A stretch of 64,000 nt of DNA from Burkholderia sp. USMB20 (GTDB lineage: Bacteria > Pseudomonadota > Gammaproteobacteria > Burkholderiales > Burkholderiaceae), in the NCBI RefSeq assembly GCF_000949135.2, contig NZ_JTAN02000021.1:62001-126000 (forward strand), written 5' to 3'. The notes beneath the pieces are model-generated. The model was given only the letters and a program-made list of their open reading frames with translations, was not told the origin of the DNA and did no database searches. Both the position numbers and the translations under genes were made by a program. This document shows positions 1 through 64,000 of this stretch, piece by piece; positions within the stretch are counted from its first letter, which is position 1; the number at the start of each line of letters is the position of its first letter.

Positions 1-501
1 GACGTAGGCGAGCAGGACCAGCGCGGTCCATTTGAGCAGGCGCGCGTAGCGGTCGTACGGCACGAGGATCTGCAGCAGGGCCGATGCGCCTCCGAGGCAC
101 ACGACGTAGAGTTCTTGCGAGCCGTGCAGCAGCAGCTTGACCGCCGCGCCCATCGCCGACAGGTCGGCCGCGATGTTGATTACGTTCGCGACGATCAGCA
201 GCACGACGGTGACGTAGAGCAGCCACGGCGGATAGTGCGTGCGTATGTTCGACGCGAGGCCCTTGCCCGTCACGCGGCCGATGCGCGCGCTGACCAGCTG
301 GATCGCCGTCATCAGCGGATACGTCAGCAAGAGCGTCCACAGCAATTCGAAGCCGAACTGCGCACCCGCCTGCGAGTACGTGCCGATGCCGGACGGATCG
401 TCGTCCGCGGCACCGGTGACGAGGCCCGGCCCGAGGCGGCGGAGCCACGTTGCGGCACGCGGACGCTGCTCCGCGGAATCGAGGGACTCGTTGTCGTTCA
501 T
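1..501 (-). CDS. Nramp-family divalent metal transporter (N-terminal 167 residues; runs off the left edge)
   Basis: Reading the minus strand from an ATG at 501 gives an open frame to the window edge. Residues 30-45 hold the TM1 signature of the Nramp superfamily (AADDDPSGIGTYSQAG), followed by hydrophobic segments that look like TM2-TM4. The family moves divalent metals with protons across the inner membrane. The canonical TM1 metal-binding motif DPGN reads DPSG here, so the usual Asn ligand is Gly. This suggests one of the Nramp-related branches rather than classical MntH, and substrate cannot be assigned. The C-terminal part, including the TM6 metal-binding Met, lies outside the window. The next gene upstream on the same strand ends 466 bp away, so it is probably a separate unit. 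Confidence 0.85.
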   Translation of the reverse strand, partial: MNDNESLDSAEQRPRAATWLRRLGPGLVTGAADDDPSGIGTYSQAGAQFGFELLWTLLLTYPLMTAIQLVSARIGRVTGKGLASNIRTHYPPWLLYVTVVLLIVANVINIAADLSAMGAAVKLLLHGSQELYVVCLGGASALLQILVPYDRYARLLKWTALVLLAYV

Positions 502-967
502 GATCGCGACTCGTGGGGAAGGGGGCAATCGAGTCGCAATTGGCATGCCCGACGGAACGCGCGGCGGCGCGGGCGGGTTATGGGATGCGACCGCCAGACG
601 CGGTGCAACCGAACGCAATTTGACGCGATGGAAGACCGGCTCGGCCGACGGGCGGGGAGCGGCGGTACGGCAGGGAGCGCACGACGTGCTCGCGTGCTCG
701 TGACGGGGGGAACCCGAACCCAGTTGGAGAAGCGACGGACGGTGCCGAGCGATTCGCGCAAGTCGCTATCGCTGCGACGTGCGTGACGTGTCGCGGCGAA
801 CGCTCATCTTTCGCCGCGATCGTCGGATGGTTGGCGTATTCGTACTGCCGCTGCCGGCGAGCCAATGCCGCCGGTGGCAAGCGAAAGAACCTCGGAAGGC
901 GCCACGGATCACAGTTGGCGCTCAGGCGCCGCGACACGCATGCGACCGGCGCGGCGCCCGGTCGGCC
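502..967. other. Intergenic region, no gene seen
   Basis: The region lies upstream of the Nramp-type gene and downstream of the small secreted protein. Open frames exist on both strands, but they are Arg-rich, lack convincing ribosome binding sites and resemble no family. It should hold the promoter of the transporter, but no promoter or operator could be picked out with confidence. Confidence 0.4.
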
Positions 968-1216
968 TCAACGGGCCGCCACCGCGACGTCCTGATTACC
1001 GCGCCCGGACACGAGGCAGCTCGACATGAACGCTTCGCTCTGGCTGTCGGCCGCCGCGCTGCCGAAGCCCTTGCCGAGCGCGGCGTATTTCACCTGCTCG
1101 GCGCCCTGCGAGCAGGCGGTCGGGCTGGCGTCGCGGCCTTGCGCATGCAGCAGCGCGCGATCGCCGACCAGATAGACCAGCAGCGCGAAAAAAGCGATGT
1201 GTACGACTCGTCTCAT
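968..1216 (-). CDS. Small secreted protein of unknown function (82 aa)
   Basis: The start at 1216 is preceded by a good GGAGA ribosome binding site about six bases upstream. The N-terminus (MRRVVHIAFFALLVYLVGDRA) is a positively charged, hydrophobic stretch followed by LLHAQG. It looks like a Sec signal peptide cleaved near residue 26, though an uncleaved anchor is possible. The mature part is about 55 residues, with two cysteines that could form a disulfide in the periplasm. I do not recognise a family. It is not obviously co-transcribed with a neighbour. Confidence 0.6.
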   Translation of the reverse strand: MRRVVHIAFFALLVYLVGDRALLHAQGRDASPTACSQGAEQVKYAALGKGFGSAAADSQSEAFMSSCLVSGRGNQDVAVAAR

Positions 1217-1562
1217 GGTTCGTCTCCTCGTCGCTCAAGCGTAACGCGGAGACGTTTCTCGAAGCACTTGGGGCTTCCCCCGGTAAACGTCTGCAGAAAT
1301 GGCGACGAGCCCGGCTGATCGCGTCCCGTTTTTACCGTGCGGACGACGAAAAGGCACGTTGGCCGCCCGCATCGCCGCGCGATTGACGCGAGTTTGACGA
1401 ATGTCAGACGGCGGGCAGGGCGAGACGGTCGTGCCGACGGTCAGGGCGATAGCATGAATACATGTTTCAACGGAACGCGATGCGCGGCAGGCGATGGGCG
1501 CCGCGGCTCCGAATGCAGCGGGTACGTATTGAACATCGCTATCGAATTAGTGAGGAATCCAA
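1217..1562. other. Intergenic region between divergent small genes
   Basis: This 346-bp stretch separates the minus-strand small secreted protein from the plus-strand 36-residue membrane protein. It contains no convincing gene. The last 40 bases before 1563 are less GC-rich than the surroundings and end with the ribosome binding site of the small gene. A TTGAAC hexamer at 1529-1534 could be a -35 element, but no clear -10 accompanies it. Confidence 0.35.
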
Positions 1563-1673
1563 ATGCTTAACGTATCGTCCGTCCTGATCAGTCTCGCGCC
1601 GATGTGGGCGATTCTGCTGGTTGCATCGTCCGCCGCGACCTATCTCGTGTTCTGGCGCAAGGTCATCAAGTAA
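1563..1673 (+). CDS. Single-span small membrane protein (36 aa)
   Basis: An ATG at 1563 follows a strong GAGGAA ribosome binding site at 1552-1557 and opens a 36-codon frame ending TAA. The product has a short polar N-terminus, one hydrophobic span (about residues 8-29, ISLAPMWAILLVASSAATYL) and a basic tail FWRKVIK. This is the pattern of small inner-membrane subunits or regulators with the C-terminus in the cytoplasm. No family is recognised. It converges with the universal stress protein 26 bp downstream. The clean ribosome binding site and hydrophobic composition argue that it is expressed; size limits certainty. Confidence 0.5.
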   Translation: MLNVSSVLISLAPMWAILLVASSAATYLVFWRKVIK

Positions 1674-1699
1674 GCGGCGAGCGCCGCACCGCGTGCCGC

Positions 1700-2134
1700 T
1701 TATCTGACCGCCGTCACCGGCACGTTCGAAATCCGCACGAGGCGGCCCATCATGCTGCGACCGAACATCGACAGCATCTGATGAAACGGATCGTGCCGCG
1801 GCGCGACCACGACGATTTCGTCGCAGCCCGTCTCGGCCGCAACGGCCGCGATCGTGTCGGCCACCGGCCCGACCTTCTTCACGACGCTGTATCGGACGCC
1901 GGCTTCCCGCAGCACCCGCTCGGCCGTCGCCAGATCGTCGCACGCGAACTGGTCCTCGATCGAGCGCAGTCGCGACAGCGAGTGAAATGCCTCGAGCCGC
2001 GTCGCTTCGAGCGGCGGCTGGACGTTGATCAGCACGATTTCCGACGCGCAGCGTTCGCGATACAGGAAGGTCGCATGGCGGACCGCCTGCAGCGAACGCG
2101 GCGAATGGCCGACCGGAACCAGCAGCTTGAGCAT
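1700..2134 (-). CDS. Universal stress protein, UspA family
   Basis: The 144-residue product has the length and opening (MLKLLVPVGHS) of a single-domain UspA protein, with the alternating Rossmann-like alpha/beta pattern ending in SNVPVTAV. These cytosolic dimers help cells survive stress and starvation. The ATP-binding members carry G-x2-G-x9-G-S/T near the C-terminus. Here that region reads APRHDPFHQMLSMFGRSMMG and lacks the first glycine pair, so ATP binding is doubtful. No operon partner is evident: the next gene on the same strand lies below 1216. Confidence 0.85.
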   Translation of the reverse strand: MLKLLVPVGHSPRSLQAVRHATFLYRERCASEIVLINVQPPLEATRLEAFHSLSRLRSIEDQFACDDLATAERVLREAGVRYSVVKKVGPVADTIAAVAAETGCDEIVVVAPRHDPFHQMLSMFGRSMMGRLVRISNVPVTAVR

Positions 2135-2515
2135 GGAAGATGCTCCGGAATCGAGATGTTTGCAGCGTAGCGCGGCGCCGGATCGACCGACCTAAAGAGA
2201 TCGGGCGGCCGCGTAAAAATGTCGTCAACGTCCGCCGCGCCTATTAGAAATATAAGAAATTTAAGTTTATGCGCATAAACGTTTTCACCGACCGGCCGGG
2301 CGGTGGCCCGGGCGGGCCGTCGAGTGGCGCACCACGCCGATTTAGTCGGATCCTCAATGAATCGCGGCGGAAAATATCGGAGGTCGGCGATCCGGCGTCG
2401 CGTAGAGTAGTGCATCGGCCGCGGCGCGGCCTTCTCCCGGGCTGTCCAGGCCGTTCGGGACGGACCGCCGCCACGCTGCGGCCCGCCATTCCATTCCGAT
2501 TCCAGGAGACCTCGC
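2135..2515. promoter_or_regulatory. AT-rich promoter region with a 16-bp perfect palindrome (2265-2280)
   Basis: Between the divergent universal stress protein and amidase genes lies an unusually AT-rich patch (about 2243-2282). Inside it, GTTTATGCGCATAAAC at 2265-2280 is a perfect 16-bp palindrome. This is the size and symmetry of a dimeric repressor operator. The site is about 130 bp from the universal stress protein start and 235 bp from the amidase start, so it could serve either gene. The regulator is not identifiable from the window. The rest of the region holds no gene. Confidence 0.45.
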
Positions 2516-4000
2516 ATGCCGCATGGCGCCCCGCAGCTTCTCGCACCCGCTTCCATCACCGTCGACCCGATCGTGCGCCTGTCGGCCGGCGAACTCGCGT
2601 CGGCGATCCGCGGCAAGGCGGTCTCGTGCGTCGAGACGATGCGTGCGTATCTCGATCACATCGAGCGCGTGAACGGCGCGGTGAACGCGTTGATTTCGCT
2701 GCGCGATCGCGCCACGCTGCTCGCCGAAGCGGCGGAAAAGGACGCGGCACTCGCCCGCGGCGAGTACCACGGCTGGCTGCACGGGATGCCGCAGGCGCCG
2801 AAGGATCTCGCGATGACGAAAGGGCTGCGCACGACCTACGGCTCGCCGATCTTCCGCGATCACGTGCCGCAGGCCGATTCGGTCGGCGTCGGCCGGATGC
2901 GCGCGGCGGGCGCGATCTTCATCGGCAAGACCAACACGCCGGAGTTCGGCCTCGGCTCGCATACGTTCAACGAAATCCACGGCGCGACGCGCAATCCGTA
3001 CGACCTGACGAAGAGCGCGGGCGGCAGCAGCGGCGGCACGGCGGCGGCGCTGGCCGCGCGCATGCTGCCGGTCGCGGACGGCAGCGACTTCGGCGGCTCG
3101 CTGCGCAATCCGGCCGCGTTCTGCAACATCTACGGCTTGCGTCCGTCGCAGGGCCGCGTGCCGCGCTGGCCGGGCGTCGACGTGTTCATGCAGCAGCTCG
3201 GCATCGAAGGGCCGATGGGCCGCACGGTCGGCGACGTCGCGCAGCTGCTCGCGATCCAGGCCGGCTACGACCCGAACGATCCGCTGTCGCTCGCGGAAGA
3301 TCCGGCCGTGTTCGCGAAGCCGCTCGATACGGACCTGCGCGGCAAGCGCATCGCGTGGGTCGGCGACTGGAACGGCTATCTCGCGACCGAGCCGGGCGTG
3401 CTCGCGCAGTGCGAACAGGGCCTCGCGACGCTGCGCGAGATCGGCTGCGACGTCGATGCCGCGCTGCCGGCGTTCGCACCGGAGCGCATCTGGCGGCTGT
3501 GGCTCGCGCATCGGCACCTGCTGTCCGGCGGCGGGCTGCTCGCGCACTATCGCGACCCGGCACGGCGTGCGCTGCTGAAGCCCGAGGCGATCTACGAGGT
3601 CGAAGGGCTGCTCGCGATGCAGGGGGCCGAGGTGTTCGACGCGAGCGTCGAGCGCACCGCGTGGCATCAGGCCGTGCTGGGCTTCTTCGATCGCTACGAC
3701 TTCATCGCCGCGCCGACCGCGCAGGTGTTTCCGTTCGACGTCGAGCAGCGCTGGCCGCAGGAAATCGCGGGCCGCGCGATGGATACCTACCACCGCTGGA
3801 TGGAAACGGTCGTGCCGTGGACGCTGGCCGGCTGCCCGGTAATCAGCGTGCCGGTGGGCTTCAACGACGCGGGGCTGCCGATGGGGATGCAGCTGATCGG
3901 CCGGCCGCGCGCGGATCTCGCCGTGCTGCAGCTCGCGCGCGGCTACGAGCAGGCGGCCGACTGGGTCGGCCGGCGGCTGCCGGGCTGGATGGCTGCGTAA
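2516..4000 (+). CDS. Amidase, amidase-signature family
   Basis: This 494-residue cytosolic enzyme should hydrolyse a carboxylic amide to acid and ammonia. The Ser-cisSer-Lys triad is intact: Lys96 in PKD, Ser171 in GGSSGG, and Ser195 in DFGGS. The spacings of 75 and 24 residues equal those in fatty acid amide hydrolase. The start at 2516 follows an AGGAG ribosome binding site. Length is usual for the family. The physiological substrate cannot be told; it is too short for a GatA complex role and no gatB or gatC is nearby. It is followed by a hairpin terminator at 4049, so it appears monocistronic. Confidence 0.9.
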   Translation: MPHGAPQLLAPASITVDPIVRLSAGELASAIRGKAVSCVETMRAYLDHIERVNGAVNALISLRDRATLLAEAAEKDAALARGEYHGWLHGMPQAPKDLAMTKGLRTTYGSPIFRDHVPQADSVGVGRMRAAGAIFIGKTNTPEFGLGSHTFNEIHGATRNPYDLTKSAGGSSGGTAAALAARMLPVADGSDFGGSLRNPAAFCNIYGLRPSQGRVPRWPGVDVFMQQLGIEGPMGRTVGDVAQLLAIQAGYDPNDPLSLAEDPAVFAKPLDTDLRGKRIAWVGDWNGYLATEPGVLAQCEQGLATLREIGCDVDAALPAFAPERIWRLWLAHRHLLSGGGLLAHYRDPARRALLKPEAIYEVEGLLAMQGAEVFDASVERTAWHQAVLGFFDRYDFIAAPTAQVFPFDVEQRWPQEIAGRAMDTYHRWMETVVPWTLAGCPVISVPVGFNDAGLPMGMQLIGRPRADLAVLQLARGYEQAADWVGRRLPGWMAA

Positions 4001-4366
4001 TGCGACGGCCGGCGGGCCGGTGACACACGCCGAACGCAAGCGACGAAACGGGCGGCCGCGTGCCGCCCGGTTCGTTTCCACACCTCGAAACGCGCCGGCT
4101 AATCCTGCCATTCGTGCGCCGGGCATCACGCTGTCGCACAACGGCGCCGGCCGACACCGGCGCATACCGGGCGTCGCCGGGATTGCCGCGGTGCAGGAAC
4201 GAATCGCGGCGCCAGCCCGATATCGCGCGGCAAATCCGGATGAATCCGCGCGCCGGGCGACGGTCGTGCCGGGCGATTTCGTATCGATGTGTTTCAGTCG
4301 TTGCGGCGGCGCGCGGCGCGCTTCGACAATATCGGCCTCAAACAAATTCGGGCACGAGGGAAACAC
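4001..4366. other. Intergenic region after the amidase
   Basis: The first part contains the amidase terminator. The remaining 290 bp up to the secreted protein contain no convincing gene on either strand. They presumably carry the promoter for the gene starting at 4367, though no clear -35/-10 pair was found. Confidence 0.4.
4049..4077 (+). terminator. Rho-independent terminator after the amidase
   Basis: An 8-bp G+C stem, CGGGCGGC (4049-4056) pairing with GCCGCCCG (4062-4069), encloses a 5-base loop. A T-rich run, gttcgttt, follows. It sits about 50 bp past the amidase stop. Confidence 0.65.
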
Positions 4367-5059
4367 ATGAAGCACATTCGCGCGACGGGCAAGCACCTGG
4401 CATCGGCGGGCATCGCCTTCGGCATCATGCTAGGCGTCAACGGCACCGCCCATGCACAGCTCGACCTCCAGTCGATCGGCTCGGCGCTGCTCGGCGGCGG
4501 GCAACAGCAGGCCGCACCCGCGCAGGGCGGCGTCGCGCAGTTGATGCAGGCGTACGTCGGCGCGAACCAGCAGGTGCTGGTCGGCCAGTCGTCGCTCGCG
4601 TCGGCGATGGGGCTCACCGGCGCGGCCGGTCAGGCGCAGCAGGCCGCCGGCCTGCTCGGCGGCGGCAATGCGCTGACGCCTGCCGCGCTGTCGCAGATGG
4701 GCGGCGCGCAGCAGTCGGTGTCGCAGGCGCTCGGCCAGGCGTTCGCGAGCGGCGGGGCGTCGCACGGCCCGATCGACAAGCAGGCGTTCAGCAACGGCCT
4801 GGCATCGCTCGGCCAGGGCCTGACGCAGTACTCTCAGCTGCAGTCGGGGCTCGGTAATCTCGGTTCGACCAGCGCGGCATCGCTGCTGCAGTCGGGCCTG
4901 AATCCGCAGAACATGCAGGCCGCGTCGTATATCGCGCAAAGCGCGCCCGGCCAGTTGCAGTCGCTCGCGTCGACGCTCAGCCAGGCCGTGCAGTTCGCGA
5001 CGAGCCAGGGCATTGCGGTGCCGTCGGTCGCGTCGTCCGCGCTGAAGCTGCTGCCGTAA
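4367..5059 (+). CDS. Secreted Gln/Ala/Ser-rich protein of unknown function (230 aa)
   Basis: The ATG at 4367 has a GAGGGA ribosome binding site (4355-4360) and begins a clear Sec signal peptide ending GTAHA, cleaved near residue 31. A longer frame starting at 4289 lacks a ribosome binding site and would bury the signal peptide. The mature protein is low-complexity, rich in Gln, Ala, Gly, Ser and Leu, with repeated short GLL/SLASAL-type segments and no cysteines. It was not recognised as an enzyme. Likely location is periplasm or outside the cell. No operon partner is evident. Confidence 0.7.
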   Translation: MKHIRATGKHLASAGIAFGIMLGVNGTAHAQLDLQSIGSALLGGGQQQAAPAQGGVAQLMQAYVGANQQVLVGQSSLASAMGLTGAAGQAQQAAGLLGGGNALTPAALSQMGGAQQSVSQALGQAFASGGASHGPIDKQAFSNGLASLGQGLTQYSQLQSGLGNLGSTSAASLLQSGLNPQNMQAASYIAQSAPGQLQSLASTLSQAVQFATSQGIAVPSVASSALKLLP

Positions 5060-5176
5060 CGCGGTCGCACCCGCTGCGGAGCCGGCAGCGCGCGCGGCGA
5101 TCCGGGATGGCCCCGCGCAACATGGGGATATCGCTCGATGCTATCGTGGCGTGTTCCCCGTTACCGGTGCCGGTTC

Positions 5177-6010
5177 ATGACTGACTCGTTCGACCTCTCG
5201 CGCTACTTCGCCCGCATCGGCTACGACGGCCCGGCCGAGCCGACGCTCGACGTGCTGCGACGGCTGCACCTGCTGCAGCCGCAGGCCATTCCGTTCGAAA
5301 ATCTCAATCCGCTGACCGGCGCGCGCGTCGCGCTCGACCTGCCCGCGATTGTCGACAAGGTGGTCGGGCGCCGCCGCGGCGGCTACTGCTTCGAACTCAA
5401 CAAGCTCTTCTACACGGCGCTCACGACGATCGGCTTTCGCGTGACGCCGCTGATCGCGCGCGTGCGCTGGATGCGGCCGCCCGAGCTCGTCACCGCGCAG
5501 ACCCACATGCTGCTGCGCATCGATCTCGACGGCGCGGCGTGGCTCGCCGACATCGGCTTCGGCAGCGCGACGCTCACCGCGCCGCTGCGCTTCGTGCCGG
5601 GCGAGCGGCAGCTGACGCCGCATGGGGCGTTTCGCGTCGTCGACGCGCCGGTCGACGGTGAATTCGACATGCAGTTCCAGATCCCCGACGGCTGGCAGAC
5701 GACCTACCGCTTTTCGCTGAAGCCGGCCGAATGGATCGATTACGACGCCGCGAACTGGTTCACGTCGACCTATCCCGAGTCGATCTTCGTCAACGACCTG
5801 ATCGCCTGCCGCGTGCTGCCGGACGGCCGCGCGGCGCTGTTCAACACCGTGCTGACGCTGCGCGACGCGGCGGGCGCGGGGCGCACCGTCACGTTCGACG
5901 ACGCGGCCGCGTGGGGCGCGTGCCTGCGCGACACGATCGGCATCGATACGACCGGCTTCGACCTCGACGCGTTGTTCGCGCGGGTGGCGGCGCGGGCGAA
6001 CCCGATGTAA
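5177..6010 (+). CDS. nat: Arylamine N-acetyltransferase (NAT)
   Basis: The 277-residue cytosolic enzyme transfers acetyl from acetyl-CoA to arylamines, hydrazines or N-hydroxyarylamines. The cysteine-protease-like triad is complete: Cys71 in RRGGYCFELN, His110 in AQTHMLL and Asp125 in WLADIGFG. These positions are nearly those of characterised bacterial NATs (about 69, 107, 122), and the length is normal. The Met at 5177 (MTDSFDLSRYF) gives the usual NAT N-terminus. An in-frame Met at 5138 would add 13 untypical residues. It is followed 94 bp later by a methyltransferase on the same strand. Confidence 0.93.
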   Translation: MTDSFDLSRYFARIGYDGPAEPTLDVLRRLHLLQPQAIPFENLNPLTGARVALDLPAIVDKVVGRRRGGYCFELNKLFYTALTTIGFRVTPLIARVRWMRPPELVTAQTHMLLRIDLDGAAWLADIGFGSATLTAPLRFVPGERQLTPHGAFRVVDAPVDGEFDMQFQIPDGWQTTYRFSLKPAEWIDYDAANWFTSTYPESIFVNDLIACRVLPDGRAALFNTVLTLRDAAGAGRTVTFDDAAAWGACLRDTIGIDTTGFDLDALFARVAARANPM

Positions 6011-6104
6011 TGCGTCGCGGGCCGCGACATGACCGTACGCAATCCCGCCGGCCGTGCGTGGCGCCTGCAGGCGCCGCACCAGCCGCGCGCATGAGGACGA
6101 GACG

Positions 6105-6965
6105 ATGACCGACCTTCATCCGGACGCCCCTGACAGCACCGCCGCGCGCGTCGCGCTGTGGCGCGCGCTGCACGTCGAGCTCGATGCGCCGCCGCACGTG
6201 CTCGTGGACGAAATCGGACTGCGCCTGCTCGCGCCGGCGCCCGGCTGGCAGCAGCGCGGCGACATGGATCCGCAATTCACGCGGCCGTTTCGCGCGTCGA
6301 TCGTCGCGCGGGCGCGCTTCATCGAGGATCTCGTCGTCGAGCAGGCCGCGCGGGGCGTGAGCCAGTACGTGATCCTCGGCGCGGGCCTCGACAGTTTCGC
6401 GCAGCGCCGGCCCGAGATGGCGTCGCGCCTGACCGTCTTCGAGGTCGATCCGCCCGCGCCGCAGGCGTGGAAGCGCCGCCGGCTGACCGAGCTCGGCTTC
6501 GGCGTGCCGGACTGGCTGCGGTTCGTGCCGGTCGATTTCGAAGCGAAGCAGTCGTGGCGCGACGCGCTCGTGCGCGCGGGCTTCGATGCAGGCAAGCCGG
6601 CGGTCGTCGTGTCCACCGGCGTCAGCATGTACCTGACGCGCGACGCGAATGCGGCGGCGCTGCGCGAAGTCGCGTCGCTCGCGCCGGGCTCGACGTTCGC
6701 GATGACGTTCCTGCTGCCGCTCGAGCATGCCGATCCGGACGTGCGCCCGGCGCTCGAAATGGCCGCGAAGGGCGCGCGCGCGAGCGGCACGCCATTCATC
6801 AGCTTCTTCATGCCGGCGGAGATCCGCGCGCTCGCGACCGGGGCCGGCTTCGCGCGGGCCGAGCATGTGTCGGCCGCGGATCTCACGCGCCGCTACTTCG
6901 CCGATCGGACCGACGGCCTGCGCCCGCCGGACAACGCGGAAGAGCTGCTGGTCGCGACGGTGTGA
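6105..6965 (+). CDS. Class I SAM-dependent methyltransferase, leucine carboxyl methyltransferase-like family
   Basis: The 286-residue protein has the LCMT/PPM1-like layout seen in many actinobacterial and Burkholderia putative methyltransferases. The N-terminal RPFRASIVARARFIED segment is followed by the SAM-binding loop GAGLDS (residues 92-97) and the acidic motif FEVD (112-115). A region around VVVSTGVSMYL matches the post-motif II strand. The start at 6105 follows a GAGGACGA ribosome binding site. The substrate is unknown; members methylate carboxylates or small natural products. It ends 15 bp before the stop of the convergent glutamate dehydrogenase. Confidence 0.8.
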   Translation: MTDLHPDAPDSTAARVALWRALHVELDAPPHVLVDEIGLRLLAPAPGWQQRGDMDPQFTRPFRASIVARARFIEDLVVEQAARGVSQYVILGAGLDSFAQRRPEMASRLTVFEVDPPAPQAWKRRRLTELGFGVPDWLRFVPVDFEAKQSWRDALVRAGFDAGKPAVVVSTGVSMYLTRDANAAALREVASLAPGSTFAMTFLLPLEHADPDVRPALEMAAKGARASGTPFISFFMPAEIRALATGAGFARAEHVSAADLTRRYFADRTDGLRPPDNAEELLVATV

Positions 6966-6980
6966 CGTCGCGACCTTCCA

Positions 6981-9900
6981 TCACGCGCGTTCGAGCACGG
7001 CCATCTCGCGCACGATCACGAGCAGCACCGCGAGGCTCGCGCCGCCCGACGCGCGCAGGTCGGCGAGCAGGTGCTCGTAGCGCTGCAGCGCGGCTTCGCG
7101 GCGTTCGCGCCACGCGTGGACGATCGTCTCGGGCGCCGTCGAGTCGGCCGATTCCGCGAGCGCGCTGGTGGCGAGCGTGCGCTTGAGCCGCGCGACTTCC
7201 GCGAGCGCGGCCGCGCGCGCCAGCATGTCCCAGTGCGTCGGGGTCGGCAGCGAGGCCGCGCGTTCGCCGATCCACCCGTAGTTCAACAGCGTGCCCAGCG
7301 AGAAGTAGACGCCCGCGACCAGCTCGAGGCTGCGGTCGCAGGTCGCGGCCACTTCGGCGATGTCGAGCAGCGCGGCCGAGATGTCGCCGCTCGCGACGCG
7401 TACCGCGAGCGCGCTCTCGACGCCGGCTTCGACCAGCGCGCGCTGCCGCTCGGACAGCGCCTCCAGATCGGCGGTTGGCAGCAACGACGGCAATTGCGGC
7501 GCGATGCGCTGCACCGCGTCGCGGCAGCGCGCGATCAGGCCGGCGACGCCGCCGTCGGCCACCGTGCCCGACTGCAGCTGCCGCAGGAACCACAGCGCCG
7601 CGCGCTCCAGCAGCCGCGCGACGTCGACGAACATGCGCGCCTGCACGTCGTCGGCGACGCGGTTGTCGAGCGCGTCGATGTCGCGCCACACCGCATCGAG
7701 ATCGAACACGTCGCGCGCCATGATGCAGGCGCGCACGATGTCGCCCGGCTTCGCGTCGGTTTCCTCCATCAGCCGGTGCACGAACGCGCAGCCGACCCGG
7801 TTGACGAGCGCGTTGGTCAGGTGCGTCGCGAGAATCTCGCGGCGCAGCGGGTGGCGCTGCATCGGTTCGCTGAAGCGCTGTTGCAGCGGCTTCGGGAAAT
7901 AGTCGACGAGCATCGCGGCGACGAGCGGATCCTCGGGCACGTCGGATTCGAGCAGCGCGTCGTACAGCCACATCTTGCTGTACGCGAGCAGCACCGCGCG
8001 CTCCGGCGACGTGAGGCCCTGTTTCGCGGCCTGCCGTTCGGCGATCTCGTCGTCGGTCGGCAGGAATTCGATCACGCGGTTCAGGCGGCCCGCGCGTTCG
8101 AGCCAGCGCATCAGGCGCGCCTCGGCGTCGAGCAGCTCGACGCCGTAGCGGCCCGCGATCGACAGCGCCTGCGTCTGGTAGTAGTTGTCGCGCAGCACGA
8201 GCAGCCCGACTTCGTCGGTCATTTCCGCGAGCAGGGCATTGCGCTGCTTCTCGGTCATCTCGCCGTCGCCGACGACGAGCCCGAGCAGGATCTTGATGTT
8301 GACTTCGTGATCCGAACAATCGACGCCGGCCGAGTTGTCGATCGCGTCGGTGTTGATGCGCCCGCCGCGCTGCGCGAACTCGATGCGGCCGAACTGCGTG
8401 CAGCCGAGGTTGCCGCCTTCGCCGACGACCTTGCAGCGCAGGTCCGCGCCGTTCACGCGTACCGCGTCGTTCGCGCGATCGCCGACCTGCTGGTGGGTTT
8501 CGCGCGCGGCCTTCACGTAGGTGCCGATGCCGCCGTTGTACAGCAGGTCGACCGGTGCCTGCAGGATCGCGCGGATCAGCTCGGTCGGCGGCAGCGCCTG
8601 CGCGTCGATGCCGAGCGCGGCCTGCACGGCCGGCGACAGCGGGATCGTCTTCGCGGTGCGCGGGTAGACGCCGCCGCCCGCCGAGATCACCGACGTGTCG
8701 TAGTCGGCCCAGCTCGAGCGTTCGAGCGCGAACATCCGCTGGCGCTCCGCGAAGCTCGTCGCCGGGTCGGGGTTCGGGTCGAGGAACACGTGGCGATGAT
8801 CGAACGCCGCGACGAGCCGGATATGCGGCGACAGCAGCATCCCGTTGCCGAACACGTCGCCCGACATGTCGCCGACGCCGACCACCGTGAAGTCGGTCGT
8901 CTGCGTATCGATGCCCATCTCGCGGAAGTGCCGCTTCACCGATTCCCACGCGCCGCGCGCGGTGATCGCCATCTTCTTGTGGTCGTAGCCGACCGAGCCG
9001 CCGGACGCGAACGCGTCGTCGAGCCAGAAACCGTATTCGTGCGAGATCGCGTTCGCGTAGTCGGAGAAGGTGGCCGTTCCCTTGTCGGCCGCGACGACGA
9101 GATACGGATCGTCGGGGTCGTGGCGCACCACGTCGGGCGGCGGCACGATCGCGTTGCCGGCGAGATTGTCGGTCAGGTCGAGCAGGCCGCGCAGGAAGGT
9201 CTGGTAGCACGCGATGCCTTCGCGCATCCATGCTTCGCGATCGCTCGGCGGCGGCGGGTTCTTCACGACGAAGCCGCCTTTGGAGCCGACCGGCACGATC
9301 ACGACGTTCTTCACCATCTGCGCCTTCATCAGCCCGAGCACCTCGGTGCGGAAATCCTCGCGACGGTCGGACCAGCGCAGCCCGCCGCGCGCGACGCGCC
9401 CGCCGCGCAGGTGCACGCCCTCGACGCGCGGCGAGTACACCCAGATCTCGAACATCGGCTTCGGCTCGGGCAGGCCGGGCACCTTCGCCGGATTGAACTT
9501 GAACGACAGGTACGGCTTCGATTCGCCGTTCGCGTCGTGCAGGAAATAGTTGGTGCGCTCGGTCGCGTTGATCACGCCGAGAAACTGGCGCAGGATCCGG
9601 TCCTCGTCGAGGTTCGGCACCTGGTCGAGCGCCGTCTCGATCGCCTTCAGCAGGCGTTCGGCCTGCACGTCGCGCGTGCCGCCCGTGGCCGGGTCGAAGC
9701 GCACCAGGAACAGCTCGACGAGCTGCCGTGCGATCGCCGGGTTGCCGGTCAGCGCGCGCTCGATATAGGCGTCGCTGAACGTCGAGCCGACCTGTCGCAG
9801 GTATTTCGCATATGCGCGCAGGATCGTGACTTCGCGCGCGCTCAGGTGCGCGCGCAGCACGAGGCGGTTGAAGTCGTCGTTCTCGATCCGGCCGCTCCAG

Positions 9901-11822
9901 ATCCGGTCGAACGCATCCTCGAACAGGCCCTTCACGCGCTCGATGTCGAACTCGGTATCGTCGGCGAGTTCGAGGCCGAAGTCGTGCACCCAGGCGGGCG
10001 CGGCATCCTGCGTCTGGATCCGGTACGGCCGCTCCTCGTCGACGCGCACGCCGAGATGCTCGAGCATCGGCAGGCTGCGCGACAGCGCGATCGGGTCGCC
10101 CGCGCGATACACCTTGAAGCGGAACGCGCGCGCGTCGGCCTCGATCGGGCGGTACAGGTTCATCGCCAGCTGGCCCGACGCCTTCACGCGCTCGATCAGC
10201 TCGATGTCGCGCACGGCCGTGCGCGCCGGATAGTCGTCGCGATAGCCGGCCGGGAACGAGTCCGCATAGTGCTGCAGCAGGCGGTTGCCTTGTTCTTCGC
10301 CGAACGCGTCGAGCAGCGCGTCGGCGAGATCGTCCTGCCAGCGGCGCGCCACCTGCACGAGCCGCGTTTCGAGTTCGCGCGTGTCGACGTCGGGCATCGT
10401 GCCCGGTTCCGCATGGACGACGAAATGAATCCGCGCGATCGCCGATTCCGACAGCAGCGGCGTGAACTCGACGTTCACGCCGTTGTACGCATCGACGAGC
10501 AGCTTCGCGATGCGGCGGCGCAGGTCGGTGTTGTACTTGTCGCGCGGCACGAACGCGAGGCACGACACGAAGCGGTCGAAGCGGTCGCGCCGTACGAACA
10601 GGCGCGTGCGCTGGTGTTCCTGCAGGCGCAGGATGCCGAGCGCGATGTCGTAGAGCTGGTCTTCGTCGGCCTGGAACAGTTCGTCGCGCGGATAGGTTTC
10701 GAGCACCGTCACCAGCGACTTGCCGAGATGCCCCTTCGGCAGGAAGCCCGCGCGCCGCACGATGTTCGCGCATTTGCGGCGCACGATCGGTATCTCGGTG
10801 TACGAACCGAAATAGGACGTCGACGTGTAGAGTCCGATGAAGCGCCGTTCGCCGGTCACCTTGCCGTCGGCGCCGACGAGTTTCACGCCGACGTAGTCGA
10901 GATAGCCGGGCCGGTGCACGGTCGCGCGCGAGTTCGCTTTCGTCAGGAAGATCGGCCAGGGGCCGGTGATGATCTCGGCGGCGGCCGGCGGCAGCGGCGT
11001 CACGTCCGGCGCGCCGGGCGCGCGCAGCGATTCGCGCAGCAGGCCGCAGCCGGAGCCTTCGACGCCGCGCAGGCCGAAACCCGTGCCGTCCGACACGAGC
11101 GCGTAGTCGCGCTGGCCGAGGAAGGTGAAGTGGTCGGCGACCATCCATTCGAGGAACGCGCGCGCCTCGATGTCTTCCGCGGTGGATTCGCGGGCCTTCA
11201 TGTCCTTGATCGTCGCGCGCGCGATGTCGACGATCTTCGGCCAGTCCTCCACCGAGGCGCGCACGTCGCCGAGCACGCGCGCGATGTCGTTGCGCAGCGT
11301 GTTGAGCAGCGCGGCGTCGCCGCAGCGATCGACTTCGAAGTGGATGAACGACGCGAGCTGCGACTGGCCGTCGCCGGCCGTCGCGCCGCCGGCGTCGACG
11401 CGCTCGATCGCGCCGTCGCCGCCGCGCCAGATGCGGAACACCGGGTGCAGCGCCGAGTGCAGCGCGAGCCCGAGGCGGTTGACGGCCATCGTCACCGAGT
11501 CGACGAGGAACGGCATGTCGTCGTTGACGATCTCGATCACCGTGTGGTCGGAGTGCCAGCCGTGCTGTTCGAGGATGGGGTTGTACACGCGCAGCCGCTC
11601 GCTGCCGGGCACGAACTTCTGGGCGGTCTGCCAGTGCGCCATCGCGGCGCCGTAGAGGTCGGCGATGCCGCGATTCTGCAGATCATCGGCGTCGACGAAA
11701 TCGTAGTAATGACGCAGGAACGGTTCGACGATCCGGAACGTGGCTTCGGGCAGGCGTCCGCGCGCGAATTCGACGACATCGGAGAGCAGGTGTGCGACGA
11801 CTTCTTCGTTCTTCGCTTCCAT
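6981..11822 (-). CDS. gdhB: NAD-dependent glutamate dehydrogenase, giant (about 180 kDa) type
   Basis: The 1613-residue product matches the large GDH class, which deaminates glutamate to 2-oxoglutarate with NAD and is used mainly for catabolism of glutamate-yielding amino acids. The N-terminal half carries ACT-like regulatory regions. The dehydrogenase core begins around residue 800 with GGLRWSDRREDFRTEVLGLM, containing the substrate-binding segment, followed by KAQMVKNVVIVPVGSKGGFV. The start at 11822 (MEAKNEEV) has an AGGAGA ribosome binding site. An earlier in-frame Met at 11870 would lie in the promoter. A perfect TATAAT hexamer lies upstream (11869-11874). The gene is intact, with no frameshift seen. 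Confidence 0.95.
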   Translation of the reverse strand: MEAKNEEVVAHLLSDVVEFARGRLPEATFRIVEPFLRHYYDFVDADDLQNRGIADLYGAAMAHWQTAQKFVPGSERLRVYNPILEQHGWHSDHTVIEIVNDDMPFLVDSVTMAVNRLGLALHSALHPVFRIWRGGDGAIERVDAGGATAGDGQSQLASFIHFEVDRCGDAALLNTLRNDIARVLGDVRASVEDWPKIVDIARATIKDMKARESTAEDIEARAFLEWMVADHFTFLGQRDYALVSDGTGFGLRGVEGSGCGLLRESLRAPGAPDVTPLPPAAAEIITGPWPIFLTKANSRATVHRPGYLDYVGVKLVGADGKVTGERRFIGLYTSTSYFGSYTEIPIVRRKCANIVRRAGFLPKGHLGKSLVTVLETYPRDELFQADEDQLYDIALGILRLQEHQRTRLFVRRDRFDRFVSCLAFVPRDKYNTDLRRRIAKLLVDAYNGVNVEFTPLLSESAIARIHFVVHAEPGTMPDVDTRELETRLVQVARRWQDDLADALLDAFGEEQGNRLLQHYADSFPAGYRDDYPARTAVRDIELIERVKASGQLAMNLYRPIEADARAFRFKVYRAGDPIALSRSLPMLEHLGVRVDEERPYRIQTQDAAPAWVHDFGLELADDTEFDIERVKGLFEDAFDRIWSGRIENDDFNRLVLRAHLSAREVTILRAYAKYLRQVGSTFSDAYIERALTGNPAIARQLVELFLVRFDPATGGTRDVQAERLLKAIETALDQVPNLDEDRILRQFLGVINATERTNYFLHDANGESKPYLSFKFNPAKVPGLPEPKPMFEIWVYSPRVEGVHLRGGRVARGGLRWSDRREDFRTEVLGLMKAQMVKNVVIVPVGSKGGFVVKNPPPPSDREAWMREGIACYQTFLRGLLDLTDNLAGNAIVPPPDVVRHDPDDPYLVVAADKGTATFSDYANAISHEYGFWLDDAFASGGSVGYDHKKMAITARGAWESVKRHFREMGIDTQTTDFTVVGVGDMSGDVFGNGMLLSPHIRLVAAFDHRHVFLDPNPDPATSFAERQRMFALERSSWADYDTSVISAGGGVYPRTAKTIPLSPAVQAALGIDAQALPPTELIRAILQAPVDLLYNGGIGTYVKAARETHQQVGDRANDAVRVNGADLRCKVVGEGGNLGCTQFGRIEFAQRGGRINTDAIDNSAGVDCSDHEVNIKILLGLVVGDGEMTEKQRNALLAEMTDEVGLLVLRDNYYQTQALSIAGRYGVELLDAEARLMRWLERAGRLNRVIEFLPTDDEIAERQAAKQGLTSPERAVLLAYSKMWLYDALLESDVPEDPLVAAMLVDYFPKPLQQRFSEPMQRHPLRREILATHLTNALVNRVGCAFVHRLMEETDAKPGDIVRACIMARDVFDLDAVWRDIDALDNRVADDVQARMFVDVARLLERAALWFLRQLQSGTVADGGVAGLIARCRDAVQRIAPQLPSLLPTADLEALSERQRALVEAGVESALAVRVASGDISAALLDIAEVAATCDRSLELVAGVYFSLGTLLNYGWIGERAASLPTPTHWDMLARAAALAEVARLKRTLATSALAESADSTAPETIVHAWRERREAALQRYEHLLADLRASGGASLAVLLVIVREMAVLERA

Positions 11823-11868
11823 GGCGGTCTCCTGGTCGGGTGGCCATTGGCTGCTGCGTCTGTGCCGC

Positions 11869-11874
11869 ATTATA
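11869..11874 (-). promoter_or_regulatory. Probable -10 element of the glutamate dehydrogenase gene
   Basis: The minus strand reads TATAAT about 47 bp upstream of the start codon. No good -35 stands at 16-18 bp; a TTGTCA hexamer lies only 13 bp upstream. The promoter may therefore need an activator. Confidence 0.45.
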
Positions 11875-12088
11875 TGCGCCGATTGCGTGACAACGCGATG
11901 TGCGGGCGCACAACGCGGCTCAGGGAACGAAGGGCGCGTGCGACGCCGGTGGCTGGCGTCGCGCGGGCGAGTCAGGCGAGGCCGGCGGCTTCACGTCAAG
12001 CCGCATCGTGCGGTGCATTCGTCCGGATGTCACCGCAACTCGAACGCCTGTCGCCAGGCAGGTTCCGCCGCCGCCGAACGCAGCGGCG

Positions 12089-12277
12089 TCAGCGTTCGTC
12101 GCTCCACAGCTTGCCGCCCGTCGCCCAGTTCTCCTTCTTCACGTCGGCGAGGATGATGTCGACCGAGCCCGGGTCGCAGCCGAGCGTCTCGCACGTGACG
12201 CGCGTGATCGCTTCGACGAATGCGCGCTTCTGCTCGACCGTGCGGCCTTCGAACAACTGGATATTGAAAGTCGGCAT
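12089..12277 (-). CDS. 4-oxalocrotonate tautomerase family protein
   Basis: The 62-residue protein begins MPTFNIQLFEGRT. After Met removal it exposes Pro1, the catalytic base that defines this family of small hexameric keto-enol tautomerases. It keeps the EGR(T/S) stretch and the following helix. The Met at 12277 is chosen because Pro must follow it; an upstream in-frame Met would mask the active site. Length is typical (about 60-70). It lies 50 bp downstream of the class II aldolase gene on the same strand, suggesting an operon with that gene and the urea transporter. The actual substrate is not evident. Confidence 0.88.
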   Translation of the reverse strand: MPTFNIQLFEGRTVEQKRAFVEAITRVTCETLGCDPGSVDIILADVKKENWATGGKLWSDER

Positions 12278-12327
12278 GACTGGATGCTCCGATGGTTGGG
12301 GGTAGGGAAGTCGGGACGCGAACGGCG

Positions 12328-13104
12328 TCAGTCGCGATACGACGGATCGATCCGGTCGAGGCGGCGCAGCAGCGCCGGCCATTCCAGTTCGCCCTCGATC
12401 GCGCCGCCGTCGCGCAACTGCGCGGCGGTGCGCTCGGCGACGGCCGGCTCGGGCAGCACGAGCGGCCCGCCGCCTGCCTGCGCGCGCACCTGGATGTCGC
12501 AGGCCTTGATCAGCGTATCCATCAGCACATATGCCTCGGCGACGGTCCGGCCGACCGTCAGCGTGCCATGGTTGCGCAGCAGCATCGCGGATTTCGCGCC
12601 GAGGCTGGCGGTCAGCCGCGTGCCTTCGGCCGGCGAGAACGCGAGCGCCTCGTAGTCGTGGTACGCGAGGTCGCCGTGAAACCGCAGCGCGTGCTGCGAC
12701 GCGGGCAGCAGCCCGTCGCGCTGGATCGACACGGCGATGCCGGCCGTGTTGTGCAGGTGCATCACGCAGACGGCGTCAGGCCGCGCGGCATGCACGGCCG
12801 CGTGCAGTGCGAAACCGGTCACGTTGACTGCGTATTCGCTCTCGCCGATGCGGTTGCCGGCCAGGTCGATCTTCACGAGATTCGATGCGCGAACCTCGTC
12901 GAACGCGAGGCCGAACGGGTTGATCAGGAAGTGTCCGGGTTCGCCGGGCACGGTCGCGGAAAGATGCGTGTAGATCAGGTCGTCCCAGCCGTTCAGCGCG
13001 ACGAGGCGATAGGCGGCGGCGAGATCGACGCGCAACCGGCGCTCGGCGTCCGAGATCGGGCCGCCGGGCTTCACGGTGTCAGGACGGTGTGCGAATGACG
13101 ACAT
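12328..13104 (-). CDS. Class II aldolase/adducin family protein
   Basis: The 258-residue product has the adducin/aldolase fold signatures: NGWDDLIYTHLSA near residue 38, the zinc-ligand stretch CVMHLHN around residue 113, and the LRNHG motif around residue 175. Family members are zinc-dependent aldolases, epimerases, dehydratases or decarboxylases acting on small hydroxylated carbon skeletons; this branch is mostly uncharacterised. Its start lies inside the last codons of the urea transporter gene (26-bp overlap), a sign of translational coupling. The tautomerase gene follows after 50 bp. The combination suggests an uncharacterised small-molecule pathway rather than sugar-phosphate metabolism. 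Confidence 0.85.
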   Translation of the reverse strand: MSSFAHRPDTVKPGGPISDAERRLRVDLAAAYRLVALNGWDDLIYTHLSATVPGEPGHFLINPFGLAFDEVRASNLVKIDLAGNRIGESEYAVNVTGFALHAAVHAARPDAVCVMHLHNTAGIAVSIQRDGLLPASQHALRFHGDLAYHDYEALAFSPAEGTRLTASLGAKSAMLLRNHGTLTVGRTVAEAYVLMDTLIKACDIQVRAQAGGGPLVLPEPAVAERTAAQLRDGGAIEGELEWPALLRRLDRIDPSYRD

Positions 13105-13972
13105 CGGGTTCTCCGAGGGTGAAGCGGCGCGCGACGATCACCGTGATCCACGCAGCGATCGCGAACGGGGCCGTGAACGCAGGGAGGCCCGCGCGCGTCG
13201 CGAGCCACTGGATCAGCGCGGCGAGCGCGGCGGCCGCGAACGCAGCGCGCGGCCCGCGCGGCATCAGCGCGAGTGCGGCGAGCGCGCCGTTGAAACCGAG
13301 CAGGCCGTCGGCGAACGACGCGCCGTTCGCGCCGGCCGCGATCAGCAGCACGGTCGACACGATCGCGCCGCCGAGCGCGAACGCGGCCGCGCGGCGCGAC
13401 GCGACGGCGAGGCCGGCGACGATCAGCGCGCCGGCCCACGGGCCTTGCGCAAAGGTGGTTTGCGCGACGCCCGACAGCAGCGCGTCGGCGATGGAAGGAA
13501 GCGTCAGCGGCGCACCGGCTGTCGCGTCGCCCGCATGCTGCGGCGCGACAAACGGCAGCCACAGCGCGGTGACGGCGAGGCACGGGCTCGAATACGGGCA
13601 CTGGCGCCAGCGGGCGAGCGGCACACGCATCGCGCGTTGCACGAGCGCCGCGCCGATCGCGACCAGCGGTACCAGCGCGACGGCGGCGGGCGAAGCGGGC
13701 GCGAACAGCACGGCGATCAGCGCGGCGAGCGCGCCGTTGAAGCCGTGCAGCCCCTGTTCGACGTCGCGGTGCTCGGCACCCGTCAGCACCGCCGTCATGC
13801 TGGCGGCGGCCGAGCCGACCAGCGCCGCGGACGCGAGCCGCAGGTCGGTCAGCGCCAGCGCGGCGAGCAGCAGCGCGCCGGTGACGGCATGCGCCTGCAG
13901 CACGATCTGCCCGATGCCGCGCAGCAGGATGCGCAGGTCGATCGACGGCGAGGCGGGGCGGGCGGTAGGCAT
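13079..13972 (-). CDS. Urea transporter (UT family)
   Basis: The 297-residue product has two homologous halves, each with the urea-transporter motif GFNGALAAL (roughly residues 75 and 218). Half-specific loop signatures PCLAVTALWL and LPAFTAPF are also present, and long hydrophobic spans run throughout. UT proteins are inner-membrane channels that let urea move down its gradient, usually to feed urease. The Met at 13972 (MPTARPASPS) is preferred; the frame extends upstream but without hydrophobic or conserved sequence. No urease genes are in the window. The class II aldolase begins within its 3' end. Confidence 0.85.
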   Translation of the reverse strand: MPTARPASPSIDLRILLRGIGQIVLQAHAVTGALLLAALALTDLRLASAALVGSAAASMTAVLTGAEHRDVEQGLHGFNGALAALIAVLFAPASPAAVALVPLVAIGAALVQRAMRVPLARWRQCPYSSPCLAVTALWLPFVAPQHAGDATAGAPLTLPSIADALLSGVAQTTFAQGPWAGALIVAGLAVASRRAAAFALGGAIVSTVLLIAAGANGASFADGLLGFNGALAALALMPRGPRAAFAAAALAALIQWLATRAGLPAFTAPFAIAAWITVIVARRFTLGEPDVVIRTPS

Positions 13973-14214
13973 GGCGGCGGTGGAACAGGACGAGCCGCGA
14001 GCATAGGACACAATGCCGTGCACCGGAATAGGGAATTCTGGATAGTCAGGATTTGTGGCGTATGCCCTGAGTTGGGGCGGGGCGCGAGTTTCGGCGTCTT
14101 GTCTGCCCGGGGCAATGGCGCTGTCGCGGGATTGCCGGGCCGGGAAACGAGATTTTGGCCGCAGCCGGATTTTTCGTGCGTATGCTGACGCGTCGGCGTT
14201 TTCGAGGAGGAACG

Positions 14215-14769
14215 ATGCGTGAACTGCGCTGGGCGTCGCTCGAGGGCGACGGAATCGAACACCTGACGTTCGACCGGGGGGACGCGGGCATCGTCGTCGA
14301 AAGTGCCGTGGTCGGCCAGCGGTACGGCCGCGCATACGGACTTGCGTACCGGGTCGAGTGCGATCCGCAATGGCGGGTCAGGTATGCGGTGCTCAAAGTG
14401 ATGGGCGGCGGCACGCTGGAACTGAACGGCGACGGCGCCGGGCACTGGCGCGACGGTTCAGGCAGCGCGCTGCCGGAGCTGGATGGCTGCGTCGACATCG
14501 ACATCGCGGCGACGCCGTTCACGAACGCGCTGCCGATCGGCCGCCTCGGCCTCGCTCGCGGCGAGCGGCGACCGATCGACGTCGCATACATCTCGACGCC
14601 GGACCTGAAGGTGACGCCGGTCAAGCAGGCATACGCGTGCATCGAGCCGGGCCGGCGCTACCGCTACGAAGGCATCTTCCGGAATTTCACGGCCGAGATG
14701 GACGTCGACGCCGACGGGCTCGTGATCGACTACGAAACGCTGTTCAAGCGCCTGCCGCCGTTGCGCTGA
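14215..14769 (+). CDS. Putative glycolipid-binding protein (PF06475/DUF1089 type)
   Basis: The 184-residue protein starts MRELRWASLEGDGIEHL and carries the family's alternating beta pattern, including GLAYRVECDPQWRVR and the C-terminal YEGIFRNFTAEMDVDADGLV. Members resemble the Pseudomonas putative glycolipid-binding protein; function is not established. The start at 14215 has an excellent GAGGAGG ribosome binding site. There is no signal peptide, so it is cytosolic. Its last 40 bp overlap, tail to tail, the end of the alpha/beta hydrolase on the other strand. Confidence 0.75.
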   Translation: MRELRWASLEGDGIEHLTFDRGDAGIVVESAVVGQRYGRAYGLAYRVECDPQWRVRYAVLKVMGGGTLELNGDGAGHWRDGSGSALPELDGCVDIDIAATPFTNALPIGRLGLARGERRPIDVAYISTPDLKVTPVKQAYACIEPGRRYRYEGIFRNFTAEMDVDADGLVIDYETLFKRLPPLR

Positions 14770-15653
14770 ACCGCCGCCCGCGGTGCCGCGGGTGCTGCCG
14801 CGACCGCCGGTCGTTCATGCGTCGAGGCAAACCGGTCGATCCGCGCCGCGATCAGGTCGGGATTGCGTACCACGACCCAGTGCCCGCCGTCGATTTCTTC
14901 GCGCACGTGCTCGCCGAGCCAGCGCTCGAGATCGACCGACATCTCCGGCGTCACGTAGCGGTCGTGTACCGGCACGAGGATCTGCACCGGCGCCTGCGCA
15001 TACCGCTCGCGCGGCTTGCTCGCCCGCGCGAGGAAATTCGCGCGGTAGAGCTGCAACCCGTTCAGCGCGTTCTTCAACTGCGCGGGATCGCACTCGGGCC
15101 GCACGCGTTCGGTCAACTGCAGCCAGCGCGGCCACAGTGCGGCGCCGCCGAGGCGCCACACCAGCGACGGCACGACCGGCAGGTGGAAGAACGCGATGTA
15201 CCACGATTTCAGGCTCTGCCTGAGCCGCATCTTCGCGCGGAACACGTGGTCGAGGCACGGGCCGGAGATCGACGTGTACGACGCGATCCGGCCGCGCAAC
15301 GCAGGGTCGGTCACGGCCTCCCAGCACTGGATCGACCCCCAGTCGTGACCGGCCAGATGGAACGGCCGCGCGCCGCAGGTCGCGTCGGCGACGGCCTTCA
15401 GGTCGTCGGCGAGCCGCGCCAGCGTGTAGTCCGCGCGGCGGCGCGGCGCATCGGATGCGCCGGCGCCGCGCACGTCGTACGCGATCACGCGGTAGCGCTT
15501 CGCGAGCCGCGCGCGGACCGGCGCCCACACGGCCGACGAATCGGGATAGCCGTGCACGAGGATCAGCGGCGGCGCGCGGCGCGGGCCGCTGACATGGACG
15601 GCGAGTTTCACGTCGCCGGAGCGGACGGTCAGCATCTCGTGCGTGCGCGCCAT
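14730..15653 (-). CDS. Alpha/beta hydrolase, epoxide hydrolase-like
   Basis: The 307-residue product has the oxyanion motif HGYP (34-37) and a nucleophile elbow AGHDWGS with Asp104. An Asp at that position is typical of epoxide hydrolases and haloalkane dehalogenases rather than Ser esterases. The C-terminal GGHW provides the catalytic His. The start at 15653 lies 4 bp after the stop of the ferritin-like hydrolase, so it is the last gene of the operon monooxygenase-SDR-hydrolase-hydrolase. It probably hydrolyses a product made by the upstream enzymes; this is inferred from context. Confidence 0.85.
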   Translation of the reverse strand: MARTHEMLTVRSGDVKLAVHVSGPRRAPPLILVHGYPDSSAVWAPVRARLAKRYRVIAYDVRGAGASDAPRRRADYTLARLADDLKAVADATCGARPFHLAGHDWGSIQCWEAVTDPALRGRIASYTSISGPCLDHVFRAKMRLRQSLKSWYIAFFHLPVVPSLVWRLGGAALWPRWLQLTERVRPECDPAQLKNALNGLQLYRANFLARASKPRERYAQAPVQILVPVHDRYVTPEMSVDLERWLGEHVREEIDGGHWVVVRNPDLIAARIDRFASTHERPAVAAAPAAPRAAVQRNGGRRLNSVS

Positions 15654-15657
15654 GACG

Positions 15658-16563
15658 TCATGCCTGCGGAACCGGATGCAGCGGCACGCGGCGCGGGGCG
15701 GCCTGCGCCGCGTGGCGCGCATTGGTCGCGTCGATGTTCGCGAGCAGCGTGTCGAGCCCCTGCAGGTACTGATGGTTGTCGTGGTCCCACGGATGGAAGC
15801 CCGGACGGAAGTAGTCGAGCCATTCGCGCGCGATGCTCGGGAACACGCCGGTCCGCGGGCTGTACAGATACTTCACGAGCCGCCACATACCGCCGAACCT
15901 GCCGTGTTCGCGACGGTGCGCGCGCATCAGGCGCACGTGGAAGTCGAACACGATCGTCCAGAACAATACCGTCGTCGTCAGCATCGTGCCCGTGCGCAGC
16001 AGGTAGCTGCCGAGGCCCGGCTTCATCACGGCGTTCCATACGTCGTACGACACCGCCTTGTGCTCGGTTTCCTCCATCGCGTGCCACATCCACATCTGCT
16101 GATAGCCTTCGACCGACCCGTCGATCCGGTGCTCGTGGCCCGCCAGCAGCTGGTTCGCGAGGATCGCCGTGTAGTGCTCGAGCGCGATCGTGATCGCGAG
16201 CTGCATCGAATGCGGCAGCGTCTTCTTGAAGAAGCCGAGGATCGTCCACAGCCGCTTGTCGAGCTTGTGCGCGGGCAGGCCGGACGACTGCAGCAGGTCG
16301 TTGTACTCGATGTGCTCGCGCGTGTGCATCGCTTCCTGGCCGATGAAGCCGAGCACCTGCTTCTTCAGCTCCGGATCCTCGATGCGGTCGCGGTAGTGGC
16401 GCACCGAATCCATGAAGAAGCGCTCGCCGGCCGGGAACAGCAGCGACAGCGCGTTCATGAAGTGCGTGACCGGCACGCCCTGGACGTGCCAGTCCTTCGC
16501 GCGTTCGGGCGGCAGCGCGAAACGAATGTCGCGCCGCACCGGCATCATGTTCGGGGTCGTCAT
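15658..16563 (-). CDS. Metal-dependent hydrolase, PF10118 family (ferritin-like helical protein)
   Basis: The 301-residue protein belongs to the predicted metal-dependent hydrolase family PF10118. Helical segments carry two ExxH-type metal-binding motifs, EAMH at 77-80 and ETEH at 165-168, with extra His at 84 and 161. This is the arrangement of a di-metal four-helix site. It overlaps the upstream SDR by 4 bp (ATGA) and precedes the alpha/beta hydrolase by 4 bp, so the three are certainly co-transcribed. The biochemical activity of the family is not firmly known. A di-iron oxygenase-like role is as consistent with the visible ligands as hydrolysis. Confidence 0.82.
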   Translation of the reverse strand: MTTPNMMPVRRDIRFALPPERAKDWHVQGVPVTHFMNALSLLFPAGERFFMDSVRHYRDRIEDPELKKQVLGFIGQEAMHTREHIEYNDLLQSSGLPAHKLDKRLWTILGFFKKTLPHSMQLAITIALEHYTAILANQLLAGHEHRIDGSVEGYQQMWMWHAMEETEHKAVSYDVWNAVMKPGLGSYLLRTGTMLTTTVLFWTIVFDFHVRLMRAHRREHGRFGGMWRLVKYLYSPRTGVFPSIAREWLDYFRPGFHPWDHDNHQYLQGLDTLLANIDATNARHAAQAAPRRVPLHPVPQA

Positions 16564-17498
16564 GATTGTTCTCCTCCCTGATTGCCTGCGTTGTTGTAGG
16601 TGGCGCGAAGCGGCGCGGCGGCCGGCGTGCCGTAGCGGGCGGCCGCGCGGCGGGCCTTCGCGGCCTCGCGGCGCGTCGTGAGCACGACGAGCGCCTGGTA
16701 CGCGGCCGGCAGGATGCGCGCCATCCAGTCCGCGGCCTTCGCGTCGCGGCCGATCAGCACACGCCGCTTGTTGCGGCGCACGCCGGCGAGGATCGTGCGC
16801 GCGGCGTCGTCGGCGGTCGTGATGAAGAACTTCTCGAAGCTGTCCTTGCCTTGCTGCTCGCTCTCGACGATGAAGCCGACCATGTTCTTCGCGACGCGGC
16901 TCGACTGCGCGATGTTGGTGCGGATGCCGCCCGGATGCACGCAGGTGGCCGACACGCCGCACTTCATCATGTCGAGTTCCTGGCGCAGCGATTCGGTGAA
17001 GCCGCGCACCGCGAACTTGGTCGCGTTGTAGCCGCTCATGCCCGGCTGCGCGAAGATCCCGAAGATGCTCGACGTGTTGATCACGTGACCGTCGCCGCTC
17101 GCCTTCAGGTGCGGCAGGAACGCCTTCGTGCCATGCACGACGCCCCAGAAGTTGATGTTCACGATCCACTCGAGATCGCCGTATTCCATCCCTTCGATCG
17201 TGCTCGACAGCGCGACGCCCGCGTTGTTGAAGATCAGGTTGACCTTGCCGTGTTCCTGCGCGGTGTCGTCGGCCCACGCGAACATCGCGTCGCGCTCGCC
17301 GACGTCGAGCACGCGCGTCGACACGCGCACGTTCGGCGCGATCGCGCGGACGATCCGCTCGGTTTCGGCGAGGCCGACGCCGTTCTTGTCGGCGAGCGAC
17401 ACATGGCAGCCGGCCTGCGCGAGCTGGATCGCGAGCGAGCGGCCCATGCCCGAGCCTGCGCCCGTGATCGCGGCGACCTTGTTGGCGAAATCTCTCAT
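16560..17498 (-). CDS. Short-chain dehydrogenase/reductase (SDR)
   Basis: The 312-residue classical SDR has the cofactor loop TGAGSGMG (12-19), NNAG (91-94), a catalytic Ser at 143/144 and Tyr157-x3-Lys161 (YNATK). The acidic LADK after strand 2 favours NAD. The C-terminal extension beyond about residue 260 is longer than in minimal SDRs. It is the second gene of the monooxygenase operon, 21 bp after the monooxygenase. It likely oxidises an alcohol to the ketone that a Baeyer-Villiger enzyme would use, or acts on the hydrolysed ester's alcohol; this is inferred from the gene set. Confidence 0.88.
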   Translation of the reverse strand: MRDFANKVAAITGAGSGMGRSLAIQLAQAGCHVSLADKNGVGLAETERIVRAIAPNVRVSTRVLDVGERDAMFAWADDTAQEHGKVNLIFNNAGVALSSTIEGMEYGDLEWIVNINFWGVVHGTKAFLPHLKASGDGHVINTSSIFGIFAQPGMSGYNATKFAVRGFTESLRQELDMMKCGVSATCVHPGGIRTNIAQSSRVAKNMVGFIVESEQQGKDSFEKFFITTADDAARTILAGVRRNKRRVLIGRDAKAADWMARILPAAYQALVVLTTRREAAKARRAAARYGTPAAAPLRATYNNAGNQGGEQS

Positions 17499-17519
17499 GT
17501 CGTTGGCTCCTTGTCTGGC

Positions 17520-19112
17520 TCAGGCCGCTTCGGCGGACGTGGAAGCGGAAGCGGCGGACGCGGCGGGCGCGGCGACGGGCCGCCCGCTCGTGTCGTGGTG
17601 CGGCGCGCGATACGCGTGGTAATCGGCGATCGAGAAGTGCGCGGTCGCCTGGCGGAAGCGCCAGGTGAAGCCCGGCCACAGCGTCGTGTTCTTGCCGGTG
17701 CGCGGGTCGAGGTACCAGCTCTTGCAGCCGCCCGTCGACCAGATCGCCTTTTTGAGGCGGCCCTGCAGGTCGCTGTTGAACTGCGCCTCGACGAGCGGGC
17801 GCACCTCGATCGCATCCGCGCGTTCGCGCTGCATCGCGTTCAGCGCGCCGAGGATGTATTCGATCTGCGACTCGATCATGAACACCATCGAGTTGTGGCC
17901 GAGGCCGGTGTTCGGGCCGACGATCATGAAGAAGTTCGGGTAACCCGGCAGCGTCGTGCCGAGATACGCGTGCGCGCCGTCGCGCCACGCATCGACGATG
18001 TCGAGGCCGCCGCGGCCGATGATCGCGCCGCGCGGATACGGATCGGCGACCTGGAAGCCCGTGCCGTAGATCAGGCAGTCGACTTCATGACGCTTGCCGT
18101 CGGTCGTCACGACCGCGTCGGCTTCGATGCGCTCGATGCCGGTCGTGATCACGTCGACGTTCTTGCGCGACAGCGCCGGGTAGTAGTCGTTCGAGATCAG
18201 CACGCGCTTGCAGCCGAGCGTGTAGTCCGGCGTGACCGCACGGCGCAGCTCCGGGTCGGGAACCTGCTTGCGGATATGGCGCAGCGCAAGCTTCTGCACG
18301 TTCTTCATCAGCGACGGATGGATCGCGAAGCCGAGCACGCGCGATTCGAGCATCCAGTAGATGCCGCTGCGCACCGCCTTCTGCGTGAACGGCAGCGTGC
18401 GGAACAGCCACTTCTCGAAGCCGCTCAGGTTGCGGTCGGGCTTCGGCATGATCCACGGCGGCGTGCGCTGGAACAGCGCGAGTGTCTTCACGCGCGGCGC
18501 GATCTGCGGCACGAACTGGATCGCGCTCGCGCCGGTGCCGATCACCGCGACGCGCTTGCCTTCGAGTGCGTAGTCGTGATCCCACTGCTGCGAATGGAAT
18601 GCACGGCCCTTGAAGGTCTCGACGCCGGGAATCGCCGGCAGCGCGGCGCGCGACAGTCCGCCCATCCCCGACACCAACACGCGCGCCGACAGCCGCTTGC
18701 CGTTAGCGAACGTGAGGCGCCAGCGTCGCGCGGCCTCGTCGTATTCGGCGCGCTGCAGCTCGTGGTTCAGGCGCAGGTGCGGGCCGACTCCGAAGCGCTG
18801 CACGCAGTCTTCCAGGTACGCTCGGATCTCCGGCTGCGGCGCGAACATGCGCGTCCAGCGCGGGTTCGGCGCGAACGAGAACGAATAGACGTGCGATTGC
18901 ACGTCGCACGCACACCCGGGGTAATGATTGTCGCGCCACGTGCCGCCGACCGACGCGGCCTTCTCGAGCACGACGAAGTCGGTCACGCCGGTCTGCCGCA
19001 GGCGAATGGCCATCCCGAGACCGGCGAAGCCGGTGCCGATGATGGCGATGTCGGTGGTTTCGTCCGGGCCGTCGTGGCCGGGCGGGCCGAAAGGCAACGT
19101 GCGAGCATTCAT
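17520..19112 (-). CDS. FAD/NADPH monooxygenase, Baeyer-Villiger type
   Basis: The 530-residue flavoprotein has an FAD-binding GTGFAG (26-31) and a second dinucleotide motif GTGASA (192-197). The Baeyer-Villiger fingerprint FxGxxxHxxxW is present as Phe167, Gly169, His173, Trp177. These enzymes insert oxygen next to a ketone or oxidise heteroatoms. The start at 19112 (MNARTLPF) is chosen because GGAGA lies 9 bp upstream; an in-frame Met at 19136 would sit upstream of that site. It heads a four-gene operon with an SDR, a ferritin-like protein and an Asp-nucleophile hydrolase. The set resembles a ketone/ester degradation module or a lipid-modifying operon. Confidence 0.9.
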   Translation of the reverse strand: MNARTLPFGPPGHDGPDETTDIAIIGTGFAGLGMAIRLRQTGVTDFVVLEKAASVGGTWRDNHYPGCACDVQSHVYSFSFAPNPRWTRMFAPQPEIRAYLEDCVQRFGVGPHLRLNHELQRAEYDEAARRWRLTFANGKRLSARVLVSGMGGLSRAALPAIPGVETFKGRAFHSQQWDHDYALEGKRVAVIGTGASAIQFVPQIAPRVKTLALFQRTPPWIMPKPDRNLSGFEKWLFRTLPFTQKAVRSGIYWMLESRVLGFAIHPSLMKNVQKLALRHIRKQVPDPELRRAVTPDYTLGCKRVLISNDYYPALSRKNVDVITTGIERIEADAVVTTDGKRHEVDCLIYGTGFQVADPYPRGAIIGRGGLDIVDAWRDGAHAYLGTTLPGYPNFFMIVGPNTGLGHNSMVFMIESQIEYILGALNAMQRERADAIEVRPLVEAQFNSDLQGRLKKAIWSTGGCKSWYLDPRTGKNTTLWPGFTWRFRQATAHFSIADYHAYRAPHHDTSGRPVAAPAASAASASTSAEAA

Positions 19113-19144
19113 CCGGGTGTCTCCGATTTGGCTCATTTTTTAAT

Positions 19145-19191
19145 GTTACATTGATTGATGTAACGATAGTGGGTGAACCCGGAAACCGCAA
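19145..19191 (-). promoter_or_regulatory. Promoter with inverted-repeat operator for the monooxygenase operon
   Basis: On the minus strand a -35-like TTGCGG (19186-19191) and a -10 TATCGT (19163-19168) are 17 bp apart. Overlapping and just downstream of the -10 is the inverted repeat GTTACAT (19145-19151), 6-bp spacer, ATGTAAC (19158-19164). This is a typical size for a TetR-type repressor site. No such regulator gene is adjacent, so the repressor would be encoded elsewhere. Confidence 0.55.
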
Positions 19192-19359
19192 GAGGCTAGA
19201 AGCGGCGCTCTAAGGGCCGGAAGCCGCGCGGGAAAAGGCTGAGCGGGGTTTGGAACGGTCTGGTTTCCGCATTGCGGAATGCACGGAAACGGCCGTCGGC
19301 AGGGCAGGAGAGGCGGGAGACGAAGGCCGCCGACACGCGGCGGCCTGTTTGAAACACTA

Positions 19360-20031
19360 TCAGGGACGGATCGGGCGGGCGGCCGTCTCATGGAAAACCC
19401 CGGCGACGATCGTGATCTGCGCGAGCGCGTAGAGGCCCCAGATCAGGTAGTCGATGCCGGGGAAGCCGCCGAGGAAGCGTCCGACGCCGATCAGCGTGTC
19501 GGAGCCGACGAAGATCAGGCTGCCGACGGCGACCAGCGGGCCGCGCGTGCGGGCCGCGAGCGCGAAGCTCGCCATCGCGCACAGCACGAGCATGTAGACG
19601 GCGACGGGTACGAGCAGTTCGCCCAGATGCGGAAGGAACGCCGCATAGAACGCCGGCGCGGCGATCCACAGCCCGATCAGTGCGAGGACGCGCCAGCCGT
19701 GCGGCCGCGCGCGCCAGCGCACGAAGATCGCGCAGTAGCACAGGTGCGTGAGCAGGAACGCGCCGAGGCCGAGGACGAACGACAGCGGCCACTCGGGCAG
19801 CGCGAGCAGCACGTCGCCGAACACGGCCGTGACGAGCGCCGCGCACAGCCACGCGCGTTCGCGCGGTGCCGCGCAGGTGCTGCCGGCCGCGAGCAGCAGG
19901 ATGCCCATCGCGGCTTTCGCGGCGGCCTGGCCGGGATAGGGCGCGGCGGCGAGCGACAGCCCGTACAGCAGCGCGGCGGCGATGGCGAGCGGCCAGAGCC
20001 GGCGATAGGTGGCGGGAAGCGTGGCGATCAA
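19360..20031 (-). CDS. Lysoplasmalogenase, YhhN/TMEM86 family
   Basis: The 223-residue integral membrane protein has about eight hydrophobic spans. It carries the family's two conserved acidic features, a GDVLLALP segment after the third span (near residue 72) and GSDTLIG near 180. YhhN-type enzymes hydrolyse the vinyl ether bond of lysoplasmalogens, or may act on related lysolipids, in the inner membrane. Length is typical. It stands alone, with the agmatinase gene divergent 425 bp away. Confidence 0.82.
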   Translation of the reverse strand: MIATLPATYRRLWPLAIAAALLYGLSLAAAPYPGQAAAKAAMGILLLAAGSTCAAPRERAWLCAALVTAVFGDVLLALPEWPLSFVLGLGAFLLTHLCYCAIFVRWRARPHGWRVLALIGLWIAAPAFYAAFLPHLGELLVPVAVYMLVLCAMASFALAARTRGPLVAVGSLIFVGSDTLIGVGRFLGGFPGIDYLIWGLYALAQITIVAGVFHETAARPIRP

Positions 20032-20456
20032 GGCGGGTGTCTCCGGGGGTGTTGTCGTCTGCGGTGGACGGCGCGCCGTCGGGGGGCGCGGCTGCGGCCA
20101 TTATCCGGAAGAAAGCGCGGGCGAAAACCGGCGAATCCTTCTAGGCGCGGCATGGCGACGGGGGCGGTGGTACGGCGGCACGGGATCGGGCCATGCGGCG
20201 CCGGTGCGCCTGCCGCCGCGCCGATCGTTTCGATGCGTTTGCCCCGGTCGAACCGGGGCAACACGGCGGTTTCGGCTTGCTATCATCGCCGCGTATCGAC
20301 GTTGTCCCGCCCGGCCGCGCTACAGGGTTCGCAGGCCGGCGCGACGGTCGCGCCCGACGAGGGCATGCCGCCGCGCTTTCAATGAATCCGTGCCGAGTCC
20401 CGCCAGCGCAGCCGATGCAGTGGCCGGGGCCGGTCCTCCCGACCAACAGGTTCGAC
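20032..20456. promoter_or_regulatory. Divergent intergenic region with a 19-bp inverted repeat and extended -10
   Basis: Between lysoplasmalogenase and agmatinase lies a perfect inverted repeat, GCCCCGGT (20241-20248), CGA, ACCGGGGC (20252-20259). About 20 bp downstream is an extended -10, TGCTATCAT (20278-20286), in the direction of the agmatinase. The repeat ends near the expected -35 position, so it could be an operator of the agmatinase promoter. No gene is credible in this stretch. Confidence 0.4.
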
Positions 20457-21419
20457 ATGACCGAACTGCTCCACGGCGACGGCGCGATCCGTCGCACGAC
20501 GCCATACGGCTCCTCGATCGAAAACACCTATGCGGGCGTACTGTCGTTCATGCGCCGCAACTATTCGCGCGCGCTCGACGGCGTCGACGTCGCGATTTCC
20601 GGCGTGCCGCTCGACCTCGCGACGACCTATCGCTCGGGCGCGCGGCTCGGGCCGGCCGCGATCCGCGCGGCGAGCGTGCAGCTCGCGGAGCTCAAGCCGT
20701 ATCCGTGGGGCTTCGATCCGTTCGAGGATCTCGCGACCGTCGATTACGGCGATTGCTGGTTCGACGCGCACAACCCGTTGTCGATCAAGCCGGCGATCGG
20801 CGAGCATGCGCGCACGATCCTGCGCTCGGGCGCGAAGATGCTGACGCTCGGCGGCGATCACTACATCACGTATCCGCTGCTGGTCGCGCACGCGGAGCGC
20901 TACGGCAAGCCGTTGTCGCTGATCCACTTCGATGCGCACTGCGATACGTGGGCCGACGACGAGCCCGACAGCCTCAATCACGGCACGATGTTCTACAAGG
21001 CGGTGAAGGAAGGGCTGATCGATCCCGCGACGTCGGTGCAGGTCGGCATCCGCACGTGGAACGACGATTTCCTCGGGATCGAGCGGCTCGATGCCGCGTG
21101 GGTGCATGAGCATGGTCCGCGCGCGGCGGTGGAGCGGATCGTCGACGTCGTCGGCGCGCGGCCCGCGTACCTGACGTTCGATATCGACTGTCTCGATCCG
21201 GCGTTCGCGCCCGGCACGGGGACGCCGGTCGCGGGCGGGTTGTCGTCCGCGCAGGCGCTCGCGATCGTGCGTGCGCTCGGGGCGGTGAATCTGGTCGGCG
21301 CGGATGTGGTCGAGGTTGCGCCTGCTTATGATCACGCGGACATTACCGCGATCGCCGCTGCGCATGTCGCGTGCGATTTGCTGTGCCTGTGGCGGCAGAA
21401 GAAGGTGGCGGGGCGTTGA
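20457..21419 (+). CDS. speB: Agmatinase (ureohydrolase)
   Basis: The 320-residue cytosolic enzyme hydrolyses agmatine to putrescine and urea. Manganese ligands are all visible: His135 in GGDH, Asp159, His161 and Asp163 in HFDAHCD, and Asp242 and Asp244 in FDIDCLDP. Long stretches after residue 45 parallel Escherichia coli SpeB, including CLDPAFAPGTGTP and VVEVAPAYD, which supports agmatinase over arginase. The Met at 20457 (MTELLHG) is chosen; an in-frame Met at 20382 would add 25 residues of unknown value. A related guanidino substrate such as guanidinobutyrate remains possible. A strong hairpin terminator follows. Confidence 0.88.
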   Translation: MTELLHGDGAIRRTTPYGSSIENTYAGVLSFMRRNYSRALDGVDVAISGVPLDLATTYRSGARLGPAAIRAASVQLAELKPYPWGFDPFEDLATVDYGDCWFDAHNPLSIKPAIGEHARTILRSGAKMLTLGGDHYITYPLLVAHAERYGKPLSLIHFDAHCDTWADDEPDSLNHGTMFYKAVKEGLIDPATSVQVGIRTWNDDFLGIERLDAAWVHEHGPRAAVERIVDVVGARPAYLTFDIDCLDPAFAPGTGTPVAGGLSSAQALAIVRALGAVNLVGADVVEVAPAYDHADITAIAAAHVACDLLCLWRQKKVAGR

Positions 21420-21740
21420 AGTGGGGGTAGGCCGGCGGGCATGGCCTTGTCATGCAGAAGACCGGCGGGCTGAGCGCCCACCGGTCTTCTTTGATGCGCT
21501 GCGCGCAACTTCGACGGATCGATGGCCGTGGGTGGATTGTTTGCCGTGGGCTGAGGAAAAGGGCTTGTCGCGCGTTTCGGTGGATGGTGCTTTCCGACCC
21601 GGTACGGCCCCTCAAATGAGATCGACGACCGTCAGGTTCCCGCCCGACATGAGACGATCGCGGATGAGACCACGTCGACGACTTGCGAAATTCGAGCTCT
21701 GGAAAGGCTGCTGGCCTCAAGCACGCAAGCTCGGCGCGGC
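21420..21740. other. Intergenic region after the agmatinase
   Basis: The region holds the agmatinase terminator. Beyond it are about 250 bp without a recognisable gene before the end of the HxlR regulator. The base composition is a little less GC-rich than the neighbourhood, as in the cassette that follows. Confidence 0.4.
21456..21490 (+). terminator. Intrinsic terminator after agmatinase
   Basis: A 15-bp stem with one mismatch pairs AGAAGACCGG... (21456-21470) with ...CCGGTCTTCT (21476-21490) around a 5-base loop, followed by ttg. The arms also place T residues on both sides, so it may also stop minus-strand reads. Confidence 0.7.
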
Positions 21741-22079
21741 CTACGGAAAGTCTTCACGGCGCTCCGCCCATGTCAGGATCGCATCCAGTGCGGGGCATAA
21801 CGCCTGGCCCCAATCAGTCAGGCGGTAGTCCACCTTCGGCGGCACCTGGTGATAGACCGTGCGCGTTACGATGCCGTCCGCTTCGAGGCTGCGTAGCTGC
21901 TGGGCAAGCATCTTCTGCGTGATGCCGGGGATCAGCCTCTCGAGGTCCGAAAAGCGCCTCACTTGCCCGCCGAATAGGTGGAACAGGATCACCAGTTTCC
22001 AGCGGCCTTCCAGCAGCTTGAATGCGGCTTCGACATCGCTTGCGGCAGTCGCGGGGGTGTAGTTTTTTCGGTTAGCCAC
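21741..22079 (-). CDS. HxlR-type winged-helix transcriptional regulator
   Basis: The 112-residue protein has the HxlR hallmarks: EGRWKLVILFHLF early on, then RRFSDLERLIPGITQKMLAQQL as the recognition region, then a wing ending in YRLTDWG. Such small dimeric regulators respond to reactive electrophiles or redox stress and normally control the divergent gene. Here the divergent genes encode an NTF2-like protein and an SDR. The 90-bp shared promoter contains GTTAC and GTAAC half-sites that could be its operator. The genes of this cassette use somewhat less extreme GC than their neighbours. Confidence 0.88.
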   Translation of the reverse strand: MANRKNYTPATAASDVEAAFKLLEGRWKLVILFHLFGGQVRRFSDLERLIPGITQKMLAQQLRSLEADGIVTRTVYHQVPPKVDYRLTDWGQALCPALDAILTWAERREDFP

Positions 22080-22169
22080 GGGTTACTTACTTTTTTGTGC
22101 GTTCTTGCGATGCGGTAACTGTAGCGCCATGATCGGGGCATGCAAACCTTCACGTTGAGGTGAGCCCCG

Positions 22170-22496
22170 ATGAACATGATGCTGCCTCCGCCGCTGGATG
22201 CCTATCTGCTCGCGGAAACCGTCACCGACACCGCCCCTCTATCGAACTGCTTTACCGCCGATGCCGTGGTGCGGGACGAAGGCCGCACGATCAAGGGGCT
22301 GGAGGCCATCCAGGCCTGGAAGAAAGACAGCAAAACCAGGTACCAGTACAGCGTTGAGCCGCTGGACGTATCGCAGGACGGCGCCACCGTGACGATGCGC
22401 GCACGGCTCACGGGCACCTTCCCGGGTAGCCCGGTTGAGCTGACCTATACGTTCGTCCTGGCCGGCGGCAGGATTGCGTCGCTGGAAATCCGCTAA
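22170..22496 (+). CDS. NTF2/SnoaL-like small protein
   Basis: The 108-residue protein has the cone-shaped alpha+beta-barrel pattern of NTF2-like proteins: an N-terminal helix, [11 protein letters not shown] (residues 28-38), GLEAIQAW, and a final beta strand [11 protein letters not shown]. Members include ketosteroid isomerase-like enzymes and ligand-binding proteins with no common reaction. Its stop codon shares one base with the start of the following SDR (TAATG), so the two are translationally coupled. A role supporting the SDR is inferred. It is under probable control of the divergent HxlR regulator. Confidence 0.78.
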
Positions 22497-23275
22497 TGAG
22501 CTCCGCATCCGAACTGCTGGGGCTTCGGGCGCTCGTTACGGGCGGAACCAAGGGCGTCGGCAAGGCCGTTGTCGGACGCCTTTGCGAGGCAGGTGCGAAG
22601 GTTCTGACGACCGCGCGTTCCCGTCCCGATGAGCTTGCCGAAGAACGGTTCATCGAGGCGGACATCGCGACGGCCGAGGGCTGTAAAGCCATCGTCGACG
22701 CCGTGCTCGAGCGATTGGGCGGCGTTGATATAGTCGTGCACGTAGTGGGCGGTTCATCTGCACCGGCCGGTGGCTTCAGCGTGCTGGATGACGCTGAATG
22801 GAACAAGGCATTGAGCCTGAATCTATTCCCGGCAGTGCGCATCGATCGCGCGCTGTTGCCCTCGATGATCGCGCAGCGTTCGGGCGTCATCATCCATGTC
22901 ACGTCGATCCAGCGGCAATTGCCGTTGCCGGAGGCGACGATTGCCTATGCCGCCGCCAAGGCCGCGCTGTCAACCTACAGCAAGGCCTTGTCCAAGGAGG
23001 TCAGTCCGAAGGGCATTCGCGTCGTGCGTGTCTCCCCGGGCTGGGTCGAGACCGATGCCGCCGCAGGTCTCGTTGCCGAGATTGCCCGACAAAGCGGTAT
23101 CGACACGGAAGGCGCCCGCAAGATCATCATGGATTCGCTCGGTGGCATTCCTCTCGGCCGACCATGCTCGCCTCGGGAGGTTGCGGAACTCATTGGCTTC
23201 CTCGTCTCCGCGCGGGCCAGCGCAATCACCGGCACTGAATACGTCATCGACGGAGGAACTGTTCCGACTGTGTGA
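22496..23275 (+). CDS. Short-chain dehydrogenase/reductase
   Basis: The 259-residue classical SDR has TGGTKGVG as the cofactor loop (about 15-22), a catalytic Ser in HVTSIQ (near 140) and YAAAK (about 153-157). It ends in the usual [12 protein letters not shown]. The TARS after strand 2 (Thr-Ala-Arg) suggests NADP(H). It overlaps the NTF2-like gene by one base and forms a two-gene operon with it. HxlR-SnoaL-SDR cassettes are common mobile accessory units in proteobacteria, often linked to detoxification of carbonyl compounds. Substrate unknown. Confidence 0.88.
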
Positions 23276-23588
23276 TCCGAGCCACTTGCCCGGCCGTCGC
23301 GGTGCCGAACCTGTTTGCCAACGGGCTGGCAGTGACGACCAAGCCTCTTCCGCGAGACAGGGCTTCTGTTCGCGACCGCCGCAACGGTAGATGCTCCGAA
23401 GGGTACAGCATCATCGATGACCGTCTCTTCCTGGTCCGGGAGCGGGCAGTCGTAGATCTTCGTTGAGCGACTCAAACGGGCCGAACGCCGCCAGCGCGCC
23501 CGACGTCTCCCGAAAATTCGAGCAGAATCAAAAAAGGCCGACGGGCAGGGTACCCGTCGGCCTGTTCGAAACGAGTGCGAACCGTGCG
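23276..23588. other. Intergenic region between convergent genes
   Basis: The stretch lies between the SDR and the sulfonate-binding protein. It contains the strong terminator at 23536-23562. The rest has no recognisable gene. Confidence 0.4.
23536..23562 (-). terminator. Strong intrinsic terminator of the sulfonate-binding protein gene
   Basis: A perfect 10-bp stem, GGCCGACGGG pairing with CCCGTCGGCC, encloses a 7-base loop. Read on the minus strand it is followed at once by a run of T residues. It lies 27 bp past the stop of the gene at 23589-24569. Confidence 0.88.
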
Positions 23589-24569
23589 TTACTTCGCCGC
23601 GAGCGCGCTTGCCACGCCCTTGTCGGTCCACGCGTTATCGGCCACGTTCAGCTTCTGCGGAATCAGCTTCGCCGCATAGAACGCATCGGCCACCCCCTGC
23701 TGAACCGCGACGATCTTCTCATCGACCGGCACCGCGCCGAACGGCACACGCTTGATCCACGTTTCCACGAGCGGCTGCGGCAGGCCGACCTTCGGCGCGA
23801 TCAGCGCGGCCGTCTCGGCCGGATGCCCGTTGACCCACAGGCCCGTCTCGCGCAATTGCTTCAGGATCGTCCCGACCACGTCGGCATGTTGCTCCGCGAA
23901 GCCACGCGTTGCCTCGTAGAAGTTATTCGCGGGCGTGAGGCCCGTGTAGTCGGACAGCGTACGGATCTTCAGCGAATTCTGCGCGGCCGCGTAGTACGGA
24001 TCCCACACGGCCCACGCATCGACGTTGCCGCTCTCGAACGCGGCACGCGCGTCGGCGGGCGGCAGGTACACCGGGCGAATTTCGTCGTAGCGTACGCCGG
24101 CCTTTTTCAGCGCTTCGAGCAACAGATAGTTCGCGCTCGAACCCTTCTGCAGTGCGACCTTCTTGCCGCGCAGGTCGGCGAGTGAACGGACCGGCGAATC
24201 GGCCTTCACGAACACGGCTTCGTTGTGCGGCGACGGCGGTTCCGCGGCGACGTACACGAAGCGCACGCCGGCCGCCTGCGCGAACACCGGCGGCGGCGCG
24301 CCCGTGTAGCCGAAGTCGATGCTGTTCGCGTTCAGCGCCTCGAGCAGTTGCGGGCCGGCCGGGAATTCGAACCACTGGACGGTGTAGCCGAGCGGCTTGA
24401 GCCGCGTCTCGAGCGAGCCCTGCGTCTTGACGACCGACAGCAGGCCGGCCTTCTGGTAGCCGATGCGCACGACCTTGTCGGCGCTGCCTTGCGCGAAGGC
24501 CGATGTGGCGGCGACGGCGACGAGCGCCGTCGCGGCGGTGCGGGTGATCCAGCGGGTGAAACGAATCAT
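23589..24569 (-). CDS. ssuA: Periplasmic aliphatic sulfonate-binding protein (SsuA type)
   Basis: The 326-residue protein has a Sec signal peptide (cleavage after AFA, near residue 26) and the NMT1/SsuA solute-binding fold. Family stretches include VRIGYQKAGLL, FEFPAGPQLLEALNA, DFGYTGAPPP and NVDAWAVWDPYYAAAQ. It should bind sulfonates for an ABC importer that feeds SsuD desulfonation. No permease, ATPase or SsuD gene is beside it, so it is an orphan binding protein that probably uses a transporter encoded elsewhere. A strong terminator follows. Taurine or sulfate ester binding is possible. Confidence 0.88.
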   Translation of the reverse strand: MIRFTRWITRTAATALVAVAATSAFAQGSADKVVRIGYQKAGLLSVVKTQGSLETRLKPLGYTVQWFEFPAGPQLLEALNANSIDFGYTGAPPPVFAQAAGVRFVYVAAEPPSPHNEAVFVKADSPVRSLADLRGKKVALQKGSSANYLLLEALKKAGVRYDEIRPVYLPPADARAAFESGNVDAWAVWDPYYAAAQNSLKIRTLSDYTGLTPANNFYEATRGFAEQHADVVGTILKQLRETGLWVNGHPAETAALIAPKVGLPQPLVETWIKRVPFGAVPVDEKIVAVQQGVADAFYAAKLIPQKLNVADNAWTDKGVASALAAK

Positions 24570-24692
24570 CGAACGGACTCCATGCGAAACGTCTTCGGGG
24601 AGCGGCGCGCGCCGCTCGGTTGGAAGAATCGTCGCACGGGCGATCGGGCCCGCAAACCAAGCAATGCCGATATGAATATGACGGCGGCGGTC

Positions 24693-25550
24693 CTATGCTT
24701 TGTCGCCGTCGCCTTGCGGGCCGGACGCATCGGACGTATCCGACGTGCCGGCCTGGCGTGCTGCTTCGTCGCTGAGTTTCCGGTCGAGGATCGTCGCGAC
24801 ACGGCCGCCCAGATACGCACTGGCGGCGTTCTCGAGCGCGCGGTTCGTCTCGCCCTCGACGAACACGGCCGCGAGCGGGCGCAGGCGCCAGATCGCATCG
24901 ACGAGCGCGGGCACGTCGGTGACGGGTGGCAGCGTGCCTTCGTCATAGCGGTCGAGCCGCTTCACGACGAGATCGACGAGCAGCCGCGCGATCGCATCGA
25001 AGTGCGGCCGCGCGAGGCTGATCACGTCGAGCAGCTCGCGCGGCGGGATGCCTTCCTTCGTCATCGCGGCTGCCGCCTCGAGCAGCGCGGGGCTTTTCGC
25101 GACGAACGACAGGCCGCGCCGTTCGAGCAGCCCGAGTTCAGTCACGCGCGACAGTTGCGACGCCGTCTGCGGGCCGAACATCTGCGCGAGTTGCGCGAGC
25201 GAATAGGTTTTCGGCAATTCGTGCGACCAGCGGCCGCCGATCGCGTTTTCCAGGCCGAGGATCGAGCGCAGGTCGTGACCCTCGTCGATCGCCATGATCA
25301 GGTCCTGGATGTTCGACAGCGTGTAGCCGCGCGCGAGCAGGTGGTTGATCAGCTTCAGGCGCGCGACGTGCGTGTCGTCGTAGATGCCGACGCGCCCGCG
25401 CTTCTCGGGCGGCGCGAGCAGCCCGCGATCCTGGTACGCGCGCACGTTGCGCACGGTCGTGTCGGACACGCGTGCGAGTTCGTCGACCGTGTACTCGTTG
25501 CGGGAATCCGGCGCGGCCTCGTCTGGCATGGTTGGAGTCTGTTTTGACAT
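24693..25550 (-). CDS. MerR-family transcriptional regulator
   Basis: The 285-residue regulator has the MerR winged helix at residues 19-85: YTVDELARVSDTTVRNVRAY, then GLL, then RLKLINHLLARGYTLSNIQDL. A long C-terminal part of about 190 residues follows, without the metal-binding cysteines of classical MerR. It probably binds an organic ligand. It starts 9 bp after the stop of the acetyltransferase, so the two form an operon. No target can be named; autoregulation is common in the family. Confidence 0.85.
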   Translation of the reverse strand: MSKQTPTMPDEAAPDSRNEYTVDELARVSDTTVRNVRAYQDRGLLAPPEKRGRVGIYDDTHVARLKLINHLLARGYTLSNIQDLIMAIDEGHDLRSILGLENAIGGRWSHELPKTYSLAQLAQMFGPQTASQLSRVTELGLLERRGLSFVAKSPALLEAAAAMTKEGIPPRELLDVISLARPHFDAIARLLVDLVVKRLDRYDEGTLPPVTDVPALVDAIWRLRPLAAVFVEGETNRALENAASAYLGGRVATILDRKLSDEAARQAGTSDTSDASGPQGDGDKA

Positions 25551-25559
25551 GCGGCCATT

Positions 25560-26120
25560 CTAGCGCGGCGCGACAGGCTCGGGCGCGGCGGGGAGCGTGC
25601 GTGCGCCGTCGCCGAGCGCGCGCTGCATCAGCGCGGTGTCGATCCAGCGGCCGTGCTTGAAACCGACCGCCTTCAGCACGCCGGCCGGCTCGAAACCGAA
25701 CGCGCGGTGCAGCGACGTCGACCCGCCGGTGCCGCCGTCGGCGATCACCGCGATCATCTGCCGCCACGGGCCGGCTTCGCAACGCGCGATCAGTGCCGCG
25801 AGCAGCGCGCGGCCGATGCCGCGGCCGCGCTGCGCGTCGTCGATGTAGATCGAATCCTCGATCGTGTGGCGGTACGCGCTGCGCGTGCGATAGGGCGTCG
25901 CGTACGCGTAGCCGGCGATGCGGCCGTCGCATTCCGCGACGAGATAGGGCAGCCCGTGGCGCAGCACCGCGTCGCGGCGCGTGCGCAGTTCGTCGACGTC
26001 GGGCGGCGTCTCCTCGAACGACGCGACGCTGTGGCGCACGTGGTGCGCGTAGATCGCGTGAATGGCGTCGAGATCGGCATCGGTCGCGTCGCGGACGACG
26101 CAGGCGGGAGCGGCGGGCAT
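25560..26120 (-). CDS. GNAT acetyltransferase, phosphinothricin N-acetyltransferase-like
   Basis: The 186-residue enzyme matches the PAT/MnaT group of GNAT acetyltransferases: IYAHHVRHSVASFEE near the N-terminus, YATPYRTRSAYRHTIEDSIY, the acetyl-CoA loop QRGRGIGRALL, and the C-terminal GFKHGRWID. These enzymes acetylate phosphinothricin, methionine sulfoximine or sulfone and related amino acids, giving tolerance. The start at 26120 precedes MPAAPACVVRDA; the frame extends upstream without family sequence. It forms an operon with the MerR regulator 9 bp downstream. Confidence 0.88.
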   Translation of the reverse strand: MPAAPACVVRDATDADLDAIHAIYAHHVRHSVASFEETPPDVDELRTRRDAVLRHGLPYLVAECDGRIAGYAYATPYRTRSAYRHTIEDSIYIDDAQRGRGIGRALLAALIARCEAGPWRQMIAVIADGGTGGSTSLHRAFGFEPAGVLKAVGFKHGRWIDTALMQRALGDGARTLPAAPEPVAPR

Positions 26121-26221
26121 GGTGGCGGAGCAGGCGGGTGAAACCGCTACTATGCCGGCCGTCGGGCGGTGCGGTAAAGGCGTTGGCCGCGTCGCCTGCG
26201 TGCAGGGCCTGCCCGACCGGC

Positions 26222-27184
26222 CTACAGATGGCCGTCCGCGTCGCGAACGGCGTCGGCGATCGCCTCCGCGACGCGCTGCACGCGCGGCGAGCGGCGCACG
26301 TCCGGGTGGACGACGAGCCAGATCTCGCGCTCGACGTCGCAACGAGGCACGGACGTCAGTTCGACGAGCGCTGCGGGGGCCGACAACGACGGATCGGCCG
26401 CGGCCGGGCCCGAGCTCGTGGCCGGCACGTCGACGAGAAAGCGCGGCAGCAACGCGATTCCCGCACCGGCCACGCACGCACGATGCAGCGCGGCCAGGTC
26501 GTTGGCGACGAACGCGAAGCGGCGCCCGGCCGCGAAGCGCTCGAGCCATTGCTGCTGCGGCATTTGCGCGAGCGCGTCGTCGTAACCGAGGAATGCCCAG
26601 GTGTCGGGCGGCGCGGTGGCCCAGTCGCGCGATGCGCACAGCGCGAAGCGCATCGTGCCGAGCCGGCGCGCGGCCAGCCCCGGCTCGTTCGGTCGTGACA
26701 AGCGCACGGCGAGGTCGGCTTCGCGCGCATACAGGTTGGCCGCGTGCATTTCGCCCATCAGGTCGATCCGCAGCGCGGGCCACGCGCGCTGCGCGCGGGC
26801 GAGCCGCGGCGCGAGGAAGTGGCTCGCGAATACCGGCGACGCGGACACGCGCACCACTCCGTCGAGCGCCGCCGCCCCCTGCGCGGCGCGCGCGAACGCA
26901 TGCACGTCGGTTTCGACGCGCGCCGCATGTTCGGCGAGATGCAGCCCTTCGTCGGTCGGCGGCCAGCCGCGCGGCAGCCGGTCGAACAGCCGGATGCCGA
27001 GCGCGGACTCCAGCGCGTCGATGCGCCGGGCAACCGTCGAATGCTGGACCTGCAGCGTCCGTGCCGCGGCCGACAGGCTGCCGCCGCGCATCACCGCGAG
27101 GAAATAGCGGAGGTCGTCCCAGCTCATCGGCGGCGCGGACACTGCCGTTGGTTCGGTCGAATTTTGCACAGTAGATGGGTGCAT
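26222..27184 (-). CDS. LysR-type transcriptional regulator
   Basis: The 320-residue protein has an N-terminal winged helix (DDLRYFLAVMRGGSLSAAARTLQVQHSTVARRID, about residues 23-57) and a periplasmic-binding-like effector domain. The Met at 27184 has a GGAA about 8 bp upstream but overlaps the operator repeat. Met20 at 27127 is an alternative with the family's more usual short N-terminus. It is divergent from the quinone oxidoreductase, 68 bp apart, and very likely controls it and itself. The effector is unknown. Confidence 0.88.
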   Translation of the reverse strand: MHPSTVQNSTEPTAVSAPPMSWDDLRYFLAVMRGGSLSAAARTLQVQHSTVARRIDALESALGIRLFDRLPRGWPPTDEGLHLAEHAARVETDVHAFARAAQGAAALDGVVRVSASPVFASHFLAPRLARAQRAWPALRIDLMGEMHAANLYAREADLAVRLSRPNEPGLAARRLGTMRFALCASRDWATAPPDTWAFLGYDDALAQMPQQQWLERFAAGRRFAFVANDLAALHRACVAGAGIALLPRFLVDVPATSSGPAAADPSLSAPAALVELTSVPRCDVEREIWLVVHPDVRRSPRVQRVAEAIADAVRDADGHL

Positions 27185-27208
27185 AACGGGAATTCCGTTC
27201 GATTATGC
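27181..27208. promoter_or_regulatory. Nested inverted repeat, probable LysR operator
   Basis: GCATAA (27181-27186) is mirrored by TTATGC (27203-27208). Inside these, AACGG (27185-27189) is mirrored by CCGTT (27195-27199). The site lies in the 68 bp between the divergent LysR and quinone oxidoreductase genes, where a LysR regulator normally binds. Confidence 0.55.
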
Positions 27209-27252
27209 ACGATGGGATGATCGTGTCACTTCATTCGATTGCGGGGAACGTC

Positions 27253-28251
27253 ATGACCCAAACTGCCACCGCCACCCGGATCGGGATCGACCGCTACGGC
27301 GACGCCGGCGTGCTGCGCCGTGTCGATGCGCCCGTCGTGCCGCCCGGTGCCGGCGAGGTGCGGATTCGCCAGACCGCCGTCGGCGTGAATTTCGTCGACA
27401 TTTATTTCAGGACCGGCGCGCACCCGTTGCCGGCACTGCCGGACGCGCTCGGCGTGGAGGCGGCCGGCGTGGTCGAGGCGGTCGGGCCCGGCGTGACGGC
27501 GCTCGTCCCGGGCCAGCGCGTTGCCTATGCGGGACTGCCGACCGGCAGCTACGCGAGCCTGCGCACGCTGCCCGCCGAGCGCGTGGTGTCCGTGCCCGAC
27601 GGCGTGAGCGACGACGCGGCCGCGGCCGGGCTGCTGAAAGGCATTACCGTCTACATGCTGCTGCACCGCGTGCGGCGGGTCGGCGCCGGCGAGACCGTGC
27701 TCGTGCATGCGGCGGCCGGCGGCGTCGGCTTGCTGGCGACGCAGTGGGCGCGCGCGCTCGGCGCACGGGTGATCGGCACGGTCGGCTCGGCCGCGAAGGC
27801 GGCGCTGGTGCGCGCACACGGGGCGGAAGCGGTGGTCGATTATCGCGAGGCGGATTTCGTCGCGGCGGCCCGCGCGTTCGGCGGCGGCGCAGGCGTCGAC
27901 TACGCGATCGACGGAATCGGCGGCGACGTGCTGACGCGTACGCTCGGCGCGGTCCGGCCGTTCGGGATGGTCGCGAGCATCGGGCAGGTCGCCGCGATCG
28001 GCGCGCGGCAGACGATCGATCTCGACGAACTCGGGCCGGCCCGCTCGATCGCGCTGGCGCGGCCGAGCGTGCTGGGTTTCATCGCGCGTGACGTGGCGGG
28101 GTATCGGGAAGCGGCGCGCGCGACGCTGGAACGGCTCGCGGACGGGATGCACGTGGAGATCGGCGCGCGGCTGCCGCTCGAACAGGCGGCCGACGCGCAT
28201 CGCTTGCTGGAGTCGCGGCAGACGACGGGCGGGGTGGTGCTGGTGCCGTGA
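27253..28251 (+). CDS. Zinc-independent quinone oxidoreductase (QOR, MDR superfamily)
   Basis: The 332-residue enzyme has the QOR pattern: GVNFVDIYFRTG (44-55), GVEAAGVVEAVGPGV, and the NADPH-binding AAAGGVG (153-159). It lacks the cysteine cluster of zinc alcohol dehydrogenases. It should reduce quinones or activated alkenes with NADPH, in the cytosol. The start at 27253 has a GGGGA ribosome binding site; an upstream Met at 27205 lies inside the operator. It is divergent from, and presumably controlled by, the LysR regulator. Confidence 0.9.
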   Translation: MTQTATATRIGIDRYGDAGVLRRVDAPVVPPGAGEVRIRQTAVGVNFVDIYFRTGAHPLPALPDALGVEAAGVVEAVGPGVTALVPGQRVAYAGLPTGSYASLRTLPAERVVSVPDGVSDDAAAAGLLKGITVYMLLHRVRRVGAGETVLVHAAAGGVGLLATQWARALGARVIGTVGSAAKAALVRAHGAEAVVDYREADFVAAARAFGGGAGVDYAIDGIGGDVLTRTLGAVRPFGMVASIGQVAAIGARQTIDLDELGPARSIALARPSVLGFIARDVAGYREAARATLERLADGMHVEIGARLPLEQAADAHRLLESRQTTGGVVLVP

Positions 28252-28342
28252 CGGCGGGCGGGGCGGCACGGCAATCGCAAATCGGGAGAACGGTCGCCAC
28301 GTGGCGTCGATCGGCCGGCGATCGCTGCCGCCGGCCTGCGAA

Positions 28343-29872
28343 TCAGTGGTGCTTGCGCAGCGGCGCGCTCTCGACGAACCAGGCGAGCACGAACGCGATC
28401 GCGATCACGCCGGCCGCCGCGAGATACACCACATGCAGCGACCCGGCGAACGCATGCAGGTACGCATCGCGCACCGCATCCGGCAACTGGTGCACGGCCG
28501 CCGGGCCGAGCGCGGGCGGCAGCTCGGTGCCGGCCGGCAGCGCCTGCACGATCCGCGACTGCAGCCCGTGCGAGAACAGTGCGCCGAACGCGGCGACGCC
28601 GAGCGAACCGCCGATCGAGCGGAACAGCGTCGCGCCCGACGTCGCGACCCCCATGTGCCGGAATTCGACCGTGTTCTGCACCGCGAGCGTCAGCACCGGC
28701 ATCACCATGCCGAGCCCGATCCCGAGCAGCGCCATGTACGCGTACATCGTGTGGAGCGGCGTGTCGAGCGACAGCGTCGACAGCAGCGCCATCGCGACGC
28801 CGCCGATCAGCGTGCCCGCGATCGGAAACGGCCGATACGTGCCGAGCCGCGAGATCAGCCGGCCGCTGACGACCGACATCGCGAGCATCCCGCCCATCAT
28901 CGGCAGCAGCTGCATCCCGGCCTGCGACGGCGTCGAGCCTTTCACGACCTGCAGATAGAGCGGAATGAACGTGACCGACCCGAACAGCGCGATGCCGACG
29001 ACGAAGCCGATCAGGCTCATCAGCACGAAGGTGCGCTGGCGGAACAGTTCGAGCGGCATGATCGGCTCGGCCGCGAGCCGCTCCTCGTAGATGAAGCCGC
29101 CGACCGCGACCACGCCGAGCACCAGCGTCATCCACAGCTGCGGCGACGACCACGGCAGCAGCGAACCGCCTTCGCTCGTGAACAGGATCACGCAGGTGAG
29201 GGCCGTCGCGAGGAACGCCGCGCCCATGTAGTCGATCCGGTGCTTCACGTGCGCGGTATGCGGCCGGAACGCGATGCCGATCACCGCGAGCGCGAGCAGG
29301 CCGAGCGGCAGGTTGATCGTGAAGATCCAGCGCCACGACAGGTGTTCGACCAGGAAGCCGCCGAGCAGCGGCCCGACGATCGTCGCGAGGCCGTACACGC
29401 CGCCGAACATCCCCTGATAGCGCGCGCGGCGGTCGGGCGGCACGAGATCGCCGATCGCGGCCATCGTGACGACCATCAGCCCGCCGCCGCCGAGCCCCTG
29501 CAGCGCGCGCAGCACGATCAGTTGCGTCATGTCCTGCGCGATGCCGCACAGCGCGGAGCCGGCGAGAAACAGCACGATCGCGGCCTGCAACACGATCTTG
29601 CGGCCGTACAGGTCGCCGAGCTTGCCGTACAGCGGCAGCACGACCGTCGACGACAGCAGGTACGCGGTGACGACCCATGACAACTGGTCGAGGCCGCCGA
29701 GCTCGCCGACGATGGTCGGCAGCGCGGTCGACACGATCGTCTGGTCGAGCGCGGACAGCAGCATGACGAGCAGCAGCGCGGCGACGATCAGCCCGGTCGG
29801 CGCATCGCGGCGGGCCGCGTCGGCGGCCGGCGGGGCAAGGAGGGTATCGGTTCTCATCGAGATATCTGCCAT
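28343..29872 (-). CDS. MFS multidrug efflux transporter, DHA2 (14-span, EmrB/QacA) family
   Basis: The 509-residue inner-membrane protein has 14 predicted spans. It shows the DHA2 motifs LDQTIVSTALPTI (motif D1 region), GKLGDLYGRK (motif A) and GGGGLMVVTMAAIGD with GPLLGGFL (motif C). It should export hydrophobic drugs or cations using the proton gradient. There is no EmrA-type partner beside it. A good sigma-70 promoter lies just upstream (29890-29918). No MarR or TetR regulator is adjacent, but TTG/CAA half-sites overlap the -35. Confidence 0.9.
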   Translation of the reverse strand: MADISMRTDTLLAPPAADAARRDAPTGLIVAALLLVMLLSALDQTIVSTALPTIVGELGGLDQLSWVVTAYLLSSTVVLPLYGKLGDLYGRKIVLQAAIVLFLAGSALCGIAQDMTQLIVLRALQGLGGGGLMVVTMAAIGDLVPPDRRARYQGMFGGVYGLATIVGPLLGGFLVEHLSWRWIFTINLPLGLLALAVIGIAFRPHTAHVKHRIDYMGAAFLATALTCVILFTSEGGSLLPWSSPQLWMTLVLGVVAVGGFIYEERLAAEPIMPLELFRQRTFVLMSLIGFVVGIALFGSVTFIPLYLQVVKGSTPSQAGMQLLPMMGGMLAMSVVSGRLISRLGTYRPFPIAGTLIGGVAMALLSTLSLDTPLHTMYAYMALLGIGLGMVMPVLTLAVQNTVEFRHMGVATSGATLFRSIGGSLGVAAFGALFSHGLQSRIVQALPAGTELPPALGPAAVHQLPDAVRDAYLHAFAGSLHVVYLAAAGVIAIAFVLAWFVESAPLRKHH

Positions 29873-29889
29873 GGCAGGGAATGGAGCGA

Positions 29890-29918
29890 AATATAGAGAT
29901 AATTTGTTGCCTGGTCAA
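29890..29918 (-). promoter_or_regulatory. Sigma-70 promoter of the DHA2 efflux gene
   Basis: On the minus strand TTGACC (29913-29918) and TATATT (29890-29895) are separated by exactly 17 bp, close to consensus. The -10 lies 18 bp upstream of the start codon. Confidence 0.65.
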
Positions 29919-30006
29919 TTTCTGCCGGGCCTCGATTTGTTGCATCGGTAACAGGAGATTGCCGGCCGGGAAAATTGATCGCGATCAGCCCGACGGCGGA
30001 CCGGAC

Positions 30007-30033
30007 TCAAGTTTTTTGCAGGCAAACCGTAAT
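30007..30033 (+). promoter_or_regulatory. Sigma-28 (FliA) type promoter of the chemoreceptor gene
   Basis: TCAAGTTT (30007-30014), an 11-bp spacer, then ACCGTAAT (30026-30033) resembles the flagellar consensus TAAAGTTT-N11-GCCGATAA with exact spacing. It lies 54 bp upstream of a chemoreceptor gene, the expected target class. Confidence 0.65.
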
Positions 30034-30038
30034 CCAGA

Positions 30039-30064
30039 GTGCCGCGGACCGATTGCCGCGGCAC
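30039..30064 (+). other. GC-rich hairpin in the chemoreceptor leader
   Basis: GTGCCGCGG (30039-30047) pairs with CCGCGGCAC (30056-30064) around an 8-base loop, followed by cctttat. It lies at or just after the expected start of the sigma-28 transcript, so it would form the 5' end of the mRNA. It may stabilise the transcript or block read-in. A terminator role is possible but the T run is weak. Confidence 0.45.
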
Positions 30065-30086
30065 CCTTTATCGCTCCCGTGCCGTC

Positions 30087-31646
30087 ATGAACCTGAACGC
30101 CCTGTTTTCCCGTTTCTCGATCCGTACGCGGATTTTTTCCACGCTCGGGCTCGTCGCCGTGCTGCTCGTCGTGTCGGGCCTGATCGGCCTGACCGGCATG
30201 CAGCGCTCGAACCGCGCGCTCGACGAAGCCTATACGCGCGAGCTGGCCGCGAAGACCGCGCTGTCCGCCGCGAGCCTGAACCTGACGATCGTGCGCACCA
30301 CGCTCGACCGCGCGATGCTGCATCCGGAGGCGCCGGAAGTGCCCGAGCTCGTCAACAAGGCCGAGGGCTATCTCGCGAAGGCCGACGCCGCGTGGCGCAC
30401 CTACGCGACGATGCCGCACGACGGCGACGAAGGCCCGCTCGCGACCCGGCTCGACGCCGCGCGTCAGGCGCTGATCGGACAGGCGTTGAAGCCGATGATC
30501 GACGCGATCCGCGCGGGACGCCGCGACGACGCCGACCGCCTGCTGATGACGGTCGCGCCGCCGCTGTCGGTCGCGCTCACGCAGGCGACCGACGCGCTCG
30601 ACGCGTACCAGGCCGCGCGCGGCAAGGACGTCTACGACACCGCGCAGACCTATTACGGCTGGATGCGCGCGGGCGCGATCGCCGGCATCGCGTTCGGTCT
30701 CGCCGCGTGTCTCGGCTGCGCGGTCGGCCTGCATTTCGCGATCACGCAACCGGTGAACCGGCTGCTGTCGCATTTCCGCCGCCTGTCGGACGGCGACTTG
30801 ACGTCGGAAGTGCGCTGGTCGTCGCGCGACGAGATGGCCGAGCTGGTCAAGGGCGTGACGGGCATGCAGCGCAGCCTTGCCGATACGGTGCGCCAGGTCA
30901 GCCAGGGTTCCGAAGCGATCTCGACCGCGACGCACCAGATCGCGGCCGGCAACACCGACCTGTCGCAGCGTACCGAGGAGCAGGCGTCCGCGCTGCAGGA
31001 GACGGCCGCGAGCATGGAACAGCTGACGGCGACCGTGAAGCAGAACGCCGATCACGCGGTCGAGGCGCAGGCGTGCGCGGACAACGCGAGCGAGATCGCG
31101 ACGCGCGGCGCGACGGTCGTCGGCGAGGTGATCGGCACGATGAACGAGATCGACCAGAGTTCGCAGAAGGTGGCCGACATCATCGGCACGATCGAGGGCA
31201 TCGCGTTCCAGACCAACATCCTCGCGCTGAATGCGGCGGTCGAAGCCGCGCGCGCGGGCGAGCAGGGCCGCGGCTTCGCGGTGGTCGCGGGCGAGGTGCG
31301 CACGCTCGCGCAGCGCTCGGCGTCGGCCGCGAAGGAGATCCGCACGCTGATCGGCGAGTCGGTCGAGCGCGTCGCGACGGGGTCGCGGCTGGTCGGCGTG
31401 GCCGGCGCGACGATGCAGGACATCCAGCAGGCGATCGGCCGCGTGACGGGCATCATGACCGAGATCGCGGCCGCGTCGAACGAGCAGCGCGACGGTATCG
31501 AGCAGGTGAACCGCGCGGTGTCGCAGATGGATCAGGTGTCACAGCAGAACGCGGCGCTGGTCGAGCAGGCGGCGGCGGCTGCGGCGTCGCTCGAGGAGCA
31601 GGCCGATGGGCTGCGGCGGGCGGTGGGGGCGTTTCGGGTGGCGTGA
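30087..31646 (+). CDS. Methyl-accepting chemotaxis protein (4-helix-bundle sensor type)
   Basis: The 519-residue receptor has TM1 at about 17-38 and a periplasmic four-helix-bundle (TarH-like) ligand domain to about 188. TM2 lies at about 192-216 and a HAMP domain follows. The cytoplasmic signalling hairpin has the highly conserved tip IEGIAFQTNILALNAAVEAA. It relays ligand binding to CheA/CheW. No C-terminal CheR-docking pentapeptide (NWETF-like) is present; it ends VGAFRVA. The start at 30087 (MNLNALFSRFSIRTR) is typical. A sigma-28-type promoter lies upstream. The ligand is unknown. Confidence 0.93.
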   Translation: MNLNALFSRFSIRTRIFSTLGLVAVLLVVSGLIGLTGMQRSNRALDEAYTRELAAKTALSAASLNLTIVRTTLDRAMLHPEAPEVPELVNKAEGYLAKADAAWRTYATMPHDGDEGPLATRLDAARQALIGQALKPMIDAIRAGRRDDADRLLMTVAPPLSVALTQATDALDAYQAARGKDVYDTAQTYYGWMRAGAIAGIAFGLAACLGCAVGLHFAITQPVNRLLSHFRRLSDGDLTSEVRWSSRDEMAELVKGVTGMQRSLADTVRQVSQGSEAISTATHQIAAGNTDLSQRTEEQASALQETAASMEQLTATVKQNADHAVEAQACADNASEIATRGATVVGEVIGTMNEIDQSSQKVADIIGTIEGIAFQTNILALNAAVEAARAGEQGRGFAVVAGEVRTLAQRSASAAKEIRTLIGESVERVATGSRLVGVAGATMQDIQQAIGRVTGIMTEIAAASNEQRDGIEQVNRAVSQMDQVSQQNAALVEQAAAAAASLEEQADGLRRAVGAFRVA

Positions 31647-31725
31647 CGCACGGTGCGGCGCGCGCAGCGGGAGCAGTGGGCGGGGTAGTCATCCGGCGCG
31701 CGCCCGCCACCCGCGTTCCGCCGCG

Positions 31726-33393
31726 TCATCCACCCGCAAGCTGCGCCGCCGAGCGCGCCGACGCGACGAGCAGCAGCTTCATCGTCGCGCGCGTCGCGCC
31801 GACGAACAGCTTGCGGGCCGCACGCGCGTCGAGCGTGTCGAAGTCGACCTCGGTGAGGATCACGCACGGCGCGGACTGTCCCTTGAAGCGGTAGATCGAA
31901 TCGAGCAGCACGTCGCCTTCGCGATATTCAGGGTTGCCGAACAGGTCGTACTTGCCGGTGAAGCGCTTGACCCGGTGCGGGCCGAGCTGGTCGAGCCGCG
32001 CGAGCACCGAGCTTTCGCGGCCGCGATACGACAGGACCGCGATGTCCTGCTTGCGGAAGCCGAGCGACAGCGCGTGCGTGATCGCGCGCTTGGTCGCGTC
32101 GATGCATGCTTCGGCGAGTGCGTCGCCCGACGCGCCGTCTTCCCCGTATGACGACACCGACGGATCGGAACCGTCGAACGGGCTGCCCGAGCGCAGTTCG
32201 GCCGCGAGCGGCTCGACGCGGCCGACGACGTCGCGCACGAATTCGAGCAGGTCGCGCGGGCTGCGGTAATTCGTCAGCGCCTTCAACGTGACCCAGCCGG
32301 GCAGCGCGACGGGCTCGCGCAGATAGAGGTTCTGCAGCGGGTCTTCCAGCCACCACCACGCGGCGTCCGGCGCCAGCAGGCGCTCGAGCGCCGCCGCCCA
32401 CGGCGCGTGGAAGTCCTGTCCTTCGTCGACGATCAGCACATCGAAGCGCCAGCGTTCCGGAATCGGCGCTTGCGCGAAGCGCGCCTCGAGCCGCTCGAAC
32501 GCGCCGGGCGTGTCGAAGTCGGGCGTATAGCCGCCGTCGCGGGCGACCCAGTCGCACAGCTGATGGTAGTTCGCGATCTTCGCGCCGGGCGGCGCGATGC
32601 GCGCGATGTAGTCGGCGAGCGGCCGGTTGAAACACACGTAGAGCACGCGCTTGCCGGCCGCGACCGCGTCGCGCATCGCCTGCACCGCGAGCTGCGTCTT
32701 GCCCGAACCCGCGGTGCCCGTCACGCGCAAGCGGAACGGCGTGAATTCGAGCTGGCGCGCCCACTCGGCAAGCCCGCCCGACAGCCGCGTGACGAGCGTG
32801 CCGGCCTGCCCGACGAGCGCGCTCGTGTCGGGCGTGAGCGCCAGTTCGTCCGCGAGGAAGTGATGCAGCTTCGCTGCGTTCGGCAACGGCTCGTCGTGCT
32901 CGGGCAGGATCTGCAGGATCACCTGCGCGAGCTGCGCCTTGCGCGACGCGTCGACGATGCGGTCGGCCGCGACGCCGGCGATCGCCGTCTCGCGGATCGC
33001 GTAGTCGGGGCAGTACAGCAGCGCCTCGACGCCATAGACGCCCGCGCCGAGCGCGGCGGTCAGCCGCCGGTGCAGCGTCTCCTGCGTGCGCGCGAGCTGG
33101 ATCGGGACGTTGCGCTCCTTCTGCAGGTAGACCTTCACGAGCCCCTTCGGCGTTTCGCGCAGGAAGCCGGCCTTCTGCTCGATCAGCAGCACGCGGCCGG
33201 CCGGGCTCACGACGACGAACGCCGCTTCGCCGAACACCGAGAAACCCTGGTCGGCACGCGTCCAGTGCACGCCGTGATAGACGGTGTAGCTGTCCGGCAG
33301 CGCGTGTTCGAGGGCGGCAAGCGTCTCGCGCTCGCGTTCGGCCGCGCCGGTGGCGGCGAGGCTTTTCCAGTCGTCGGGAATGAGGCGGGCCAT
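31726..33393 (-). CDS. NERD-domain protein fused to an SF1 (UvrD-like) helicase
   Basis: The 555-residue protein starts with a nuclease-related NERD domain (about 20-110), where GEAAFVVV and IEQK (71-74) supply the acidic and E-x-K positions. A superfamily 1 helicase core follows: Walker A GTAGSGKT (226-233), Walker B DEGQD (323-327), Arg-finger-like NYRSPRDL and the C-terminal YRFKGQSAPCVIL (motif V/VI region). It probably acts on DNA in the cytosol, and the layout suggests combined cleavage and unwinding, possibly in defence or repair. It is 120 bp downstream of the pseudo-receiver regulator on the same strand. Confidence 0.82.
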   Translation of the reverse strand: MARLIPDDWKSLAATGAAERERETLAALEHALPDSYTVYHGVHWTRADQGFSVFGEAAFVVVSPAGRVLLIEQKAGFLRETPKGLVKVYLQKERNVPIQLARTQETLHRRLTAALGAGVYGVEALLYCPDYAIRETAIAGVAADRIVDASRKAQLAQVILQILPEHDEPLPNAAKLHHFLADELALTPDTSALVGQAGTLVTRLSGGLAEWARQLEFTPFRLRVTGTAGSGKTQLAVQAMRDAVAAGKRVLYVCFNRPLADYIARIAPPGAKIANYHQLCDWVARDGGYTPDFDTPGAFERLEARFAQAPIPERWRFDVLIVDEGQDFHAPWAAALERLLAPDAAWWWLEDPLQNLYLREPVALPGWVTLKALTNYRSPRDLLEFVRDVVGRVEPLAAELRSGSPFDGSDPSVSSYGEDGASGDALAEACIDATKRAITHALSLGFRKQDIAVLSYRGRESSVLARLDQLGPHRVKRFTGKYDLFGNPEYREGDVLLDSIYRFKGQSAPCVILTEVDFDTLDARAARKLFVGATRATMKLLLVASARSAAQLAGG

Positions 33394-33513
33394 GAAGTCG
33401 GGCGGCGGATGCCGGTCGTGAACGGGGTCCGGCTATTGTACTGAGGAACCCGTTCACGACCGCCGCGCCGCAGGGGCGCCGGCCATGCGAAAGAGGTAGA
33501 CGGCGTGCGGGAA

Positions 33514-34368
33514 TTACCCGCGTGCGAGCCGCTTCGCGAGGTCGGCGCTGAGGATCGCCATGCGCGCGGGTTTTTCGTAGCAGACGACGTCGAATGCGCG
33601 GATCACTTCGCTGATGTCCGCTTCGCTCGCGCGGCCGGTGAGCAGGTCGCCCGTCAGCACGAAGATCGGCGCGCCCGGATTGTCGGACGTGCGCACCGCC
33701 TTGATCGCGGTGGCGGCCGTGCTGTCGTCGAACAGCCATTCGGTGACGACCGCGTCGAACGCCTGGCCCTGCAGCGCGTCGACGAACGGCGCGAGGCCGT
33801 CGAACGCGGCCGTCGAGAATCCCTGCCGCTCGAGATAGCGGCACAACTCGGTCGCGCTGACGCGATCGGGATCGATCACCGCGACGACGAGCTTGTCGCT
33901 CTCCGCGCGGCGCGGATAGATCTCGATCTTGTGCACGTCGTACGCGTTCTGATACAGCACGCCCGTATGGCGCAGCACGCGCCAGCGGCCGTTCTGTTCG
34001 TACGCGACGAACTCGGGGCGCGCGCCGGCTTCGAGCGGCGCGCCGATCCAGGCGGTGCACGGAATTTCGGCGACGCCGGCGTACAGGACGGCCTCCTGCG
34101 AATAGGCGCCGACCATGCCGGGGTCGAGCGTCTGCGCGCCGAACAGTTGAGCGGCGGGCTCGCCGTAGGCTTCGGCGACTTTCTTGATCTGCGCGAGCGT
34201 CCAGGGGCTGCTGCCGCGCAGCTTGCGGTGACCCTGCGAAAAGCTCAGGTCGAGGATGCGGCACAGCTCGGTGGTTTGCTGGCGCTTGCCGATGCCGTTG
34301 CGGGTCATCAGCTCGCGCACGCGCTCGGCAACCGCGAGGGAATCCGTGGTGATTGCTTCAGTGGTCAT
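33514..34368 (-). CDS. Helix-turn-helix regulator with degenerate receiver (REC-like) domain
   Basis: The 284-residue protein has an N-terminal helical DNA-binding-like region (residues 10-75, with RILDLSFSQGHRKLRG) and a middle part of unknown type. A C-terminal receiver-like domain starts at about 158. The acidic pair Asp166/Asp168, Thr239 and Lys266-Pro267 of receiver domains are visible. The phosphoacceptor position, in FDAVVTEW, is Glu210 instead of Asp. It therefore probably cannot be phosphorylated normally and may be locked active. The order, DNA-binding domain before receiver, is also the reverse of usual response regulators. The Met at 34368 gives the natural N-terminus. The next gene downstream is the NERD helicase. 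Confidence 0.65.
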   Translation of the reverse strand: MTTEAITTDSLAVAERVRELMTRNGIGKRQQTTELCRILDLSFSQGHRKLRGSSPWTLAQIKKVAEAYGEPAAQLFGAQTLDPGMVGAYSQEAVLYAGVAEIPCTAWIGAPLEAGARPEFVAYEQNGRWRVLRHTGVLYQNAYDVHKIEIYPRRAESDKLVVAVIDPDRVSATELCRYLERQGFSTAAFDGLAPFVDALQGQAFDAVVTEWLFDDSTAATAIKAVRTSDNPGAPIFVLTGDLLTGRASEADISEVIRAFDVVCYEKPARMAILSADLAKRLARG

Positions 34369-34901
34369 GCTACGGGAACGGATCGTGACGTTCAGAACGA
34401 CGCCTTGCGGCAGTCTCGGCGGACAGTCTTTATGACGTCCAGGGGCGAGCCGACCGGCCACGCGCGGAAAAGATAACTTTACCGCAAAACGAGTGTCATT
34501 CCATGTCGCAATCGGTGCCTTTCTGTGAAAGGTGTGTCATGACGTTACGCTAGATCCGCAGGCGTGCGTCAGGCACCACTGGCCCGTTCGCAACCTTCGG
34601 ACGCGGATCGCGAGGCGCCGGGACACGATTCCTCGCCGAGCGGCACGTAATCGCACCGCACTGCAGACGAAATGCACCAGAGCAGGGCGTGTCGGCGAGC
34701 CGAACCGCGGCATTCGTGCCGCTGCGTCGGCGACAAATTTTTACATGGCGTCGCGCGTCGGGCCGGATGGCCCGACATCTTGTACGCGAATGATTCGACG
34801 GCTTACTCTAATGAAACCGATGGGGATGCCATTGTCGAGCGCGCATGAACGCGGCGGAACCCCATGCTACGATTCGCCCGTCTCAAAATAGTGTTGAAGC
34901 G
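34369..34901. other. Long intergenic region, no gene recognised
   Basis: The stretch lies between the divergent pseudo-receiver regulator and the 69-residue protein. A minus-strand ATGACA with TATCTT 18 bp downstream (roughly 34462-34500) may be the regulator's promoter. The remaining sequence, more AT-rich than average near 34735-34815, holds no credible protein gene. A small RNA cannot be excluded, but nothing specific supports one. Confidence 0.35.
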
Positions 34902-35111
34902 ATGCAGAAGAAATTTGTGATGCGCGGGTACGAGATGAACTGCGAACCGCGCGTGACGGAGGACGGCAAGTACGCCGCCCAGGTCGAGGTCACGAAGCTG
35001 GGTTTCAGCCGCGAGGCCGCTTTCCGCAAGCTGGGCGAATTCGATACCGAAGCAGACGCCGTCGCCTACGCGAAAGCATTCTCCGAAGCCTGGTTGAGCC
35101 GCTACGCGTAG
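34902..35111 (+). CDS. Small cytosolic protein of unknown function (69 aa)
   Basis: The frame from the Met at 34902 (MQKKFVMRGYEMNCEPRV) encodes a compact charged protein, with a predicted beta-rich start (RVTEDGKYAAQVEVTKLGFS) and a helical end (TEADAVAYAKAFSEAWLSRY). Coding periodicity is strong. An earlier in-frame Met at 34845 lacks a ribosome binding site and conserved-looking sequence. There is no signal peptide. The pattern resembles small DUF proteins common in Burkholderia, but no named family can be given. Confidence 0.6.
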   Translation: MQKKFVMRGYEMNCEPRVTEDGKYAAQVEVTKLGFSREAAFRKLGEFDTEADAVAYAKAFSEAWLSRYA

Positions 35112-35446
35112 CGCGTCGTTTGTCCGTTCAAGACGGGCGCCGGCTCGACCGGCCGGTGCATGCACTGTGAGCCATCAGGGCGCCGAACGGGCGCCCCCAT
35201 TCAAAGCGAAAATCACGAGGGACGCCCGGATGCATGGCGGGCGCGGGCGCACCTTCCCGCCTTTGCCGCATGGCGACGCGCCCGGATCGTCGCGTCCGGC
35301 AGAAGGGTTCGCGGAAGGCGATGGACAGCCGGCCCGCGATTGATTCCTGATGGTTTCGAATATCCGGGGAAGCGAGTAGATTCATCGCCCGGGTTGTGAG
35401 GTATCGTTCGATGCTCGATTGAAGGCAACGCAATTGGAGGCAGCGA
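35112..35446. other. Intergenic region between two small unknown genes
   Basis: A GC hairpin at 35178-35196 (GGGCGCC pairing with GGCGCCC over a 5-base loop) may end the transcript of the 69-residue protein, though no T run follows. The last 80 bp are less GC-rich and presumably carry the promoter of the gene at 35447. Confidence 0.35.
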
Positions 35447-35731
35447 ATGGCCACTTTGTGCATGCAGATCGTCGTTCTCGGTAAAACTGTCCAGCTCGTG
35501 TTGTCGTCGGAGCACCGTACCGCCAGGATTTACATCGTCGACGCCGACGCGGGCAGCCATCCGCCTCGAACGATGAGCATCGAACAGTACGTCGACGCCG
35601 GCATGACGGACGACGAGATCGCACGGCATGTGCTCGAAGTCGTCACGATGTCGATCGAACAGCTCGCGCGGCTTCAGCCGTACAACCGCACGGCGCGCGC
35701 GCAAACGCGTCGGTTGAGCTATCCACACTGA
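35447..35731 (+). CDS. Small protein of unknown function (94 aa)
   Basis: The Met at 35447 follows a TTGGAGG ribosome binding site. The 94-residue product begins with a beta-like stretch (MQIVVLGKTVQLVLSSEH) and continues with a helical, acidic middle (SIEQYVDAGMTDDEIARHVL). It ends in a basic, probably disordered tail. There is no signal peptide or membrane span. I do not recognise a family. It converges with the LexA-box gene, separated by a hairpin terminator. Confidence 0.6.
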   Translation: MATLCMQIVVLGKTVQLVLSSEHRTARIYIVDADAGSHPPRTMSIEQYVDAGMTDDEIARHVLEVVTMSIEQLARLQPYNRTARAQTRRLSYPH

Positions 35732-35804
35732 TCACCCCGATACCGGTTGCACCGGGATCGTCCCGGCGCGAACCGCGCCTTTCGATCTTCGATAACGTCC
35801 ATGA

Positions 35805-35832
35805 GGTGCGATGACCTCGCGGTCATCGCGCC
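35805..35832. terminator. Bidirectional hairpin between convergent genes
   Basis: GGTGCGATGACC (35805-35816) pairs with GGTCATCGCGCC (35821-35832) with one mismatch around a tetraloop TCGC. It lies in the 230 bp between the convergent genes ending at 35731 and 35962. The trailing T run is short (ttc). Confidence 0.55.
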
Positions 35833-35961
35833 TTCGGCATTGATCAATGAAGCATGGCCTGCCCGACGCATTGCACGGGAAAGTATCGTCATGTCGTCAT
35901 GATCAGGAAAACGAACGACATCGAAGAACCCTCGAAAAACGACCGCCGAATTCGAATTGCC

Positions 35962-36609
35962 TTACGCCGGCATATACGTGAACGGCTCTCCGTCTTCCCG
36001 CTCGACGGACAGCAGCCGCTTGAGCTGATCGAGCGCGAACAACTGCTTGCCTTCCGCCGCCGCTTCGGCGATCGCGGCATCGACGAGTTTTCGCGCGCGC
36101 GCGAGGATCACGGATCGCTGACGCGCGATCTCGAGCACCATGCGTTGCTCGATGTTCTGCCGGCTCGATTGCCTGTCGCTCAGATGACGCCAGCGATCGC
36201 GAAGCTCGGCCCAGGTGACGCGCCGGAATTCCGGAATCGTGCAGGGGAGCGTGCCGGCTTCCGCGGGTTCCGGCGGCGCGCGCAATGCGCATCGCAGCGC
36301 TTCACGGGCGCGCCATTCGTCGGAAAACGGTGCATATACGTCGCGCGAGCGGCCGATCGGATTCGCGCGCTCGATTTCCTTTTCGAGCAGGTAGGTCAGC
36401 CGTCGCAGTGCGGAGCCGTGCGCGAGCATGGCCGGATCGAGCACGCGGATCCCGCGCGATGCATCCGCGACGTGCGCTTTCAGTTCCCACAGCGTCAGAC
36501 GAAGGTGCTGCACCTCGAGGATCAGTCGCTGGACGTCGGCGTAGGTGCACTTCGTCCACCATTCGGTGAGGTCGTTCAGCTTCGGGGGATCGAATGGGGG
36601 GAGGATCAT
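35962..36609 (-). CDS. Unknown 215-residue protein under a LexA-box promoter
   Basis: The frame from the Met at 36609 (MILPPFDPPKLNDLTEWW) encodes a soluble, mostly helical protein with several Trp and Arg and no signal peptide or membrane span. A helical region at about 17-75 (TYADVQRLILEVQHLRLTLWELK) could be a coiled coil. I recognise no domain. Directly upstream is a consensus-like promoter with a LexA operator, CTG-N10-CAG, at 36628-36643, 18 bp from the start codon. This implies induction by DNA damage. A frame extension to 36702 would run through the operator and is rejected. A DNA repair, mutagenesis, cell-division or phage-type role is possible but not shown. Confidence 0.7.
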   Translation of the reverse strand: MILPPFDPPKLNDLTEWWTKCTYADVQRLILEVQHLRLTLWELKAHVADASRGIRVLDPAMLAHGSALRRLTYLLEKEIERANPIGRSRDVYAPFSDEWRAREALRCALRAPPEPAEAGTLPCTIPEFRRVTWAELRDRWRHLSDRQSSRQNIEQRMVLEIARQRSVILARARKLVDAAIAEAAAEGKQLFALDQLKRLLSVEREDGEPFTYMPA

Positions 36610-36627
36610 GTTACTGCTGAAGAGGCA

Positions 36628-36643
36628 CTGTATGGATATACAG
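36628..36643 (-). promoter_or_regulatory. LexA (SOS) box
   Basis: CTGTATGGATATACAG matches the enterobacterial/betaproteobacterial LexA consensus CTGTATATATATACAG at 14 of 16 positions, including both CTGTAT/ATACAG arms. It sits between the -10 element and the start codon of the gene at 35962-36609, ideal for repression. Confidence 0.85.
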
Positions 36644-36672
36644 TTTATCGCGCGGTAACATAGCGCCGTCAA
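36644..36672 (-). promoter_or_regulatory. Sigma-70 promoter of the LexA-controlled gene
   Basis: Minus-strand TTGACG (36667-36672) and GATAAA (36644-36649) are 17 bp apart. The -10 abuts the LexA box, so bound LexA would block transcription initiation. Confidence 0.65.
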
Positions 36673-36855
36673 GGCGAAAAAACAGGGACGGTCGACGGGC
36701 AACCGTCACCGGCGGCGGGGCCGCGGCCACGCACCGGATCGTTCATCGACTTTCCCCCACGTTCGCCATCCCGATCCTCAATCCGGGCGCCTGTCCGGCG
36801 CATGCCATCGCGAACGCCGATGCGTGTGCCGGCGTATCGACGCCAACAGAGAACA

Positions 36856-38190
36856 ATGACGACCACCTATCCGCTGCACGACGCATTGACGCACGCCGAC
36901 ACGGCGTTTCCGGCCGAAGCCGACATCGTGATCGCCGGCGCCGGCATCATGGGCTGCGCGGCCGCCTACTACCTCGGCCTGCGCGGCCTGAAGGCCGTCG
37001 TGCTCGACAAGTCGCGCATCGCCGGCCAGCAATCGACGCGCGCATGGGGCTTCGTGCGGCAGCAGGGCCGCGAGTCCGCCGAAGTGCCGCTGATGATGGC
37101 CGGCATGCGGATCTGGGAAGGGCTTGAGCAGGCGCTCGGCTTCGACCTCGAATGGCGGCAGGGCGGTTGCCTCTATATCGCCGACAACGACGACGACTGG
37201 GCGTCGTTCCAGGCGTGGCTCGCCGTTGCGCGCGAACACGGGCTCGACACGCGCACGCTGACGCGCGCGGAAATCGACGAACGCGTGACCGGGCTGTCGA
37301 CGCAGGCGCGCACGCTCGGCGGGCTGTATACGGCGACCGACGGGCAGGCCGAACCGCGCCGCGTGGCCGCCGCGTTCGCGGCGCGCGCGACGCAAGCCGG
37401 CGCGCGTTTCTTCGAAGGCTGCGGCGTGACGGCGATCGAGACGGCCGGCGGCGCGGTCGTCGGCGTCGTGACCGAGCGCGGCACGATCCGCACGCGGCGC
37501 GTGATCTGCGCGGCCGGCGCGACCAGCTTCCGGCTGCTCGACGGCGTCGGCATCCGGCTGCCGCAGCAGGCCGTGCGCGGCACCTGCATGCGCACCAACG
37601 TGTTGCCCGACGTGTCCGCGTCGACGATCTGGGGGCACGGCCTCGGTATCCGGCAACGCAGCAACGGCGCGATCAATCTCGCCGACGACATGCAGGTCGA
37701 CGTCGACCTCACGCTCGGCCATCTGCGCGGCCTGAGCCTGTTCTGGCCGGAATTCTGGTCGCAGCGCGAGAAGTTCCGGCTGCATCTGAATGGCGCCGCG
37801 TGGCGCGATGCCTGCGCGCGCGTCGGCCGCGGAGGCGGGCCGATCGAGCCGCGCGATCCGCAGCCGCAGCCGAATCGCGCGCATGCGCCGCGCGCGCTCG
37901 CGAAGCTGAAGGCGATCTTCCCCGCGCTGAAGGACGCGCAGATCGTCGAGGCCTGGGCCGGCCTGATCGACGTGCTGCCCGACGGGATTCCGGTGATCGA
38001 CGCGCCCGGCACGCCGTCCGGGCTCGCGATCGCGACCGGTTTCTGCGGGCACGGCTTCGCGATGGGGCCGATCGTCGGGCGGCTGCTGGCCGAATGGGTC
38101 GATACGGGCGCGCCGTCGCTCGACCTGGCGGCGTTCCGCGCCGGGCGTTTCGCCGACGGGACGATGGTGCGGCCGCGCAGCATGCTGTAG
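36856..38190 (+). CDS. FAD-dependent oxidoreductase, D-amino acid oxidase (DAO) family
   Basis: The 444-residue protein has an FAD-binding GAGIMG (28-33), the DAO-type AWGFVRQQGRESAEVP substrate-side segment and the C-terminal GFCGHGFAMGPIVGRLLAEW. This matches the PuuB/glycine-oxidase-like branch that oxidises amines or N-substituted amino acids. It is cytosolic. The start at 36856 follows an AGAGAA. Upstream sequence in frame from 36802 shows no conservation. The substrate is not evident: a putrescine-type role would fit with agmatinase in the region, but the genes are 15 kb apart. The potassium channel follows 62 bp later on the same strand. Confidence 0.85.
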   Translation: MTTTYPLHDALTHADTAFPAEADIVIAGAGIMGCAAAYYLGLRGLKAVVLDKSRIAGQQSTRAWGFVRQQGRESAEVPLMMAGMRIWEGLEQALGFDLEWRQGGCLYIADNDDDWASFQAWLAVAREHGLDTRTLTRAEIDERVTGLSTQARTLGGLYTATDGQAEPRRVAAAFAARATQAGARFFEGCGVTAIETAGGAVVGVVTERGTIRTRRVICAAGATSFRLLDGVGIRLPQQAVRGTCMRTNVLPDVSASTIWGHGLGIRQRSNGAINLADDMQVDVDLTLGHLRGLSLFWPEFWSQREKFRLHLNGAAWRDACARVGRGGGPIEPRDPQPQPNRAHAPRALAKLKAIFPALKDAQIVEAWAGLIDVLPDGIPVIDAPGTPSGLAIATGFCGHGFAMGPIVGRLLAEWVDTGAPSLDLAAFRAGRFADGTMVRPRSML

Positions 38191-38252
38191 CGGACGGGGG
38201 CCCGCGTGTTCCCGTCGTAGAATCGAGCCCGCAATCTTCAGGAGATTCCCCG

Positions 38253-39347
38253 TTGGCAACGCCCTCCGACAAGCGCCGCTCGTTGCGCTCACGCCTGCGT
38301 CGTGCCCGCGATCCGTGGCAGGCGCCGCGTGCGCGCACGCTGTTCACGCGTCCCGCGACGTCGCCGCGGCGCACGCTGCTGTTCCGTCTCGGCGCGGTCG
38401 TGGTGCTGTGCATGCTCGCGTTTCTCGTGCTGTATCTCGATCGCGACGGCCTGCGCGATTCGACCAAGAGCACGCCGATGAATGTCGCCGATCTCGTGTA
38501 CTTCACGATGGTCACGGTCGCGACGGTCGGCTACGGCGACATCGTGCCGGTCACCGCGCGCGCGCGTCTGATCGATGCGTTCTTCATCGTGCCGATCCGC
38601 ATCGGCATCTGGTTCATCTTCCTGGGCACGGCGTATCAGTTCGTGATCCAGCGCGTCATCGAGGAATTCCGCATGAAACGCCTGCAGAAGCAACTGTCCG
38701 ACCACATCGTCGTGTGCGGCTACGGCCTGTCGGGGTCGATCGCCGTGCGCGAGCTGCTCGAAAGCGGTGTCGATCCGTCGACGGTCATCGTGATCGATGC
38801 GCAGCAGCAGGCGCTCGAGGCCGCGACGTCGCTCGGCGTGACGGGGCTGCTCGGCGATCCCGCGCACGAGGATCTGCTGCAGCAGGCGCAAGTGCGCTCG
38901 GCGAAGGCCGTGATCATCTCGGTGACCGACGACCCGACCGCGATCCTGCTGACGCTGTCGGTGCGCAGCATCGCGCCCGAGACGAAGATCGTCGTGCGGA
39001 TCCAGGAGAACCTGTATCAGCGGCAACTGCGGCAGGCGGGCGCGGACGTGATCGTGTCGTCGACGAAGATCGGCGCGCTGCTGCTCGCGGATGCGGTGCA
39101 TAGCCGCTACATCGTGCCGTTCGTGAACGACATGCTGTCGACGCGCGGGCGCGCGACGCTGCTGGAGCGCGAGGCATTGCCGCACGAGATCGGCTGCATG
39201 ACGAACGTCGTGCCGGGTGCGATCGTCGTCGGGCTCGATCGCTGCGGGAAGATCCATTCGTTCTACGAGGATCCACCGTGCCGGATCGAGGCGGGGGATA
39301 CGCTGGTCGTGATTCAGTCGGCGCGGATTCCGGATCCGGATGTGTGA
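38253..39347 (+). CDS. kch: Potassium channel with RCK (TrkA-N) domain, TTG start
   Basis: The 364-residue protein has two membrane spans (about 43-62 and 105-130) flanking a pore with the selectivity filter TVGYGD (91-96). A cytosolic RCK domain beginning at about 150 has the Rossmann motif GYGLSG (156-161), and a TrkA-C-like end follows. It forms a tetrameric K+ channel in the inner membrane. The start is TTG at 38253: AGGAG (38240-38244) is spaced 8 bp, and no suitable ATG or GTG exists before the pore. Arg-rich residues before TM1 are consistent with a cytosolic N-terminus. Confidence 0.88.
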   Translation: MATPSDKRRSLRSRLRRARDPWQAPRARTLFTRPATSPRRTLLFRLGAVVVLCMLAFLVLYLDRDGLRDSTKSTPMNVADLVYFTMVTVATVGYGDIVPVTARARLIDAFFIVPIRIGIWFIFLGTAYQFVIQRVIEEFRMKRLQKQLSDHIVVCGYGLSGSIAVRELLESGVDPSTVIVIDAQQQALEAATSLGVTGLLGDPAHEDLLQQAQVRSAKAVIISVTDDPTAILLTLSVRSIAPETKIVVRIQENLYQRQLRQAGADVIVSSTKIGALLLADAVHSRYIVPFVNDMLSTRGRATLLEREALPHEIGCMTNVVPGAIVVGLDRCGKIHSFYEDPPCRIEAGDTLVVIQSARIPDPDV

Positions 39348-39489
39348 GGGCCGGTTGTGCCGCATCCCGGCATCGTGCGCCATGCCGCGCGGTGACCGGG
39401 GCAACCCCGCTTGATATGTCCCCGCGCGTTATTTAGTATGAGGTAATCGCGTCGTGCGCCGCGCACGAGCGTGATCATCGAGGAGACAC

Positions 39490-40968
39490 ATGCAATTCAG
39501 GTCGACGGCGCCCTATACCATCGTCGTGATCGGTATCGTGATTGCGTGCGCGCTCATGGGTCTGTGCGTGCTGCAGCTGTTCCAGAGCCGTAACGACGCG
39601 CTCGCGCGGGCGAGCGAAACCTCCCGCAATCTTGGCCTGATCGCCGAGCGCGACATCGAACGCAATTTCGAACTCTACGACCTGTCGCTGCAGGCTGTCA
39701 TCGCGGGGCTTCAACGTCACGACGTGATGACCGCGCCCGCGAGCTTGCGGCGCGCCGTGCTGTTCGATCACGCCATGACGGCAGAGTTTCTCGGCTCGAT
39801 GCTGGTGCTCGACGCCGGCGGCAACATCGTCCTCGATTCCGCCGGCGACGAGCCGCGTCACGGCAATTTCGCCGATCGCAAGTATTTCACCATCCACCGC
39901 GACAATCCGGACGCAGGGCTCTACGTCAGCGATCCGTTCATATCGCGCCTGCGAGGAGGCTCGCCCAGCATCGGGCTCTCGCGGCGGATCTCGAACCCGG
40001 ACGGCTCGTTTGCCGGCATTGTGCTCATCGCGGTCAACCTCGAGTATTTCCACCAACTGTTCGCCGGCCTGTCGCTCGGACAGCACGGCTCGATCTCGCT
40101 GATCGGCAACGACGGCGTGATGGTGATGCGCCAGCCGTACGACGTGCATACCATCGGGCGCAACATCAGCAAAGCCGCGACCTTCCGGCGATTCCAGACC
40201 GCGCCGGAGGGCTCGTTCTCTGAAACGTCGTCGATCGACGGGGTGCGCCGTCTCTATTACTTCAAACATCTACCCAAGCTCCCGCTGATCATCATGGTCG
40301 CGGAGGCGGAGCAGGATATCTACGCGGCCTGGCGGCACCGCGCCGTGACGATCGGCGCGCTGGTGGCGACGTTCGGCGCCGCGTTCATCGGGGTGTCCTT
40401 CATGCTCGGCACGCAACTCCGGCGCCGGATGCGCGCCGAGTCGGAACTCGTGCTGCTCGCCCGCACCGACGGTCTCACCGGCCTGAACAATCGCCGCAGC
40501 TTCGCGGAAGTGCTGGACCGCGAATGGCGCCGCGCGCGGCGCGCGCGATCGGTGTTCTCGTTGCTGTTCGTCGATGTCGACCGCTTCAAGGCCTACAACG
40601 ACACCTACGGCCACCAGGCGGGAGACGATGCGCTGGCTGCGGTTGCGCGCTGCATCGGCGACAACATTCGCCGGCCGGCCGACACCGCGGCCCGTTATGG
40701 CGGAGAGGAATTCGTCGTGTTGCTCCCCGATACCGCCGAGACGGGTGCCGCCCAGATTGCCGAGCGGATCCGCGCGGCGATCGACGAACTGCCGCTCGAA
40801 CACGCCGGCAGCGAACACGGGCATGTCACGGCCAGTATCGGCCTGGCGAGCTGGACGCCCGAGCACGATGCCGAGGCCGAGGCCGTGATCAAGGCTGCCG
40901 ACGAAGCGTTGTACTACGCGAAGGCGACCGGCCGGAACAAGGTCGTCGCGTTTCAGCCGCCGGCATGA
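39490..40968 (+). CDS. Membrane diguanylate cyclase with periplasmic sensor (GGDEF)
   Basis: The 492-residue protein has TM1 at about 9-30, a large periplasmic double-Cache-like sensor (35-280), TM2 at about 286-308 and a GGDEF domain from 320. The active site is GGEEF (404-408). An inhibitory I-site RPAD (395-398) lies five residues before it, and VDVDRFK (361-367) supplies metal binding. It should make cyclic di-GMP from GTP in response to an extracellular ligand and be feedback-inhibited. The start at 39490 follows GAGGAGA. No EAL domain is present. It stands alone. Confidence 0.93.
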   Translation: MQFRSTAPYTIVVIGIVIACALMGLCVLQLFQSRNDALARASETSRNLGLIAERDIERNFELYDLSLQAVIAGLQRHDVMTAPASLRRAVLFDHAMTAEFLGSMLVLDAGGNIVLDSAGDEPRHGNFADRKYFTIHRDNPDAGLYVSDPFISRLRGGSPSIGLSRRISNPDGSFAGIVLIAVNLEYFHQLFAGLSLGQHGSISLIGNDGVMVMRQPYDVHTIGRNISKAATFRRFQTAPEGSFSETSSIDGVRRLYYFKHLPKLPLIIMVAEAEQDIYAAWRHRAVTIGALVATFGAAFIGVSFMLGTQLRRRMRAESELVLLARTDGLTGLNNRRSFAEVLDREWRRARRARSVFSLLFVDVDRFKAYNDTYGHQAGDDALAAVARCIGDNIRRPADTAARYGGEEFVVLLPDTAETGAAQIAERIRAAIDELPLEHAGSEHGHVTASIGLASWTPEHDAEAEAVIKAADEALYYAKATGRNKVVAFQPPA

Positions 40969-41279
40969 CGCGTGGCGCGACATGCAGGCGCGTGGCCGCG
41001 CTCGAATTGCCTCGAGCCCGCCGCGGTCGCGATTGCACCTGCGCGTGCCTGCCAGGGGTACGCGGCCGCGAAACTTTATGACGTGCACCGAATAATTTAT
41101 CGGTTTATATCGGTTGGGAATGCCGGATCGCGGGAACAGAATCGTCGCTTCCGGAACCCGAATGCCTGTGTGTCGACGCTCCAGCAGCCACTTTTCAGGT
41201 GATGGCGAGCGTGCATGCACGTGTCGGGTTCCTGTCTCCATGTGGACATCGCCGGCCATGCGGCGAACAAGGGAATGCG
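40969..41279. promoter_or_regulatory. Promoter region of the MFS transporter with dyad sequence
   Basis: The 311-bp stretch contains an AT-rich block around 41076-41115. In it an imperfect palindrome, CCGAATAATTTATCGG (41088-41103), is followed by a second TATCGG (41109-41114). Such sites are common for LysR or IclR control of transporter genes. No gene is credible here. Confidence 0.4.
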
Positions 41280-42707
41280 ATGAGTTCGATCGATCTGAAC
41301 GCAGTCACGCCGGTTTCCGCGCCCATCCGCTCTGCGAGCGATGTGGCGCGCCTGATCAATACGACGGACAGTTCCGTCAGCCACGCGCGGATGATCGTGC
41401 TGCTTGCGCTCGGCGGTGTGTTTCTCGACGCGTACGACCTGACGACACTGTCGTACGGCATCGACGACGTCGCGCGTGAATTCGGCCTGACGCCCGCGCT
41501 GACGGGGCTGGTCGGCTCGGCGATCATGATCGGCACGATCTTCGGAAGCCTGATCGGCGGATGGCTGACCGACAGGATCGGCCGTTATCAGGTGTTCATG
41601 GCCGACATGCTGTTCTTCGTCGTCGCGGCGATCGCGGCCGGGCTCGCGCCGAACGTCTGGGTGCTGATCGCCGCGCGCTTCGTGATGGGGCTCGGGGTCG
41701 GCATCGACCTGCCCGTCGCGATGGCGTTTCTCGCGGAGTTCTCGAAGTTCAACGGCCGCGGCAACAAGGCGTCGCGGCTCGCTGCATGGTGCCCGATGTG
41801 GTACGTGGCGTCGTCGGTGTGCTTCCTGCTGATCTTCGGCATGTATTTCCTGCTGCCGGCCGAGCATGCGGGCTGGCTGTGGCGCGCGTCGCTGATCTTC
41901 GGCGCGGTGCCGGCGCTCGTCATCATCCTGGTCCGGAATCGCTTCATGAACGAATCGCCGTTGTGGGCCGCGAATCAGGGCGACCTGGCCAATGCCGCGC
42001 GCATCCTGCGCGAGTCGTACGGCATTCACGCCCATGAAGCGGACGACGCGCCGCGCGAGCCGAGCCCGCCGCCCGTGCGGATTCGCGTGCTTTTCCAGCG
42101 TCCGTATCTCGGCCGAACGATCGTCGCCAGCGTGATGAACCTGTGCATTCCGTTCGAATACACGGCGATCGCGTTCTTCCTGCCGTCGATCCTGTCGCAG
42201 TTTCTCGGCGCGGGCGTGTTCGAGACGATCGCGGCGTCGCTTGCGCTGAACGTGCTGTTCGCGTTGACGGGCGGTTTGCTGGGCATGCGTCTCGCGTATC
42301 GATATCCGTCGCGTCACGTCGCGATCGCGGGGTTCGCGCTGCAGTTCGTCGCACTCGTCGCGCTCGCGCTGGCGGGGCATCCGCACGGCGCATTCGCTAT
42401 CGGCCTCGTGTTGCTGATGCTCGGCACCTGGCTGTTCGCCGAAGGTTTCGGGCCGGGTGCGCAGATGATGATCTACCCGACGCTGTCGTATCCGGCGGCG
42501 ATCCGCGGCACCGGTGTCGGCTTCGGGCGCTCGCTGTGCGGGATCGGCCAGGCGCTCGCGCTGTTCGTGCTGCCGATCCTGCAGGCCCGTCTCGGCACGG
42601 ACATGTTCTGGGTCGTCGCGGTCAGCGCGGCCACGCCGATCGTGTTCCTGCTGATCGTGCGTCATGAACCGACGGCGCGCGATATCGACGCCGAGGCGGC
42701 CGCATGA
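41280..42707 (+). CDS. MFS transporter (sugar/aromatic acid symporter type)
   Basis: The 475-residue protein has 12 predicted spans in two halves. Motif-A-like GGWLTDRIGR follows the second span, FLDAYDLTTLSYGI lies in TM1, and RFVMGLGVGIDLPVAMAFLAEF lies around TM4. The layout is nearest to aromatic-acid/proton symporters and metabolite transporters of the sugar-porter superfamily. Importing an organic acid is the likeliest role; the exact substrate is unknown. The Met at 41280 (MSSIDLNAV) is preferred; the in-frame Met at 41199 gives a non-conserved leader. A cupin gene follows 104 bp later. Confidence 0.85.
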   Translation: MSSIDLNAVTPVSAPIRSASDVARLINTTDSSVSHARMIVLLALGGVFLDAYDLTTLSYGIDDVAREFGLTPALTGLVGSAIMIGTIFGSLIGGWLTDRIGRYQVFMADMLFFVVAAIAAGLAPNVWVLIAARFVMGLGVGIDLPVAMAFLAEFSKFNGRGNKASRLAAWCPMWYVASSVCFLLIFGMYFLLPAEHAGWLWRASLIFGAVPALVIILVRNRFMNESPLWAANQGDLANAARILRESYGIHAHEADDAPREPSPPPVRIRVLFQRPYLGRTIVASVMNLCIPFEYTAIAFFLPSILSQFLGAGVFETIAASLALNVLFALTGGLLGMRLAYRYPSRHVAIAGFALQFVALVALALAGHPHGAFAIGLVLLMLGTWLFAEGFGPGAQMMIYPTLSYPAAIRGTGVGFGRSLCGIGQALALFVLPILQARLGTDMFWVVAVSAATPIVFLLIVRHEPTARDIDAEAAA

Positions 42708-42811
42708 ATGCAGCGCTTGCCGGAACCCGCAAACAAGTTCGCCGCAATACCGGCCTTCGCGCTACATTGGCGTCATTCGCCTTCAGCCGAAGGCCGACCC
42801 GGAGTCGAACC

Positions 42812-43144
42812 ATGCAACGCCAGACCGGCAACCTGTTCAGCCTCGAAGGTGCGCGCGGCGACGACGAGCGCGTCGACGTGCTCGTCGCGGGATCGCGCCT
42901 GAACGTCGAGCGGATCGTGTCGATGGGGCACACGAGTCCCGACGGGTTCTGGTACGACGATTCGCGCGCCGAATGGGTCGTGCTGCTGTCAGGCGCCGCG
43001 GTGCTCGAGTTCGAAGCGGACGCGACGCTGCACGACATGCGCCCCGGCGACTACGTGCTGATCGAACCGCATTGCCGGCATCGCGTCGCATGGACGCATC
43101 CTGAAGAACGGTCGGTCTGGCTCGCGATCTATCACGATCGATGA
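42812..43144 (+). CDS. Cupin-domain protein
   Basis: The 110-residue single-domain cupin has a strand pattern with GHTSPDGFWYDDSRAEWVVLLSGAAVLEFE and a second motif PGDYVLIEPHCRHRVAWT. A Glu and two His could bind a metal. Small cupins of this type are cytosolic and act as dioxygenases, isomerases or binding proteins; the reaction is not evident. The Met at 42812 follows GGAG; an upstream in-frame Met at 42704 overlaps the transporter's end and lacks homology. It probably shares a transcript with the MFS gene. Confidence 0.82.
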   Translation: MQRQTGNLFSLEGARGDDERVDVLVAGSRLNVERIVSMGHTSPDGFWYDDSRAEWVVLLSGAAVLEFEADATLHDMRPGDYVLIEPHCRHRVAWTHPEERSVWLAIYHDR

Positions 43145-43157
43145 AACGTGCCGCGAC

Positions 43158-44135
43158 TTATCGACCTGGCCGCCGCCGGCTGAAGCGCTGCTCGACGACG
43201 TTGGTTCCCCATTGCGCGCCCTCCGATTCGCTGGTCAGCGTAAAACCGAACGATTCATACAGGTGGCGTGCCGAATCCAGCCCCTTGAACGTCCACAGGT
43301 AGGTCTCGTCGAACTGCTGCTCATCGACGAAATGCATGGCGCGCGTCATCAGTTCCCGTCCGATCCCGAAGCCACGCAATCCATCGTCGACGATGAACCA
43401 CCGCAAGTGTGCGATTCCCGTGGCTTTATTCCCGTCTATCGCGACCGAGGCGAGCGCGCGGCCGTGTTCGGCATGGAGCCACAGAGCCTTGCCCTCGGCC
43501 GGCAGGGTGCCGGCAAATTCCGCGAGTTCGGTCGCCACCTTTTTCTCGAAGAAAGCGCCGAACCCCCAGTGTTCCGAATAGAAGCGCGCGTGAAGGCTTG
43601 CTATGTCGCCGATACAGCCGGGCTGGTAGCCGTCGACGATCTGCGTGGTGTCCGCTTTAGGCGTGCGCGCGTCGGTGGCATTGTCTTGCGCGAGCGCATC
43701 GCTATAAAGCGCGAGGGAGCGGACGAGGGTTTGCTGGTCCGCCGGAACCATCCGACGTAACGCATTCGACACCTGACGTGTCGCAAACTGGTCGATCTTC
43801 TTGCGCAGTTTTTGCCCGTCGGCAGTCAGGTACAGCTGCGTCGCACGTGCATCGTCGGGCGAGATGCGGCGCGTCACGAAGCCGGCCGTTTCGAGCCGCG
43901 AAAGCTGCCTGCTCGTGTTCGATTTATCCAGACGCAGAATGCTGCCCAGATCCTTCGCGCTGATGCCGGGCGCCATGCCTATCTCGAGAACGGCGTGAAC
44001 GGCAGACGGCGCCAGATCGCTGTCGGCCAATGTCGCCCGCATGAAACCCAGTTCGCGAACCAGTTTGCGCGAGAAGTCCCGAAGCTCGAGGATCGTCGCT
44101 TCGCGCGTCTTCGACGGAATATCGATGAGGTCCAT
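43158..44135 (-). CDS. Fused MarR-type regulator and GNAT acetyltransferase
   Basis: The 325-residue protein joins an N-terminal MarR winged helix (about 20-150, with DLGSILRLDKSNTSRQLSRLETAGFVTR) to a C-terminal GNAT domain (about 165-320). The GNAT domain has LRGFGIGRELMTRA as the acetyl-CoA loop and ETYLWTFKGLDSARHLYESFGF. This fusion is a known family; the acetyltransferase may sense or modify the effector. The start at 44135 (MDLIDIPSK) is chosen because the upstream extension to 44195 runs through the twin operator and -10. The promoter is described separately; autoregulation is very likely. Confidence 0.88.
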   Translation of the reverse strand: MDLIDIPSKTREATILELRDFSRKLVRELGFMRATLADSDLAPSAVHAVLEIGMAPGISAKDLGSILRLDKSNTSRQLSRLETAGFVTRRISPDDARATQLYLTADGQKLRKKIDQFATRQVSNALRRMVPADQQTLVRSLALYSDALAQDNATDARTPKADTTQIVDGYQPGCIGDIASLHARFYSEHWGFGAFFEKKVATELAEFAGTLPAEGKALWLHAEHGRALASVAIDGNKATGIAHLRWFIVDDGLRGFGIGRELMTRAMHFVDEQQFDETYLWTFKGLDSARHLYESFGFTLTSESEGAQWGTNVVEQRFSRRRPGR

Positions 44136-44148
44136 GGCGAGCCCGGGA

Positions 44149-44195
44149 AAGTTGCGTGTCGCAAGTAATATTAGTTGCGACACGCAACTTGTCAA
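44149..44195 (-). promoter_or_regulatory. Promoter with two MarR-type operators
   Basis: A perfect -35 TTGACA (44190-44195) and a -10 TAATAT (44168-44173) are 16 bp apart on the minus strand. Two near-identical palindromes TTGCG-N3-CGCAA lie one between the -35 and -10 (44175-44187) and one just after the -10 (44152-44164). Together the two 16-bp arms, 44149-44164 and 44175-44190, are also inverted copies of each other. Confidence 0.75.
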
Positions 44196-44273
44196 GGACG
44201 AGCGTCGCCGGGCAGCCGGGCGACGTGCCCGGCATCGCGGCCCGGCGCAGCAGAAACGGCGCGGCGCCGGGCT

Positions 44274-45032
44274 TTATCCCCGTCCCACGAACGGCATCGT
44301 GGTCGCCATGATCGTCATGTTCAGGATGTTCGTATCCAGCGGAAGATTCGCCATCTGAACGACCGCATTCGCGACATGCGTGACGTCCATCCGCGCCTCG
44401 GGCGCCATGCGGCCGTCGGCCTGCGGCACGCCTTCCGTCATGCGATCCGTCAGCGACGTCGCCGCGTTGCCGATGTCGATCTGGCTGCACGCGATGTTGT
44501 ATGCACGGCCGTCGAGCGCGAGCGACTTGGTGATGCCGGCCACCGCATGCTTGGTGGCCGTGTACGCGATCGTGTTCGGGCGCGGCGTATAGGCGGAGAT
44601 CGAGCCGTTGTTGATGATCCGGCCACCCTGCGGCGTTTGCGCCTTCATCACGCGCCACGCGGCCCGCGCGCACAGAAAGACGCCCGTGAGGTTCGTCGCG
44701 ACGACGTCGTTCCATACGTCGAACTCGTGTTCGTCGAGCGGCACGGCCGGCGCATTGCGCCCGGCATTGTTGAAGAGGACGTCCAGCCGCCCGAACCGCT
44801 GCGCGATCTGCGCGAATGCGTGGTCGACCGACGCTTCGTCGGTGACGTCGGCCGGAAACGCGTGTGCGTCGCCACCGTCGGCGACGATCGCCTCTTTCGT
44901 TTCACGCAGCGAGGCTTCCTTGCGTCCGATCAGCGCGACGGCAAATCCGGCGTTCGCGAGCGCGATTGCCGCGGCACGACCGATGCCGGATCCGGCGCCC
45001 GTGACGGCGGCGAACTTCTTCGAGACAGACAT
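44274..45032 (-). CDS. Short-chain dehydrogenase/reductase
   Basis: The 252-residue classical SDR has TGAGSGIG (about 11-18), NNAG (near 89), NNGSISAY and YTATKHAV (catalytic Tyr/Lys). The GRKEA after strand 2 suggests NADP(H). The start at 45032 ([10 protein letters not shown]) follows an AGGAAA ribosome binding site. It sits 113 bp downstream of the LysR gene on the same strand and may share a transcript. A link to the divergent FAD hydroxylase is plausible from gene order but not shown. Confidence 0.88.
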
Positions 45033-45145
45033 GGCTTGATTTCCTGCGGGTTGGGTGAGGAAAGCGGCGGCGGGCGCGCGATGGACCCGCCGCGCCGGTC
45101 GAAGCGACATCCTACCGCGCACACCGGATTTCGCGACGCGAGCGG

Positions 45146-46090
45146 CTATGCCTTGCGCGTCGGCGCGGCCTTGCGTTCGCGCGTTCCGGCTTGCGCGAAC
45201 AGGCTGACCACGACATCGCGGAGCCACCGGTTGCCTTCATCCTGATTCACGCGCGCATGCCACAGCATGTGGATCGGCGCGCCCGGCAGCGTGACCGGCA
45301 ACGCGCGCCAGCCGAGCGAAAACGGCGCGGCGAGCTGCAGCGCCAGGTGTTCCGGCACGGTCGCGATCAGGTCGGTGCGCTGCAGGATATAGCCGACGCT
45401 CATGAAATGCGGCACCGTCAGCCGCACGCGGCGCTTCACGCGGCGGCGCTTCAGCCATTCGTCCACCTGGCCGTGACCGGTGCCGGCCGACACCACGACG
45501 AGATGCTCGGCCGCTCGCCATGCGTCGACGGTCAGCGGCGCGTCCTCGAGAGGATGCCCGCGCCGGAACAGGCACACGTATCGCTGATCGAACAGCCGGC
45601 GCTGATAGAACCCACCCTGCAACTGCGGCAGCAGGCCGATCGCGAGATCGACGCGGCCGTCGGCCATCTCGTCGGCGAGGTTGACGCTCGTGTTGCGCAC
45701 CGTATTGAGTGCGATGCCCGGTGCCGTGCGCGACAGGTGTTCGAGCAGCGCGGGCAGGAACACGACTTCGCCGATATCGGTCATCCCGATCGTCATCGTG
45801 CGCGATACGCGCAGCGGATCGAAACCGGTCTCGGGGTTGAGCGCGGCATGCAGCGTCGACAGCGCGTGCGCAACCGGTTCGGCCAGGCGCAGCGCGAACG
45901 GTGTCGGCACCACGCCGCCCGGCCCGCGCACGAACAGCGGATCGCCGAGCCGGCGGCGCAGCTTCGCGAGCGCGTTGCTGACGCCCGGCTGGCTCATGTT
46001 CATCTGCTCGGCGACGGTCGACACGCGCCGCTCCTGCATCAGTCGCTGAAACAGCAGCAACAGATTGAGGTCGATCTCGCTCAGTTCCAT
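45146..46090 (-). CDS. LysR-type transcriptional regulator (NodD/NahR-like)
   Basis: The 314-residue protein begins [18 protein letters not shown] and has the winged helix [23 protein letters not shown]. The N-terminus is of the NahR/NodD subgroup, which controls aromatic catabolism genes. It is divergent from the FAD hydroxylase at 46274, 183 bp apart, and most likely activates it in response to an aromatic or heteroaromatic compound. A TTAT-N6-ATAA dyad at 46146-46159 in the shared region could be its binding site. Confidence 0.88.
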
Positions 46091-46273
46091 GGTTCCGGGT
46101 TGTCTCCGATCATTCCGGTCAGTGATGAAGCAGATTCCCTGCATTTTATTGTGGGATAAGGGAGCGCTGCTGAAAATACCGATACGGCGCTCGCATTCGA
46201 CAGGCGCGCCGGGCGGGGCACGCGCACCGCGGCCTCGACCACTCACCATCTGAATATCGGAGACACGTTCATC

Positions 46274-47488
46274 ATGCAGACGAATCTGAGGATCGCGATC
46301 GTCGGGGCCGGCATCGGCGGCCTGACGCTGGCGCTTGCGTTGCGCGAGCAGGGCATCGACGCGCAACTGTACGAGCAGACCGACGTGCTGCGCGAGGTGG
46401 GGGCAGCCGTCGCGCTGTCGGCCAACGCGACGCGCTTCTACGAACGAATGGGATTACGGCCGGCTTTCGACGCGGTGTGCGCGGAGATTCCCGGCCTCGT
46501 CTATCGCGACGGGCGCAGCGGCACGGTGATCGGCCATCATCGCGGTGAACCCGACTATCGCCGGCAGTTCGGCGGCGCGTACTGGGGCGTGCATCGCGCG
46601 GACCTGCAGGCGATCCTGTCGAAGGCGGTCGGTGTCGGGCAGATTCATCTCGGCCATCGGCTCGTCGATCTCGCGCAGCATCCGGATCGCGTCACGCTGA
46701 GCTTTGCCAACGGCGTACGCGTCGACGCCGATCTCGTGATCGGCGCGGACGGCGCGCGTTCGATCACGCGGCGCTGGATGCTCGGCTACGACGACGTGCT
46801 GTATTCGGGGTGCTCGGGCTTTCGCGGCGTGGTGCCGGCCGAGCGGATGGACCTGTTGCCCGATCCCGAGACCATTCAGTTCTGGGTCGGGCCGCACGGC
46901 CACCTGCTGCACTATCCGATCGGCGACAACGACGACCAGAACTTCCTGCTGGTCGAGCGTCATCCGTCGCCGTGGCCGTCGCGCGACTGGGTCATGCCGG
47001 CGCAAGAGGGCGAGCAGTTGCGCCTGTTCAAGGACTGGCATCCGGCGGTGGTGCAGATGATCACCGCGGTGCCGATCAGCCAGCGCTGGGGGCTGTTCCA
47101 CCGGCCGCCGCTCGGCCGCTGGAGCCGCGGGCGCGTGACGCTGATCGGCGACGCCGCGCATGCGCTGGTGCCGCATCACGGGCAGGGCGCGAACCAGTCG
47201 ATCGAGGACGCGATGGTGCTGGCCGCGCAACTGGCGAAGGCCGGGCGCGGCAACTGGCACGAGGCGCAGGAAGCGTACGAGCGGCTGCGGCGCGGCCGCA
47301 CACGCAAGGTGCAGTACGCGTCGATCTCCGCGGCCGACGTGCTGCATCTGCCCGACGGGCCGGCCGCGCAGGCGCGCAATGCGCGTCTCGGCGAGCGCGA
47401 CAGCGTGCTGCATCACCTGGACTGGATTCACGATTTCGACGCGCTCGCCGATGAACCGAACGAGCGGCAGGGCGGGACGTGGCTTTGA
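46274..47488 (+). CDS. FAD-dependent aromatic hydroxylase (salicylate/6-hydroxynicotinate monooxygenase-like)
   Basis: The 404-residue flavoprotein has the GxGxxG motif VGAGIGG (10-16), the DG motif GADGARS (near 157) and the GD motif LIGDAAHALVPHHGQGANQSIED. These define class A flavin monooxygenases, which hydroxylate or decarboxylate phenolic acids with NAD(P)H and oxygen. Compounds such as salicylate, 3-hydroxybenzoate or 6-hydroxynicotinate are possible; the exact substrate is not determinable. It is cytosolic. A NahR-like LysR regulator is divergent. The start at 46274 follows GGAGA. Confidence 0.87.
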   Translation: MQTNLRIAIVGAGIGGLTLALALREQGIDAQLYEQTDVLREVGAAVALSANATRFYERMGLRPAFDAVCAEIPGLVYRDGRSGTVIGHHRGEPDYRRQFGGAYWGVHRADLQAILSKAVGVGQIHLGHRLVDLAQHPDRVTLSFANGVRVDADLVIGADGARSITRRWMLGYDDVLYSGCSGFRGVVPAERMDLLPDPETIQFWVGPHGHLLHYPIGDNDDQNFLLVERHPSPWPSRDWVMPAQEGEQLRLFKDWHPAVVQMITAVPISQRWGLFHRPPLGRWSRGRVTLIGDAAHALVPHHGQGANQSIEDAMVLAAQLAKAGRGNWHEAQEAYERLRRGRTRKVQYASISAADVLHLPDGPAAQARNARLGERDSVLHHLDWIHDFDALADEPNERQGGTWL

Positions 47489-47601
47489 CCTGACAGGCGC
47501 GATCAGTGGCAGTGCATCAGGCAACCGGTGCGGCAGTTGCGTGGGGTCGTTCGTCGGGAAGGCCGGCCTTTCTCGTGCAGGCTGGCCAGCCCGGCTGGCC
47601 G

Positions 47602-49002
47602 TCACGCGTAGTCGGCCACCTGTTGCGCGTCGCGCTTGACCTGTTCGATGTCGCGAAACCGCGCGGCCGGATGGGCGTCCGGCAGCCGCGCCGATGCACC
47701 GAACAGCTTCTCGCGCAGCGTGCCCGGCGCATATTCGGTCGGATAGACGCCGCGCCGCTGCAACTCCGGCACGAGGTAGCGCACGATGTCCTCGAAGGTT
47801 TCGTGCGCAACGGCATACGCGAGATTGAAGCCGTCGACGTCGGTCGCGGCGACCCATTCCTGCAGGATGTCCGCGACGGTCTGCGCTGAGCCGACGAACA
47901 CGGGCCCCATCCCGCCGATGCCGCCCCACGCGGCCAGTTCCTCGATCGTCCACGCGGTATCGCCGCCGGCCAGATGCTCGACGGCCGACACGATCGCGTT
48001 CGTCTCGACGCGCCGGACGGGATCGGTCGGCGCGTACTGGCCGAAATCGATGCCGGTCCAGCCGGACATGAACACGAGCGAGCCGTCGTACGACACATAA
48101 CGACGGTACTCGTCGAACTTGGCCTGCGCCTTCTCGTCGGTCTCGTCGACGATCACCGTGACGAGGTTGTAGATCAGCACGTCGTGCGGGTCGCGGCCCG
48201 CGGCGGCGGCCTGCGCGCGCACGTCGGCGACATAGCGCGCGAGTTGCGGGCGGGACGGCGCGGCGACGAACACGCATTCGGCGTGCTGCGCGGCGAACGC
48301 CTTGCCGGGGCCGGACGCGCCGGCCTGGAACAGCACCGGCGTGCGCTGCGGCGACGGCTCGCACAGGTGATAGCCGGGCACGTCGAAGAAGCGCCCCTTG
48401 TGGCCGATCTCGTGCACCTTCTCCGGATGCGTGAACACGCGGCCGTCGCGATCGCGCACGACCGCGCCGTCTTCCCAGCTGCCTTCGAACAGCTTGTACA
48501 GCACCTCGACGTATTCGGCCGCGACCGCATAGCGATCGTCATGGGTGCGCAGTCCGTTGTCGCCGACGTTTTTCGCGCCGCTTTCCAGGTACGACGTGAC
48601 GATATTCCACGCGAGCCGGCCCTTCGTGTGATGGTCGGCAGTCGACAGCCGGCGCGCGAACGTGTACGGATGCTCGAACGTCGTCGACGCGGTGATGCCG
48701 ATACCGAGATGCTCGGTCGCCATCGCGATCGGCGCGGCGAGCTGCAGCGGATCGTTGACGGGGATCTGCGCGGCCTGGTGCAGCGCGTGGTAGTTGCTGC
48801 CCTGGTAGACGTCGTAATAGCCGATCACGTCCGCGATGAAGATCGCGTCGAAGATCCCGCGTTCGAGCACGCGGGCGAGATCGGTCCAGTAGTCGAGATC
48901 CTTGTACTGCCACGAACGATCGCGCGGATGCGCCCACAGCCCGGGCGACTGATGGCCGACGCAATTCATTTCGAACGCGTTGAAGCGGATGGTCTTGCTC
49001 AT
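47602..49002 (-). CDS. LLM-class FMN monooxygenase, NtaA/SnaA/DszA family
   Basis: The 466-residue enzyme has the DszA/NtaA layout: MSKTIRFNAFEMNCVGHQSPG, DAIFIADVIGYYDVYQGS, HLGIGITASTTFEHPY, GRLAWNIVTSYLESGAKN, and GASGPGKAFAAQHAECVF. These enzymes use FMNH2 from a separate reductase and cleave C-S or C-N bonds in sulfones or chelates. It overlaps the upstream acyl-CoA dehydrogenase-like gene by 4 bp (ATGA), so they are coupled. The pair faces SfnB, consistent with assimilation of organosulfur compounds. No flavin reductase is in the window. Confidence 0.9.
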   Translation of the reverse strand: MSKTIRFNAFEMNCVGHQSPGLWAHPRDRSWQYKDLDYWTDLARVLERGIFDAIFIADVIGYYDVYQGSNYHALHQAAQIPVNDPLQLAAPIAMATEHLGIGITASTTFEHPYTFARRLSTADHHTKGRLAWNIVTSYLESGAKNVGDNGLRTHDDRYAVAAEYVEVLYKLFEGSWEDGAVVRDRDGRVFTHPEKVHEIGHKGRFFDVPGYHLCEPSPQRTPVLFQAGASGPGKAFAAQHAECVFVAAPSRPQLARYVADVRAQAAAAGRDPHDVLIYNLVTVIVDETDEKAQAKFDEYRRYVSYDGSLVFMSGWTGIDFGQYAPTDPVRRVETNAIVSAVEHLAGGDTAWTIEELAAWGGIGGMGPVFVGSAQTVADILQEWVAATDVDGFNLAYAVAHETFEDIVRYLVPELQRRGVYPTEYAPGTLREKLFGASARLPDAHPAARFRDIEQVKRDAQQVADYA

Positions 49003-50264
49003 CGCGCGGCTCCCGTTTCCGTGCCTGCTTGCGCACCTGCACCGTTGCCGACGCGCCAGACGAACGGCGGCGTGCGTCCGTTGATGACCCAGTCGCCGAC
49101 GATCCGCGCCTTGTAGACGAGCGGATTGTGAGACGACACCGTGCGCGCGTTGCGCCAGTGACGGTCGAGCGCGGTCGTGCTGCGCGTCGCGGATGCGCCG
49201 AGCGCGTCGAACAGGCGCGTCGCCGCGCGCAGCACGAGTTCCGACACGACGAGCTGGCTCTGCGCGGATTCGATTTCGGCGGCGACGTTGGCGGCATGTT
49301 CGGCTTCGTCGTCGCCGCCGAAGCGTGCGACGTATGCCTGCTGCAGCGGCTGCGCGGCGCGCAGCGTGAGCGCATCGGCCGCATAGGCCCACGACGCGAT
49401 TTCGCCGATCACCTGCTGGAGCTGCGCATCGTCGCCGGCGCGCGCGGCGTTGCCGTGGCTGTACACGCGCGTGCGGCCGCGCACGAGCTCGCCCGCGTCG
49501 CGCACGATCGCATGGCCGATGCCGGCCAGCGTGGCGACGTGGAACAGCTGGTAGAACGCGGTCTGGTATTTGAAGCGGCGTGCGAAATCGATCACGTGGT
49601 CGGCGTCGACCGCCGCATTCTCGAAGCGCGTCGTGCCGCTGCCGGTCGTTTTCTGGCCGAAGCCGTCCCAGTCGTCTTCGAGTATCACGCCGGGCTGCCC
49701 GGTGGCGATCGCGACGATCACGTCGCTGCCATCCTCTTCGCGCTGCGCGAACACGTCGATCCAGTCCGCGAACAGGCTGCCGGTGCTGTAGAACTTCCGG
49801 CCGTTCAACACGAGCCGGCCGTTCTGCTCCGATACCTTGGTGATCGTCTGGCCGAGCGGAACGTCGCCGGCCTCCGACCACGCATTGCCGACGAGCTGGC
49901 CGCTCGCGAAACGATCGAACCACGTCGTGCGCTGCGGCCCGGGCGGCGCGTTCAGCCAGTCCTCGACGAACGCGAAATGGCCGCGCAACGCTTGCGGCAG
50001 ATTGGAGTCGGCGGCGGCGAGTTCGGTCAGCAGCCGGAACAGCTGCGGCAGCGACGCGCCGGCGCCGCCGTCACGCACCGGCAGCCGTATCGCGCCGAAG
50101 CCGGCGGCCTTGAGCCAGCCGATCGCTTCGTACGGCAGTTCGCGGCGGCGTTCGCGCTCGGCGGTGCCGGCGGCAATCCGGTCGAAGATCGGCCGGAACC
50201 GGCTCGCGAGTGCGTCGTAGTCGGTGCCGGTGGACAGTTCGGTATCTGCGTGCGACGAAGTCAT
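48999..50264 (-). CDS. Acyl-CoA dehydrogenase-like flavoprotein monooxygenase (DszC/SfnB-related)
   Basis: The 421-residue protein has the acyl-CoA dehydrogenase fold: FRLPVRD-like N-terminal helices, LRGHFAFVEDW, GNAWSEAG, NGRKFYSTGS, and the C-terminal LDRHWRNARTVSSHNP typical of DszC/SfnB relatives. These flavin-dependent enzymes oxidise sulfides or sulfoxides rather than acyl-CoAs. The start at 50264 follows GAGGAA. It is the first gene of the minus-strand pair with the DszA-like enzyme and is divergent from SfnB. Together they suggest stepwise sulfur oxidation then C-S cleavage. Confidence 0.87.
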   Translation of the reverse strand: MTSSHADTELSTGTDYDALASRFRPIFDRIAAGTAERERRRELPYEAIGWLKAAGFGAIRLPVRDGGAGASLPQLFRLLTELAAADSNLPQALRGHFAFVEDWLNAPPGPQRTTWFDRFASGQLVGNAWSEAGDVPLGQTITKVSEQNGRLVLNGRKFYSTGSLFADWIDVFAQREEDGSDVIVAIATGQPGVILEDDWDGFGQKTTGSGTTRFENAAVDADHVIDFARRFKYQTAFYQLFHVATLAGIGHAIVRDAGELVRGRTRVYSHGNAARAGDDAQLQQVIGEIASWAYAADALTLRAAQPLQQAYVARFGGDDEAEHAANVAAEIESAQSQLVVSELVLRAATRLFDALGASATRSTTALDRHWRNARTVSSHNPLVYKARIVGDWVINGRTPPFVWRVGNGAGAQAGTETGAAR

Positions 50265-50335
50265 GCGGGGTTCCTCGTAGGGCGGGGCCGTTTGCACCGG
50301 GAGCCCAGTATAGGAAGCACGACGCGCACGTTCCA

Positions 50336-50358
50336 ATAACGGATTCGCAGATCGTTAT
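50336..50358. promoter_or_regulatory. Inverted repeat ATAACG-N11-CGTTAT in the sulfur divergent promoter
   Basis: ATAACG (50336-50341) and CGTTAT (50353-50358) are exact inverted copies with an 11-bp spacer. The site lies 72 bp upstream of the minus-strand pair and 200 bp from SfnB. ATAAC-type half-sites are compatible with CysB/SsuR-like LysR regulators of sulfur genes. A separate TTATCC-GGAATA stretch lies near 50464-50481. Confidence 0.45.
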
Positions 50359-50557
50359 CGTCGCTGCGCATTACGCGAACGGCGCCGTGAAACGTCGACG
50401 CCAGGGCATCGATTGCGACGCCGAAGCGCGGAAGCGGATGCGGTGCCGTGCGATGTCGTTTGTTATCCGAAGGAATATAGTTACGAGAATCGCTCGGTTT
50501 GCCGGCCTGCGGCGCGCTGCTAGATTGAGTGCTTTCGTGATTCGACAGGAGAGCCCG

Positions 50558-51796
50558 ATGTCAGATACGAGCGCGACGATTCAGGACCGGCCGGCCGACG
50601 CAAGACCGCAGGTGGCCCGCGTGATCGCCGACGACGCACAGGCGATCGCGGTTGCGCAGGCACTCGCGCAGCGGCTGGCCGAAGGGGCGGCCGAGCGGGA
50701 CCGCGAGCGCCGGCTGCCGCGCGACGAGATCGAATGGTTCTCGCAGTCGGGGCTGTGGGCGATCACGGTGCCGAAGGCCTACGGCGGTGCGGGCGTCTCG
50801 AACGTGACGCTCACCGAGGTGATCAAGATCGTCGCGGCGGCCGATGCGTCGCTCGGGCAGTTGCCGCAGAACCACTTCGGGCTGGTCGACGTGATCGCGC
50901 TGGCCGGCACCGACGCGCAGAAGCGCCACTTCTTCGCGGAGATCCTGAGCGGCAAGCGCTTCGGCAACGGCTTCTCGGAGAAGGGCACGAAGCACGTGCT
51001 CGACCTGAAGACACGCGTGCGGCGCGACGGCGACGACTATGTCGTCGACGGCACGAAGTTCTATTCGACCGGCGCACTGTTCGCGCATTACGTGCCGGTG
51101 CTCGGCCTCGACGATGCGCAGCAGGCATGGCTCGCCTACATTCCGCAGCCGACGCCGGGGCTGACCGTGATCGACGACTGGTCGGGCTTCGGGCAGCGCA
51201 CGACCGCGAGCGGCACGGTGGTGCTGGACGGCGTGCGCGTGCCGGCTTCGCATGTGTTGCACGCGCAGCGTGTGTCGGACGAGCCGACGCTCAACGGCCC
51301 GCTGTCGCAGATCGTCCAGGCGGCGATCGATGCCGGCATCGCGAAGGCCGCGATCGCCGATACGGAGGCGTTCGTGCGCACGCGCACGCGGCCGTGGGTC
51401 GACAGCGGCGTCGAACGGGCGGCCGACGATCCGTTGATCGTCCGCGAGATCGGCCGTCTGCATATCCAGTTGCATGCGGCGGAAGCGCTGCTCGAACGCG
51501 CGGCGCGCACGCTCGACGAGATCGGCGCGCGCGGCACGGTGACCGACGACGACGTCGCGCGTGCATCGGTCGCGGTCGGCGAGGCGAAGGTGTTGACGAC
51601 CGAGATCGCGCTGCTCGCGGGCGAGAAGCTGTTCGAGCTGGCGGGAACGCAGTCGACGCTCGCCGAACACAATCTCGACCGGCACTGGCGCAATGCGCGC
51701 ACGCACACGCTGCACGATCCGGTGCGGTGGAAGTATCACCTCGTCGGCAACTACTACCTGAACGGCGTGCGGCCGGCGCGTCACGCGTGGAATTGA
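50558..51796 (+). CDS. sfnB: SfnB-family sulfur acquisition oxidoreductase
   Basis: The 412-residue protein is close to SfnB: LPRDEIEWFSQSGLWAITVPKAYGG, AAADASLGQLPQNHFG, FGNGFSEKGTKH, GTKFYSTGALFAHY and LDRHWRNARTHTLHDP. SfnB is an FMNH2-dependent, acyl-CoA dehydrogenase-like enzyme linked to use of dimethyl sulfone and related compounds under sulfate limitation. The start at 50558 follows AGGAGAG. It is divergent from a paralogous DszC-like gene. The SfnR activator is not in the window. Confidence 0.9.
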   Translation: MSDTSATIQDRPADARPQVARVIADDAQAIAVAQALAQRLAEGAAERDRERRLPRDEIEWFSQSGLWAITVPKAYGGAGVSNVTLTEVIKIVAAADASLGQLPQNHFGLVDVIALAGTDAQKRHFFAEILSGKRFGNGFSEKGTKHVLDLKTRVRRDGDDYVVDGTKFYSTGALFAHYVPVLGLDDAQQAWLAYIPQPTPGLTVIDDWSGFGQRTTASGTVVLDGVRVPASHVLHAQRVSDEPTLNGPLSQIVQAAIDAGIAKAAIADTEAFVRTRTRPWVDSGVERAADDPLIVREIGRLHIQLHAAEALLERAARTLDEIGARGTVTDDDVARASVAVGEAKVLTTEIALLAGEKLFELAGTQSTLAEHNLDRHWRNARTHTLHDPVRWKYHLVGNYYLNGVRPARHAWN

Positions 51797-51926
51797 ATCG
51801 GGCGCGAGGCAGCGCGACAGCGCGGCGCGCGCCTTGCGCCGGCGACGCCCGCGCAGCGAACGAAGCGGCGTCAGGTGATCGTCGTGCGGTTGCCTGACGC
51901 GTCGGCCGGCTCCATTACGTCACGCA

Positions 51927-52865
51927 TTACTTCACGCATTCCAGCGCGTACTTCAACGCCGACCCGAGCACCCCGCGCCACACGTCCCACGTGTGCCCGC
52001 CATCGACGATGCGCAGTTCGGCCGGGTTCTGCGCGCGGCGCAGTTGCGTGTACAGCACGCTCGATTCGGCCTGGATCGTCAGGTCGTCGTCGCCGGCCGC
52101 GATGAACATCGGCACGCGCCAGTTGCGCGTGAAATAGCCGCGCATCAGGGCCGGGTAGTTCAGCTCGTGCCACACGCGCGGGTCGAACTGCCGGTCGCCG
52201 AACACGCCGACATAGCGCGCGGCGGAATTGAGCGGCGGCTCGTTCGCGTAGATCGCGGGGCTCAACAGCATCGCGCCGCAGAACAGGCCCGGTTCGAGCA
52301 GCGAGAAACGCAGCGCGCCGAAGCCGCCCATCGACACGCCGCCGATCGCGCGGCCCGCGCGCTGGTTCGACACCGCGAAGTGCGCTTCGACTTCCGGCAG
52401 CAGGTCGTTCAGGAACGCGCTCTGCATCTTCTCCTTGCGGTCGACGTACCAGTCGGTGCCGCCTTGCGGCATCACGATCACGACGGGCGGGATCTCGCGG
52501 CGTTCGATCAGCGTGTCGGCCGTGGCCTGCAGCCGGCCCTGCGTGATCCAGTCGTTTGCATTGCCGGCATTGCCGTGCAACAGGTACAGCACCGGGTAGC
52601 GCGCGCCTTCCGGGTTGTAGCCTGGCGGCAGGTAGACCGTGTACGACCAGTCGCGCTTGAGCGACGCCGACCGGAACGCGCGCAGCACGACGCTGCTGCC
52701 CGGATTCACCGGCGGTTCCTGGGCGGCCGGCGCGACCGTTGCGGGCGGGACGATCGCGGGCGCGGACGTCGCCGGCGCAGCCGCGGGCCCGCCCGGCGTG
52801 GCGTGGGCGGTGGCGATGGAGCCGGCGATCAGGGCGATGGCGAACGGAAGGGCGAGTCGGCGCAT
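51927..52865 (-). CDS. Secreted esterase, esterase D / putative esterase family
   Basis: The 312-residue protein has a Sec signal peptide (cleavage after AHA, near residue 22) and a Pro/Ala-rich linker to about 55. An alpha/beta hydrolase domain of the esterase D type follows: LLHGNAGNANDW, nucleophile Ser178 in GGVSMGGFG, Asp in AAGDDD and His in VDGGHTWDVW. It probably works in the periplasm or outside on ester substrates such as acylated glycans. It lies 61 bp downstream of the OpgC-type acyltransferase on the same strand, so the pair may add and remove acyl groups on a periplasmic glycan. Confidence 0.85.
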   Translation of the reverse strand: MRRLALPFAIALIAGSIATAHATPGGPAAAPATSAPAIVPPATVAPAAQEPPVNPGSSVVLRAFRSASLKRDWSYTVYLPPGYNPEGARYPVLYLLHGNAGNANDWITQGRLQATADTLIERREIPPVVIVMPQGGTDWYVDRKEKMQSAFLNDLLPEVEAHFAVSNQRAGRAIGGVSMGGFGALRFSLLEPGLFCGAMLLSPAIYANEPPLNSAARYVGVFGDRQFDPRVWHELNYPALMRGYFTRNWRVPMFIAAGDDDLTIQAESSVLYTQLRRAQNPAELRIVDGGHTWDVWRGVLGSALKYALECVK

Positions 52866-52926
52866 GGCGAAGCGTTTCAGGAGAGGCGCCCGCTATCGTA
52901 GCAGCGGCGCGTGACGGCGCGGCACG

Positions 52927-54030
52927 TCATCGCCGCGTACGGAACGGGAACGACAGCCGCGACACCAGCGGCGCATAGAGCTTCGCGACGAGATACAGCA
53001 GGCCCATCGCGACGACGTCGGCAGCCAGGCCGAGCGGCACGTCGAGATAGCCTTCGGTCGCCTGGTAGAGCAGCGAGTCGACCGCGAGCGAGATGCCGGT
53101 GCCGGCGACGAAGCACAGCAGCCCCTGGCGGCCGATCGTGCCGATCCACGGCATCGCGTGCGCGACCTTCTTCATCCACCCGAGGTGCACGAGCTTGGCC
53201 GCGAGCCACGCGATCGCGAGGAAGTTCGCGAGCCGCAGCGCGCCGAGGTTCTGCTTGATCGACGGATCGGTCGGGAACGGCTCGACGCGCAGCCGGTAGT
53301 ACGCGCCGGCCGCGACGATCGCGAGCGATACGGCCGTCAGCAGCCAGCCCTGGGGTTTCGGCGCGAGCGTCTGGTAGACGGGCTGGCAGCGCGCGATCAC
53401 GCCGAGCACGAACAGGAACTGCCACGCGAACGGGTTGAAGTCCCACGGTGCGCCTTCGACGGTCGGCAAGAAGCGCGCGACGTGCGGTGCCGCGTACCAG
53501 AGCGAGCCGCTGAACGCGAGCATCAGCCACGGCTGGGTGCGCGCGAGCGGCAGCGCGAGCGGGACGAGCAGCGCGAAGAACGCATACATCGGCAGCACCG
53601 ACGCGAGATACGGCTGACGGCGGAACAGCAGGATGTCGCGCAGCGCGGCGAGCGGCTTGTGGAGCAGGCCGTCGAGATCGTTGGTCGGCATGTTCGGGCC
53701 GTCGATCGAGAACGCGTTCAGCACGGCGGTGATCAGCAGCATCAGGCCGGCCGTCACGAGGAATGCGCGGTAGATCTCGAACGCACGGCGGATGAAACGC
53801 TGGCGCGCGGCGGCCTCGTCGTGGCGCTCGGCGAGCGAGTTGTACGCGATGGCGGTCGCGAAACCGCCAAGGAACACGAACACCTCGGCCGCATCGCACA
53901 GCGCGTACGCATGCAGCGTCACGCGCGACAGGATGCTGCCGCCGATGTGGTCGACGACGATCACCAGCAGCACGAGGCCGCGGAAGAAATCGAGTTCGGC
54001 GTAGCGGCCGGCCCGGGCGGCGGCGGTCAT
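52927..54030 (-). CDS. opgC: OpgC-domain membrane acyltransferase
   Basis: The 367-residue inner-membrane protein has about ten spans and the OpgC_C signature at the N-terminus: RYAELDFFRGLVLLVIVVDHIGG, then AEVFVFLGGFATAIAYN. OpgC proteins succinylate osmoregulated periplasmic glucans. The Met at 54030 (MTAAARAGRYAEL) is chosen over one 17 codons upstream in an Arg-rich stretch. It heads a probable two-gene operon with the secreted esterase. OpgG/OpgH are not in this window. Confidence 0.87.
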   Translation of the reverse strand: MTAAARAGRYAELDFFRGLVLLVIVVDHIGGSILSRVTLHAYALCDAAEVFVFLGGFATAIAYNSLAERHDEAAARQRFIRRAFEIYRAFLVTAGLMLLITAVLNAFSIDGPNMPTNDLDGLLHKPLAALRDILLFRRQPYLASVLPMYAFFALLVPLALPLARTQPWLMLAFSGSLWYAAPHVARFLPTVEGAPWDFNPFAWQFLFVLGVIARCQPVYQTLAPKPQGWLLTAVSLAIVAAGAYYRLRVEPFPTDPSIKQNLGALRLANFLAIAWLAAKLVHLGWMKKVAHAMPWIGTIGRQGLLCFVAGTGISLAVDSLLYQATEGYLDVPLGLAADVVAMGLLYLVAKLYAPLVSRLSFPFRTRR

Positions 54031-54411
54031 CGGGCCGCCTCCCGGCGCGCGCCGCGTGCGCGGCCGGCACCTGCCGCGCATGAATCGGGGTGAAGCATGA
54101 ATTCGTGAAGAAATGACGAACGGATGCGCATTGTGCCACCGATGCGGTGCCGTCCGGGTTTACGCGGATAGCGGGCCGGCCGGCCGCTGCCGATAAGCGT
54201 GCTCATGGCATCGGAAGAACAGGGCAGTTGGACGAGCGCAACGCTTTGCTGGCCGCGCCCACGCCCCGATGGACGGGCGGTTTGCGACGTGACACCATTT
54301 TGTCCTCGCGGCCGCACACCGCGCAGTCCGCCCTGCGGGCCACCTCTATAAAACAGACCAAACAATCGCCGGGCGAATGGCCTGTCCGGCACCCGGCTCC
54401 GGAGATCCGTC
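54031..54411. promoter_or_regulatory. Promoter region of the porin
   Basis: The 381-bp stretch between divergent OpgC and porin genes holds a TATAAA (54347-54352), 60 bp upstream of the porin start, that is a credible -10. No good -35 is present at 16-18 bp. No gene is credible here. Confidence 0.45.
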
Positions 54412-55566
54412 ATGAAGAAGCACGTCATTTTTGCCGCCGCGCTGGCCGCTTTCGCCGCGCCGGCCTTCGCGCAGGACAGCGTGACGCTGTACGGCCTGAT
54501 CGACGAGGGCTTCAACTACACGAACAACGTGAGCGTGAACGGGGTCGGAAAAACCAATTACCAGCTCGCGAGCGGCTATGCGCAGGGCAGCCGCTGGGGC
54601 CTGAAGGGCAGCGAGGATCTGGGTGGCGGGCTGAAGGCGATCTTCACGCTGGAAAACGGCTTCGACGTGAACAACGGCCGGTTCAACCAGGGCGGCCGGA
54701 TGTTCGGTCGCCAGGCGTTCGTCGGGCTGAGCGCGTCGCGCTTCGGCACGCTGACCTTCGGCCGCCAGTACGATGCGGTCGTCGACTATCTCGCGCCGCT
54801 CACCGCGAACGGCAACTGGGGCGGCACGCTGTTCTCGCACCCGTTCGACAACGACAACACGGACAACTCGTTCCGCGTCAACAACACGGTCAAGTACGCG
54901 AGCCCCGACTGGAACGGGCTGTCGTTCGGCGGCACCTACAGCTTCAGCAACAGCACGGGCTTCTCGACCAACCGCCAGTACAGCATCGGCGCGCAGTATT
55001 CGCTGGCCGGGCTGCAGGTCGCGGCCGCGTATCTGCAGGCGAACAGCCCGGGCGTCGGCAATGCGGGCGCGATCGCGGCCGACGACGCGAACTTCGTCGC
55101 CGACCGCCTGCGGATTTTCGGCGGCGGCATCAACTATACGTTCGGTCCGGCGACGGTCGGCTTCGTCTATACGAAGACCGACGTGAAGAACCCGGTGTCG
55201 ACCGTCTACCTGCCGGCGTCGACGTTCGACGGCCTCGGGCTCACGGCGACCAGGTTCCAGAACTTCGAGATCAACGGCAAGTACCAGCTCACGCCCGATT
55301 TCTATCTCGGCGCGCAGTACGTGTATACCGACGGCAAGTTCGACGCCGCGGCCGGCTCGTTCAAGCCGAAATATCACACGGTCGGGCTGATGGCCGACTA
55401 CAGCCTGTCCAAGCGCACCGACGTCTACCTGCAGGGCGCATGGCAGAAGGTCGCCGGCGACAAGACGGGCACCGCGGCCGACGGCGGCTACGTGGTCGGG
55501 ACGGACGGTCCGTCGTCGTCGGCGAACCAGTTCGCGGTGCGCGCCGCGATCCGCCACAAGTTCTGA
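54412..55566 (+). CDS. Outer membrane porin, Gram-negative (OpcP/Omp38-like) type
   Basis: The 384-residue precursor has a signal peptide cut after residue 20 (AAPAFA/QDS) and begins SVTLYGLIDEG, the Burkholderia/Bordetella porin start. The conserved SRWGLKGSEDLGGGLKAIF and GRMFGRQAFVGLSASRFGTLTFGRQ follow. It ends KF with a C-terminal Phe needed for outer-membrane assembly. It should form a trimeric 16-strand general diffusion pore. The start at 54412 follows GGAGAT. Expression is probably strong, and a hairpin terminator follows. Confidence 0.93.
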   Translation: MKKHVIFAAALAAFAAPAFAQDSVTLYGLIDEGFNYTNNVSVNGVGKTNYQLASGYAQGSRWGLKGSEDLGGGLKAIFTLENGFDVNNGRFNQGGRMFGRQAFVGLSASRFGTLTFGRQYDAVVDYLAPLTANGNWGGTLFSHPFDNDNTDNSFRVNNTVKYASPDWNGLSFGGTYSFSNSTGFSTNRQYSIGAQYSLAGLQVAAAYLQANSPGVGNAGAIAADDANFVADRLRIFGGGINYTFGPATVGFVYTKTDVKNPVSTVYLPASTFDGLGLTATRFQNFEINGKYQLTPDFYLGAQYVYTDGKFDAAAGSFKPKYHTVGLMADYSLSKRTDVYLQGAWQKVAGDKTGTAADGGYVVGTDGPSSSANQFAVRAAIRHKF

Positions 55567-55576
55567 TGCGCTTGAC

Positions 55577-55614
55577 CGGCCGGCACCCGGGGTGGGCTGC
55601 CCTGGTGCCGGCCG
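55577..55614. terminator. Hairpin between convergent porin and LysR genes
   Basis: CGGCCGGCACC (55577-55587) and GGTGCCGGCCG (55604-55614) form an 11-bp GC stem with a 16-base loop in the 51 bp between the stops. There is no long T run. Confidence 0.55.
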
Positions 55615-55617
55615 TCG

Positions 55618-56529
55618 TCATTGCGCCCGATGCGCGTCGTCGAGCGTGTGCGCGAGCCAGTCGACGAAGATCCGCACGCGCGGCGCCAGATGCCGGCCGT
55701 TCGGAAACACGACCGACACCGGCAGCGGCGCCGCATGCCATTCGGGCAGCACCTCGACCAGCGAGCCGTCTTCCAGCAGCGGCGCGAGCCCGTCGCGCGG
55801 CGCCTGGATCAGCCCGAGGCCCGCGAGGCAGCACGCGAGATACGCGTGCGAGCTGTTCACCGCGACCACGCTGCGCATCTTCACGGTCTGCAGCGCGCCG
55901 GAATCCATGTCCGCATATTCCCAGTCCAGCTCGCGGCCCGTGCGGCTCGAGAAATAGCCGACCGCGACATGGTCGGGCAGATCGTCCGGCGAGCGGGGCG
56001 TGCCGTATCGCGCAAGATACGCGGGCGACGCGCAGTTGATCTGCGCCATCTCGCCGACGCGCCGCGCGACCAGCGACGTGTCGGACAGCACGCCGACCCG
56101 CACCGCGCAGTCGATCCCGTCGGCGACGAGATCGACGAAGCGGTCGGTCGTGCTCAGCACGACGCGCAGGTCGGGATAGCGTGCGTGGAAATCCGGGAGC
56201 GCCGGAATCACCTTGTCCAGTGCAAAGCGCTCGGGGAGGTCGACGCGGATCAGGCCGCGCGGCGACGCACCGGCTTCGTCGAACAGCGTCTCGGCGTCGT
56301 CCAGGTCGGCCAGCAGTCGCGTGCAACGCTCGTAGTAGGTCGCGCCTTCCGCGGTCAGCGCGACGCGCCGCGTCGTCCGCTGCAACAGGCGCACCTTCAG
56401 GTGCTTCTCCAGGTACTGGACGGCATTGCTGACGGTCGGGCGCGGCAATTGCAACTGCTCGGCGGCTTTCGTGAAACTGCCGAGGTGGGCGACGCGCGCA
56501 AAGATGCGCATTGCATGCAGATGGTCCAT
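55618..56529 (-). CDS. LysR-type transcriptional regulator
   Basis: From the Met at 56529 (MDHLHAMRIFARVAHLGSF) the 303-residue protein has the winged helix FTKAAEQLQLPRPTVSNAVQYLEKH and a substrate-binding domain of the CrgA/DmlR type (DLRVVLSTTDRFVDLVADGIDCAVRVG). A Met 12 codons upstream at 56565 gives a less typical start. It is divergent from the aldo-keto reductase, about 140 bp apart, and likely controls it. Effector unknown. Confidence 0.87.
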   Translation of the reverse strand: MDHLHAMRIFARVAHLGSFTKAAEQLQLPRPTVSNAVQYLEKHLKVRLLQRTTRRVALTAEGATYYERCTRLLADLDDAETLFDEAGASPRGLIRVDLPERFALDKVIPALPDFHARYPDLRVVLSTTDRFVDLVADGIDCAVRVGVLSDTSLVARRVGEMAQINCASPAYLARYGTPRSPDDLPDHVAVGYFSSRTGRELDWEYADMDSGALQTVKMRSVVAVNSSHAYLACCLAGLGLIQAPRDGLAPLLEDGSLVEVLPEWHAAPLPVSVVFPNGRHLAPRVRIFVDWLAHTLDDAHRAQ

Positions 56530-56569
56530 GCGGGCGGAAACGTGACGGATCGGGACAGGCTCCATTGTT

Positions 56570-56587
56570 AATCAGCGTCGAATGATT
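56570..56587. promoter_or_regulatory. Inverted repeat between LysR and aldo-keto reductase genes
   Basis: AATCA (56570-56574) and TGATT (56583-56587) are inverted copies with an 8-bp spacer, in the shared promoter region of the divergent pair. It is a candidate binding site for the LysR regulator. Confidence 0.4.
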
Positions 56588-56668
56588 TGGTTGGGCGTTT
56601 CGTGTTTATCGCGCGCCGCGTTACGCCCAGAATCCGGTTCATTCACTCACCACCGCGAGGAAACGGAC

Positions 56669-57685
56669 ATGGACAAGCGTCAACTGGGCCGCACGGGCCC
56701 GCAGGTATCGGCGATCGGGCTCGGCTGCATGGGGATGTCGGATCTCTACGGGCCGGCGGATCGCGACGAAAGCATCGCGACGCTGCACGCGGCGCTCGAC
56801 AACGGGATCACGCTGCTCGATACCGGCGACTTCTACGGGATGGGCGACAACGAGATGCTGATCCGCGACGCGCTGCGCGGCCGCACGCGCGACCAGGTGC
56901 TGATCAGCGTGAAGTTCGGCGCGCTGCGCGATCCGGCCGGCGCGTTCGTCGGCTACGACGCGCGGCCGCAGGCGATCCGTAATTTCGTCGCGTATTCGCT
57001 GAAGCGGCTCGGCACCGACCACATCGACATCTACCGGCCGGCGCGCGTCGATCCGGCGGTGCCGATCGAAGAGACGGTCGGGGCGATCGCCGATCTCGTG
57101 AAGGCCGGCTACGTGCGCCACATCGGCCTGTCGGAGGTCGGTGCCGACACGATCCGCCGCGCGGCGACCGTCGCGCCGATCGCCGACCTGCAGATCGAAT
57201 ACTCGCTGCTGTCGCGCGGGATCGAGACGGACATCCTGCCCGTGTGCCGCGAACTCGGGATCGGCGTGACGGCCTACGGCGTGCTGTCGCGCGGGCTGCT
57301 CGGCGGCGGCTGGAGTGCGGCGCGGCAGGGCGAGCGCGATTTCCGCGCGGCCAGCCCGCGGTTCCAGGGCGAGAACCTCGTGCACAACCTCGCGCTGGTC
57401 GACGCGCTGCGCGCGATCGCCGACGAGAAGGGCAGCAACCCGGCGCAGATCGCGATCGCGTGGGCGCTGTCGCGCGGCGACGACATCGTGCCGCTGATCG
57501 GCGCACGCAAGCGCACGCAACTCCAGGACGCGCTTCAGGCATCTAAATTGCAACTAACGGTCGATGATCTCGCCCGCATCGAAACGGCGGTTCCCGCCGG
57601 GGCGGCTGCCGGCGAGCGTTATCCGGCCGCGCAGATGGCGCACCTCGACAGCGAGCAGGGACCGGGGCCGGCGCACGGTGCCTGA
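56669..57685 (+). CDS. Aldo-keto reductase lacking the catalytic histidine
   Basis: The 338-residue (beta/alpha)8 protein begins [24 protein letters not shown]. It keeps Asp51 and Tyr56 (LLDTGDFYG) and Lys82 (VKFG) of the AKR tetrad. The His normally found in the YYQHRVD segment is replaced: the sequence reads IYRPARVDP, with Ala125 at that place. NADPH-binding GARKRTQLQ is present near the end. The missing His lowers carbonyl reduction in studied enzymes, so the reaction or substrate may differ. The start at 56669 follows a GAGGAAA ribosome binding site. It is divergent from a LysR regulator. Confidence 0.85.
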
Positions 57686-57705
57686 ACGGCGCGCATGGCG
57701 GTGCG

Positions 57706-57780
57706 ACGGGGCAACGGGGCAACGGGGCGATGAGGCGACGAGGCGATGAGGCGATGAGGCGATGAGGCGATGAGGCGATG
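57706..57780 (+). repeat. 8-bp tandem repeats (VNTR-like)
   Basis: Three copies of ACGGGGCA/G (57706-57729) run into about seven copies of GGCGATGA (57726-57780, with one CGACGA variant). They lie 20-95 bp after the aldo-keto reductase stop and 129 bp before the TauE-type gene. Such arrays slip during replication and vary between isolates. Confidence 0.85.
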
Positions 57781-57908
57781 GGTGGCTGGGTAGCGGGGTG
57801 ACAGGCCCCGCCGGGCGGGCCCGAGCCAGCCTCAGGCAAAGCCAGATGGCCGACGGCGTGACGGTGGTTCACCATCGGCGCCGTATTCAACCGGACCGAA
57901 CCCCCGCC

Positions 57909-58649
57909 ATGCAAACGCATACGCTGACAATCATCGTGCTGGTCTTTCTGCTCGCCGGCGCGGTCAAGGGCATGATCGGCCTCGGCCTGCCGACGATCGC
58001 GATGGGGCTGCTGACGCTCGCGATGCCGCCGTCGGCCGCCGCGAGCCTGCTGCTCGTGCCGTCGTTCATCGCCAACGTGTGGCAGTTGTGGCTCGGCCCG
58101 TCGTTCCGGCCATTGCTGCGGCGTTTGTGGCCGCTGCTCGCCGGGCTGACGCTCGGCACGCTGACGGGCGGGCTGCCCGCGCTCGCGGCCGGCAGCGCAT
58201 GGACCCGTGCGGCACTCGGCATCGTGCTGGTCGCATACGGCGGCTGGGGGCTCGCCGCCGCGCGGCTGCCCGCGCCGGGCCGTCACGAAAAGTGGCTGTC
58301 GGCCGCGGTCGGCTACCTGACGGGCGTCGTGACGGCCGCGACCGGCGTGTTCGTCGTGCCGGCCGTGCCGTACCTGCAGGCGCTGCGCCTGTCGAAGGAC
58401 GACCTGGTCCAGGCGCTCGGGTTGTCGTTTACCGCGTCGACGATCGCGCTCGGCCTGCAGTTGCGCGTGACGGGCGCGCTGCAGACGGTCGATCTCGGCG
58501 TATCGGCGCTGGCACTCGTGCCGGCGCTCGCGGGGATGATCGGCGGGCAGTACGCGCGGCGCGTGATGAGCGAGAAGGCGTTCAAGCGCTGCTTCTTCGT
58601 CGGGATGATCGCGCTCGGCGCCTATATGGCGGTTTCGGCGTGGCGGTGA
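57909..58649 (+). CDS. TauE/SafE-family (DUF81) membrane transporter
   Basis: The 246-residue protein has about eight spans and the family's paired motifs AGAVKGMIGLGLPTI near the N-terminus and GYLTGVVTAATGVFVVPAVPYLQAL in the second half. TauE/SafE proteins export sulfite, sulfoacetate or related anions at the inner membrane. The Met at 57909 directly precedes the first span; the frame from 57798 adds a non-hydrophobic leader. A role alongside the sulfur genes at 47-52 kb is tempting but only inferred. Confidence 0.85.
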   Translation: MQTHTLTIIVLVFLLAGAVKGMIGLGLPTIAMGLLTLAMPPSAAASLLLVPSFIANVWQLWLGPSFRPLLRRLWPLLAGLTLGTLTGGLPALAAGSAWTRAALGIVLVAYGGWGLAAARLPAPGRHEKWLSAAVGYLTGVVTAATGVFVVPAVPYLQALRLSKDDLVQALGLSFTASTIALGLQLRVTGALQTVDLGVSALALVPALAGMIGGQYARRVMSEKAFKRCFFVGMIALGAYMAVSAWR

Positions 58650-58694
58650 GCGGGCATTGCCGACACGCGCGATGCGCGCCCGGCGTGAATGCCC

Positions 58695-58721
58695 CGAAGC
58701 CGGTTTCGAAAGCCGGCTTCG
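58695..58721. terminator. Hairpin between convergent TauE-type and lipoprotein genes
   Basis: CGAAGCCGG (58695-58703) pairs with CCGGCTTCG (58713-58721) around a 9-base loop in the 102 bp between the stops. It may serve both strands; T runs are weak. Confidence 0.5.
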
Positions 58722-58751
58722 AGGACGCTCACGGAACGGCGGCCATGCCGC

Positions 58752-60914
58752 TCAGGCCGGGTCGGCGTATTTCAGCGTCCACCCGAACGTGCGGGTGGCG
58801 CCCGCACCGAGCGCGAACGGACTGGTCTTGCACGCGAAGTTCGAATGCAGCTGGCCGATCGGCGTCGTCGACAGCGGGTTCGTTGCGCCGTTGACCGTGT
58901 CGAAGGCGGACAGCGCGCAGGTGTCGAACCCGGATGCCGCATAGCCGGTCGCGGCGCTGTTCGCGTACGTCACCGACACGCCGTCGCCGTTGGCCTGCGT
59001 CGACGCGAAATCCGCGAACGACGTGAAGTCCGTCTCGACCGCGAGGTTGCCCGTGAGCGTGCCTGAACTCAGCGTATCGCTGCGCGAGACGGTGCCGTGC
59101 GCGAACGTCAGCACCGTATGCACCTGCAGGTCGAGATCCGTCGTGTATGCCGCGTTCTTCGATGCGAGACGGAACTTCGTCGTATCGAACGACACGATCA
59201 CCTGGCCGTTGCTTTGCTGCACGTTCAGGTTCTTGTAGTACGTGACGGGAATGTACGTCTTTGCGTTGTACGTCACCTGCGGCACCAGCAGCGCATAGCC
59301 GAGATCGGTCGTGCCGTAGATCAGCTTGTCCGAGAACGGCACCGGGTAGTACGGCGTGTACGAGTTGTAGTCGGGCGCCTGGCTCAGGTTCAGGTTGATC
59401 ACGCGCCGGCCGTCGCGCACGGTGAGCAGCGCGGCGCTGTACGGATGGGCGGCATCGGTCGGCTGGTTGTACCAGGTCAGCGTGTAGCGCGGCAGCGCGT
59501 CGAGCCATGCGCCGTAGTCCGCATCGGCCATCGGCGCCTTCCCGCCGAAGCCGAGCTTGTTCCACCACGCGTTCACGTACAGGTACTGGTGCAGCAGGCT
59601 GAAGTTCTCGCCCATCACGCGCGGCTTGCCGCGATACGCGTCGGTGCCGCGACCCTTGACCCACATGTTCACCGACGGCGTCGGCAGCGACGGGTCGTAC
59701 CAGTACGTGTCGAAACGATGCGCGGCCTGGTAGATGAACGCATACGCGATCTGCTTCTCCTGGTCGGTCAGCACGCCGGCGTTGGCGGCGGCCGTCAGCA
59801 CTTCCATGAACGCGGAATCGCCGTACGGGCCGATCGAGCGACCGTAGTTGAAGCCCTGGCCGTTGGCGTTCAGCTGCGGCAGGATCAGGTCGACCGACTT
59901 GCGCAGATAGCCCTTCAGTTCGGGCGTGAGATTCGCCACGTTGTCCATTTCGAACGTTCGCTCGACCACTTCACCGATCAGCAGCGTGCTGTAGCGGTCG
60001 AAGCGCGCCTGGTCGTAGTAGGTCGTGTGCGTGTTCGACGCTTCGTCGGAGAATCCGCCCGACGAATCCTTGCGGATGTGGTTCGTCAGTGTGTACAGCA
60101 GCGCATCGCGCGCACCCATCGTCGCGACGGCCGGATCGGTCGCCGACGAGAACGACGGATTGCTCCAGCCGAGTTTCTGCCGCAGGCCGGCGATTCCGTA
60201 GGACACCGCATAGTAGTTCTGCGCGGTGTTGAGCGACGCGATGTCGATCGGCGTGCCGGCGGCCGGGCAGGTGCTGGTCTTGCCGCTCGCATCGGGGCCG
60301 AACATGTCGCAGAAGGTGAGCCGTTGCTGCAGCGTCGCGAGCATCGCGTCGCTGAAGACTTCGTTGAGCATGCCGTGCGCCTTCAGGTTGTTCAGCGCGA
60401 CGAGGTAGTAGTACTCGCCCCATGACGTGTTCGCATACGTGTAGTTGCTGCCCGACTGCGCCATCATCGCGGTCGTGATCGTCTGGTACGTCGCGAGGTA
60501 GCTCGCGTATTGCGGATCGCCCTTCGACTTCATGTCGATCAGGATGTACGACAGGCCGAGCGCGAGCTTGCCGGGCAGGAATTTGTCGCCGGTGTTCGTG
60601 TCGAGCACGTGAACCGGCGAACCGTCGCCGAGATCCATGACGACCTGCGTGAAGTCGGGCGACTTTCGGATCAGGTCGAACAGCGCGCGCATCTGGCCCA
60701 TCATCGTGACCGGAATGGTCGTGCCGGCCGGCACGCTGGTGTCGGGTGCGCCGTAGACGAGCGCCTGCAGCGAGTTCGGTGCGAGCGCGGGTGTCGACGG
60801 CGGGGGCGACGAGGGCGGCGGGGCGGTCACGTCGTTGCCGCCGCATGCGCTGACGAACAGGACGGAAAAGGCGCTGAGCGCGGCGCCGAGCGCGAATCTG
60901 CTGCGCGTATGCAT
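58752..60914 (-). CDS. Large secreted lipoprotein resembling polysaccharide lyases
   Basis: The 720-residue precursor has a signal peptide with lipobox VSAC (Cys24) and a Pro/Ser-rich linker to about 46. A long helical domain follows (to about 400) with features reminiscent of the alpha/alpha-toroid of family 8-like lyases: QNYYAVSYGIAGLRQKLGW, GGFSDEASNTHTTYYDQARF and GFNYGRSIGPYGDSAFME. The last 250 residues are beta-rich, as in the sandwich domains of such enzymes. The resemblance is by eye only; a glycosidase or unrelated fold is possible. The lipoprotein would sit on a membrane and face the periplasm or outside. LacI-type operators lie upstream, consistent with sugar-controlled expression. 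Confidence 0.7.
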   Translation of the reverse strand: MHTRSRFALGAALSAFSVLFVSACGGNDVTAPPPSSPPPSTPALAPNSLQALVYGAPDTSVPAGTTIPVTMMGQMRALFDLIRKSPDFTQVVMDLGDGSPVHVLDTNTGDKFLPGKLALGLSYILIDMKSKGDPQYASYLATYQTITTAMMAQSGSNYTYANTSWGEYYYLVALNNLKAHGMLNEVFSDAMLATLQQRLTFCDMFGPDASGKTSTCPAAGTPIDIASLNTAQNYYAVSYGIAGLRQKLGWSNPSFSSATDPAVATMGARDALLYTLTNHIRKDSSGGFSDEASNTHTTYYDQARFDRYSTLLIGEVVERTFEMDNVANLTPELKGYLRKSVDLILPQLNANGQGFNYGRSIGPYGDSAFMEVLTAAANAGVLTDQEKQIAYAFIYQAAHRFDTYWYDPSLPTPSVNMWVKGRGTDAYRGKPRVMGENFSLLHQYLYVNAWWNKLGFGGKAPMADADYGAWLDALPRYTLTWYNQPTDAAHPYSAALLTVRDGRRVINLNLSQAPDYNSYTPYYPVPFSDKLIYGTTDLGYALLVPQVTYNAKTYIPVTYYKNLNVQQSNGQVIVSFDTTKFRLASKNAAYTTDLDLQVHTVLTFAHGTVSRSDTLSSGTLTGNLAVETDFTSFADFASTQANGDGVSVTYANSAATGYAASGFDTCALSAFDTVNGATNPLSTTPIGQLHSNFACKTSPFALGAGATRTFGWTLKYADPA

Positions 60915-61094
60915 TGTGTCTCCAGGTTCGAATGGTAATGAAGGGCGGGCGGGTTCAACCGTTGCCGCGCTCGACGCCCGACCCGGCCTCCGTCTCGCAA
61001 CCCTGATCCCTGTGGACGGACGGCTTGAATCACTACTCGAGCAGGCAAGCGTTCTCCCTGCGCGAGCCGTGGCCGCCGTCGCGCCGACATGGAA

Positions 61095-61108
61095 GGAAAA
61101 CGTTTTCC
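61095..61108. promoter_or_regulatory. LacI/GalR-type operator (perfect palindrome)
   Basis: GGAAAACGTTTTCC is a perfect 14-bp palindrome with the central CG typical of LacI-family operators. It lies 180 bp upstream of the lipoprotein start. Confidence 0.6.
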
Positions 61109-61327
61109 AAATTTAGGCTTCGATTGATTCGATGTCAACGCGCTTTCGCGCCGGATGCGCCGGTGAAAACCCGAATGGCCAAAGCACGAGGTGCATGAAG
61201 AGGGGCATATTCACGTAGAAATTTCCGCGATTTCTGTTTTTTTTGCTGCGGCGCGGCGTGAATATCTCGGCGGTGACAGCGGTGGCGGAAAGGTACCCCG
61301 GCAGTGCGTTTTTCGGTGAGATTTGGT

Positions 61328-61341
61328 GGAAAACGTTACCC
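61328..61341. promoter_or_regulatory. Second, imperfect LacI-type operator
   Basis: GGAAAACGTTACCC shares its first ten bases with the palindrome at 61095, 233 bp away. Two such sites could support DNA looping by a tetrameric repressor or belong to separate genes. Confidence 0.45.
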
Positions 61342-61410
61342 TTAAGAGTCAAATCGGATCAGGCCGGGTATCGGCTCGTCGATCCCGTCCGGCGGCCGTC
61401 CCGCGCCGTG

Positions 61411-61797
61411 CTAAAGCTGCGCTTCGATCGCGGCCTTGTCGATCACCGACCAGACCTGCCGGATCCTTCCGTCGTGAAATTCGTAGAACACGTTTTCGGC
61501 GAACGTGACGCGCGTGCCGTCGACGGCGAGCCCCATGAAGGTCCCTTTCGGCGCACAGGCGAAGCGCAGCCGGCATGCGATGCGCGGCGGTTCGCACACG
61601 AGCAGCCGGACCTCGAAATGGAGATCCGGAATGTCGCGGAAATCCTGCTCCAGCATCGCGCGATAGCCGGCCAGGCCGAGCGGCCGGTCGTTGTGGATCA
61701 CGTTGTCGGCGACGTACCGGCCGAGCGCCGGCCAGTCCTGCCGGTTCAGGCAGTCGATGTAGGCGCGATAGTGCATCGCGAGTTCGGGTCCGGTCAT
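61411..61797 (-). CDS. SnoaL-like / NTF2-fold protein
   Basis: The 128-residue protein has the SnoaL/ester-cyclase pattern: YIDCLNRQDWPALGRYVADNVIHNDRP near the start, YRAMLEQDFRDIPDLHFEV, and the final FYEFHDGRIRQVWSVIDKAAIE. SnoaL-like proteins include polyketide cyclases and many with unknown reactions. It is cytosolic. The start at 61797 follows GAGGAGA. It lies 51 bp downstream of the LysR gene on the same strand, so it may be co-transcribed. Confidence 0.83.
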   Translation of the reverse strand: MTGPELAMHYRAYIDCLNRQDWPALGRYVADNVIHNDRPLGLAGYRAMLEQDFRDIPDLHFEVRLLVCEPPRIACRLRFACAPKGTFMGLAVDGTRVTFAENVFYEFHDGRIRQVWSVIDKAAIEAQL

Positions 61798-61848
61798 GGC
61801 TGCGATGTCTCCTCGGGTATCGCCACGCTGCTGCGGCGCGCGCGACGT

Positions 61849-62745
61849 TCAGCGTGGCGGCATGTCGCCCGACAGATACGACACGAACGCCTGCGTGTAT
61901 TTCGGCAGCGCATCGAACGAGCGCGCGCAGAGCGTCAGCTTGCGGTGGCTCCACGCATCGGACAGCTCGACGAGCCGCACGTCCATCGTCTGCATCGCGC
62001 GTTCGGCCGCATGGCGCGACACGATGCCGATCCCCACGCCGCTTGCGATCACGCGGCAGATCGCATCGAAACTCTTCAGCTGCACACGGTAGCGGATCCG
62101 CTTGCCGAGCGCACGCGCCTGGTCCGCCAGATGGACCTGCAGCGCGCTGCCGTCGGTCAACCCGATGAAGTCCGCGTCGGCGATCTCGTCGAACGCGACC
62201 TTGTCGCGCGCGGCGAGCGGATGACCGGCCGGCACGACCGCGATCAGCCAGTCCTCTCTGAACGGCTTCTGTTCGAGCCCGCCGAGCCCGACCGAATCGG
62301 CGACGATGCCGACCTCGGCCGTCCTGTTGCGGATCGCATGCACGATTTCCTGGCTCGAGCGCTCCTCGACGCTGATCGACAGTTTCGGGTGAAGCGGCAG
62401 ATACGCGGCGAGCGCGTCGGGCAGGTATTCGCTCAGCGACGCCGTGTTGCACAGCAGCCGGATATGCCCGCGCAGCCCCTGGCCGTATTGCTGCAGCTCG
62501 CCGCGCATGTGGTCGATCTGCTGCAGCACCGTGCGCGCGTGGTGCTCGAGCGCGCGGCCGGCGTCGGTTACCTGCGCGCCCGACTTGGTCCGGTGCAGCA
62601 GCGGCACGCCGAGCTCGTCCTCCATCCCGCGGATCCGCTCGCTGGCGGCCTGCAGCGTGATGTAGGTGCGCTCCGCGCCGCCCGTGATCGTGCCGGCCTC
62701 GCAGATGTTCAGGAAGAGCCGCAGGTCGGTCAGGTCGAAGCGCAT
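61849..62745 (-). CDS. LysR-type transcriptional regulator (CbbR/YtlI-like N-terminus)
   Basis: The 298-residue protein begins MRFDLTDLRLFLNICEAGTIT, with a winged helix continuing GGAERTYITLQAASERIRGMEDELG and an effector domain with LSEYLPDALAAYLPLHPKLSI. It is followed by the SnoaL-like gene, a likely target or partner. The small membrane protein is divergent 157 bp away. Confidence 0.88.
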   Translation of the reverse strand: MRFDLTDLRLFLNICEAGTITGGAERTYITLQAASERIRGMEDELGVPLLHRTKSGAQVTDAGRALEHHARTVLQQIDHMRGELQQYGQGLRGHIRLLCNTASLSEYLPDALAAYLPLHPKLSISVEERSSQEIVHAIRNRTAEVGIVADSVGLGGLEQKPFREDWLIAVVPAGHPLAARDKVAFDEIADADFIGLTDGSALQVHLADQARALGKRIRYRVQLKSFDAICRVIASGVGIGIVSRHAAERAMQTMDVRLVELSDAWSHRKLTLCARSFDALPKYTQAFVSYLSGDMPPR

Positions 62746-62902
62746 GATCGTTGGGGGCGCGTAAGGATGGGTATGGCCGATAAGTTAGCAGGAACCGCCG
62801 CACCGGTCTCAGGCTGGGCCTGAGGCCCGGTTCGCCGGTTCCGCATTTTCGGGGCGGGATCGATGCCGGATCATGGCCGCATATCAACCGTGGGAGACTG
62901 TC

Positions 62903-63013
62903 ATGCGGGTCGATTCGTCGTGGGGCGTGTCGTTCAAGATCGCGCTGCACGTGCTGTTCCTGTGCATCGGCATCGCGTGGGCCTGCGCGGAGCTGGTCGA
63001 CTGGCTGCGTTGA
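62903..63013 (+). CDS. Small single-span membrane protein (36 aa)
   Basis: The Met at 62903 follows GGGAGA at 62892-62897. The product, MRVDSSWGVSFKIALHV onward, has one hydrophobic span (about 9-29, ending AWACAE) and a short C-terminal tail. An in-frame Met at 62873 would add ten residues but has a poor ribosome binding site. No family recognised. Its size and layout match the other 36-residue membrane protein at 1563-1673, although the sequences differ. Confidence 0.5.
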   Translation: MRVDSSWGVSFKIALHVLFLCIGIAWACAELVDWLR

Positions 63014-63128
63014 GCGGTCGGGCGGTGCGGGCCGCATTGGCTCGCCGGCGCGCTCACGCGCGCAATGAAAGCTTTTCGAAATCATCGGTGCATCGCGAAA
63101 TTTCTTCCGAATCGCCCGTCCAATACCG

Positions 63129-63155
63129 TCAAGTTTTTCCGAATCCGACCGTATT
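63129..63155 (+). promoter_or_regulatory. Sigma-28-like promoter upstream of the NlpD-like gene
   Basis: TCAAGTTT (63129-63136), an 11-bp spacer, then ACCGTATT (63148-63155) is strikingly like the chemoreceptor promoter at 30007. It lies 127 bp upstream of the LysM/M23 gene. Chance similarity is possible, since that gene has no obvious motility role. Confidence 0.35.
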
Positions 63156-63281
63156 CCCGGTAACAAGTGTTTGCCGGCACCCGGTTCGTGATCGTTTGTC
63201 ATCATTGTTTGCATCCGGTTACACGTCGGCCGTTCCGTTTTTGAGATGCTTGAAAGATTGTCAAACCGGAGTCGATCGTCC

Positions 63282-64000
63282 ATGAAACAGCGCGAGATTT
63301 GCCGCAAGTCGGCGTGGCTGTCCGGCCTGGCCGCGGTGCTCGTCATGGCCGGTTGCGCCAGTACGCCGCCCGTCCCGCCGAGCGATACGCTGGCGGGCTC
63401 GACGTCGGGCCAGCCCGCCGCCGCGCCGGCGGCGCCGCCGGCGCCCATTCTCGTCGCGCAGAAGTACGTGGTGAAACGCGGCGACACGCTGTCGGGCATC
63501 GCGTCCGCCAACGACTGCAGCGTCGCCGACCTGCGGACCTGGAACAAGCTCGACGGGCGCGGCGCGCTGCGCATGGGGCAGGTGCTGCGCATCGTCCGGC
63601 AGCAGTCGCTGCAGGCGCCGGCCAGCGCGCAAGCGGCCGCACCGGCCGCCGCGAGCAATGCGGCGGGCGCCGCGCAGGCGAGCGCATCGACGGCGAGCGA
63701 CCGGCAGGTCGTGAAGGAGACCCGGCGCCATGCGGGCGCGGTGGCGCTCAGATGGCCCGCGCAGGGCAAGATCGTCGATGCGTTCAAGCCGGGGCAGAAC
63801 CGCGGCATCCAGATCGCCGGCCGGCCGGGCGATCCGGTTCGCGCGGCCGCCGACGGCCGCGTGATGTACGCGGGCACCGGCCTGAACGATTACGGCACCT
63901 TGATCATCGTCCAGCACAACGCCGATTTCCTCACGGCCTATGCGCACAACCGCAAGCTGCTCGTGAAGACCGGCGACATCGTGCGCCAGGGCGACGAGAT
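63282..64000 (+). CDS. nlpD: NlpD-like lipoprotein with LysM and degenerate M23 domain (first 239 residues; runs off the right edge)
   Basis: The protein has a lipobox MAGC (Cys25), an Ala/Pro-rich linker, a LysM domain (about 61-104, YVVKRGDTLSGIAS) and a second linker. An M23 (LytM) domain starts at about 160: GIQIAGRPGDPVRAAADGRVMYAG, YGTLIIVQHN, AYAHN. The first zinc ligands of active M23 enzymes, H and D in HxGxD, are Asn173 and Gln177 here. It is therefore probably a non-catalytic activator of amidases, like E. coli NlpD, at the outer membrane. The C-terminus lies beyond the window. Confidence 0.85.
   Translation, partial: MKQREICRKSAWLSGLAAVLVMAGCASTPPVPPSDTLAGSTSGQPAAAPAAPPAPILVAQKYVVKRGDTLSGIASANDCSVADLRTWNKLDGRGALRMGQVLRIVRQQSLQAPASAQAAAPAAASNAAGAAQASASTASDRQVVKETRRHAGAVALRWPAQGKIVDAFKPGQNRGIQIAGRPGDPVRAAADGRVMYAGTGLNDYGTLIIVQHNADFLTAYAHNRKLLVKTGDIVRQGDE

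Follow-up and report, generated by a model that had tools for sequence, protein, structure and literature searches.

The locus examined here raises two questions: whether an unnamed Burkholderia gene is truly controlled by the SOS repressor LexA, and what its product might then do. Within the window, the whole 64,000-nucleotide stretch of DNA analysed, the coding sequence occupies positions 35962..36609 of the minus strand, with its ATG at 36609 and its stop codon ending at 35962, and specifies the 215-residue protein (P0001) that the sequence-only reading had described. The sigma-70 promoter named in that reading was borne out as well: a -35 element TTGACG (36667..36672, minus strand) is separated by 17 bp from a -10 element GATAAA (36644..36649, minus strand), directly after which, and abutting it, lies the LexA-type operator CTGTATATCCATACAG (36628..36643, minus strand), which stops 18 bp short of the ATG. 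The operator is a perfect CTGTAT-N4-ATACAG palindrome and, as had been counted, agrees at 14 of 16 positions with the E. coli-type LexA consensus. It has no mismatch to the pattern CTGTATNNNNATACAG. Nine sites with up to three mismatches to this pattern occur in the 64-kb window versus 3.2 expected, the operator alone having fewer than three and the other eight having three each, and none of 300 simulated windows drawn from a first-order Markov model contained a perfect site.

Across ten related genomes, sites with no more than one mismatch to the pattern number 10-17 per genome versus 1-3 for its reversed control, and the genes behind 20 such sites in related genomes were read. In genome G002, LexA-type boxes stand before lexA (a double box, locus L078), recA (L081) and imuA (L077), and further boxes stand before a PA0069-type radical SAM gene in the same genome and a gene with UvrA domains in G049, the identity of all these genes being confirmed by profile. 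The operator of the window is identical, over its whole 16-mer, to the imuA box of L077. Among 150 genomes of relatives, 33 contain a match to the window protein: 15 carry full-length orthologues of 87-96% identity (group A, to which the window protein belongs; the closest are from B. ambifaria, 95%, and Burkholderia sp., 94-96%, which suggests that the window comes from a Burkholderia cepacia complex chromosome), 11 homologues are 43-50% identical over most of their length (group B), and the rest are partial or weak. The group-A coding sequence is, to judge from its dN/dS of 0.087 (120 pairs; median dN 0.040, median dS 0.492), under purifying selection, and the corresponding value for group B is 0.110 (36 pairs). 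The sequence-only reading had staked its proposal on orthologues retaining the LexA box. All 15 intact group-A orthologues do retain it with at most one mismatch, together with TTGACG, so that the proposal came through this comparison intact. Counting the window, TTGACG is present in 16/16 group-A promoters and the exact 16-mer in 12/16, the -10 element being GATAAA in 11, GCTAAA in four and GACGAT in one. At the group-B loci the box has no mismatch outside the spacer in 11/11. These operator counts leave out the partial or decayed loci L039-L042 (L011 and L012 duplicate the remnants L042 and L040, respectively), of which L042 has a one-mismatch box while L039, L040 and L041 have none.

The protein had been assigned to no recognised family. 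This stands for Pfam and NCBIfam, in which no relative was found at E<=1, and no relative was found among PDB sequences either, but residues 1-206 match PHROG 17852 (E=3.8e-83), a phage protein family of no stated function, which is matched also by seven of ten other family members tested (E<=0.1). The PHROG entry gives neither function nor regulation, and the copy in the window is chromosomal. An alignment of 36 members (A4) defines a core of about 85 residues in which E32 and R37 never vary and W18, L29 and R81 hardly do. The profile made from it matches the orthologues twice (for example in G001, E=2.6e-32 and 1.3e-6), and in blastp the N- and C-terminal halves of the window protein match each other at E=0.005. 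As far as these matches tell, the window protein consists of two tandem copies of a domain of about 85 residues that folds as a helical hairpin. The first copy, delimited by the alignment and the structure model, comprises residues 1-91 (36337..36609, minus strand), and the second, diverged copy, seen as the second profile match, comprises approximately residues 125-204 (35998..36237, minus strand). Structure prediction, which had been proposed as a check, was informative for the core: residues 1-98 were modelled with a pLDDT of 83.5 and a pTM of 0.68 as a short helix (11-20), a 34-residue helix (24-57) and two more helices (59-64 and 66-82). The full-length model was poor (pLDDT 61.3) and was left unused, and fold searches with the core domain returned no significant match and no functional hint. 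The VIA matches, among them helices of a recombinase, a seryl-tRNA synthetase and fibrinogen, look like generic helical hairpins. Other members of the family are proteins of about 80-130 residues with one core, or carry an N-terminal extension ahead of the core (family C, for example the protein of phage KS9).

Counting weak matches, at E<=0.001 a profile of groups A and B finds 72 of 398 Burkholderiaceae genomes (four of 25 genera) and a profile of family C finds 83 (six of 25 genera). An order-wide search gave four of 300 genomes, three of them in the same bacterial family and one marginal (E=4.3e-4), and a class-wide search gave four of 274, namely G001 and three marginal matches inside reading frames of 805-1742 aa. 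These few matches argue against a wide distribution, and on the evidence of the searches the domain is found almost only in Burkholderiaceae. Within Burkholderia, 45 of 65 genomes have a family match. The absence of any match from the other 20, together with the survival of the group-A gene only as remnants in G006, G041 and G049, indicates that the gene is dispensable. The window protein found nothing by tblastn among phages and plasmids and no relative in a scan of viral contigs, and a group-B protein had no match among phages; the C protein alone reached named phages, with eight records from four of them (KS9, Magia, Mana and BgManors32).

The operator was followed beyond groups A and B. 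At 37 distant loci, hand-picked from the matches of the A/B and C profiles, an upstream box with at most one mismatch is present in 29; of the eight loci without one, L160 lies at a contig end, L176 is truncated, L183 and L195 are decayed, and L177, L182, L184 and L194 are plain misses. All 188,644 bases of the distant loci contain 32 sites of this quality, and the background in 300-base windows is about 0.2. Among C-type or short loci, three genes of which are common to the distant set, the box is present in 26 of 30, and for the whole family, with three duplicates removed and the 16 group-A and 11 group-B promoters added, it is found at about 80 of the 91 loci inspected. As the promoters of distant members otherwise differ, the operator is the part that has been kept. 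The identity with the imuA box, the boxes at lexA and recA, and the retention across group A, group B, the C-type and short members and the distant members all support the LexA-control reading, and the gene in the window is very probably a LexA-repressed SOS gene whose promoter is freed by damage. LexA bound to an operator abutting the -10 element would block the sigma-70 promoter, and RecA-stimulated cleavage of LexA after DNA damage would release it. The ATCC at the centre of the box, constant in 16/16 group-A promoters, exceeds what a LexA spacer should need and might be taken for the mark of another regulator. That the box is such a foreign site, or a chance palindrome, and the gene outside SOS control is nevertheless highly improbable, given the same 16-mer at imuA and the retention of the box both in homologues of 43-50% identity and in distant members with otherwise differing promoters.

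A study of 2012 (PMC3323433) lists, in the text available, lexA, recA, uvrA, imuA-imuB-dnaE2, splB and two hypothetical genes, hypA and hypB, among predicted LexA targets in beta-Proteobacteria. The two hypothetical genes resemble the gene in the window in bacterial group, in regulator and in having no assigned function, hypB being called 'exclusive to the Burkholderia genus', and one of them may represent the present family. As for the suggestion of an undescribed SOS function, the open-access literature, as far as its texts were accessible, yielded no description of the family or of the gene pairing reported below, but its LexA control was possibly predicted under one of these two names. In the accessible sections of two studies of B. 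cenocepacia, recA is induced under damage or in protist vacuoles (PMC10944698, PMC10710452), lexA also in the former, and no gene of the family is named; the corresponding sections of PMC3091744 contain nothing on it.

The surroundings of the other family members point to a more specific connection. Most Burkholderia relatives outside group A are divergent neighbours of genes for SRAP (YedK/HMCES, PF02586), a protein to which the window protein itself does not belong. In 65 Burkholderia genomes, 75 family loci were counted (100 match rows minus 25 second-domain matches in the same gene, decayed copies kept), and of the 60 outside group A, 42 have an SRAP match within 2.5 kb, in divergent orientation in 41 cases, where about 0.07 would be expected; 18 lie away from it. 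None of the 15 group-A loci is near SRAP, and the window itself contains no SRAP gene (best E 0.30). SRAP is itself common, with a match in 59 of the 65 genomes and 123 match rows (three of them below the Pfam cut-off), 81 of which have no family neighbour. In group B, an intact SRAP gene diverges from the family gene across a LexA-type box at eight of 11 loci; SRAP is decayed at two others, and one has no SRAP within 1.5 kb. Six of the eight (L030, L031, L033, L034, L035 and L036) have a small reading frame of 113-139 aa, with the motif 'RPMT.VQ.AF', lying between the two genes in the direction of SRAP. Among 30 of the 123 SRAP loci that were fetched, a box lies within about 250 bases upstream of SRAP in 12 of 20 paired and in 0 of 10 solitary cases, a count for which SRAP starts were set automatically, several of them apparently wrongly, and in which an intervening gene displaces the box. 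In all four phages matched by the C protein (KS9, Magia, Mana and BgManors32) the family member and SRAP diverge with a box between them. Phage AP3 is an exception, SRAP there being divergent from a different reading frame of 96 aa (L101:878-1168, minus strand) with a CTGTATATTTATACAG box in between, and going by this phage SRAP may have several SOS-controlled partners.

As judged from sequence comparisons, then, the finding is real and richer than first stated: an unnamed SOS-linked family whose remaining members show a striking link to SRAP. Work on SRAP (PMC3765255) gives, in the portion available, LexA, ImuA/ImuB, polymerases, Ku, ligase, helicase and zinc-ribbon domains as partners, the present family not among them, and notes SRAP in Burkholderia prophages, for which a damage sensor and lysis switch are suggested. 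An accessible part of PMC5567305 presents a DUF159 gene with an unnamed neighbour in a Paraburkholderia prophage and does not discuss SOS control.

Several members are surrounded by prophage genes for tail, lysis and methylase functions, recognised by eye, and this raises the question of whether the family consists of lysogenic-conversion, anti-phage or anti-defence genes that use the LexA promoter merely for expression at prophage induction. Members occupy accessory positions in prophages, frequently close to a DNA methylase gene (assigned by eye, and annotated in KS9), and are patchily distributed, as would suit such genes. We consider this improbable, as PADLOC gave no match for the four members tested and as such a role leaves unexplained both the recurrent divergent pairing with SRAP and the solitary conserved chromosomal copies. 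Deletion of yedK left Brig1 immunity unaffected according to the available text of PMC11078745, a result that does not speak for SRAP acting in counter-defence.

The copy in the window is among the solitary ones, occupying a conserved chromosomal place outside any prophage; group A adjoins the same FAD oxidoreductase gene at all 15 loci examined (13 with an intact gene, two with a remnant). Its promoter retains a trace of the paired arrangement. Over the 46 nt upstream of the operator, it matches 17 members of the group-B, C and short types, some of which have no intact SRAP, at 30-37 positions; 14 positions are shared with imuA and 15 with a distant solitary member. The shared stretch includes a CCC and a T-run, and in phage Magia the matching CCCC is the annotated ribosome-binding site of SRAP on the opposite strand. 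Just beyond the -35 element, the stretch CCCTGTTTTTTCGCC (36673..36687, minus strand) resembles the part of the cassette that holds the SRAP leader on the opposite strand, and no SRAP follows in the window. The window copy probably derives from a cassette of the prophage type, now chromosomal and without its SRAP half; in such cassettes a family gene and SRAP diverge from one LexA-controlled intergenic region. In the simplest history, such a cassette would have been captured before the cepacia complex radiated, and loss of SRAP, vertical descent and occasional gene loss would have followed; the reverse direction is also possible.

Given the conserved operator and the SRAP neighbours of its relatives, the gene probably has a role in the DNA-damage response. 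SRAP proteins handle abasic sites from bacteria to humans, and no dedicated bacterial partner was found in the literature searched. YedK acts on such sites and forms a reversible DNA-protein crosslink (PMC9436759, available text). With chances a little below even, we propose that the protein shares with SRAP the task of handling abasic or stalled single-stranded DNA, working as a small soluble adaptor that binds protein or DNA, a proposal drawn from the pairing and the co-regulation. Since none of the 15 group-A copies has a SRAP neighbour, joint action would need SRAP encoded elsewhere in the genome. All 15 group-A genomes have a SRAP match, an observation that does not discriminate, as 44 of the 50 other genomes have one too. 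More speculatively, the family might be a dedicated bacterial SRAP partner that tunes how SRAP-DNA crosslinks form or are reversed at abasic sites. Prophages would have spread it under a common LexA switch, and it would have become chromosomal on at least two occasions, in the Burkholderia cepacia complex with its domain duplicated and in another genus of Burkholderiaceae as a protein of 122 residues with one domain; this fuller version is a tentative one. A family found repeatedly across one LexA-type switch from SRAP, and solitary on chromosomes, offers a genetic handle on what else the pathway needs, and extends the Burkholderia SOS regulon by an unnamed family.

The main rival starts from the phages. 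Coliphage 186 encodes a LexA-controlled antirepressor, Tum, near the end of its genome, and the family might consist of Tum-like proteins that inactivate a repressor uncleavable by RecA, thereby inducing the prophage; the copy in the window would then be a retained relic that acts on resident prophages or regulators. Tum and the family have in common a LexA-controlled gene near a phage genome end; no profile match points to Tum, and the window copy is outside a prophage. Phage and prophage members are sited past the lysis genes, which in KS9 and Mana places them close to the end of the genome and in Magia between these genes and integrase. Six of the seven sequences or fragments whose charge was computed are basic (pI 7.9-10.8), the C protein of L096 having a pI of 5.7. 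The rival is kept alive because the annotated repressors of KS9 (133 aa, no Pfam match) and Mana (189 aa, a sub-threshold HTH_3 match only) lack the S24 self-cleavage domain. It is weakened by the conservation of solitary chromosomal copies, group A being held under purifying selection in one chromosomal place, by the company that the family keeps with SRAP in different phage genera, and by the lack of any helix-turn-helix or antirepressor profile at cut-off, L187 alone giving a sub-threshold Trans_reg_C match (E=0.079). We regard antirepressors as unlikely, though still worth keeping in mind.

LexA-type control of a small helical protein would also suit, by an analogy of role, an SOS-induced brake on growth or division as SulA is, or a regulator of RecA or LexA as DinI is, carried by prophages and chromosome alike. 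The window protein has no match to the SulA models present in NCBIfam, nor to anything else in NCBIfam or Pfam at E<=1; the latter would include DinI, whose model we presume to be in those libraries. No SOS brake is known to be paired with SRAP, and a role of this kind seems decidedly doubtful. Our overall reading, a LexA-repressed chromosomal descendant of an SRAP cassette that probably serves as an accessory factor in DNA damage, is held at about even odds.

Other LexA-type boxes came to light in the related genomes. G002 has two one-mismatch boxes about 4.4 kb apart, one (L085:1560-1575) preceding the gene for a Rep3-type replication initiator (1921-3099, plus strand) by some 350 bp and the second (L084:1493-1508) before a gene for a DUF2471 protein (1582-1956, plus strand). 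The same two boxes recur with the same spacing in G012, G017 and G049, the boxes alone being compared, and SOS control near the origin of a secondary replicon is possible on this pattern. In three genomes, small proteins starting with 'LRCKPGD' and having no Pfam match are encoded within about 60 bp behind a LexA-type box (L082:1596-1919, plus strand; L090:1527-1865, plus strand; L094:1200-1499, minus strand), and are possibly another undescribed SOS family. At L079:1510-1640, the same promoter-operator module as in the window stands by spanin-like genes, recognised by eye, followed by a short reading frame only, and is possibly a decayed cassette.
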